Virus record (IMG/VR): IMGVR_UViG_3300006735_000146
Coordinates: 1 to 29,609 of that record
Length of the DNA stretch: 29,609 nucleotides
Strand: one strand, 5' to 3'
DNA from: a virus
The first letter of the stretch is position 1. The number at the start of each line of letters is the position of its first letter. A model generated the notes under the pieces. That model was not told the DNA's origin and made no database searches. It was given only the letters and a program-made list of their open reading frames with translations. The position numbers were made by a program, and so were the translations under genes. Shown piece by piece: positions 1 through 29,609 of this stretch.

Positions 1-2659
1 AAAGTCCTTGAACTATGTTAGAATTTACTGGATGATTTACTGATTCAGATGCACCGCTATAAGAACACCCAGTTTGTTGAAAAGTGGTTACAGTATCATA
101 TTTATATTGATAGAAAAAACAAAACGATTTTCTGTATCCATCATAACCTAATACAATATCGCCACCATAATTAGTACTATTAAACTCACATAAATTATCT
201 AATGCACTATAATCATTTCTAACATCATCTAATTGATGTGCTTTTTTTATTTTAGCTCCTATATCATTTATGTTTCTTCCGTCATGGTAATAAATGCTAT
301 TTTTATCAATCCAACATAATCCTATTTCTGAAGATATAACTGTATTTTGATTTTTACACCCTACACCTTTAAGCGTATCTTCTATATACATTCCATCAGG
401 ATTTATTACATAAATTTCATTTGTAGAAAACACATACAATCTGCCATTAAATGATTCCATTGCAGTAGCAGTATTAGGTAGTAATAAATAATCTCTTGCA
501 ATATTGTATTGATCAAAATTAAAAGGTCTAGATTTAAACAAATAATTAGTTGCATCATCTATATCTGGATGTGAGCATCCTGTTATATATAAAAAGTTAT
601 TTACTTTGGCGCTTAAACTATATTTAGGTAATGTATTTGTTAAAGCTTCAGAAATACCTGTTCTAGCTTCATAGGAAGAATATGATGCGCCATTATCTAC
701 AATCGTTTTTGAATAATAATCTCCCCAATTAGGATTGGTTGTGTTTGAATTTGTAATAAGCCATCCTGATTTTACAGAAACTGTTCTTATTAATCTAAAA
801 AACCCAACTGGCTGAGTTGCATTTCCATTGCCTGGACTAGACCTATACACGTTTATATGAGTTATTCTTTTACTCATATTTGTAGCATATAAATCAATTT
901 TTACATTTAAACCAGCAGTACCATTGTTTGTGTTTTCTCTAAGAATCCATGCTGATAATGGAGATTCTTGATAACCATCATATACAAAAGAAGTAGCGTA
1001 AAAATGATGATGAGTAGTATTTAATGTGCTTTCAACGCCATTATTAACAGTAAATGATAATTCTATTTCTCCTTCAGCTTTTTTTGCTAAAGAACCTGAT
1101 GGGCCTGATGCCCATCTTACTTGCCCTGCGCTAGAGAAAACATTGTATGCGTTATTAGTTTCATCTAATATTGCATCATTTATATCAAGATTAGTTCCTA
1201 TAGGATTTCTTAACCCTCCAACAATAGTTGTTTGAGTGTGGTTATATGCAACTTTGCCTAATCTATATAAACTTGATTGACTTGCAGAAGACCCTTTTTC
1301 TACCCAATTTAAATAATTTGTATTTGTATCTTGCTTTGTTAGGTACGCATCTGCATAACCGCTCTGAAATTCATAACTAAATGCGTAAACTTTTCCTTTA
1401 TTAGCCAAGCTACTTAATTTATCACCCGCTGTAATGTTATTTTTTACAACAAGTAAATACCAAAGAATTTTTGCATTTACATTTGAAGTATTTGTTTGAA
1501 TACTGGCATCGCCATTCCAACCAATATGCTCAGTAGATACATCTCCATAATGCCAATTTGCCCAACTGCTTGTACTTTCTGTTGGAACAACTCTTGTTAC
1601 TATTCCAATGTAATCTGTAGAACCTGTTAAACGAACTAATGGTAATTTTGGAGTGCCATAGGATATTGTGCAAAATTGACTTTGACCTGGGGTACTTGTA
1701 TTAAACCCATCATATTTTAACCAATCTCCTGCATTTGCAGTACCTGTACTATCTGTTCCAGCATAAGGACTTCTATTTGTAGCTGCAATTGATGAACTAT
1801 TTGTAGCTAAACTTGATACAGAAACGCTATATAAAATAGTAGCAGAATCTACATTGCCTCTTGCTAACCACAAAACATTGCCAACTTCCATTATGTCTGT
1901 AACGCCTGTAGTTCCCGTTACTACTCTGCTTGTAATAACATCCATATTGTCAAGGTCTACTTTTATAATTGTAAAATTACTATTTGCAATATCAGCAACC
2001 CATAAACTATTATCACTTGCTAAACATATAGCTTCAGTTTCACTAAAAAAATACTCTGAACGTTTAGCTAAAACTCCTGTAGATACATCAAATTTGTAAA
2101 CATATTTGCCATTTTGTTGTATTCCATATGCATATGTATTTGTAGCATCGTTAACAATAGCATGCATATTAGGAAATGGACTAGGAGCAGTTAATTCTGC
2201 TGTTTCAGATTGCAATCCACTTGGTGCAGAACCACCAAATTGAGCATGTGGAATAATTCCAGTCCATTGTGGGTCTATTGTTTTTCCTAAACCCATATGT
2301 ACTTCTTTATTATTTGTTTGCAATGCAGATATACTGCTACTTGTGCCAAACGTTCCTGCTTTAACAACAGTTGCTGAACTTGGTGTGCCATGTAGATCAT
2401 CTATTTTTTTTATATCATAATCTGATTTATCTACATATACCAATCTATATGTTTCATTGTCATTTATTATAGCCATTCTTGTAGTGTCAACACCAGTTTT
2501 AATAGCAGTATCCCCTTGAATACTCATTAAAGAACCAGATTGCCCATAAGGGTCTATGTTTTCACTATATACTGCTGCATCATCAGGAATATCTCTATCA
2601 TCAGCATTGTAAATATTACCTGACTCAAATGCTTTTATTTCTAATACATCTTTAGGCAC
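1..2659 (-). CDS. Tail nozzle / tubular-like virion protein, partial
   Basis: The reading frame is open from a GTG at 2659 to the left edge, so the C-terminus is missing after about 886 residues. The GTG overlaps the end of the metallophosphoesterase gene by 8 nt; the only nearby ATG is out of frame and stops after two codons. The protein is rich in short beta-strand repeats. It includes VLWLARGN, GRLYVFSTNEIYVINPDG and GLCWIDKNSIYYHDGR, a pattern typical of the beta-propeller nozzle proteins of short-tailed phages (P22 gp10, T7 gp12 type). In that family the protein forms the tail nozzle below the portal and adaptor. The nozzle role is inferred from repeat style, size and late-operon position. 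A different beta-propeller fibre or receptor-binding protein is possible. That it is a virion protein is more secure than the exact role. Confidence 0.6.
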   Translation of the reverse strand, partial: MPKDVLEIKAFESGNIYNADDRDIPDDAAVYSENIDPYGQSGSLMSIQGDTAIKTGVDTTRMAIINDNETYRLVYVDKSDYDIKKIDDLHGTPSSATVVKAGTFGTSSSISALQTNNKEVHMGLGKTIDPQWTGIIPHAQFGGSAPSGLQSETAELTAPSPFPNMHAIVNDATNTYAYGIQQNGKYVYKFDVSTGVLAKRSEYFFSETEAICLASDNSLWVADIANSNFTIIKVDLDNMDVITSRVVTGTTGVTDIMEVGNVLWLARGNVDSATILYSVSVSSLATNSSSIAATNRSPYAGTDSTGTANAGDWLKYDGFNTSTPGQSQFCTISYGTPKLPLVRLTGSTDYIGIVTRVVPTESTSSWANWHYGDVSTEHIGWNGDASIQTNTSNVNAKILWYLLVVKNNITAGDKLSSLANKGKVYAFSYEFQSGYADAYLTKQDTNTNYLNWVEKGSSASQSSLYRLGKVAYNHTQTTIVGGLRNPIGTNLDINDAILDETNNAYNVFSSAGQVRWASGPSGSLAKKAEGEIELSFTVNNGVESTLNTTHHHFYATSFVYDGYQESPLSAWILRENTNNGTAGLNVKIDLYATNMSKRITHINVYRSSPGNGNATQPVGFFRLIRTVSVKSGWLITNSNTTNPNWGDYYSKTIVDNGASYSSYEARTGISEALTNTLPKYSLSAKVNNFLYITGCSHPDIDDATNYLFKSRPFNFDQYNIARDYLLLPNTATAMESFNGRLYVFSTNEIYVINPDGMYIEDTLKGVGCKNQNTVISSEIGLCWIDKNSIYYHDGRNINDIGAKIKKAHQLDDVRNDYSALDNLCEFNSTNYGGDIVLGYDGYRKSFCFFYQYKYDTVTTFQQTGCSYSGASESVNHPVNSNIVQGL

Positions 2660-3413
2660 TAATTATTTTTCCATTATATGTGGTAACTCCATCAGTAATA
2701 TCAAGAACTACTAAGTTAAAATTTCCATTATTTAAAATATCTACAATGCCAACATTGTGACTCCAGTTTGTAGGTCTTCCTTTTAAATAATCTTTTGTCA
2801 TATCAGTTAAGCATCCCATTGAATATGCCATGTGGCTTCCTGAGATGTGCGTGATGGTTGATTTTTGAGAGTCGTGTGTATGTCCATAGATGATGTTACA
2901 GCCCAATTGTAAGGCGTGAGTTCTTGCATGGGCAATTCCCATATAGTGTCCTCCATGGTAAGCGTGTAGTTTGCTTCCGAATACTTTAAAGACTTCACCA
3001 TATTTGTGCCATTCATATCCACGTTCATCGAATTTAAAAGCTCGTCTTGAGCCAAGATGGTCAAGGTATGGGTTTTCTTGGACAAAGTGGTCAAACCAGA
3101 GTTCGTGGTTTCCTTGCGCAAATTGTTTCTTTTTACACCCAACTTTAGCCAAGGCTCTGTCAATTCTATCAAGGCCTTTATTGCCTTCTTTAATTTCTTT
3201 TTTAATTGCAGGAAGTTGGTATTCAAGGGGAGGACGTTTTTTCTTACTCCATTGCCAGTGACTAACTGATTCTCCATCAATTGCATCCCCTAATAACAAA
3301 AAAGCACTTGGCTTTACTGCTTTTATAACTTTTAAAGCACATTTAAATGCTCTTTCGTCGTGGTTTGGGAAATGCGTGTCTGGGAAGACTACTACTCGCT
3401 CTTTTATGGTCAT
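2652..3413 (-). CDS. Calcineurin-like metallophosphoesterase
   Basis: This 253-aa protein has the full metal-binding motif set of the calcineurin-like phosphoesterase fold. It shows PDTHFPNHD (Asp12, His14), LGDAIDG (Asp43), QGNHE (Asn102, His103), HGGH (His153) and YGHTHD (His178, His180). Such enzymes hydrolyse phosphomono- or phosphodiesters at a two-metal site; the substrate cannot be read from sequence. It starts 3 nt after the endolysin stop, and the next gene begins inside its 3' end, so it belongs to the late operon. There is no signal peptide or membrane segment, so it should act in the cytoplasm or be packaged. All predicted ligands are present, so it is probably active. Its place between endolysin and tail gene does not explain its role; nucleic-acid processing or tRNA/nucleotide repair are possible jobs. 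Confidence 0.9.
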   Translation of the reverse strand: MTIKERVVVFPDTHFPNHDERAFKCALKVIKAVKPSAFLLLGDAIDGESVSHWQWSKKKRPPLEYQLPAIKKEIKEGNKGLDRIDRALAKVGCKKKQFAQGNHELWFDHFVQENPYLDHLGSRRAFKFDERGYEWHKYGEVFKVFGSKLHAYHGGHYMGIAHARTHALQLGCNIIYGHTHDSQKSTITHISGSHMAYSMGCLTDMTKDYLKGRPTNWSHNVGIVDILNNGNFNLVVLDITDGVTTYNGKIISA

Positions 3414-3416
3414 ATT

Positions 3417-3815
3417 TCATTCCTTTATCTCAAAGTGAACTAGGTCATCAAATTTATTATCTTTAGTTGTCCTAGCGTTTTTACTTAGGCTGGAATCCGA
3501 CCAATCGCCCCCCCATCTTACATTAATGCCCATCTTTGAAGCTACCCCTAAAACAAATCCACCTAAATAATGAAAATCGTCTCTAGCGTTCCAATCAATA
3601 GGATATGGAGCAATGTCTACAGCTTTACCTTGCACGTGTTTACCAAATTTGGTTTTACTCTTGCCTTGCGCTACTAATTCGTTTTGTCTTTCTTGACTTC
3701 GCAACCCTTCTATAACTGTTATATCAAAGTACTTTACGACTTCATTTAAAACGTTTACTAACCGACTATCAACGCCTTTTAATCTTTGTTTTGATCTTTT
3801 ACCAAAGCGTGGCAT
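3417..3815 (-). CDS. M15-family peptidase endolysin
   Basis: A 132-aa single-domain protein matching the D-Ala-D-Ala / L-Ala-D-Glu peptidase fold of family M15. It carries the substrate-side segment EGLRS..RQNELVAQGKSKT (from about residue 36). The first zinc ligands are in KHVQGKAVDIAP (His60, Asp67), followed by RWGGDW (residues 100-105) and the terminal DDLVHFE (Asp124, His127). This is the usual length for a globular phage endopeptidase endolysin. It has no signal sequence, so it needs a holin to reach the peptidoglycan, and several membrane proteins suitable for that lie directly upstream. The gene abuts the upstream 77-aa membrane protein gene (stop and start adjacent). It should cut peptide stems in the murein at the end of infection. 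Confidence 0.88.
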   Translation of the reverse strand: MPRFGKRSKQRLKGVDSRLVNVLNEVVKYFDITVIEGLRSQERQNELVAQGKSKTKFGKHVQGKAVDIAPYPIDWNARDDFHYLGGFVLGVASKMGINVRWGGDWSDSSLSKNARTTKDNKFDDLVHFEIKE

Positions 3816-4049
3816 TTAGAATTTCCATACCATTTTGACTACGGCCATCATAACGTCCATGCTTTCTTTTGCTATTGCTTGTTGCTCTGCTTTTGTAATT
3901 TTACCATCTTTTGATGCTTCATGATATTTTTGAGCAACTTCTTTTAACTCTTTTACAACTATGCGATATTTTGTAGCAACCATTGTGCCTACTGCGCCAA
4001 GAATAATTATCATTAAATATGCAAAGTTTTCCCAATTCATCCATTCCAT
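3816..4049 (-). CDS. Small single-pass membrane protein of the lysis cassette
   Basis: 77 aa. Residues about 9-27 (FAYLMIIILGAVGTMVATK) form one hydrophobic segment. A charged helical tail follows, with KELKEVAQKYHEASKDGKITKAEQQ and a final amphipathic stretch ending MVKMVWKF. The start is supported by AGGAAACAA upstream, and the gene begins one base after the stop of the 47-aa holin-like gene. It directly precedes the endolysin, so a holin or holin-partner role is likely. I do not recognise a named family. The DGKITKAEQ stretch resembles half of an EF-hand-type turn, but that is probably incidental. Confidence 0.7.
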   Translation of the reverse strand: MEWMNWENFAYLMIIILGAVGTMVATKYRIVVKELKEVAQKYHEASKDGKITKAEQQAIAKESMDVMMAVVKMVWKF

Positions 4050-4050
4050 G

Positions 4051-4194
4051 TTATTGTTTCCTTATGTTTACTATTTTATATCCTAAATAAATAATAGTCA
4101 TTATTGCTACTATACATTGTAATAACGTACTTATCTCTGTAAGAGAAAGTCCGTAATTCACTAAACTTGCTGATGCTACTTTCACACTATCCAT
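4051..4194 (-). CDS. 47-aa holin-like membrane protein
   Basis: This short gene reads MDSVKVASASLVNYGLSLTE and continues through a hydrophobic segment (LLQCIVAIMTIIYLGYKIV, about residues 24-42) to a basic end (NIRKQ). A short soluble N-terminus, one membrane helix and a positively charged C-terminus is the layout of small phage holins. Its ATG overlaps the stop of the upstream gene in a TAATG junction, so translation is probably coupled, and it supplies AGGAAACAA as the ribosome site for the next gene. Holin function is inferred from shape and from the endolysin two genes downstream; with several candidate holins here, which one forms the lesion is uncertain. Confidence 0.68.
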   Translation of the reverse strand: MDSVKVASASLVNYGLSLTEISTLLQCIVAIMTIIYLGYKIVNIRKQ

Positions 4195-4511
4195 TAATGT
4201 TTCCCATTTACTCTAGACAAACTGCCTTTTATTTCAGACACTTGATTGTCTAAATCATTTATTTCTTTTGTCATATTATCAAATTTTCTATCAAGCTTAT
4301 CGTCTGATTGATTCCATCTATTAATTAGCTTAATTATCATTCCTTCAGTGTTTTCAAGTGTTTCAGATTGACCCTTATTCTCTATCTCTAGCTTTCTTAA
4401 AGCGTCTGCTTGTTCGTTTCCTCTTTTATTCATTGAATAAACCATAAAAACGAACATAGCCCCTACTACACCTATCATTCCCGCTTCTGAGTATATAGCT
4501 AGAAAATCCAT
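4194..4511 (-). CDS. Membrane-anchored coiled-coil protein (BhlA/UviB-like holin candidate)
   Basis: 105 aa. An N-terminal membrane segment (about residues 10-26, AGMIGVVGAMFVFMVYS) is followed by a basic NKR border. A long charged helix then runs from about residue 30 to 97, with heptad-like spacing suggesting a coiled coil (LRKLEIENKGQSETLENTEG; NMTKEINDLDNQVSEIKGSL). Small proteins with this order occur as BhlA/UviB-type holins or as accessory lysis proteins. The ribosome site GAGGAGGAAT lies inside the 3' end of the preceding 33-aa gene, and the start overlaps that gene's stop (TAATG). It could also be an inner-membrane spanin-like component, although its helix would then have to face the periplasm. 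Confidence 0.68.
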   Translation of the reverse strand: MDFLAIYSEAGMIGVVGAMFVFMVYSMNKRGNEQADALRKLEIENKGQSETLENTEGMIIKLINRWNQSDDKLDRKFDNMTKEINDLDNQVSEIKGSLSRVNGKH

Positions 4512-4612
4512 TATTCCTCCTCTTGAGGACTACATTTACTACAGACCCAATTATCTGTATTGTTTATTGGTTTATCACAATCACTGCAATGGTTTGGTAT
4601 CGGTTGATGCAT
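4511..4612 (-). CDS. 33-aa zinc-ribbon-like miniprotein
   Basis: A tiny gene locked between two others: its ATG overlaps the upstream stop (TAATG) and its stop overlaps the next ATG (TAATG). The protein has two CxxC pairs, HCSDCDKP and WVCSKCSP, spaced as in a minimal zinc ribbon or rubredoxin-like knuckle, followed by an acidic end PQEEE. The exact coupling at both ends and the clean Cys4 pattern argue that it is real despite its length. It may bind zinc and act as a small regulator or adaptor; nothing in the sequence shows a partner. The codons for the EEE end also form the strong ribosome site (GAGGAGGAA) of the downstream membrane protein, so this gene may partly serve as a translational relay. 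Confidence 0.62.
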   Translation of the reverse strand: MHQPIPNHCSDCDKPINNTDNWVCSKCSPQEEE

Positions 4613-4950
4613 TATTTTTTCTTTTTTCTCCAACTAAAAGGGTTAAGGTTTAATTCTTTTTCAAAGAAAGATATACGCTCTTCCATTTCTTCTCTTGTTT
4701 TTTGTTCTTCTATTTGATTTTGTTTTACAAGTTCTAATATTTGACTATCAGCAAGTTCCATTCTTCGTTCAAGTTCTGCAAGTCTGTTCGTAATCTGTAC
4801 GTATCCATACACAATCCCAACAACCCCAAGACACAATTGCCCAAGCCACTTAATGTTAAGACTAATAGAAAAATTATCATCAATTTTTGCCATGCCGTAT
4901 GACCTATATGTCTTTGGTTTGTCACTCACTTTTTCTCTACTGTTTCCCAT
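4612..4950 (-). CDS. Single-pass membrane protein with coiled-coil tail
   Basis: 112 aa from the ATG at 4950. A polar N-terminus is followed by one hydrophobic segment (WLGQLCLGVVGIVYGYV, about residues 35-51). A strongly helical charged region follows (LAELERRMELADSQILELV; EEQKTREEMEERISFFEKEL) and the protein ends in RKKKK. An internal ATG at 4893 (MAKIDDNF) has AGGT upstream and would remove the 25-nt overlap with the preceding gene, so the true start may be there (93 aa). The layout fits an inner-membrane spanin subunit or a phage membrane protein of unknown role. The lipoprotein-like gene just upstream would be the natural partner in a spanin pair. Confidence 0.66.
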   Translation of the reverse strand: MGNSREKVSDKPKTYRSYGMAKIDDNFSISLNIKWLGQLCLGVVGIVYGYVQITNRLAELERRMELADSQILELVKQNQIEEQKTREEMEERISFFEKELNLNPFSWRKKKK

Positions 4951-5201
4951 TGCTCATGTCTATGACACCAGTTGTCTCCTATAAGTATTCCTCCTTGAGT
5001 AGTAGTTCTTACATACCAATGCTTTGTGCTATCTTGATCTGTTATAATCATAAAGTCTGTTGTAATAGAATCAGTAGGGGCTATATCTACTCCTGCAACA
5101 ATCCAATTTCCACTACACCCACTACAAGTAGTAATAATTACTAGTAAAAGAACTAATAAAGAAATCCACCCTGCAAGTACAATTCTTTCATTTTTATTCA
5201 T
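4926..5201 (-). CDS. Small secreted / lipoprotein-like protein
   Basis: 91 aa with a basic start (MNKNERI) and a long hydrophobic core (VLAGWISLLVLLLVIITT). The core ends at CSGCSGNW, close to a bacterial lipoprotein signal (small residues followed by Cys). The match to a lipobox is imperfect because the -3 residue would be Cys rather than Leu. The rest is a small beta-rich domain (DFMIITDQDSTKHWYVRTTT and GGILIGDNWCHRHEQW). Its ATG overlaps the pilin-like gene's stop (ATGA). It could be the outer-membrane spanin partner of the coiled-coil protein encoded next, but classical outer-membrane spanins are proline-rich and this one is not. A periplasmic protein working with the pilin-like product is an alternative. 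Confidence 0.62.
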   Translation of the reverse strand: MNKNERIVLAGWISLLVLLLVIITTCSGCSGNWIVAGVDIAPTDSITTDFMIITDQDSTKHWYVRTTTQGGILIGDNWCHRHEQWETVEKK

Positions 5202-5698
5202 GGCTTGTAATACTTATAAAAATCTTCAGGATTCTCTGTATCTACTACAACAAAGATTGGAGATACGATACTATTACCTGTGCCTGACCCACCAATAATG
5301 GCATATGCATATAAACCATTTTGATAAGGACTCTTGATTGTATCATTGTCAAATAAATGTAAAAAACTTGTGTCACTAAATACTGGTACAAACTGAGCCT
5401 CTAATAATTCTTCAACTTCTATTCTTCTGTTATCATTATCATCTAATAAAACACCCACACTACTAGTTCTATGTGCTTGACTTGGAAACTTACCCATACC
5501 ATTAACTTCTACTTGTTGGTTATACCACATAGTAGATGCTTTTGTAATCTTTTCTAAATTTGCTTTTGTCTGTTTAGCTTTAGCTCCCTCACCGATACGA
5601 CTAAAAGCAGGAGCTGCGGTAGTAGCCAAAGTAGCCATGATAGCCATGGTAACTGCAAACTCAGCCAAAGAGTTGCCTCTATTCCCCAACCCATTCAT
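5198..5698 (-). CDS. Type IV pilin-like protein with class III signal
   Basis: 166 aa. The N-terminus has an 8-residue basic leader ending in Gly (MNGLGNRG), then a hydrophobic helix starting NSLAEFAVTMAIMATLATTA and ending APAFSR. Counting from the residue after Gly8, Glu falls at mature +5 and Pro at mature +22, followed by Ala-Phe. These are the invariant positions of type IV pilins and type II secretion pseudopilins. The rest is a soluble domain (KANLEKITKASTMWYNQQVE, then a beta-rich region ending FVVVDTENPEDFYKYYKP) with the length of a small pseudopilin head. It overlaps the upstream gene by 20 nt and the downstream gene by 4 nt (ATGA), so it is an integral late gene. If processed by a host prepilin peptidase it could enter or block host pili or a secretion pseudopilus. 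A virion membrane-anchored role is the alternative. Confidence 0.75.
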   Translation of the reverse strand: MNGLGNRGNSLAEFAVTMAIMATLATTAAPAFSRIGEGAKAKQTKANLEKITKASTMWYNQQVEVNGMGKFPSQAHRTSSVGVLLDDNDNRRIEVEELLEAQFVPVFSDTSFLHLFDNDTIKSPYQNGLYAYAIIGGSGTGNSIVSPIFVVVDTENPEDFYKYYKP

Positions 5699-6221
5699 CC
5701 TTTTTCATTTCCTCTAAACATTCACTATGCGATAAAGCAGTAATGCCACTAACTCCTTTGACTTGGTCTAGAGTTCCATCAGCAATAGATAATTCATATT
5801 TAACAAGAACCTTTGTATTGTCACTATTCCATCTTGGAGCACCTAATTTGCCAAATTTAAACGCACACTCTTGCCAAGTTGGGTCTTGCAATGTAGTAGT
5901 ATCTACTTCTTGCTCTGTATACGTATACTCTTCATCTTTTTTAGGCACAGAATGAGACTCTAACATGAGTTTTTCTAATAACTCTGCCTTGGTATCGCCT
6001 GATGAATAATCTACGTCACAATCGTCCATATACGCCTTTATTTCAGCTTTTGTATTATCACTTGAAGGATAATAATCATATTTGTCTACAGATCGTGTAG
6101 CAGTCTTTTCAACATCCTTATAAGTGTACTCGTTCCAAGACAATCTATCCGCAGTTTTGAGTTTGTTTGGTAGCTTACCCTCATATACTGCTTTTGTTAA
6201 TATTAAATATGTATTAGTCAT
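5679..6221 (-). CDS. HeH/SAP-like domain protein in tail region
   Basis: I chose the ATG at 6221 (MTNTYLILTKAVY, 180 aa). It has AAGGAAAAC about 9 nt upstream and overlaps the LamG gene by only 8 nt; the open frame extends to 6281. The middle contains NTKAEIKAYMDDCDVDYSSG followed by DTKAELLEKL. That is the helix-extended-loop-helix (HeH/LEM-like) pattern often found in small phage structural or tail-assembly proteins. Flanking parts are beta-rich (LQDPTWQECAFKFGKLGAPR; KVLVKYELSIADGTLDQVKG). It sits between the fibre genes and the pilin-like gene. A fibre chaperone or minor tail role is plausible by position, and a DNA-contact role by domain, but neither is shown. Confidence 0.62.
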   Translation of the reverse strand: MTNTYLILTKAVYEGKLPNKLKTADRLSWNEYTYKDVEKTATRSVDKYDYYPSSDNTKAEIKAYMDDCDVDYSSGDTKAELLEKLMLESHSVPKKDEEYTYTEQEVDTTTLQDPTWQECAFKFGKLGAPRWNSDNTKVLVKYELSIADGTLDQVKGVSGITALSHSECLEEMKKDEWVGE

Positions 6222-9200
6222 TTTTATGTTTTCCTTTGCCATGCTTATAATTTTTTTGAATTTCGGTAGCTGATAATTCACGATTATAAAATTTTACTTC
6301 ATCGACTAACCCATCAAAAAAATTACCATTTCCCTCGTGTGTGCCTATGTATAAATAAGGATTAGTAATCTGAATTGAATTTGCTAATGTCTCTGGAGAA
6401 CCATCATCAATATATATTTTTGTTTGAGTATCATCATCAACTAAAGTTAGATAATACCATCTATCTGTAGACAATGTTGCAGTTGTGTACAACGCACTCC
6501 AACTACCGCTATAATAACTGCTTATAACTTTACCATCTCCATGTAATCCTAAATATCTTTCATTACTGCTATCAACTTGTATAATTCTTATCCAATTCGA
6601 TAAAGAGTTTGCTTTAATCCAACAAGAAATTGTATAAACTGAATAAGTAGTATTTGTGAAGTTAGCTTTTACATATTCACTACTACCATTTAACCTTAAC
6701 ACATTGCCACTTGGATTTTTTAACGGAAATCCTAATCCATCTTTGTTAGAGTTTAATCCCTCACGAATTGTGATTGAGTCTGGTGTACCCGCAACATTGC
6801 CTGTGTTGCCTGTGTTTAGTGTAGGATTACCACTTGTTGTACCATGATTACCATTACCACTTAAATCTTTTACTGTTGTAGCATTATCAAATTTAAAATA
6901 TGCAAGTAAATTAGAATTACTTGAATGGTCTGCGTTTATGCCTTGATTAAATTCGTTAAGTAAAAAAGGAGTATTTTTTAAATCAGAATAAACTGCAAAT
7001 TGAGCAATATCTATATTACAACTTCGAGAACCACCATCATATCCTATATGTAATGGTTCAGTATAAGCAGTAGCAGTTCCATTAGATGTAAAGTTTACAG
7101 TTTGTTCAACTCCATCTACATAAAATTTACATCCATATATATCATCAGCATCTAAAACAACTGCAAAATAATGCCATGCCCCATCATCTTGAGCCGATGT
7201 ATCGTTCCAATATCTATACCTTGAACCACCCATATATAATAATGGTCTATTACTGCTAAAATTAAAATGAAATCCTCCGATATGTTGACCGCCATTTCCA
7301 AATACACCTCCATTTTCTCCCGTTTCTGATGACTTTGCCCAAAATGTATAAGTAGCATCAGTTAAAGAAGTAATAGCGTTAGTAACTACTTCATCATTTA
7401 TTCCATCAAAGTTTAAATAACTCCACCCTCTTCTATCTTGCCATGTAGATACGCCATCGTTGCGCCAGTAACCTAATAAATTTCCAGACTTGGAGTGCGT
7501 AGTAGCATCTTTTATTACAGAATCTGCAAATAACTCATTTACTTCAGCTTGAGTCAAAGCATGATTCCATAAACTTAATTCATCAACTATACCATATGCT
7601 CTGTATGATTCTGAACCACCAGCATCCATTCCTACTCTCATGTCTGTATGGGAAGCACTAAGAGGTGCAGTTGTATTAGATTTGGAATCTGTTTTTGTTA
7701 AGACACCATTAATGTAAAAATTCCATGTACTACCATCACAAGTAAAAACTATATGATTAAATTTTGCATCGTCTGCATAAGCACCATATTGATATATTGT
7801 GTGAGCTGTATTGCTATTTTCAAGATAAACATAATATCTTCCACCCGCATTTCTATATAGCTTTAAATAATCAGTATATGTACCCTCTGTAATATCAAGT
7901 ATTGTCTGTATAGTATCAGTATTTTGACCATAGTGGGTAAGGCTAAAGCTAAATTTTGTTGAGGCAAAAGCACCTCCAATATTTTCCCATAATACTTCAG
8001 AACCACTTCCATCATTACCATTAAATCTTAATTTCTCATTGTACTTAACCAATGGGATCTGTGGAATAACTGGTTCATTTTGAGCAGTAGTAAAGCCAGT
8101 TGAGGATATTCCTACTTCTTTAACTGAAACGCTATTTATACTTCCTGTAAACCCTGTGCAATTAAAAGCAAATGAAGTATTTGAAGTTCCCGCAGTTATA
8201 TTAACTGTATGAACTGCTTGGCTACTTATAGCACTACTTTGTGTTCCATGTGCATATACTTTAAAACTTCCAGATGTGTAATCTGAAACATCAACAATTA
8301 CTTGATAATTTTTACTATTAGTTAATAAGCCATCTCTTCTATTTAATGCACTATTATTACTAAATACTAATTTATTTCCTGTAATTGTAGAGCCACTTAA
8401 ATTCCAAAATCCTGTATTTGATGTAAATTCTCTATCAGCAGAATTTGTAATCAACTCATCCCCAAAGAAATTTGTAGTAGCATGGTTGCCCATGAGGACT
8501 TCTTTGATTGAAATATTTTCTATAGTAAAATTATTACTACCATTTGTATAAGCATAAAATGCAGTATATGTACCTGCAGGAATAATGTATTCTGTGTATG
8601 TTCCATTTGCATTTTGCTCTGTTCCAAAAGTACCACCTAATCTTGGTCTTACACTTCCACTTACATAATTACTAACAGTAAACACTACTTTATATAGCTT
8701 TCCAGATATTACAGATGGTGAGTCTTGAATGTTTGTAAATTGAGTTGATGTATTAAATATTAAAGAACCATTAGAAACTGTTATACCACTAACTGAACCC
8801 CAATTAGTTCCAGATATAGACTCACTACCCAACTTCTTCTCACTATGGTCATACACAATGCTTTGTGGACTTTCGGGGTTAGCTTCACACATGGGATACC
8901 AAGCTACTAATGTTGATGGACTTGGTACAGACTCTGGCTTAAGGTATTGTAATTGTACCTCTGCTTCTGTTAATGCAGATGAGTAAACTTTAAAATCTGA
9001 AATAGAGCCATTTAAATAATTACCCGCTCTTCTACCGATGTACATATTTATACTGTCATTATCAATAGCACCAGAGTGAGAGCTTGTTCCATCTAATTTA
9101 CCATTTACATACCATGCTTGATTAGAGCCATTATGAGTAAAAGCAAGATGAGTCCAAGAACCAACTGGTATTGCAGTAGCTCCAACAGTATTTTTTCCAG

Positions 9201-9495
9201 CATTACTTATATTGCAATCAAAATTTATAAAGTTATTATAAATATATATTGACCAATTACGATTAGAGCTTTCATCATCTCTTGAACATATATGTATTGT
9301 TCCAGATACATTTCGATAAAACCAAAAAGAAATAGTCATATTTGACCTTGTAGTTGAGGTCAAGTCTCCGCAATCTAAATAATCAGCTACCCCATCAAAT
9401 ACTAATCCTCTACCGCCATATACCTCGGCTCTTGAAGCCACATCTGCTGTAAGTTTAGGAGAGTTTGCGTACCCGCTTTGTATCGTTGTAGCCAT
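6214..9495 (-). CDS. Giant LamG-repeat tail/fibre protein, 1093 aa
   Basis: 1093 aa made of repeated concanavalin-A-like (LamG/laminin-G-3 type) jelly rolls. The repeating signature is a start such as LVFDGVADYLDCGD, then a TISFWF-type strand, a WHYFAVVLD-type strand, FYVDG and a closing VKFYNRELSATEIQ-type segment. I count four units, beginning near residues 29, 480, 690 and 930. Between the first two are jelly-roll modules of another type ending in ISIKEV and VSVKEV, like carbohydrate-binding modules. Such proteins bind glycans and would serve as receptor-binding fibres or head decorations. The start overlaps the stop of the preceding LamG gene by one base. The C-terminus is basic (HGKGKHKND). 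No signal peptide or catalytic motif is evident. Confidence 0.82.
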   Translation of the reverse strand: MATTIQSGYANSPKLTADVASRAEVYGGRGLVFDGVADYLDCGDLTSTTRSNMTISFWFYRNVSGTIHICSRDDESSNRNWSIYIYNNFINFDCNISNAGKNTVGATAIPVGSWTHLAFTHNGSNQAWYVNGKLDGTSSHSGAIDNDSINMYIGRRAGNYLNGSISDFKVYSSALTEAEVQLQYLKPESVPSPSTLVAWYPMCEANPESPQSIVYDHSEKKLGSESISGTNWGSVSGITVSNGSLIFNTSTQFTNIQDSPSVISGKLYKVVFTVSNYVSGSVRPRLGGTFGTEQNANGTYTEYIIPAGTYTAFYAYTNGSNNFTIENISIKEVLMGNHATTNFFGDELITNSADREFTSNTGFWNLSGSTITGNKLVFSNNSALNRRDGLLTNSKNYQVIVDVSDYTSGSFKVYAHGTQSSAISSQAVHTVNITAGTSNTSFAFNCTGFTGSINSVSVKEVGISSTGFTTAQNEPVIPQIPLVKYNEKLRFNGNDGSGSEVLWENIGGAFASTKFSFSLTHYGQNTDTIQTILDITEGTYTDYLKLYRNAGGRYYVYLENSNTAHTIYQYGAYADDAKFNHIVFTCDGSTWNFYINGVLTKTDSKSNTTAPLSASHTDMRVGMDAGGSESYRAYGIVDELSLWNHALTQAEVNELFADSVIKDATTHSKSGNLLGYWRNDGVSTWQDRRGWSYLNFDGINDEVVTNAITSLTDATYTFWAKSSETGENGGVFGNGGQHIGGFHFNFSSNRPLLYMGGSRYRYWNDTSAQDDGAWHYFAVVLDADDIYGCKFYVDGVEQTVNFTSNGTATAYTEPLHIGYDGGSRSCNIDIAQFAVYSDLKNTPFLLNEFNQGINADHSSNSNLLAYFKFDNATTVKDLSGNGNHGTTSGNPTLNTGNTGNVAGTPDSITIREGLNSNKDGLGFPLKNPSGNVLRLNGSSEYVKANFTNTTYSVYTISCWIKANSLSNWIRIIQVDSSNERYLGLHGDGKVISSYYSGSWSALYTTATLSTDRWYYLTLVDDDTQTKIYIDDGSPETLANSIQITNPYLYIGTHEGNGNFFDGLVDEVKFYNRELSATEIQKNYKHGKGKHKND

Positions 9496-12269
9496 TATTT
9501 AAGCACTCCTGTATTTGAAGTTATTTTTTTAATTGAAAGATGGCTAATTACTGTAACTACACCATTTGAATAAACAGATAAGGCAGATGAAGTGTTTCCA
9601 TTTATATATACTATATGTGTTCCAGTAGAAGTAATTCCAAATCCATGATAAAAATTCACTACAGTTCCATTTCTTACTATTCCAGCATGTAAAAAATTCT
9701 CACAAGAATCTATAGTTATTGTCATTTTGTATATAGCACTTGCATCATCAAAAACATTATTTTGAGACAAATAAGGGGAAAAGCCACCACTCCCATTATG
9801 TGTTACAGTTCCTGCACTAATATCTATTGCCCATCTATTACCAGTTTCTGTTGGTGCAAGACTCCACACATCTGTTGTAGTAAAATCTGTATTAGTTACT
9901 CTTTCTTCACTTGTCTCCCCTGTAGTTACATCTTGAGTAACACCATTTGCTGAACTATCAGCATCAAGGGGATAGTACGCAACGAGGTCGTTAGTGACGA
10001 CTTGAGCAGTAATACTATCAATCGTCATTACAGGGTTTATTGCTCTGAATTGAAAATTACCAGCACCATCAGATACAAAATACCAAGTGTGAGTACCAAC
10101 TCCATTAGATGAATCAATTCCAAATCTTACTGATGTTAAAGCAGAACCACCTTGATGAGATATTGAACCACTTGTGTATGAAGAACAAACTATTGTTACT
10201 TTAATTAAATCTGAAGTGTTCCAAGAATATCCAGAATGTGATAGAGATGGATAATTAGTTGTTCCCGAAGATGCTCCATCAAATACCATTTTACCATTAA
10301 ATGTAATATCTGAAGAAGGATAACTATTTAAAGTAACTCCACTACCATCAGAAAAATCATGTGTTAAAACATTACTACCCAATGTACTCTTAACATCTGC
10401 GGGTATCTTGGCATAGGAAGTGGATTCCATGACGGATTGGATTTGTGCTTGGGTTAATGCACCTTGCCAAATTCCTACTTGGCTAATAGAGCCATTAAAT
10501 CTTCTATCCATACCTGCTTCTCTTGCACCAATAGTTAAAGAAACATTATCATTGTCTATTGATCCTGTAGATGCGTCTGAATCTTCTAAAATGCCATTAA
10601 TATATAATTTTAAATTAGAACCATCATAAGTACCTGCAATATGATACCACTCATTTGCACTAATAATCGTACTGCTACCTACTTGAGTATCGCTTAATCC
10701 TTTGCAATTCCAAAATATTTTTTCATCTGTGTATAAATCAAAATAGTAATTTCTATTTGTACCATCATCTCTTCCTACTAACAAAGCATGTTGATTTATT
10801 GCATCTGCTTTAATCCAAGCACTTAAAGTAATTGAATTTGTTATATCAAAATCTGTGCTATCTCCTAAATCAATATAATCTGAACTACCATTAAAACTCG
10901 CACTACCATTTCCAATCGCATCTGCTTGTGATTCAGCAATGTCTATCGCCCGTGGTAAAACGGGTGAATTATTTCCATATACTGATGTGGTAGTTGTTGC
11001 TCCTTGAGTTAGTGTCGCATCATAGTGGTTATTATTATTAGATATACTAATGCCACCACCACCCGCATTATTAGTCACTTTTTTAAGAGATATAGTTTTA
11101 AAATGAAGTTCTACACTTGTAGATGCACTCCTAATCCATAAGTAATTTTTTCCTGTTGCGTGAAAAAAATACCCAGTAATTGTTTTTTCAGATGCACTAC
11201 CATCGCTACCACTCCAATAACCTTCTTTCCATTTTACATCAGAATCTGCAAAACCATAACTACTTCCCACACCTAAAGCAATTTGTTGAGCGTGTTGTCC
11301 ATCTACTCTTGTATAAGTTATTTCGAGTTTATATAATTGATTTGCTATTAATGGTTCTAATACAGAGGCATTAATGCCATTAATCGCTACTTTTGCTACT
11401 ACAACATTTTTAATTTTTAAAGCACCTTCTGAATAAATTCCTGTATCTGCAAAAGCTGAATCAGTACCACCACTATGAAAAGTCCAAGCACCTTGAGTTG
11501 CAAGACTTCCATTATTAGCCATTACCTCTGTGTATTCTGTTGTTCCATGACTATTTAAATAAATGTTAGTTGGAAATGAAGTAGTAATTGCTCCAGTACC
11601 AATAGCGGGTGTATCCATACGACCAGTAGCGTCTACACTATCAAGAGACTGCCACATTTCTAAACTTGTTTTTTCTACAGAGCCTAACTGACTGTAAGAC
11701 TTGTTCATAACGGATTGGACTTCTTCGGGAGATAAAGCTCTTGACCAAATACCAAGATTTGCCATATTAAATATTGCTCCCGCACTTGAATAACCAATAG
11801 TATCTAATGCAAAAGTATGCGTACTTGTATGCGTACCACTTGCGATTGCATTTAAATATGTTTTAATATTTCCATTAACATCTCTTGCAAATACAATATG
11901 ACACCATGTATTATGAGGAGTGTTACTTATTATTGCTTTGTATGCTCCATTAATTCTAATGGTAACTTGTCCATTATGATCTTTAACCAAAATATCATTA
12001 GATGAGCCAGGTGTACTATCTTTTAAAATTAGTTTATAATCAGATTGAGTATCACCTTTAAACCAAAACCCAACAGTAAAAGCATCAGTCAAAGTTATTT
12101 TAGAAAATGAAATCTGTTCTCCCGAATCAAACGATGTCGAACCCCCTGATGGAAATGCAAGAGTGTCTGACCTATTTGATTTGAAGTCGAGGTATAACTT
12201 GAGGTTGTCCTTAACGTATGTTAAGAGGGATGCTCCCCCTTTAGCTACGCTTACTGCTAATCCGAGCAT
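9495..12269 (-). CDS. Large LamG-repeat tail/fibre protein, 924 aa
   Basis: 924 aa. The N-terminus (MLGLAVSVAKGGASLLTYVK) could be a virion anchor or assembly tag. Two LamG-type domains follow, near residues 35-190 (FTVGFWFKGD, closing LGIWSRALSPEEVQSVM) and 455-620 (SFNGSSDYIDLGD, ITLSAWIKAD, closing VGIWQGALTQAQIQSVM). Between and after them are carbohydrate-binding-like jelly rolls ending ISLKKV and LSIKKI, the same modules as in the neighbouring 1093-aa protein. The two genes therefore look like diverged duplicates sharing domain cassettes. Role inferred: glycan adhesion at the tail or capsid. It precedes its partner with a one-base stop/start overlap, so the two are probably made in fixed ratio. 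Confidence 0.82.
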   Translation of the reverse strand: MLGLAVSVAKGGASLLTYVKDNLKLYLDFKSNRSDTLAFPSGGSTSFDSGEQISFSKITLTDAFTVGFWFKGDTQSDYKLILKDSTPGSSNDILVKDHNGQVTIRINGAYKAIISNTPHNTWCHIVFARDVNGNIKTYLNAIASGTHTSTHTFALDTIGYSSAGAIFNMANLGIWSRALSPEEVQSVMNKSYSQLGSVEKTSLEMWQSLDSVDATGRMDTPAIGTGAITTSFPTNIYLNSHGTTEYTEVMANNGSLATQGAWTFHSGGTDSAFADTGIYSEGALKIKNVVVAKVAINGINASVLEPLIANQLYKLEITYTRVDGQHAQQIALGVGSSYGFADSDVKWKEGYWSGSDGSASEKTITGYFFHATGKNYLWIRSASTSVELHFKTISLKKVTNNAGGGGISISNNNNHYDATLTQGATTTTSVYGNNSPVLPRAIDIAESQADAIGNGSASFNGSSDYIDLGDSTDFDITNSITLSAWIKADAINQHALLVGRDDGTNRNYYFDLYTDEKIFWNCKGLSDTQVGSSTIISANEWYHIAGTYDGSNLKLYINGILEDSDASTGSIDNDNVSLTIGAREAGMDRRFNGSISQVGIWQGALTQAQIQSVMESTSYAKIPADVKSTLGSNVLTHDFSDGSGVTLNSYPSSDITFNGKMVFDGASSGTTNYPSLSHSGYSWNTSDLIKVTIVCSSYTSGSISHQGGSALTSVRFGIDSSNGVGTHTWYFVSDGAGNFQFRAINPVMTIDSITAQVVTNDLVAYYPLDADSSANGVTQDVTTGETSEERVTNTDFTTTDVWSLAPTETGNRWAIDISAGTVTHNGSGGFSPYLSQNNVFDDASAIYKMTITIDSCENFLHAGIVRNGTVVNFYHGFGITSTGTHIVYINGNTSSALSVYSNGVVTVISHLSIKKITSNTGVLK

Positions 12270-12273
12270 TGAT

Positions 12274-12582
12274 CTAGCCTAAGTAACAGATACAAAGACC
12301 AGTAGCTAAAGTGACTGCACTCCAATTACCAAATATTGTGACCCCTTGAGGTATTGTATCAGAACTAGTTAAAGAGTTGCCATGTGTAGATGTTCCTGTA
12401 CCAGTTATATCTGCTGATGATTGTGTCATTGTTGTAAATGTACAATCCTCAAACATTGTTATTGCTACTACCTTTTTATCTCCGATACTAGCTACTGATT
12501 CACCATCATCTAGAACAGCAGAACCTACTTGTCCTAATCCTACATTATTAGCTTCATTTACTGAATATGTATTAATTGCCAT
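12274..12582 (-). CDS. Small beta-rich virion protein, 102 aa
   Basis: 102 aa with a strong ribosome site (AAGGAGAAACAAG directly before ATG). The sequence is Ser/Thr/Gly-rich with short strands (KKVVAITMFEDCTFTTMTQS; IPQGVTIFGNWSAVTLATGL). It has no transmembrane segment. This composition is common in small phage head-decoration or tail-attached proteins, often a trimeric beta fold at the base of fibres. It ends 4 nt before the 924-aa LamG gene, so it may be a fibre adaptor. I do not recognise a family. Confidence 0.6.
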   Translation of the reverse strand: MAINTYSVNEANNVGLGQVGSAVLDDGESVASIGDKKVVAITMFEDCTFTTMTQSSADITGTGTSTHGNSLTSSDTIPQGVTIFGNWSAVTLATGLCICYLG

Positions 12583-12638
12583 CTTGTTTCTCCTTGCTTA
12601 TGACTTACCGAGCGTGACTTGTCTCATGGTCATATTGG

Positions 12639-13055
12639 TTAAAAATCATATGGAACTATTGAAGGCGTAGAGCCTTGCATATCTGTGTTTGTGTATTCCC
12701 TACCATCGTTAATACACATGTTCCATTTGTTTTCAAAATATTGTGCTAATTGAATAGCTTCAGGTTTCATTTCGTAACCTTTCATAATAACGTAATGCGT
12801 TAAAGCATCATGAAAATCAACAGGGATGTTTGGAGTTTCATTCATTCCAATTCCTGTACCTATATCTTCAGCTATAAAATCTTCATCATAAACTGAACCA
12901 TATACTTTTATTTCTTTACTTGCTTCTAAGTGAGTATAAGATACATTGTCTCCTATTCTTGAATAGGTAGCTAACCCCAATTGAGGGTCATTAACTTCAT
13001 TTGAAGATTCTGACTCTGTTTCTATCCACCATACTTTTTCTGTTATATTTGGCAT
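12639..13055 (-). CDS. Neck / head-tail connector protein, 138 aa
   Basis: 138 aa. After a beta-rich first half (KVWWIETESESSNEV; ASKEIKVYGSVYDEDF) comes a helical C-terminus, IPVDFHDALTHYVIMKGYEM then AIQLAQYFENKWNMCINDGR. This resembles the C-terminal part of small phage neck proteins, where a helix after PxxxHxAL packs in a ring. The start overlaps the upstream adaptor gene's stop (TAATG). Two more connector-type genes lie immediately upstream, so this is probably the third component of the head-tail junction. The exact counterpart in other phages is not clear. Confidence 0.6.
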   Translation of the reverse strand: MPNITEKVWWIETESESSNEVNDPQLGLATYSRIGDNVSYTHLEASKEIKVYGSVYDEDFIAEDIGTGIGMNETPNIPVDFHDALTHYVIMKGYEMKPEAIQLAQYFENKWNMCINDGREYTNTDMQGSTPSIVPYDF

Positions 13056-13327
13056 TATGAGTTACTGTATTTGTCAGGACGACCTGATAGTTGACTAATT
13101 TCTGTTTTATCAAACTCTACTCGTTCAATCTTAATAAACTTTTTTCCTAGAGCGTCTATATCATAATATCTTTTATTTAAAACGCTAGTAGTGACGCATT
13201 GCGTTTGAAGTATTTCTGTTTTTCTACAAAACACATCTAAAGCTTGATTTAAATACAAACGTATTTGCGCTTCTCCCATTTCTGGATGATGTTGTTGTAT
13301 AATTTCAATCATTTGTGCTTGTGTCAT
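13055..13327 (-). CDS. Small head-tail adaptor protein, 90 aa
   Basis: 90 aa, starting MTQAQMIEIIQQHHPEMGEA, then IRLYLNQALDVFCRKTEI and a short beta part (RYYDIDALGKKFIKIERVEF). Short proteins beginning with a helical segment, then the NxAxxxFxxxTxI-like pattern and a beta hairpin, are typical of phage head-tail adaptors that dock under the portal (P22 gp4 and gp6/gp7-type connectors). Both ends overlap neighbours: ATGA with the upstream gene and TAATG with the downstream gene. The call rests on pattern and position. Confidence 0.62.
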   Translation of the reverse strand: MTQAQMIEIIQQHHPEMGEAQIRLYLNQALDVFCRKTEILQTQCVTTSVLNKRYYDIDALGKKFIKIERVEFDKTEISQLSGRPDKYSNS

Positions 13328-14433
13328 GCTTGTACACCTCTAAGTATTTGAGCTTTTTCATTATACATTAAAGTGAGTTTATCGTACTGTGCTATAAACC
13401 AATTGTATTTAGTTGTAGCTCGTTGTAATGCACTTGCAAATACTGTATTTTTTGCAGATAACTCTTCTTGATGAGTTTGTATATATGTACCAATTTTTTG
13501 TAATTGAGCAGATGCTAGTTCAACATCTTCATCTGTTTGTATCATATCACCTGCAACTTCAAACCAATCGCTAAAATCAAGCTTAGTGCCATCAGCAGAA
13601 GCATCATTAGTTAGCGTAGCAGTTAACTCTTCAGTTGCACCAGCTATTGTTGGTTTAGTTATTCCTGCAGGTAACTGAGCAAACTCTTCATACATAGACC
13701 TAATTAAATATTTTCTTGCAGCACCTATTACAATAAAATCCTCAGCTTGAATTGGAAGATCGGTAGTTGATACCATATTATATTTAACAATTGGATATGT
13801 TAAGCCTACTATTTCACCTTGCTCATATCCATTGACAAGTGGCCTTATATGAATATTGCCACTTTTAATAAAATAAACTGGACTTCTTTTTGTTGCAAAA
13901 TGTATTGAATTAGAGTCGTTAGACTGCTGAACTAAACCACTAGGTATAAGTTTTGCACTATAACCATCTCTATTAACTTCTAATAGTTTAAATTTTCTAG
14001 TATTAAACGAATGTTCTAATACTTTCATTATATCTCTGCCACCAGCAACAATATCAGCAGTAGTACCATTTACTGCTCGTTCTATCTCAATATCATTAGC
14101 ATTTACAGCCAATACTTTCATTCTTTCTGGGTATGTAGTACTGCTACTTTTACTTGCTATAATATCACCTACTTTTAGATTACCACCACTTGTAGTAGGT
14201 AATGTAGTTAATGTAGCAGAATGATTTGTACTTCCACCTACATTTTTGCCAGAATCATTAAAAAGTTCACCATCTTTCATTCTATGTGTAGATGATGCTG
14301 ACACAAGCATTTCTGGATTCATAATATCAATTGCATTTACAGCTTCTTCACTGAGCCATTCAGTTAATGCATTATTATCAGTAACTGCTGTTCCTACTAA
14401 ATCTTGTATTCTTATTGCAAATGTTAAAGTCAT
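13324..14433 (-). CDS. Phage structural protein of the neck region, 369 aa
   Basis: 369 aa. The N-terminus (RIQDLVGTAVTDNNALTEWL) and central part look like a tail-completion or connector protein: DIIASKSSSTTYPERMKVLA is a small beta-barrel-like insertion. The C-terminal half is helical (AEDFIVIGAARKYLIRSMYE; then a coiled stretch LQKIGTYIQTHQEELSA ... YDKLTLMYNEKAQILRG). It sits between the head genes and the small adaptor genes and overlaps the next gene (ATGA). No Shine-Dalgarno is visible before its ATG, and an in-frame TAA lies two codons upstream, so the start is fixed unless a later one is used. Role by context: head-tail junction. Confidence 0.62.
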   Translation of the reverse strand: MTLTFAIRIQDLVGTAVTDNNALTEWLSEEAVNAIDIMNPEMLVSASSTHRMKDGELFNDSGKNVGGSTNHSATLTTLPTTSGGNLKVGDIIASKSSSTTYPERMKVLAVNANDIEIERAVNGTTADIVAGGRDIMKVLEHSFNTRKFKLLEVNRDGYSAKLIPSGLVQQSNDSNSIHFATKRSPVYFIKSGNIHIRPLVNGYEQGEIVGLTYPIVKYNMVSTTDLPIQAEDFIVIGAARKYLIRSMYEEFAQLPAGITKPTIAGATEELTATLTNDASADGTKLDFSDWFEVAGDMIQTDEDVELASAQLQKIGTYIQTHQEELSAKNTVFASALQRATTKYNWFIAQYDKLTLMYNEKAQILRGVQA

Positions 14434-14509
14434 ATTTAATTAAAGCTTAGGGAGCAGAAAATTAACCTTGGTTTCACCGACCTTGATCCTCTTCGCCACC
14501 CCCATTTTT
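14434..14509. other. Short gap before the 369-aa neck gene
   Basis: The stretch is visibly richer in G+C than its surroundings (GGGGGTGGCGAAGAGGATC on the minus strand). A 21-codon minus-strand frame (14505 to 14440) begins MGVAKRIKVGETK and ends LLPKL. It has no ribosome site and is in frame with the 369-aa gene, separated only by TAA and two codons. I cannot tell whether it is a miniprotein or a broken N-terminus of the next gene. Confidence 0.25.
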
Positions 14510-14608
14510 TTATAAAATTTTAATAGGTTTTCTTAGAGCGTCCATAACTGGGTCTTTTTTTTTACTCGGTTTGACCGCTTTCTTTTTTACTGTTTTCTTT
14601 TTTGCCAT
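14510..14608 (-). CDS. 32-aa Lys-rich basic miniprotein
   Basis: A short gene with an excellent ribosome site (GAGGAAATT before ATG). It encodes MAKKKTVKKKAVKPSKKKDP followed by VMDALRKPIKIL. Nearly half the first 18 residues are Lys. A very basic tail with a short hydrophobic end would suit binding to packaged DNA or the inner capsid; small Lys-rich proteins between capsid and connector genes are known in other tailed phages. It follows a 7-bp hairpin at 14625-14643. The ribosome site and the context make it likely real; the function is inferred. Confidence 0.55.
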   Translation of the reverse strand: MAKKKTVKKKAVKPSKKKDPVMDALRKPIKIL

Positions 14609-14624
14609 AATTTCCTCGCAAGAG

Positions 14625-14643
14625 GAGGGGCATAAAGCCCCTC
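14625..14643 (-). other. Intercistronic hairpin GAGGGGC/GCCCCTC
   Basis: A perfect 7-bp stem with a 5-nt loop lies between the small head-protein gene and the Lys-rich miniprotein gene. On the minus strand no U-tract follows. Instead the Shine-Dalgarno GAGGAAATT of the next gene comes directly after it, so it is more likely an mRNA-stability or translation-modulating hairpin than a full terminator. Leaky termination to reduce downstream expression is possible. Confidence 0.5.
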
Positions 14644-14658
14644 ACTCTTTATTTTCTA

Positions 14659-15069
14659 TTAACCAGCGGCAGTTATATGCCCATCATCTAAAGCATGAGC
14701 CATTACATACCAAGTGCTACCATCGCAAATCATATGTATTCTGTCTCCTTGTGCAGCAGTACTACCAACAAAAGTAACTTTATCTGTAGGGTCTGCTGTA
14801 TAACCAAGAGATTGACTATTTTCACCACCCATAAATCCAATAATTGAATCTGCTGGGTCACTAACAATGTCAAAATCACTGCTTCCTTCTGTGCCTAGGA
14901 TAAAAAGTCCTTCCCATCCTTTAGCACCACTAGCTGCAGGTAGAGTAACATCATATGCCCCTGCTTGGGAACATATAAATGTTTTACCACTATCTGCTAT
15001 CTGTAGTGTTTGACTTGATGCTAATGTCTTAACTCCACCACTTGAACCACCTAAATAAGGTCTAGCCAT
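14659..15069 (-). CDS. Small head-associated protein (decoration candidate), 136 aa
   Basis: 136 aa with a strong ribosome site (GGGAGGTTTATT before ATG), directly after the capsid gene (12-nt gap). The N-terminus is Gly/Ser-rich (MARPYLGGSSGGVKTLASSQ). A beta-rich fold follows, with DSGKTFICSQAGAYDVTLPA, the strand pattern seen in head-decoration or fibre proteins with a DGSTWYVMA-type closing strand (residues about 117-125). No catalytic motif is present. Position next to the major capsid protein supports a decoration or cement function; a short fibre at the capsid surface is the alternative. Confidence 0.6.
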   Translation of the reverse strand: MARPYLGGSSGGVKTLASSQTLQIADSGKTFICSQAGAYDVTLPAASGAKGWEGLFILGTEGSSDFDIVSDPADSIIGFMGGENSQSLGYTADPTDKVTFVGSTAAQGDRIHMICDGSTWYVMAHALDDGHITAAG

Positions 15070-15081
15070 AATAAACCTCCC

Positions 15082-16410
15082 TTACGCAGTGATGTTGAAT
15101 AGCTTGTGACTTTCAATTAGCGTTACGCCAATTCCTTCATCAGACATGTACTGGTCTTTAACGCCATCGTAAGCATCATCAGTTAAGATGTTAGCTTGGA
15201 ACTTTGGCGCTCTATACTGTGCATGAAACAGATTTTCATCTGAAACTACAAGCATAGTTTTGTTGTACGCATCTCTTAGAACTGGAGTTGGAATTAACTG
15301 CAATGCACCATGAGGTGATTCAAGAACTCTATAGTTAAAACCAAGAGCATCTCTTTTCATATCACCAAGATTTACAGTCCAACCAGAATTACCTGCAAGA
15401 CCAGAAGCACCAGACATTTTAGAAAAGTAGCTCATTGCACCCATTCCACAAAAAGCACGTTTAACACCCGCTTCAGGAACGTATTGAAACACTTTTTCCA
15501 TGTCGTCTACAAATTCACCATAAGAATAACTTGCTTCTGAAATTGTGAATCTGTTTTGGTCAGCACCTGATGCAGCACCATGCTTTTCAATTGCAGGAAT
15601 TACACCCATACAAGAACGAACACGATTTCCATTAGCATCTGATAGATGATAATCTGTAGATGCACTTGAACCATCATTAAAACCACCACTTATGTTAATT
15701 GGCGAACGACCAAATAAGAACGCACGTTCTTTTTGAATCTTATGTTCTTGTGATTTTTGATCCCTTAGTCTAGATAATTCAGATGACTCACCTCTTAATG
15801 ATGCTTCTAACAAAGTACCAGTAATTTGAAGAGGAGTCTTAAATATCTGACATTGGTTGTAGACTACTTGTAATTCATCGCTCCAAGCAGTACCAGCAAC
15901 TGTGCCTTCTCCGTATGCGTTACCAATAACTACTAAATAATCGTCAGTTGCCATAGTTATATCGGCATCACCCATATTTTTAACTGACCATTTTGTAGCA
16001 CCTTTGCCTACAATTAGACAAACACCTTTTTTAGTAGTTTTAGTAGAATCCCAAATTTCAATTTGAAGTCCGATATGACTATCATATCCTGTATTTCCAC
16101 CTTCACCTTCAAGTCCAACTAATGAACTTGCTTTTAACTCAATATCATCTGCTGAATTGTCTTTTGCAATTGCTTGATTATTTGCATCAGAATGAGCTTG
16201 AGCTTCCTGTTTTTGCCAAGGGTTGCGATGTTCAAACATCTTGAACTGAGGGTCTTTTAATCCTGAAATTGTTTGCTGGTTAGCAACAACTGTAGTAAAA
16301 GGAGTCACGTCAGTCCAGAGTTCTTTAACAACATTTGGGCGCATGTAAAAATCTCGTCTATCTGTGTATAATACACCTGAAGAGCCGAGTGTTTTTGCGT
16401 TATTTGCCAT
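15082..16410 (-). CDS. Major capsid protein, SU10-like
   Basis: 442 aa. It has an early PNVVKELWTDVTPFTTVVA segment, then the middle pattern YNQCQIFKTPLQITGTLLEA with LRGESSELSRLRDQKSQEHK and RAFLFGR. This order (NxxQIF, TGT, long charged helix, fixed RAxLFG) is how SU10-type HK97-fold capsid proteins look. The N-arm precedes the helix that lines the inside of the shell. C-terminal strands include ALGFNYRVLESPHGALQLIP. Ribosome site GGAGAAAACAAAAC. It follows the scaffold-like gene by 29 nt and is followed by the decoration candidate. The major capsid role is well supported by order and motifs, the SU10 grouping less so. Confidence 0.85.
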   Translation of the reverse strand: MANNAKTLGSSGVLYTDRRDFYMRPNVVKELWTDVTPFTTVVANQQTISGLKDPQFKMFEHRNPWQKQEAQAHSDANNQAIAKDNSADDIELKASSLVGLEGEGGNTGYDSHIGLQIEIWDSTKTTKKGVCLIVGKGATKWSVKNMGDADITMATDDYLVVIGNAYGEGTVAGTAWSDELQVVYNQCQIFKTPLQITGTLLEASLRGESSELSRLRDQKSQEHKIQKERAFLFGRSPINISGGFNDGSSASTDYHLSDANGNRVRSCMGVIPAIEKHGAASGADQNRFTISEASYSYGEFVDDMEKVFQYVPEAGVKRAFCGMGAMSYFSKMSGASGLAGNSGWTVNLGDMKRDALGFNYRVLESPHGALQLIPTPVLRDAYNKTMLVVSDENLFHAQYRAPKFQANILTDDAYDGVKDQYMSDEGIGVTLIESHKLFNITA

Positions 16411-16439
16411 GTTTTGTTTTCTCCGTTAAAATTAAACCA

Positions 16440-17378
16440 TTATCTTCTGTTTCGCATCAAACCGAGATTAAAAGCATCTTCCTCATTAACTTGAGGCTCT
16501 GATTGCGCACTCACGACCCCTGCGGGTGGAGGCGTATTCAAAGTGTTTTGTTTTTGCTTCATCATTTCGGCTCGTTGCCTTTGCTCAACTTCAGCTTGAC
16601 TTGGTGCGGAGCGCATTTTATCTAAACGAACAAGATTGTCTAACGTTAAAGAATCAGGACTAGAGTAATACTGCAAAAACTCTTGAGCTTTGTCGGGACT
16701 ATATCCGTATTTACCCATAAGTTCATTTTTTGTATTATCTGTTTGACATTGCATTTCATATTGTTGTTGCGCTTGTCGTATTTGATTCTCTCTTGCTTCT
16801 AACTCTCTTATTCTATATTGTTCAGCTTGTTCACTATAATCAATCATTTCATCTCTATAGTTATCAATTGCTTCACGATATTTATAACTTGCGCTCTCTG
16901 AATCCATGTAAGCTTCAGAAGAGTCGTAATTGACAGGTTTAGCGGGACGCACTGGTTTCTTTGGGGATGCCATCTGTTCGTTATTATCGGCAACAGTTGG
17001 GGTATCTCCAGAAAGTGATTTAGCAACGCCTTTTAAGATGTCAGGGTTTTCTTGAATGTAGTTCGCAATTGGTGCGACTTTTTCATATTGACCCAACTCA
17101 TCTTGCAGTTTGTTGTATTCACTTGCCTTTTGGTCGTATTTGCTCTGCCAGTATTCAAAACGTGAAGTATCTTCCTTGGGAGCTTCCTCTTGAGGAACTT
17201 CTTCTAAGTTTTGAAATGTTGGAGGTGCTAGACTTTCATCATAGCTTTCCAACTGATCTACAGGATTTGGAACTGCTTCCTCACCTGACCCACCTTCTTG
17301 AATTGGCGCATCTCCCCCTAAATCAAAATATTCAGGTTCGGTTGCTTCAGCATTCAAGGTTTGTGTTTGTTCAGACAT
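16440..17378 (-). CDS. Scaffold-like capsid assembly protein
   Basis: 312 aa, highly charged and without globular motifs. An acidic, Pro-rich first third (about residues 1-75) is followed by long helical stretches (RFEYWQSKYDQKASEYNKLQ; EQYRIRELEARENQIRQAQQ). A Gln-rich region comes next, and the protein ends basic (NLGLMRNRR). Acidic start, coiled-coil middle and basic C-terminal clamp is the layout of tailed-phage scaffolding proteins, and its place between portal and capsid gene is the standard one. No serine protease motif is evident, so I favour a non-proteolytic scaffold. Ribosome site AGGAGAATACATA. Confidence 0.78.
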   Translation of the reverse strand: MSEQTQTLNAEATEPEYFDLGGDAPIQEGGSGEEAVPNPVDQLESYDESLAPPTFQNLEEVPQEEAPKEDTSRFEYWQSKYDQKASEYNKLQDELGQYEKVAPIANYIQENPDILKGVAKSLSGDTPTVADNNEQMASPKKPVRPAKPVNYDSSEAYMDSESASYKYREAIDNYRDEMIDYSEQAEQYRIRELEARENQIRQAQQQYEMQCQTDNTKNELMGKYGYSPDKAQEFLQYYSSPDSLTLDNLVRLDKMRSAPSQAEVEQRQRAEMMKQKQNTLNTPPPAGVVSAQSEPQVNEEDAFNLGLMRNRR

Positions 17379-17405
17379 TATGTATTCTCCTATAAGGGCT
17401 ATTTG

Positions 17406-19613
17406 TTAATTAACAGCAACAGACCCTCGGTTTGTTTCTTCTTGTCTTAAATCTTCTTTAGCTATTCTTAGCTCATCATTTAATCTTGCTTCAAATAGCT
17501 TGGTAGCTGACTCGTTCTTATTAGAAGCTGAGTTCAGCTTTGTTTTAAATTTTTCTATTTCAACACGTTTTCTATCGTGCGTTGATTCACGTTGTGCAGT
17601 TTGTAAATCACCCTTAGTATTTTTGAGTTCTTCTTCTAATTGTTCAATCATTTGTTGTTGTTGTTGGATAATGCTTGTTCGTTGCATAACGCCTTCTGTA
17701 TCTGCTACTTCTGTTTGTTCTAACACTTCTTGAGCATCAATAATGCCTTTTTCATACAAGGTCATGTAATAATCAAATCTTGCCCATCTGTTTGATGGAA
17801 GCGTTGAGCCACTAACAACAATTAAATCATATTTCCCAATTGTTACGTCATTAACACGTCCTATAATTTCATTTGTAAAGTCATCGTAAATAGGTTGATT
17901 CATAGTAGCTTCTGCTAATCTGCCATCTGGCTTCATAATACGAACTACTTTTTCATCTGTATATGTTTGCTGAATTAATTGAACAATTACTTTACCAATC
18001 TGATTTAATGCTTCATCAAGGTCATCAATCTTTGATTTAATTCTTCGTTGAGCGTATTCATCAATAGCAACAGTGCCTTTGTACGTACTTGGAGCAGCAG
18101 ATGGGTCGCCATGCTGAAGAGGGTGAATACCAAGAATATGATATATGCTTTGTTTTGCATCTTCTCTATTTTTGTATAATTCATTGGGTAACGGAATCGG
18201 CCCCGCTACAATTGGCGTACCAAGTTCAGGGTCAAATTCAATTACGCCTGTACCTGCTCTTGCCCACTCTTCTTCTAATTGCCTACGATTCATTGAACCT
18301 CGTGGTATTAAAAGTTTTGTATTTGTAGAACTAGATGCGTGAGCAATAATTAAAGATGTAACCTTGTTAATGTATTCTTGAATTGGCTTTACAAATCGAA
18401 CATCGCTCATTGGATAAGGGTTGCGATTATGCCTGTTCATTAACGTGACTATTGGGTAATTGTCAATATCCATGATGTAATCATAGAGCAATTTTCCCCC
18501 CGCACATAAAATCCTTCTAATTCTGTCGGTTTTTATTTTATTAGCTATAATAATTTTTAATTCAACTAAATCAGCTTTAGTAATAATTTCTATTTGATGT
18601 CCGCTATTAGGTATTGATTCTTCATGTTCAGGGCCTGGCATCATTGTTGGCTGACCTGTTTGCAAATCTTCCATATAATGATAAATACCGCCAGTTGCTT
18701 CATAAATACCAATCAGTTCTGCAACACTAGCTTTTTCTGTAATATAATTTGTACCTTCAGCGTTTGTCATTTTAATGGCTTGTTCTTGCTCGTATTCAGC
18801 ATAGCCTTTTTTATTTAAAACAACTTCTTGTCCTGTTAAAGTGTCTAATACGTGAAAATAATTATGTTTTTCTTTTTTATATCTGTCAATGACTTCATAG
18901 TATTTTGTATCAGTAGAATAAGTGTCATTTGACATTGGCCCGATGCTTTGGTCAAGTGTAGACTCTCTTGTCATCGCAGGGTATCTATCATTTGCAGATG
19001 TTTCCATATCTTTTGTATTTGCTTGTGGATATAACTGCTTTAATTGTTTTTCTGTAAACAAACGTGCAATAATAATATCAGAAGCATCTCGACAAAACGT
19101 ATCCCTACTATTTGGGTCTATGTAAACATCAAGGGGGTCAATACTATGTAAACATACTTCCCCACGTCCAAAATCTTTCATTGGATCAACATAAGCCTGT
19201 ATGACCCCCATTCCTTTTACATAATAATCATCAACAACTTGTTTGATTTGTACATTACCACTTGATTTATCCCATATATAAGACATGATGTCCGCAAATA
19301 TTCTACCGACTTTAGTGTCGCTATCATCTCTACCTGTAGATTGAAATTTTGGTTTGTTTGCTGTAATTAAGGCTTTAGCTTGTTCAACTGCGGGATGAAC
19401 AACATTGTCTACAATAGGGTTTTGAGACCTTTTTTCTAAAGTTGCAACGTGAGAAGATTTCCATTGTTGATTATTGCGAAACTCATCGTCTTCCATTGCT
19501 TGAGTCGCCCATTGCGACCTCTCTGAATGGAATTGGTCTAAAAGCTTTTCTGATTCGGTAACGACTTTGTTTTTGGAGTGAGGCATATTGGAGGGCAAAT
19601 TATTATCCTCCAT
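17406..19613 (-). CDS. P22-like portal protein
   Basis: 735 aa, the size of P22-type portals (about 725 aa). The N-terminal part has AMEDDEFRNNQQWKSSHVAT, the acidic-then-NQQW pattern of this family, and NPIVDNVVHPAVEQAKALIT. A central region has DYYVKGMGVIQAYVDP and SIDPLDVYIDPNSRD. C-terminal helices from about residue 640 (QQQQMIEQLEEELKNTKGDL; EIEKFKTKLNSASNKNESAT) would form the barrel. Twelve copies would form the DNA gateway at one capsid vertex and dock the terminase. It starts 18 nt after the terminase gene. ATG at 19613 has AAAGG very close upstream; MPHSKN at residue 10 is a weak alternative start. Confidence 0.88.
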   Translation of the reverse strand: MEDNNLPSNMPHSKNKVVTESEKLLDQFHSERSQWATQAMEDDEFRNNQQWKSSHVATLEKRSQNPIVDNVVHPAVEQAKALITANKPKFQSTGRDDSDTKVGRIFADIMSYIWDKSSGNVQIKQVVDDYYVKGMGVIQAYVDPMKDFGRGEVCLHSIDPLDVYIDPNSRDTFCRDASDIIIARLFTEKQLKQLYPQANTKDMETSANDRYPAMTRESTLDQSIGPMSNDTYSTDTKYYEVIDRYKKEKHNYFHVLDTLTGQEVVLNKKGYAEYEQEQAIKMTNAEGTNYITEKASVAELIGIYEATGGIYHYMEDLQTGQPTMMPGPEHEESIPNSGHQIEIITKADLVELKIIIANKIKTDRIRRILCAGGKLLYDYIMDIDNYPIVTLMNRHNRNPYPMSDVRFVKPIQEYINKVTSLIIAHASSSTNTKLLIPRGSMNRRQLEEEWARAGTGVIEFDPELGTPIVAGPIPLPNELYKNREDAKQSIYHILGIHPLQHGDPSAAPSTYKGTVAIDEYAQRRIKSKIDDLDEALNQIGKVIVQLIQQTYTDEKVVRIMKPDGRLAEATMNQPIYDDFTNEIIGRVNDVTIGKYDLIVVSGSTLPSNRWARFDYYMTLYEKGIIDAQEVLEQTEVADTEGVMQRTSIIQQQQQMIEQLEEELKNTKGDLQTAQRESTHDRKRVEIEKFKTKLNSASNKNESATKLFEARLNDELRIAKEDLRQEETNRGSVAVN

Positions 19614-19631
19614 ACCTTTCGGTCTACATCG

Positions 19632-21125
19632 TTAAGTTATTTGCCAATCATTTGTTTTAAACCATCTTGCCCCAAGAGTGGGGATTTCAGCATCTTCATG
19701 ATGAGGCTTGTATGAACCTTTAAATGCATAATAAAGTCCATCAAGTATATCGTCATGCTTACCCCTTGGAAATAAAAGCATTTCATCTTCAAGGTTTTGC
19801 ATGTTTTTCATAATAAAGACTTCTTTTTTAGCAAAGGAAGGCTGAAGACTCTCTAATCGGTGAGATTTACTAGTTCGAGGGTTTTCTTTTATATTTAAGC
19901 CAGGAATAAACAATCCTTCTTCATCGCATCTCATTTGTACATATTGACGCAACATTTCCTGATACCCTACAGATTCAATACGAGTCTTAGTACTGCGAAA
20001 TTTTCTAAAATTATCTACAATAGCTTCAGCTAACGCTAGTGGCTTTGCATGTTTACGATAATAAGGCAAAGCAAACTTCCTACCTTTGTCATCAATTGCT
20101 AAATTAAATATAACAGAATAATCAGCAGTTTGTTTTACACTTGAGGCTGGGTCTACTCCTGTAAATATATTTATAGGTACAGATTCATTTATTTTTTCTC
20201 CATCAAGCTCTGTGAGGTCTAACATTGGGTTTCCTTCTTTATTAAAACGAAGTTTTCCATCATAATACTGAATATCTTCTTTTTTAAACAATTGGTCTTC
20301 ATCACCAACGATCTCACACATATATTCTCTGTAAAACACAGATAATCTGTTAATAGACTCTAATTCTTCTTTTTTCTGTATTAATTTTTTTACAGGCCAC
20401 CATTCTTCCCATAAAGAGATGCTTTTTTCTATATTTGGCTTAAATACTCTATTTGTCCACCCTTTCATCACTTTTAATGTTTCAACCAAACATCGTTCAT
20501 GTTGTGGAGTACCAATAACAATGATTCTTCCTTTTAAGGGGTCAACCGAAGGAACTGCTGATTGTAAAAGCCATCTAAGGTTGTGTTCCATTGCCTCAGC
20601 GGTCTTGGTGTTGTTTTCATCTTCAGGGTCATCTACAATTATAAGCGTAGGACGTTGGTTGCCTACTTTGATACCCCTTAACTGCTGACCTGTACCTTTA
20701 CAAATAATCATCGAACCATCTTTTAGTTCTACTTCAGCTTTTGCCCAACTTCTAGCAGAATGTTGCCCCCAATAACCAAATAACTGCCTAAATTGCTGAG
20801 AATAGTCTAAACAGTCTTTTATTGTACCCAAAAGCTTTACCGCATGGTCTTGTGTTCTTGAAACCAAGACAATTAGCTTTTTTCCTTTATCAAACATCAA
20901 ATGGTACATAGGAAGTACGCCACCTACGATTGAACTCTTGGCGTGACCTCTAGGGGCAATAATATTTATTTGTTTCTTATCTTTTTGCAGTAAATCCTTT
21001 GCAATCGTATAATGAAACTGTGGAGATGGTACAGAAAACATTTGAGGCATAGCTATTTTCCCAAACAAGACCATATCTTGCCTCAATTTGTTTATAATGG
21101 CTTTGTTATTAACTTTTGCTGACAC
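19632..21125 (-). CDS. terL: Terminase large subunit
   Basis: 497 aa, complete. The ATPase domain shows Walker A at 57-65 (APRGHAKSS), Walker B at 162-169 (IIVDDPED) and a coupling motif near 203-208 (VIGTPQ). The nuclease domain shows the RuvC-like acidic positions: Asp325 in FTGVDPASS, Glu384 in TRIESVGYQ and Asp458/459 in GKHDDILDGL. It is thus the packaging motor and headful or site-specific nuclease that works with the small subunit and portal encoded beside it. The start is GTG at 21125 with a moderately placed AGGT; no better ATG exists before the conserved N-terminus. Confidence 0.95.
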   Translation of the reverse strand: MSAKVNNKAIINKLRQDMVLFGKIAMPQMFSVPSPQFHYTIAKDLLQKDKKQINIIAPRGHAKSSIVGGVLPMYHLMFDKGKKLIVLVSRTQDHAVKLLGTIKDCLDYSQQFRQLFGYWGQHSARSWAKAEVELKDGSMIICKGTGQQLRGIKVGNQRPTLIIVDDPEDENNTKTAEAMEHNLRWLLQSAVPSVDPLKGRIIVIGTPQHERCLVETLKVMKGWTNRVFKPNIEKSISLWEEWWPVKKLIQKKEELESINRLSVFYREYMCEIVGDEDQLFKKEDIQYYDGKLRFNKEGNPMLDLTELDGEKINESVPINIFTGVDPASSVKQTADYSVIFNLAIDDKGRKFALPYYRKHAKPLALAEAIVDNFRKFRSTKTRIESVGYQEMLRQYVQMRCDEEGLFIPGLNIKENPRTSKSHRLESLQPSFAKKEVFIMKNMQNLEDEMLLFPRGKHDDILDGLYYAFKGSYKPHHEDAEIPTLGARWFKTNDWQIT

Positions 21126-21166
21126 CTTGTGTATTTTACCTAACCAGTTTATGTTTGTGTGCGTAG

Positions 21167-21346
21167 TTAATAATCTGAGCCTAATGCGTAATCTGCTTCA
21201 CCATCTTCCACCTTAATTCCGTTTTCTTCCGCAATGGTCTTTAAAATCGCATAAAATAGTTCCATCTGCTCTTCATCTACATATTGTAAAAGAATGCGTT
21301 TTTTAAGCCATATAGGCTCTCTATCATAGCTTGTAAGGTCATCCAT
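21167..21346 (-). CDS. 59-aa acidic protein between the terminase genes
   Basis: A short frame from ATG at 21346 reading MDDLTSYDREPIWLKKRILL, with QYVDEEQMELFYAILKTIAE and an acidic tail ADYALGSDY. It overlaps the 3' end of the terminase small subunit gene by 8 nt and ends about 40 nt before terL. Predominantly helical and acidic. It may assist terminase or be a small regulator; no known family recognised. The overlap and the absence of any other candidate in the gap support its reality. Confidence 0.55.
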   Translation of the reverse strand: MDDLTSYDREPIWLKKRILLQYVDEEQMELFYAILKTIAEENGIKVEDGEADYALGSDY

Positions 21347-22103
21347 TGCTTTTTATTTCCTTTTTTTGTTCTAGCTTAACTCTTTTTTCTTCTTGGGCAA
21401 TTTGATCTACGATTTGACTTGTCATGTCTATTTGCATCGTATCTGTCTGTACTGCCTTCTTTGGTAACATATCTAGTATTCGTATATACTGCTCTGCACC
21501 TCTAAGCATTGTTCCAGGGTCTTCTTTAACTCTTGCAATGCCAATTGCATCAGCAATTACGTCTAAAACCTCTCCTTCTGAGATTCCACGCTCTTTTAAG
21601 GCTTCATCTATCTTTTTATCTACCATTTTCTTAACATGCTCCTGTTTAAATAATCTTTTTGCGCTTAAATCAGGCCTTTTTTGGTCTTTTCTGTAGGCTT
21701 TCCCTATAACAGACCAATCAATTCCTTCACCGCCAAGCATCATTCTAGTATAAATATCTACTGCTCGTTGTGTTCTAGCGTGTTTACCCTCTATATACTC
21801 CCAAGATGCTGATGACACAGTTGCATAATTACCAGATGCCTTTCTTGGTTCGTATAATAACTTAGACTTTTCACTTAACCACATCCTGCCAAAGACAAAT
21901 TGTAGTTCAATTGCTTTTTTATAGGTATTTCTTGCAATACACTCTCCAACATAACCATCGTCAGATAATGCAAAGTCTCCTGCTTTACATAGTTTCCATG
22001 GCTTATAAGCAATTTCTTGCTCATCTGCTTCTTCTTGAGTGTAAACAGGATAGGTGACATCTTGATAGTTATTAACTTTTAACCTTCTTGTTAAATAATC
22101 CAT
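21339..22103 (-). CDS. terS: Terminase small subunit-like protein
   Basis: 254 aa from ATG at 22103, which has AGG five bases upstream; a GTG at 22109 would add two residues. The C-terminal half has the small-terminase pattern: AKRLFKQEHVKKMVDKKIDE, the turn ERGISEGEVLDVIADAIGIA, then KEDPGTMLRGAEQYIRILDM. The N-terminal part (GDFALSDDGYVGECIARNTY; RMWLSEKSKLLYEPRK) is not a typical HTH, and a helix-turn-helix-like stretch DWSVIGKAYRKDQKRPDLSA lies in the middle. It would recognise the packaging site and load TerL. It is the first gene of the late operon as read from the control region at 22.11-22.19 kb. Confidence 0.68.
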   Translation of the reverse strand: MDYLTRRLKVNNYQDVTYPVYTQEEADEQEIAYKPWKLCKAGDFALSDDGYVGECIARNTYKKAIELQFVFGRMWLSEKSKLLYEPRKASGNYATVSSASWEYIEGKHARTQRAVDIYTRMMLGGEGIDWSVIGKAYRKDQKRPDLSAKRLFKQEHVKKMVDKKIDEALKERGISEGEVLDVIADAIGIARVKEDPGTMLRGAEQYIRILDMLPKKAVQTDTMQIDMTSQIVDQIAQEEKRVKLEQKKEIKSNG

Positions 22104-22110
22104 CAGCACC

Positions 22111-22191
22111 TACTGTATATATACTTTACAGTATTATTATACGTAGTATAATAATACAGATTATATACTGTACTGTATATATACTGTATAA
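22111..22191 (-). promoter_or_regulatory. Late-operon control region with TACTGTA repeats and 12-bp palindrome
   Basis: Four copies of TACTGTA on the plus strand (22111, 22166, 22171, 22182) and one inverted copy TACAGTA at 22127 lie just upstream of the terminase genes. The 15-mer TACTGTATATATACT occurs at 22111 and again at 22171, exactly 60 bp apart. A perfect inverted repeat of 12 bp (22131-22142 and 22146-22157, 3-nt centre) sits between them. On the minus strand TATAAT at 22165-22160 could be a -10 box, with TACAGT 17 nt further upstream in the -35 position. I read this as the promoter and operator of the late operon, probably driven by a phage activator or repressor. Confidence 0.55.
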
Positions 22192-22207
22192 AAAACAACC
22201 AAACCAC

Positions 22208-22432
22208 CTAGTTTTTCAACCTTTTTTTTAAAAAATTTTCATAATCTATTTCGTAGTCGTCTAATTGCATTTCCATAAATGATTCAATTTGCATTTCAGC
22301 TTCTATATAATCTCGTAAAAATAAAAAATCATCAATATTCGTTTCGTCTAACGATACTGTAATCCACTTATCCTTGCTTTTATCCCATTCTGAAAGAGTT
22401 TTGCTATTTGGATTAAAGTACTTCTTTGACAT
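22208..22432 (-). CDS. 74-aa hypothetical acidic protein
   Basis: From ATG at 22432: MSKKYFNPNSKTLSEWDKSK, then KWITVSLDETNIDDFLFLRD and an acidic helix (EAEMQIESFMEMQLDDYEID) with a basic end (FLKKRLKN). A TTG at 22453 would extend it by 7 residues. No convincing ribosome site is visible, which lowers confidence. It lies upstream of the late control region on the same strand and does not overlap it, so it may be expressed separately. Function unknown; the acidic, helical make-up is common in small phage regulators. Confidence 0.45.
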   Translation of the reverse strand: MSKKYFNPNSKTLSEWDKSKDKWITVSLDETNIDDFLFLRDYIEAEMQIESFMEMQLDDYEIDYENFLKKRLKN

Positions 22433-22522
22433 ACAGAAAGATATACATGGCAATGCGTTTCGCTCTACCTTTTCAAAATTTGATCTAGAATGTGTGGGGG
22501 AGATATACAGTACCCCTACCCC

Positions 22523-22681
22523 CTTTCAATTGGGTATGCCGACGTGTAATTGTGTTGAGTTTACTCCGTTGTTTAAACTGCCTACGTGCAGTGTACATAC
22601 AGGTCAGTTTAAATAGCTCACTACACTACATAAACACCTCACAATTACTTGCTGTAGCTACCTGACACACCCAATTGAAAG
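22523..22681 (+). ncRNA. Candidate structured RNA A: three nested perfect stems
   Basis: Three nested perfect inverted repeats in 159 nt: 13 bp (22523-22535 with 22669-22681, CTTTCAATTGGGT), 9 bp (22546-22554 with 22640-22648, GTAATTGTG) and 9 bp (22572-22580 with 22605-22613, TTTAAACTG), closed by an apical CCT/AGG. No gene lies across it on either strand; the 74-aa gene ends at its left. The intervening single-stranded parts are long and asymmetric (10, 17, 26 and 20 nt), more like a folded RNA with internal loops than a simple terminator. Strand is assumed plus because the adjoining gene is plus. An operator complex or leader of the 120-aa gene is an alternative. Confidence 0.45.
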
Positions 22682-22701
22682 ATTCGGTTGCCCTCGTTGT
22701 G

Positions 22702-22717
22702 GTGGAGCAAGCTCCAC
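22702..22717 (+). other. Palindrome GTGGAGC-AA-GCTCCAC
   Basis: A perfect 7-bp inverted repeat with a 2-nt centre lies about 40 bp before the 120-aa gene, followed by an A/T-rich run. The tiny centre makes it more likely a DNA-binding site than an efficient RNA hairpin, though a 6-bp RNA stem with a 4-nt loop is possible. It may control transcription of the gene starting at 22755. Confidence 0.4.
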
Positions 22718-22754
22718 TGTTAATAATAAAATAAGAAAGATAAGGAAACATATA

Positions 22755-23117
22755 ATGAAAGTTGATATACATAAACATAGTGCTAATGCTGAATATAAAT
22801 CAGAGCAGTCTAATCTCACTGTTGATACTAATACTGGTGAGATTAAACATGAGTCACTTGAGAGCATGAGTGATGATAGATTTGAAAAGCTAGTTAATAA
22901 ATGTAAGCTAGTTAAGATTTGGTCTAAAGGTACTGCTGATGATAGAGCCAATGTTAAAACTGTAATTCTTGGTATGCAGAGTAACTATAAGTTCTCATCA
23001 GATGTAACCGAGAAAGAGCTAAAGGATGGTGGTCTATTGACTACAATATATAAAGTAGCTCGTCCTGATGATACATCGGGTGCTTTAGCTAGATTTGGTT
23101 CTATTCAATCTAGATAG
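22755..23117 (+). CDS. 120-aa hypothetical protein between the structured RNAs
   Basis: 120 aa with a good ribosome site (AAGGAAACATATA before ATG). The first third is polar (MKVDIHKHSANAEYKSEQSN; DTNTGEIKHESLESMSDD). The rest looks like a compact fold: RFEKLVNKCKLVKIWSKGTA, ANVKTVILGMQSNYKF, then GLLTTIYKVARPDDTSG and an end ARFGSIQSR. No known motif. It is the first plus-strand gene after the divergent control region and is flanked by the candidate RNAs, so it could be an early regulator or an RNA-binding protein. A hairpin follows its stop within 15 nt. Confidence 0.7.
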   Translation: MKVDIHKHSANAEYKSEQSNLTVDTNTGEIKHESLESMSDDRFEKLVNKCKLVKIWSKGTADDRANVKTVILGMQSNYKFSSDVTEKELKDGGLLTTIYKVARPDDTSGALARFGSIQSR

Positions 23118-23131
23118 TATTAATCCTCCAT

Positions 23132-23168
23132 ATAGATGCATTCAGTCCTAGTGATTGGGTGCATCTAT
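23132..23168 (+). other. Stable hairpin after the 120-aa gene
   Basis: Outer perfect stem of 9 bp (ATAGATGCA with TGCATCTAT), then a TT/GG internal loop, an inner 5-bp stem (CAGTC with GATTG, one G-U) and a CTAGT loop. It starts 15 nt after the gene's stop. Only a short T-run follows (TATTT), so it may be a weak terminator or an RNase III type processing site. The G-U pair favours the plus-strand transcript. Confidence 0.55.
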
Positions 23169-23193
23169 TTAAACCCTACATTAAAAAAATTGT

Positions 23194-23314
23194 TAGTAGT
23201 TGACCTAAGTGGTGGTTACAAGTGGTTATATAATCGAAAGGTATAGCTGAGGGGTAACATATAAGTCGTATTTCACTACGCAAAAGGATAATGGCAGACC
23301 TTAAGCAACTACTA
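23194..23314 (+). ncRNA. Candidate structured RNA 0, multi-helix
   Basis: 121 nt closed by a 9-bp perfect stem (TAGTAGTTG 23194-23202 with CAACTACTA 23306-23314), continued after an internal loop by TAAG/CTTA (23206-23209 with 23300-23303). Inside are a GTTAC/GTAAC stem (23215-23219 with 23254-23258) that encloses GGTTATA/TATAGCT (23224-23230 with 23242-23248, two G-U pairs), and a small CGTA/TACG hairpin (23267-23270 with 23277-23280). No open frame of note crosses it. The branched layout suggests a folded RNA rather than a terminator. Function unknown. Confidence 0.42.
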
Positions 23315-23322
23315 TCTAACAT

Positions 23323-23465
23323 AATAAAAAGCAACAAGTAAGGCTTATTTAAAACTTGTAATAATCAAGTGGACTTGAGATATGGAATGCGCATTCTTGC
23401 TCTCTTAAGCTATAGGTATTCGACCTAGGATTAGCGGGATAACTACCTGAACGTTGCTTTTTATT
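23323..23465 (+). ncRNA. Candidate structured RNA 1 with alternative internal pairings
   Basis: 143 nt closed by a perfect 13-bp stem (AATAAAAAGCAAC 23323-23335 with GTTGCTTTTTATT 23453-23465). Inside, CAAGT occurs twice (23335 and 23366) and ACTTG twice (23354 and 23373), so two mutually exclusive hairpins are possible. Further right lies a GAAT-GCGC-ATTC hairpin, then a 9-bp stem with a 4-nt bulge (GCTATAGGT with ACCTA and TAGC, 23409-23435, loop ATTCG). It starts 8 nt after RNA 0. The 3' closing arm ends in TTTTTATT, so it could also act as a terminator for upstream transcription. A 52-aa gene starts 18 nt further on. Confidence 0.45.
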
Positions 23466-23483
23466 TAATTCAAGGTAAAAAAA

Positions 23484-23642
23484 ATGCAATGCTTATATCG
23501 TCATAAATATCAGCTTGTAGAGTGGTTTCATAAACGCACTAATGAACCATTACACAAGGTTAAAAAACGCAGTAAAAAACAGCTTTATTGGTTGTTTTAC
23601 AATAGTGCAATAGTTAATCAAATAAAGGAACAATACTCATGA
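23484..23642 (+). CDS. 52-aa basic protein
   Basis: ATG with AAGG about 8 nt upstream; the protein reads MQCLYRHKYQLVEWFHKRTN, then a strongly basic KVKKRSKKQLYWLFYN and ends IVNQIKEQYS. Net charge is very positive, which fits nucleic-acid binding or membrane contact. Its stop overlaps the next ATG (ATGA), so translation is coupled. It lies between the candidate RNAs at 23.2-23.5 and 23.7-24.1 kb, so an RNA-binding role is conceivable, but nothing more specific is shown. Confidence 0.55.
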   Translation: MQCLYRHKYQLVEWFHKRTNEPLHKVKKRSKKQLYWLFYNSAIVNQIKEQYS

Positions 23643-23731
23643 TTATATTAATGCAGTTATTTATCACAGTCATATCAATTAGTATTTATGTATTAGCAAT
23701 TACTGCAATATATAATGAATGGAAAAATTAA
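23639..23731 (+). CDS. 30-aa single-helix membrane protein
   Basis: MIILMQLFITVISISIYVLA followed by ITAIYNEWKN: one hydrophobic helix covering most of the protein and a short polar C-terminus. Its start overlaps the preceding gene's stop (ATGA), supporting real translation. Such tiny membrane peptides in early phage regions can change host membrane proteins or act as toxin-like peptides. No homologue recognised. Confidence 0.5.
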   Translation: MIILMQLFITVISISIYVLAITAIYNEWKN

Positions 23732-23748
23732 GACCTCCTTCTTGGGTC

Positions 23749-23785
23749 TGAGCAGTCATGGATTCCGCATTGATATGGCTGCTCA
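23749..23785 (+). other. Hairpin 2 with 11-bp stem
   Basis: TGAGCAGTCAT (23749-23759) pairs with ATGGCTGCTCA (23775-23785) over 11 bp with one U-G wobble that pairs only in the plus-strand sense. The loop is 15 nt. A smaller AGACC/GGTCT hairpin (23731-23735 with 23745-23749) overlaps its first base and competes with it. It follows the 30-aa gene by 17 nt. No U-tract follows, so it is not a classical terminator. Confidence 0.5.
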
Positions 23786-23801
23786 AATATTATTAGAGAA
23801 C

Positions 23802-23839
23802 AAGTAGGTTGTAGCCGTAATGAACTCGAGGCCCTACTT
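23802..23839 (+). other. Hairpin 3, AAGTAGG/CCTACTT
   Basis: A 7-bp perfect stem with a 24-nt loop containing a GCC/GGC inner pairing. Flanking AACA and TGTT can extend the outer stem past a bulge. It lies 16 nt after hairpin 2 and 20 nt before hairpin 4, so the three form a tandem run. Confidence 0.4.
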
Positions 23840-23859
23840 ATTGTTACTCAAACAAGGTC

Positions 23860-23889
23860 TGCTCTGTACCTTGACACCAAAACAGAGCA
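23860..23889 (+). other. Hairpin 4, TGCTCTGT/ACAGAGCA
   Basis: An 8-bp perfect stem with a 14-nt loop (ACCTTGACACCAAA). It ends 17 nt before RNA 5. A TACTGTA copy, the same word as in the late control region, lies at 23895. Confidence 0.45.
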
Positions 23890-23906
23890 AAATTTACTGT
23901 AAAAAG

Positions 23907-23973
23907 CCAGACTCTGTGTTAGACAGCTGTTGATACCCACACTATCCACGTCACGTGTTATGGGAGAGTCTGG
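23907..23973 (+). ncRNA. Candidate structured RNA 5
   Basis: 67 nt closed by a perfect 9-bp stem (CCAGACTCT 23907-23915 with AGAGTCTGG 23965-23973). Inside, CCCA pairs with TGGG and CACG-TCA-CGTG forms an apical hairpin; ACAGCTGT (23923-23930) is a local palindrome. It is compact, but the length and the lack of a TTCRANN T-loop exclude a tRNA. Function unknown. Confidence 0.42.
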
Positions 23974-23988
23974 TAAATGTTAGCTAAC

Positions 23989-24092
23989 GGGATGAGTTTA
24001 CGAGATTAAAACTCGTGGTTTGATTTAGCAGAGCTTATCAAATAGATCAAATAAGTTAAGGCGTTGCAAGACGTAACTGTAAAACTCATCCC
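23989..24092 (+). ncRNA. Candidate structured RNA 6, four-helix cloverleaf
   Basis: 104 nt. Closing stem of 11 bp (GGGATGAGTTT 23989-23999 with AAACTCATCCC 24082-24092), extended by two pairs across a bulged A. Within are three hairpins: CGAG/CTCG (24001-24004 with 24012-24015), AGCTTAT/ATAAGTT (24032-24038 with 24051-24057, one G-U), and CGTT-GCAA-GACG (24062-24073) with a GNRA tetraloop. A closed four-way junction with a GNRA loop is typical of functional RNAs. It ends 70 nt before the 44-aa gene that leads into the ParB-like gene, so a riboswitch-like leader is one reading and a free RNA another. Confidence 0.5.
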
Positions 24093-24116
24093 TATTAATT
24101 AAAGCTACTAAAAAGA

Positions 24117-24140
24117 GGTAATAAACAGGGGTAATAAACA
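24117..24140 (+). repeat. 11-bp direct repeat before the ParB-like operon
   Basis: GGTAATAAACA occurs at 24117-24127 and again at 24130-24140, a 13-bp period. A downstream TTACC makes an inverted partner (GGTAA at 24130 with TTACC ending at 24150). Repeats of this size directly before a ParB-like gene could be an operator or a partition-site-like binding target. Only two copies are present, so chance is possible. Confidence 0.4.
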
Positions 24141-24162
24141 ATATTTTACCACTTTACAACAT

Positions 24163-24297
24163 ATGAATAAAACAAAAAACAAAACTAAAAAAAAGCTTCT
24201 AACAGGTAAAGCGTTAGAAAGAAAAATAGAGCTAGATAACGAACTAGCATACATACAACAAAAAATAGATCTATTCATTGAAGGGAGTTATAAATGA
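24163..24297 (+). CDS. 44-aa basic coiled protein coupled to the ParB-like gene
   Basis: MNKTKNKTKKKLLTGKALER, then a helix KIELDNELAYIQQKIDLFIE and GSYK. The first 13 residues are very basic. Its stop overlaps the ParB-like ATG (ATGA), and its 3' end carries that gene's ribosome site (GGGAG). No strong ribosome site of its own is visible. Probably a small DNA- or protein-binding partner of the ParB-like protein; it could also simply be a translational leader. Confidence 0.55.
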   Translation: MNKTKNKTKKKLLTGKALERKIELDNELAYIQQKIDLFIEGSYK

Positions 24298-25967
24298 ATG
24301 CAACAATACCAGTAATTAAACTAATCTCTGAAGGTAATGTCAGAGCAGAAACAGTAAGCAAGAAATCACTTGAATATAAAGCCTTAAAGTCTAATATTGC
24401 TAAAATTGGAATACAAACACCTATTACTTATCGTGTAAATGATAAAGGTGAGTATGTTATTATTAATGGTCATCAACGTGTACAAATTGCAAAAGATTTA
24501 AAGCTTACAGATATACCAGCTTTTGAATCAAATGGACAAGTTGATGATATAACTAAACAAGTATCTACTAATATGTTTACAGTACCTATGAGTCATGTAG
24601 ATGCTAGTTATGCTATAGACCAATTAGTTGAACAAGGAGCTATTACTACACGTAAAGCTTTATCTTCTCACTTTGGTAAAAGCGTAGCTTGGGTAGATAC
24701 TGCTTTAGCTTTATGTAACATACATCCATTAATAAAAGAGTTTATTGCAGATAAAAAGATAAACATGAGTTTAATATCTTTTACATTAGAGCAAATCTCT
24801 AAATCATCTATTATGCAACAAACTACTGCAATAAAAGATTTAGATGCAAAGTTGGGAAGTTATGGTGAATTTAAAGAATCTTTAGATGATTACACCTGGA
24901 ATAATACAAATGAAGACAATATAGAGGATTTCTTAAATGATTTAGCAACTAAACTAGAATCAGATGAAACTAAATGGGAATACATTTGTAATGTTATAGG
25001 TGAAAAAACATTTAGAGCTTGTGAAGAAAAAGCTGATATGACTCCTGTATATGACAATGTATTGTTTGAAGAGTTTGCTAAAGATCAGTTCTGTGATAAC
25101 GAAGAGTTTCTACAAGAAATATTTCTTAATGAAACTGCAATTGGTCAATATTTAAATGATTGCCCTGTTTTAAATGATGATAATAGAGATTCTATATCAT
25201 TTGGAGACACAATATCATTTGATTTTGCAAACAAAGTAAGTACGCTTAAATCTAATATTAAAAAAGAAACAGGTGTACCATTTAGCAATGTAATCATACA
25301 AGCATGGAATGGTGATGTATTCAACTCTAAACTATATGTAACTATTGTTAAAACTGCAGTTACAGAAGATGTTAAAAATGATGAATACTATGAAGAAAAA
25401 GCTGAAGAAAAAGACCCTGACCAACTTAAATACAATAAAGTAAATAAATGGGCTATGCCATTTGTTTTTAATTATGTACGTGCAAATGTTGATACAAATG
25501 CAAGAGATAAAGACGATAATCGCATTGTATTAAATTGGTTAATTCATGATTTAAAAGCTGATTTAACATTAGGTGTTCCATTTGTTTACGATGATAGTCA
25601 AAAAGAACATCCAACATTAACTGCTAAAACAGATAATGATCTATTTGATGGTATGACTAAATATTGGTTTGATAAACATTGGACAAATGCTGATTTTAAT
25701 ATAATCGCAAACTTGTTAGATGCTTTAAATCTTGAAACTTGCTATGATATAGTTAAAAATGCTTTTGATGCAGATGAAGAAAATCGTAAAGGTTACTTTA
25801 AAGCTTTTTCAAAAGATGAATTAGCTATAATGACTAAGAATAGTTTGCCAAAAACAAAAGCTGAAGCAGTTGATAATGCAGCCTCTAAAACATATAAATC
25901 AATACCTCGTAAAGAGTTATTATTTACAAATAAAGGCAGTGGTTCACATTCAATACGACAGTACTAA
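24294..25967 (+). CDS. Orphan ParB-like protein with long C-terminal extension
   Basis: 557 aa. Residues about 8-78 form a ParB N-terminal domain: VIKLISEGNVRAETVSKKSL, KALKSNIAKIGIQTPITYRV, and the ParB box VIINGHQRVQIAKDLK (55-70; GHQR in place of GERR). Residues about 95-165 look like the ParB middle helix-turn-helix domain (GAITTRKALSSHFGKSVAWV; CNIHPLIKEFIADKKINMSL). The remaining nearly 390 residues are acidic and unlike the dimerisation end of ParB. No ParA ATPase gene is in the window, so it probably acts alone, as a DNA-binding or transcription and replication factor rather than a segregation protein. Ribosome site GGGAG, 6 nt before the ATG. The ParB call is firm for the first third only. 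Confidence 0.78.
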   Translation: MNATIPVIKLISEGNVRAETVSKKSLEYKALKSNIAKIGIQTPITYRVNDKGEYVIINGHQRVQIAKDLKLTDIPAFESNGQVDDITKQVSTNMFTVPMSHVDASYAIDQLVEQGAITTRKALSSHFGKSVAWVDTALALCNIHPLIKEFIADKKINMSLISFTLEQISKSSIMQQTTAIKDLDAKLGSYGEFKESLDDYTWNNTNEDNIEDFLNDLATKLESDETKWEYICNVIGEKTFRACEEKADMTPVYDNVLFEEFAKDQFCDNEEFLQEIFLNETAIGQYLNDCPVLNDDNRDSISFGDTISFDFANKVSTLKSNIKKETGVPFSNVIIQAWNGDVFNSKLYVTIVKTAVTEDVKNDEYYEEKAEEKDPDQLKYNKVNKWAMPFVFNYVRANVDTNARDKDDNRIVLNWLIHDLKADLTLGVPFVYDDSQKEHPTLTAKTDNDLFDGMTKYWFDKHWTNADFNIIANLLDALNLETCYDIVKNAFDADEENRKGYFKAFSKDELAIMTKNSLPKTKAEAVDNAASKTYKSIPRKELLFTNKGSGSHSIRQY

Positions 25968-25989
25968 TTGCTGTAGGTAATGGTGCGTG

Positions 25990-26031
25990 GTGGCTCTGTG
26001 TAAAATTCCCCTAATTGGGTTGCAGAGCCAC
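25990..26031. terminator. Hairpin between convergent genes
   Basis: A perfect 9-bp stem (GTGGCTCTG 25990-25998 with CAGAGCCAC 26023-26031) and a 24-nt loop containing CCC/GGG. It fills the gap between the ParB-like gene (plus) and the regulator (minus), immediately before the regulator's stop codon. A convergent position and a G+C-rich stem make a bidirectional terminator likely, although no strong T-run follows on either side. Confidence 0.6.
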
Positions 26032-26760
26032 TTATTGGTCTAAAAATTGAGTTTTACATTCAGCTCTATGAGGGTTTTTTAACCAATGTATTCTAATATT
26101 ACAAAGTGAATGCACAAGTTTATCATTATACTTATAAGTTATTAACTGCTGAAAATAATGCTCACCTACTAATAATTTTAAAGATTCAAATAAACTAGGC
26201 ATCTGAACAGATAACCCTTGTAATTCTTTTAAGGTATTAGGCTCAATAATACTATTAACTGGATGGTCATTAAAATCATGCCATTCTCCTACAGAAAAAT
26301 AATCTTTAAGCAAAATATCTTTTTTTAATTCTAGCATTTCAGAGAGTTGTTCTACTCCATGCCCATTCATTTCTTTAACAACTCGTTTAAATGGTACAAA
26401 TGTTACATACACATCTGAATAAAAATCATATGATAGTTCATCCCATTTTTTAGATTGTACAGAATATGCGTTTTGTTTTAGTTGATTATTAATTTCTTCT
26501 AATCTTTCGATTTTTTCTTTTTGTAAATCAATAATGTATTGTGCTTCCATGTTGTTCTCCTTATCTAAACTTATTTCAGCATTTGAAAACTCTATTTCGG
26601 TTTTATAAATATTAATAAGCTTATTTAAGGACCTTACTCTTACTTCACCACCATTGATCCAATTATACAAAGTCTTTCGACTAATCTTTGCTTTTTTAGA
26701 TATAGCAGTTAGTGGTATATCCGTTGACATTAACCACTTTAAAATTGCTTCTTTATTCAT
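26032..26760 (-). CDS. Helix-turn-helix regulator (repressor candidate)
   Basis: 242 aa. The N-terminus is a helix-turn-helix (residues about 16-40: PLTAISKKAKISRKTLYNWI) with an Asn/Gly-rich turn, of the XRE/Cro-like type. A helical, probably coiled-coil linker follows (EAQYIIDLQKEKIERLEEIN). The C-terminal half (DELSYDFYSDVYVTFVPFKR onwards) is a compact alpha/beta domain I cannot name. It lacks the Ala-Gly cleavage site and Ser-Lys pair of CI/LexA-type repressors, so if it is a phage repressor it is not induced by RecA autocleavage. It is the only minus-strand gene among early plus genes and faces a gene whose promoter gap holds an operator-like palindrome. Confidence 0.72.
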   Translation of the reverse strand: MNKEAILKWLMSTDIPLTAISKKAKISRKTLYNWINGGEVRVRSLNKLINIYKTEIEFSNAEISLDKENNMEAQYIIDLQKEKIERLEEINNQLKQNAYSVQSKKWDELSYDFYSDVYVTFVPFKRVVKEMNGHGVEQLSEMLELKKDILLKDYFSVGEWHDFNDHPVNSIIEPNTLKELQGLSVQMPSLFESLKLLVGEHYFQQLITYKYNDKLVHSLCNIRIHWLKNPHRAECKTQFLDQ

Positions 26761-26797
26761 AACCCAAATTACTCACTATACTCATTAAATTCAACTT

Positions 26798-26850
26798 TTT
26801 GTGTATTAAAACTACACAAAGGTTGCAATAATGTGTATTTATTATTAAAC
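26798..26850. promoter_or_regulatory. Divergent promoter gap with operator palindrome
   Basis: A perfect 8-bp inverted repeat, TTTGTGTA (26798-26805) and TACACAAA (26813-26820) around TTAAAAC. A third half-site TGTGTATT at 26832 follows. It lies between the regulator (minus, start 26760) and the 123-aa gene (plus, start 26867). On the plus strand TTGCAA (26823) with TAAACT 17 bp later is a plausible promoter. On the minus strand TATAGT (26780-26775), 17 bp beyond the outer half-site, could serve the regulator. The palindrome sits next to or within both -35 boxes, which fits autorepression and control of the neighbour. Confidence 0.58.
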
Positions 26851-26866
26851 TAACAAAGGAATAAAC

Positions 26867-27238
26867 ATGATAAACGTACCATTAAAAGAAAGTTTAAGCT
26901 ATTCAACAATTGAAAAACTTAACTCTTTCAGACAATCAAATTTACCTATTAAAACATTAGGTATATTATTTAAAAATGCCATAGATACTGACCTTCATCG
27001 TGATACACAGCTTGCAAGGTCACAAGCTTATGGAAAAACATTTGCTAATGAAATTCTTGACATAAGAATGATGAGCAAAAGACAATTACACACTTACCTA
27101 AAAAATCTTAGGTATATAAACGGATACCAGAACAGTTATGTAAAAAGCACGTTATCTAAACAAGATAAACTTGATTTAGCTAACAAACGCAAATTGTACA
27201 GTTACGCTAGTACACGATTGAAACTCACGAAGAACTAG
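26867..27238 (+). CDS. 123-aa hypothetical early protein
   Basis: Starts MINVPLKESLSYSTIEKLNS with AAAGGA before the ATG. Helical and basic, with ARSQAYGKTFANEILDIRMM, a Tyr/Leu-rich stretch QLHTYLKNLRYINGYQNSYV, and a basic end YASTRLKLTKN. No clear helix-turn-helix. Its position, divergent from the regulator across a shared operator, is that of a Cro- or anti-repressor-like first gene of the early operon. Function unknown. Confidence 0.62.
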   Translation: MINVPLKESLSYSTIEKLNSFRQSNLPIKTLGILFKNAIDTDLHRDTQLARSQAYGKTFANEILDIRMMSKRQLHTYLKNLRYINGYQNSYVKSTLSKQDKLDLANKRKLYSYASTRLKLTKN

Positions 27239-27259
27239 ACTCTGGTAATCCGACCTACA

Positions 27260-27302
27260 GCCCCGTTGCACCTTACCTCACTTCTACAGCCTGTAACGGG
27301 GC
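27260..27302 (+). other. Intergenic hairpin before the zinc-ribbon gene
   Basis: GCCCCGTTGCA (27260-27270) pairs with TGTAACGGGGC (27292-27302): 11 bp with one G-U, a 21-nt loop, and high G+C. It sits between the stop of the 123-aa gene and the ribosome site AAAGGA at 27312. A processing or partial-termination role is likely; no U-run follows. Confidence 0.55.
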
Positions 27303-27322
27303 AAACTTTCAAAGGAAACATT

Positions 27323-27481
27323 ATGGAACAAAAACGTACATGTCCTCATTGTCAAAGCTCACTTGAATTTGAAAAAGATGCTGAAAATGATGGTGACAGA
27401 ACATTTGATATATGGAAATGCATTGATACAGAATGCGGTATGATAATAATGCCATTTTATTATGAATATGCTAAAAGATAA
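27323..27481 (+). CDS. 52-aa zinc-ribbon protein
   Basis: I chose ATG 27323 because AAAGGAAACATT lies immediately upstream; the frame is open further left without a site. The protein reads MEQKRTCPHCQSSLEFEKDA, then GDRTFDIWKCIDTECGMIIM and ends FYYEYAKR. CPHC and CIDTEC give a Cys4 zinc ribbon with an unusual longer second knuckle. Small zinc ribbons of this kind are frequent in phages and may bind nucleic acid or host RNA polymerase parts. Confidence 0.65.
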   Translation: MEQKRTCPHCQSSLEFEKDAENDGDRTFDIWKCIDTECGMIIMPFYYEYAKR

Positions 27482-27487
27482 AAAATT

Positions 27488-28213
27488 ATGATAATGACAC
27501 ACTGCGGTGGACGAATTGTAAACTTCGATGAAGTTGCATCCGTTCCCCTTCCACAACAAACCGATACGTATATACCAGTTGGATATGAAGACTTGGTAGT
27601 AAATACGAGAAAAATAGCAGACAGACTGCTTAATGAATATTCTTTTTCAAAAGATCAATATGCATTAAGTGGTGGTGAAAATAAAGACCAAAGAATGTTT
27701 GCAGTCTTGCAGTACGAATCACAATCAAATCCAGAAATGGGTTATGCGATTGGTATTCGTTCTAGTTATGATAAATCAATGAGCAATGGTTTTTGTTCAG
27801 GAGCACAAATCTTTGTATGTGATAACCTTATGTTTCGTGGCGAAGTCACTTACATGAGAAAACATACAAAAAACGTATGGAATGATATTGAAGAAAAAAC
27901 TATGGCTACACTTTATAGAGGCATAGACAATTTTCAAAATCTAACAAAAGATTCTGAAGCAATGAAAGGTAGAACATTGTATAAAGATGAAGCTGGAGAG
28001 TTTCTTGGTCGTTTATTTATAAATGGCGATATGACTCCTAGACAAATGCAAAAAGCTAAAAAAGAATGGTTTAAACCTTCTCATGAAGAGTTTGATTCAA
28101 ACACAGTATGGAGTTTATACAATGCCTGTACAGAGTCACTAAAAACTACACCCCCAAACAAAATCTTAGAAAGACACATATCATTGCACGATAATGCAAT
28201 GGCTTTGTGCTAA
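27488..28213 (+). CDS. DUF932-like phage/plasmid protein
   Basis: 241 aa. The pattern SKDQYALSGGENKDQRMFAV, then NPEMGYAIGIRSSYDKSMSN, GFCSGAQIFVCDNLMFRGEV and the helical C-terminal part matches the DUF932 family of phage and plasmid proteins. That family's members have a conserved ...R.SYD.S....G....VCDN.M...E core. Molecular function is not established. Its usual neighbours are early replication/recombination genes, as here with ERF. No strong ribosome site is visible; MIM gives two possible starts two codons apart (27488, 27494). Confidence 0.75.
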   Translation: MIMTHCGGRIVNFDEVASVPLPQQTDTYIPVGYEDLVVNTRKIADRLLNEYSFSKDQYALSGGENKDQRMFAVLQYESQSNPEMGYAIGIRSSYDKSMSNGFCSGAQIFVCDNLMFRGEVTYMRKHTKNVWNDIEEKTMATLYRGIDNFQNLTKDSEAMKGRTLYKDEAGEFLGRLFINGDMTPRQMQKAKKEWFKPSHEEFDSNTVWSLYNACTESLKTTPPNKILERHISLHDNAMALC

Positions 28214-28219
28214 TCTGAA

Positions 28220-28277
28220 TGCTCCCTCTTACTTATATATATTTAACGTCATGGTTATTATTTATTAAGGGGGAGCA
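28220..28277 (+). promoter_or_regulatory. Stem masking the ribosome site of the next gene
   Basis: TGCTCCCTCTTA (28220-28231) pairs with TAAGGGGGAGCA (28266-28277) over 12 bp with one U-G. The right arm contains GGGGGAG, the Shine-Dalgarno of the 62-aa gene whose ATG follows 7 nt later (28285). When folded, the site would be hidden, so translation should depend on melting, on ribosomes arriving from upstream, or on a regulator. The 34-nt loop is A/T-rich. Confidence 0.62.
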
Positions 28278-28284
28278 ATTTAAT

Positions 28285-28473
28285 ATGGATATATATTTAT
28301 CAGACATAGCAGTATGTGGTAATTGTTCAAGAATTTGTGAGGATGGTTACAAAACGCATGGTGGTGAAGATTTTTGCCATTATGAAATAGAAAGTAAAGA
28401 TAAAACCCAAAGTGAAGTATTTGGATGTTACATAGATATAATAAAACAGGAGAAAGCAAGTAAATGGCAATAA
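28285..28473 (+). CDS. 62-aa Cys-rich protein
   Basis: From the ATG after GGGGGAG: MDIYLSDIAVCGNCSRICED, then YKTHGGEDFCHYEIESKDKT and CYIDIIKQEKASKWQ. The spacing CGNC...C...C suggests zinc or disulfide clustering. An in-frame ATG at 28219 would add 22 residues but lacks a ribosome site and lies in the regulatory stem. It overlaps the ERF gene by 10 nt and may modulate recombination. Function unknown. Confidence 0.6.
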   Translation: MDIYLSDIAVCGNCSRICEDGYKTHGGEDFCHYEIESKDKTQSEVFGCYIDIIKQEKASKWQ

Positions 28474-29255
28474 AAAACCCAGGAGAACTGGAATTTAATA
28501 ACATTGATGAAAAATTAATGTTTATACAAAACACTTTAAAAGTAGAAAAAGGGCATAAAAATGATTTTGCAAAATTCGATTATCGCACTCTAAGTGATAT
28601 ATTAGAAAATGTAAAGCCATTATTAGAACAGACAAATTGCAATCTAAGAATAACAGATAAGTTAATTGGTTCAAATGGTTTGAATTACATAGAAGCTACA
28701 GTAACTCTATCTGATGGTGAAGATGAAATAAATGCAACTGCAGTAGCTCGTGAAGCAGTTAATAAAAAAGGTATGGATGACCCACAAATGTCAGGTACTG
28801 CTAGTACGTATGCTCGTAAATATGCTTGTAATGGTTTATTTGCTATTGATGATACACGTGACCCTGATAGTATGGATAATCGTGAACAATTACATCATAA
28901 TGGTTCTCCAGTTAAAAAAGGTTGCGTAACTCAAGATCAATCTATCAAAATGGATAGACTTGCTCGTGATGCAAAAACTTTACCAATGGATAAAGAAAAA
29001 CTAAAAGCTATTGCAAAAGCTGGATATGTAATTAGTCCTGTTGAAGCAGAAATACATATTCAAGATGCAAAAGAAGGGCAAAATGCAAAATTTCTTGGTA
29101 AAAAGATAATTGCAGAGTGGACTAAAAAGTTTGCAACACTAGGTAAGGAAGGTACTGAAATGACAGCTTATTTGGATAAAGTAGGTTGGACTGAAGACTT
29201 ACTTGAAAAAGCAATGGCTAAATATGATAAAATAAAAACTAAGGAGAATAAATAA
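28464..29255 (+). CDS. erf: ERF-family single-strand annealing recombinase
   Basis: 263 aa. The N-terminal part fits the ERF family: EKLMFIQNTLKVEKGHKNDF, KFDYRTLSDILENVKPLLEQ and the family hallmark DPQMSGTASTYARKYACNGL followed by FAIDDTRDPD. The C-terminal half is less conserved and Lys-rich. ERF proteins anneal complementary single strands during phage recombination and genome circularisation, often with a single-strand DNA-binding protein encoded near. Ribosome site AGGAG at a slightly long distance. The ATG overlaps the 62-aa gene; the stop overlaps the next start (TAATG). Confidence 0.88.
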   Translation: MAIKNPGELEFNNIDEKLMFIQNTLKVEKGHKNDFAKFDYRTLSDILENVKPLLEQTNCNLRITDKLIGSNGLNYIEATVTLSDGEDEINATAVAREAVNKKGMDDPQMSGTASTYARKYACNGLFAIDDTRDPDSMDNREQLHHNGSPVKKGCVTQDQSIKMDRLARDAKTLPMDKEKLKAIAKAGYVISPVEAEIHIQDAKEGQNAKFLGKKIIAEWTKKFATLGKEGTEMTAYLDKVGWTEDLLEKAMAKYDKIKTKENK

Positions 29256-29609
29256 TGTTTAACCCTCAAAAACAAAATAATAATGCTAGTGATTCATCTA
29301 GCAAATACCCAGAAGGTGTTTGGTTTCAAAGATGGACAATAAATGATATAGTAAAAAACCCAAACAACCCATTTGACCAAGATATTAATCTAATTGCCAT
29401 GGTAAATAATGGAAAATTAGAATACGATAAAAGATTTTGGTTAGCAGGTAATCATGAAAAAGAACAAGGCGTAGCAGTTGATTATGGTACGAATAAAACT
29501 GTTAAGCAAGGCGGTAGCTTTTATATTAAAAAGTTTATTGAAGCAACAGGCGTTGACCCATTAACAGCTTTAAATGATAAAGGTGATGATTTTAAAGATG
29601 ATGTAAAAG
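29255..29609 (+). CDS. Hypothetical protein downstream of ERF, partial
   Basis: The first 118 residues are in the window and the frame runs off the right edge. Begins MFNPQKQNNNASDSSSKYPE (disordered, polar), then a folded part FQRWTINDIVKNPNNPFDQD and FYIKKFIEATGVDPLTALND. It overlaps the ERF stop by one base, so it is made with the recombinase. A single-strand DNA-binding or recombination-partner role is suggested by position only; no OB-fold motif is clear. Confidence 0.6.
   Translation, partial: MFNPQKQNNNASDSSSKYPEGVWFQRWTINDIVKNPNNPFDQDINLIAMVNNGKLEYDKRFWLAGNHEKEQGVAVDYGTNKTVKQGGSFYIKKFIEATGVDPLTALNDKGDDFKDDVK

Follow-up and report, generated by a model that had tools for sequence, protein, structure and literature searches.

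Why should a marine tailed phage carry, among its late genes, a gene for what resembles a subunit of a bacterial surface filament, and is the product truly a pilin? Genes for type IV pilins ordinarily belong to bacteria, whose type IV pili often serve phages as receptors and are also targeted by phage inhibitors. The locus lies in the viral record IMGVR_UViG_3300006735_000146, analysed here over its whole 29,609 nt (the window), where a minus-strand gene at 5198-5698 (166 codons, from an ATG at 5698 to a stop codon that ends at 5198) encodes a type IV prepilin-like protein; the initial annotation had named no strand, and the plus strand over the same interval is closed. The product begins with the predicted leader MNGLGNRG (5675-5698, minus strand), continues after the predicted cleavage site as NSLAEFAVTMAIMATLATTAAPAF, and carries Glu+5 and Pro+22 in the N-terminal helix of the mature protein (5501-5674, minus strand). 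The leader, Glu at mature +5 and Pro-Ala-Phe at +22 to +24 are all present as the initial annotation had claimed. Its description of them as exactly those of type IV pilins holds for the motif positions and is slightly overstated otherwise, because Asn takes the place of the usual Phe at mature +1; neither Phe nor another hydrophobic residue occurs there, all homologues having Asn. Because position +1 varies among known pilins, this Asn is not decisive against pilin identity.

A motif test combining Gly-1, Glu+5, Pro+22, an uncharged hydrophobic stretch and a basic leader is positive for 1 of the 61 open reading frames in the window, the 5198-5698 gene, and for none of 18,300 shuffled frames; over the 10,202 frames of all loci, positives occur only in pilin-like families. 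Searched over the whole 29.6-kb record, the Pfam model N_methyl (PF07963) finds this gene alone, at E=3.5e-4 and 16.4 bits for a cut-off of 21.2, and against the single protein it gives 13.8 bits (E=0.046, cut-off 21.2 bits). The other single-protein matches (NCBIfam PilA at 0.0011 and GspG at 0.1, PHROG 11596 at 0.01) also lie below curated cut-offs, the NCBIfam scan reported no match to TIGR02532, and every family match falls on the N-terminal region. The picture is clearer for a profile of 58 homologues (alignment A4), in which Glu+5 and Pro+22 are invariant: its four best matches in the PDB are all type IV pilins (geopilin at 9.9e-5 and 0.0011, MshA at 0.0024, PilA at 0.061), and hhalign aligns it to the phages' own canonical pilins, described below, with E=9.3e-7 over 74 columns that take in the full length of the N-terminal helix plus the first loop. 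A cadherin likeness in a single-sequence PDB search (E=0.0075) was dropped, being absent from the profile searches.

The protein is like type IVa pilins and type II pseudopilins (PF07963, TIGR02532, TIGR01710 GspG, PilA, MshA) in its basic leader ending in Gly, in Glu+5 and Pro+22, in its long N-terminal helix and pilin-sized soluble head, and in the significance of its PDB profile matches. It differs from them in Asn+1, in an Ala/Thr-rich helix (mean Kyte-Doolittle 1.6 versus 2.1 in canonical pilins), in scores below cut-offs and in being phage-encoded. An AlphaFold model of medium confidence (pLDDT 68.5, pTM 0.60; another run reached pLDDT 46) has a long helix and late strands, an arrangement that would suit a pilin, with helices at residues 9-27 and 32-66 in the part that aligns with PDB pilins and canonical phage pilins. 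Foldseek found nothing significant in the PDB or BFVD, and the head has been matched to no known pilin head; the minor pseudopilins 3cfi and 5bw0 were set aside as fold matches, their E-values of 8-10 being at noise level. The proposed pilin-family identity is supported by profiles (PDB, hhalign) and by motif positions invariant in all relatives, and is weaker than first claimed in that the single protein stays under every curated cut-off. With family membership shown at profile level, we read the product as a true type IV prepilin that has diverged.

Homologues are found in marine viral contigs, at least 64 of them distinct. The scan behind this count returned 90 loci with a homologue and retained 80; no same-class homologue was found among INPHARED phages. 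The mature part is exactly 158 residues long in all 79 homologues with an intact end. Leaders vary widely in sequence and length, and positions -10 to -4 are less than 50% conserved, with Gly at -1 in 64 of 64 distinct homologues and Lys or Arg at -2 in 62 of 64; from mature +1 to +6 conservation is 100%, and the mature part as a whole is nearly invariant. This step coincides with the predicted prepilin peptidase site after Gly8. Gly-1, Glu+5 and Pro+22 are kept in all homologues, close relatives included, so that the loss of these positions which the initial annotation had named as a refutation did not occur. A membrane-anchored phage protein that merely looks prepilin-like, its N-terminus being an ordinary signal anchor, would fit the sub-threshold single-sequence scores and a helix less hydrophobic than those of canonical pilins. 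We consider it very unlikely, since the three motif positions are never lost, conservation starts at the cleavage site, profiles match pilins, and a homologue is clustered with canonical pilins in large phages.

The pilin gene is under purifying selection: dN/dS is about 0.10, with median pairwise differences of 0.59 at synonymous and 0.11 at nonsynonymous sites. Since pilins usually come from bacteria, one might suspect leftover host DNA in a contig that was wrongly assembled or classified, a notion the initial annotation had already rejected and which we regard as practically impossible: about 80 independent viral contigs have the gene within this same operon, under selection at a dN/dS near 0.1, and this synteny refutes it. 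Two scans of contigs from bacterial genomes yielded no homologues with patterns specific to the podoviral class, a specificity that leaves room for host homologues in the broader family.

Two features of the podoviral proteins may be mentioned here. The head contains an EF-hand-like loop of 12 residues, DDNDNRRIEVEE (residues 86-97; 5408-5443, minus strand), in which D86, N88, N90, I93 and E97 are invariant across a 21-sequence podoviral alignment (A1); calcium binding by this loop is a guess from its sequence, and the loop has no counterpart in the larger pilin class described below. At loci L028, L032, L034, L041, L043, L044, L051-L053, L057 and L077 the frame is open upstream of the pilin motif, and the resulting extensions, a putative long leader, are Cys-rich (KKCACIFFCTCNNKG, NMCSCIYNCICSKKG).

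All neighbouring genes lie on the minus strand, and the pilin gene follows the terminase, portal, capsid and LamG genes and precedes TM/coiled-coil and endolysin genes. At the head of the operon are the capsid, scaffold-like, P22-type portal and terminase genes (15082-21125). Upstream of the pilin gene come two tail or receptor-binding-type proteins rich in LamG (Laminin_G_3) repeats (6214-12269), very large and highly variable among relatives, which are probably receptor-binding tail proteins. As first described, the pilin gene is overlapped on both sides, by 20 nt (5679-5698) with an upstream gene of about 188 aa (5679-6245), which overlaps the pilin start, and by 4 nt (5198-5201) with a downstream gene of 91 aa (4926-5201) that has an N-terminal TM segment and a lipobox-like Cys. 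Because both neighbours are overlapped, a promoter or terminator of its own is unlikely. Next come two TM and coiled-coil proteins, of 112 aa (4612-4950; after the pilin in nearly all podoviral loci) and of 105 aa (4194-4511; weak PHROG matches, holin/spanin-like), and an M15-type endolysin (3417-3815; PHROG 465, E=4.6e-40). The 105-aa protein is itself 85-92% identical across phages whose terminases share only about 31% identity, and its gene has been relocated beside the terminase gene in some of the phages.

Because these lysis genes adjoin, the main rival to the interpretation given below is an aid to egress, in which the pilin would join the secretion pseudopilus or pilus of the host late in infection and help to disturb the outer membrane or to export a lysis factor, in concert with the TM/coiled-coil and endolysin genes. 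Conserved lysis-type genes do follow the pilin directly in nearly all podoviral loci, a pilin of a Vibrio phage likewise lies near an amidase, and secreted cationic peptides are also encoded in the pilin regions of T4-like phages. We nevertheless find this role unlikely: phages with the same lysis genes exist without the pilin, the pilin has no lysis domain, and in some pilin-carrying phages the 105-aa gene sits beside the terminase instead.

The initial annotation had proposed a survey of related phages for the gene at the same locus, and its outcome was divided: the gene is in the same operon in many relatives and missing from that operon in others. Defining loci by the downstream 105-aa gene, independently of the pilin, we counted 55 with the pilin and 12 of the same arrangement without it, after leaving out 6 of 18 apparently pilin-less loci in which the 105-aa gene lies elsewhere. 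L384 offers the cleanest empty site: both flanking genes are retained there and overlap each other directly; G025 and G032 are empty sites resembling it, and G024 was not counted as pilin-less because its contig ends inside the operon. Identity of the pilin to that of the window stays at 83-91% while that of the capsid falls from 83% to 25% and that of the terminase down to 31% (L060, L062). The pilin gene is accessory, present or absent at one and the same insertion point in phages with unrelated backbones, and the best reading is of a 'moron' in the late operons of marine podoviruses that moves horizontally between phages. The initial annotation had recognised neither this optional status nor the wider set of phage pilin clusters described below. 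Its near-constancy across differing backbones is what would be expected if its partner were a machine of the host. The same observations bear on the alternative use that had been offered, in which the protein would belong to the virion, anchored to it or displayed on its surface. A late-operon gene beside tail genes could encode such a component, although relatives that share the capsid, portal and tail genes lack it and its N-terminus is of the prepilin membrane type, which makes this highly improbable.

Scans by N-terminus pattern and by alignment recovered a second, larger class of homologues, with mature lengths of about 194-207 residues, on contigs of up to 132 kb. Residues 6-166 of the window protein align with these at 34-41% identity (E down to 1e-27). 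The T4 Gp23 capsid gene was found on 5 of 20 such contigs tested (E about 1e-77), and PhoH, SbcC-like and RuvC-like genes lie near the larger-class pilins. Here the homologue is the first gene of clusters of 2-4 pilins: all 49 distinct members with sufficient sequence downstream have one to three canonical pilin genes (GFTLIEL...P) immediately after the homologue, as against 0 of 64 podoviral members. These downstream pilins exceed the Pfam N_methyl cut-off (1e-8, 9e-7, 1e-5; 19 of 20 contigs) and also that of the NCBIfam prepilin model TIGR02532. A few genes before the clusters stands a separate protein (L121:6464-7108; also in L125 and L149) whose residues 6-56 match N-domains of pilus ATPases in a PDB search (PilF 2e-5, MshE 0.009, PilB 0.03); Pfam gave no recognition of this domain. 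Between this gene and the pilin cluster a thioredoxin-like secreted protein is encoded.

From such strings of pilins it seems probable that the viruses add self-encoded subunits to the surface-filament machine of the host. We hold as a possibility, somewhat short of an even chance, that at least two unrelated marine phage types carry filament-subunit kits and build a virus-encoded pseudopilus with the host's assembly machine, the kit amounting to one pilin in podoviruses and, in T4-like phages, to two to four together with the stand-alone protein that bears a pilus-ATPase-type domain. A different use of a lone subunit would be jamming, a dominant-negative pilin that stops twitching, DNA uptake or secretion and leaves receptor specificity unchanged. 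It would suit podoviruses, which carry a single subunit with no partner pilin in any of the 64, and a conservation high enough to suggest a fixed partner. Several filament-competent pilins in a row in the large phages look more like building than breaking, however, and Glu+5 is retained, so that we rate jamming as rather improbable.

The explanation we favour, and to which we give an even chance, is that of a late-operon 'moron' prepilin that is processed by the host and enters a host filament, changing or blocking its use as a receptor. The protein would be made late in infection and inserted in the inner membrane, where the host prepilin peptidase would cleave after Gly8, with N-methylation following. 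Glu+5 would then allow entry into the host's type IV pilus or type II secretion pseudopilus, and the altered or blocked filament would become unusable as a receptor by further phages or by the phage's own progeny, superinfection exclusion or progeny protection being the likeliest benefit. In T4-like phages the homologue may act in this way together with one to three further phage pilins. What favours receptor modification or superinfection exclusion as the purpose is that the gene can be absent and yet stays constant from one backbone to the next; this purpose is our guess, drawn from position and parallels.

Among phage proteins that modify type IV pili is Tip of phage D3112, which acts on PilB. 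The window protein would share its aim of altering the host pilus, with the difference that Tip targets the assembly ATPase and the window protein would work as a filament subunit. Pilin-like genes of phages are already represented in PHROGs, by 3433 ('pilin', moron category) and the unnamed 11596, 27437 and 13280, which resemble the window protein in being phage proteins with prepilin-type N-termini. One canonical pilin of a T4-like phage matches them at 4e-7 to 1e-12, whereas the window protein gets no further than E=0.01 with 11596, and the entries come with no described function or cluster architecture. Another case is Vibrio phage 033B/GH32, in which a gene annotated as hypothetical (OP331229 39233-39706; L433:4001-4474) adjoins small terminase and amidase genes and encodes a protein that in the PDB matches the MSHA pilin MshA best and whose prepilin N-terminus is above the TIGR02532 cut-off. 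This too is a phage pilin-like gene near lysis and packaging genes, though MSHA-like, with an unrelated head, and from another phage group and host; the comparison suggests an independent parallel. No description of phage-encoded type IV pilins was found in open full texts, subscription journals and preprints lying outside that scope, and the conserved optional podoviral pilin and the ordered multi-pilin clusters of T4-like phages look new in their form. Here the filament subunit itself seems to come from the phage, and widely so in the sea. If true, this would be a way, open to testing, for phages to remodel or disable a surface machine of the host, and a phage pilin matched to a host pilus could become a handle for host assignment.

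As to the host of the window phage, no tRNA genes were found in the window, and its TerL has no close relative among isolates (less than 28% identity). Marinimicrobia, considered as host on a likeness of sequences, were dropped when the literature gave no link. A family of secreted cationic peptides, with a signal peptide, a lysine-rich stretch and the C-terminus GFFSK[VI]FGSK, is encoded at L149:1787-2026 and also at L169, L182, L192-L230, L255 and the podoviral L300/L306; it is possible that these act as outer-membrane disruptins. They are common to the T4-like pilin-cluster phages and to pilin-less relatives of the window phage, a hint that the two phage groups share a host type.

Follow-up and report, generated by a model that had tools for sequence, protein, structure and literature searches.

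The window, meaning the whole 29,609-base virus record that was analyzed, is part of an uncultured phage whose genes encode an SU10-type capsid protein (E 8e-20), a terminase, a P22-like portal, and an ERF protein. Its terminase, portal, and capsid have only distant relatives among the GenBank phages. Between 22.5 and 24.1 kb lies a row of small structured RNAs, and the core member of this row is a cloverleaf RNA (Table 1). The short ORF that follows the cloverleaf gave no match in a Pfam search and is 95% identical in the related contig L001. The product of the next gene matches the PHROG ParB-like partition protein (E 4.1e-14) and, below the Pfam cut-off, ParB_N (E 4.4e-05). A PADLOC search of the operon returned no convincing defense protein.

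Table 1. Features of the RNA region and the genes directly downstream of it in the window.
Feature	Position	Strand	Remarks
Module Z, larger structured RNA, 13-bp closing helix	22523..22681	+	Close to where the rightward region begins
Module H, hairpin whose loop UGGAYUYCGCA is conserved	23750..23784	+	Covariation
Module F, hairpin with closing stem GAGAACAAGTAGG/CCTACTTATTGTTACTC	23796..23849	+	Folded; homologues in L008, L023
Module F2, H-type pseudoknot by inspection	23853..23888	+	S1 CAAGGU/ACCUUG, S2 GCUCUGU/ACAGAGC
Module B, structured RNA with closing stem GCCAGACTCT/AGAGTCTGG	23906..23973	+	Folded; homologue in L003
5′ linker TAAATGTTAGCTAAC, within the exchanged block	23974..23988	+	Identical in L005
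Module A, cloverleaf RNA (four-way junction), locus core	23989..24092	+	Fold z; 13 distinct homologues
P1 closing helix, 5′ strand	23989..23999	+	Pairs with 24082–24092
P2 hairpin, 5 bp, 7-nt loop AUUAAAA (loop 24005–24011)	24000..24016	+	Covariation
P3 hairpin, two tip alleles, AGC-AGA-GCU or AAC-NNNN-GUU	24018..24043	+	Alignment
P4 hairpin, hypervariable, with a GCAA loop only in the window and L005	24054..24078	+	Alignment
P1 closing helix, 3′ strand	24082..24092	+	Same pairing analysis
44-aa ORF, first gene 3′ of the cloverleaf	24163..24297	+	Overlaps the ParB-like start by ATGA
ParB-like protein, 557 aa	24294..25967	+	Pfam ParB_N, PHROG

Fold and conservation of the cloverleaf

A preliminary description of this DNA had reported an 11-bp closing stem with three hairpins inside it, and both are present. 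The closing helix P1, in which GGGATGAGTTT pairs with AAACTCATCCC, encloses the hairpins P2, P3, and P4, and the segment has a minimum free energy of −34.1 kcal/mol (z −5.78) that none of 200 shuffled sequences equaled in stability. When both strands of the whole window were searched for perfect Watson–Crick closing helices of at least 11 bp spanning 70–130 nt, only the cloverleaf and one A/T-run stem were found. The cloverleaf region was not outstanding in a sliding z-score scan, mainly because fixed 120-nt segments cut the modules; the scan was dropped as evidence, and the proof of the cloverleaf therefore rests on comparison. Strong plus-strand folds were also seen outside the RNA region, at 4361–4520 (z −5.3) and at 28161–28280 (z −5.7), the latter at a gene junction.

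The cloverleaf was found in the window and in 15 other IMG/VR phage contigs, giving 13 distinct sequences among the 16. These contigs are metagenomic, several are fragments, and going by their identifiers we take them to come from aquatic, mostly marine, samples. One relative was obtained by searching with the ParB-like protein and more by pattern scans, while terminase and DUF932 searches supplied independent loci; since the collections were scanned by exact patterns, the reach is limited to close and moderate relatives. Trained on 12 of the 13 distinct sequences, a covariance model detected one convincing copy per contig searched. All nine contigs with a full-length ParB-like homologue (42–79% identity) carry the cloverleaf, and in L070 and L071, where the ParB-like matches are only partial (25–36%), no cloverleaf match was found in the stretch searched. 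It is also present in a distant group (L026/L041, L027/L042, and L030/L044) with terminases only ~29–30% identical. Among GenBank phages, no match was obtained by megablast, by distant blastn, or by tblastn with two ParB-like proteins. Fourteen pattern matches in genome contigs were rejected as chance, as the best of them reached a model E of 0.07 and the closing helix was absent.

Across the 25 consensus pairs and 13 distinct sequences, all 325 cells of the alignment hold standard pairs. When the partners were slid by 1–3 columns, only 34–46% of the cells remained paired, whereas column shuffles retained 95%. Both-side changes occur in five pairs and amount to 19 cells, compared with 6.3 by shuffling. 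Because the shuffles ignore relatedness, more weight falls on the slid control and on how the changes are patterned. Furthermore, at five positions on one strand a G-U pair stands in place of A-U or G-C, and this assigns the RNA to the plus strand; the covariance model likewise scored ~21 bits on the minus strand versus 117 bits on the plus strand.

The loop sequences are conserved as well as the helices. P1 shows one compensatory change (U-A/C-G) among its 11 pairs and an A-U/G-U replacement at pair 7. In P2, three of the five pairs are changed on both sides (alleles ACGAG/CUCGU, CUGAG/CUCAG, and CUGUG/CACAG) around an unchanging AUUAAAA loop, and GAUUAAAAC is invariant in the 13 sequences. 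The outer four pairs of P3 are kept in 13 of 13, with one compensatory change, as is the base helix of P4 (AGUUA/UAACU), the apical part of which varies in length and sequence. The relatives are 102, 104, 106, and 116 nt long and consequently share no common reading frame; a coding explanation was ruled out by these indels of 2, 4, and 14 nt.

Two details of the preliminary description did not survive the alignment. The GCAA cap is indeed present on P4 of the window, but outside the window it occurs only in L005, and with arm 4 hypervariable a GNRA loop is not a defining feature of this RNA. The two extra closing pairs proposed past a bulged A (A12-U92 and C13-G91) become C-C and U-G in L008-type relatives, whereas A12-U28 (A-U/C-G) and C13-G27 (C-G/U-A) covary in the homologues; these bases therefore close hairpin 2.

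Does the cloverleaf belong to a known class? In a covariance-model search with Rfam 15, which includes riboswitches, ribozymes, phage RNAs, GOLLD, and ROOL, no match reached the gathering threshold in the window and 11 related loci; at a permissive threshold there was one chance match elsewhere (13 bits vs. 224). ARAGORN found no tRNA genes in the window or in 13 loci. With no Rfam match, and with every one of the 325 cells paired among the homologues, the earlier suggestion of a functional structured RNA of no recognized class has held, and the cloverleaf it pointed out is confirmed as real. It is a previously unclassified, strongly conserved four-armed phage RNA.

Neighboring modules and exchange between phages

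At least three other modules (H, Z, and C) show compensatory changes: five among the 10 pairs of module H in 7 sequences; 15 among the 40 consensus pairs of module Z in 6 loci, with 221 of 234 cells paired; and three among the 23 pairs of module C, which is not in the window and occurs in L001, L003, L005, L028, and L043. A motif related to module H is also found in the distant group (L041/L044). Modules B, F, and F2 recur in other arrays. F2 is a 36-nt block identical in the window, L008, L023, and L043, without covariation, and is likely a pseudoknot as read by eye. The order of modules is H-F-F2-B-A in the window, H-C-A in L001, H′-..-E-C-D-A in L005, F-F2-E-A in L023, ..-C-..-F2-A in L043, and H-F-F2-..-D-A followed by further folded sequence in L008. 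The cloverleaf (A) is the one member common to every array seen, in part because it was the means by which several of the loci were identified. The motif TTAGCTAA of its 5′ linker is also present in L001, L003, L008, L009, L016, L022, L023, L028, and L029.

Further folded sequences were seen in and around these arrays. A hairpin at 23132–23168, 3′ of the 120-aa ORF, is formed by ATAGATGCATTCA...TGGGTGCATCTAT and has paired changes in L001 (GATACACTTA/TAGGTGTATC). Two more multi-arm folds are predicted at 23192–23470, between the 120-aa and 52-aa ORFs, and part of this stretch is 84% identical in L009. Module Z of L008 (locus ~2299–2512) holds ~55 extra nt with an apparent closed hairpin of their own, AAAGAACT...AGTTCTTT, suggestive of an insertion of one RNA module within another. 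Just 3′ of the cloverleaf, L001 (5349–5400), L022, and L023 carry a small hairpin, GGACATTTTTGTCC; the L016 hairpin at this place, GGACAAAAATGTCC, is exactly its reverse complement and looks inverted.

Comparison of the window with L005 revealed 120 identical nucleotides, running from 15 nt 5′ of the cloverleaf to 1 nt 3′ of it. On the left, this block is flanked by different RNA modules in the two phages and on the right by different genes, and the genes near the locus are ~76–78% identical in DNA where they can be aligned. There is another block of 91.9% identity at 25983–26874, so other parts have also been exchanged. The window cloverleaf resembles that of L027 (core 89% and overall 80% nucleotide identity), a phage with a terminase only 29% identical in amino acids, more closely than that of L008 (core 76%), the terminase of which is 92–94% identical. 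The cloverleaf allele type is discordant with the phage phylogeny, and the L028 cloverleaf appears to be a hybrid between both types of RNA. Conserved in structure on the plus strand, the cloverleaf occurs as a single copy at a fixed place and is exchanged as a unit; judging from the sequences, phages appear to swap it module by module, within bounds set by the RNA's own ends. As a separate observation, the HTH protein of the window (26032–26760) shares 91% identity with its L005 counterpart but only 40–42% with those of much closer phages, which marks a second exchange point and perhaps an immunity-type repressor.

Transcription context and possible functions

Could the cloverleaf be a leader that controls the ParB-like operon, as the preliminary description hinted? 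A gene-specific leader or riboswitch implies a constant downstream family, and we found about nine kinds of first gene, at +23 to +378 nt from the cloverleaf. The 12 kb read for L029 and L043 showed no ParB-like gene downstream of the cloverleaf. Because the first gene varies between phage groups and other RNA modules can intervene, the hint is weak, and we do not favor regulation of the ParB-like gene in cis.

No sigma-70-like promoter was recognized on the plus strand between 22152 and 24400. An A/T-rich palindromic stretch at 22110–22180, which contains a good sigma-70-like promoter (TTTACA-16-TATAAT, 22125–22152), separates the terminase-side genes from the rightward block; self-inverted matches of ~80 bp recur in related contigs, and it is possibly a bidirectional promoter or an origin.

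The best explanation, to which we would give an even chance, is that the cloverleaf may be a free-standing RNA cassette of the phage that acts in trans, perhaps as a decoy for a host factor. Heading the rightward ParB/HTH/ERF replication-type gene block, it would be made as part of a long rightward transcript and released by cleavage at the AU-rich linkers. That it acts in trans seems rather probable. The exchange of alleles, together with the layout of P2, suggests a decoy for a host factor that binds or cuts tRNA; this layout is like that of an anticodon stem-loop (5 bp and a 7-nt loop with U33, UAA at 34–36, and A37). The likeness is weak because A/U-rich 7-nt loops that have U33 and carry a purine at position 37 are common by chance, and outside P2 the cloverleaf is not tRNA-like. 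Antagonism of a host RNA-binding factor is the least certain step, and we put it forward only tentatively; invariant P2 would be the recognized part, and the variable arms might be under diversifying or relaxed selection. About as doubtful is an extension to the whole row, in which aquatic phages, both related and distant, would exchange folded RNA cassettes that work in trans against host defenses. The core cloverleaf would then be accompanied by interchangeable members, and RNA folds rather than proteins would be the anti-host units exchanged.

The fixed place before replication-type genes suits a cis role as well. The cloverleaf might lie in the leader of the rightward operon and govern read-through, stability, or processing of the whole early transcript instead of a single gene, similarly to a put-type antitermination RNA, the put RNA itself being two hairpins. 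An RNA acting on the polymerase would be indifferent to the identity of the next gene; the cloverleaf precedes the ParB/HTH/ERF block in the contigs examined, and no intrinsic terminator was recognized between it and the operon, save for a scan match that is hairpin P2 itself. However, p120, p52, a 30-aa ORF, and RNA modules separate the sole good promoter-like site from the window cloverleaf, other modules come after the cloverleaf in L008 and L009, and exchange of alleles between phages is unexpected for a polymerase-binding element. We consider this reading unlikely. The chances are poorer that the modules are stable spacers or RNase barriers in a polycistronic phage mRNA that only set the processing points and half-lives of small genes. 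The modules do alternate with small ORFs, and the AU-rich linkers fit endonuclease cleavage, but such a role needs neither the invariant loops GAUUAAAAC and UGGAYUYCGCA nor a single cloverleaf copy.

A role at the DNA level, as a dyad to which the ParB-like protein binds, or as an origin or recombination site that folds as RNA by chance, is highly improbable. The 11-bp inverted repeat adjoins the ParB-like gene and the exchanged block has sharp ends; on the other hand, G-U at five positions breaks a DNA dyad and not an RNA helix, and the loops are conserved as well as the helices, both of which are signatures of RNA. An integron attC site was rejected, since the ends AGCTAAC/GGGATG and CATCCC/TATTAATTA do not correspond to its core sites, RYYYAAC and GTTRRRY. 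Despite the cloverleaf outline, a degenerate tRNA or a chance fold can be dismissed, the former on the negative ARAGORN and Rfam results and the latter on the covariation.

In most phage accessory islands described so far, the members are proteins or tRNAs. At this locus, it is an RNA that is best conserved within the region, and this RNA apparently travels with cut points at its own ends; the row it belongs to indicates a layer of phage RNA about which little is known. Should the modules act in trans, as the cassette reading proposes, phages would keep a repertoire of RNA effectors invisible to protein-based searches, and the covariance model together with the list of modules offers a direct means to look for them.

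Comparison with known systems

Like the put RNA of HK022 (PMC9378689), which heads early phage operons, the cloverleaf is a structured RNA; unlike it, the cloverleaf is a four-way junction, lies 3′ of several genes, and has alleles that are exchanged. Pseudo-ToxI of phage PhiTE, a precedent for the kind of action proposed for the cloverleaf, is a phage RNA that neutralizes a host defense nuclease by mimicry (PMC3475682). The neighboring module F2, which reads as a 36-nt H-type pseudoknot, recalls pseudo-ToxI and the type III antitoxin RNAs, whereas the cloverleaf is neither a pseudoknot nor a tandem repeat, and no toxin gene was identified.

Another precedent is provided by phage tRNAs that escape anticodon nucleases, and phage tRNA arrays, which are also small structured RNAs in rows at one place in the genome, have been proposed to blunt tRNA-cutting defense (PMC10264068); P2 of the cloverleaf resembles an anticodon stem-loop. 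In contrast to those arrays, no tRNA was detected here, there is no T-loop or CCA end, and the modules within one array are unrelated to each other. GOLLD and ROOL are single large RNAs located near tRNA islands, with GOLLD often exceeding 800 nt (PMC12286853), whereas the cloverleaf is ~104 nt long, stands among many separate modules, and has no Rfam match. They are nevertheless akin to it as structured noncoding phage RNAs, the function of GOLLD and ROOL being unknown too, and GOLLD, like the cloverleaf, combines a conserved part with a variable one.
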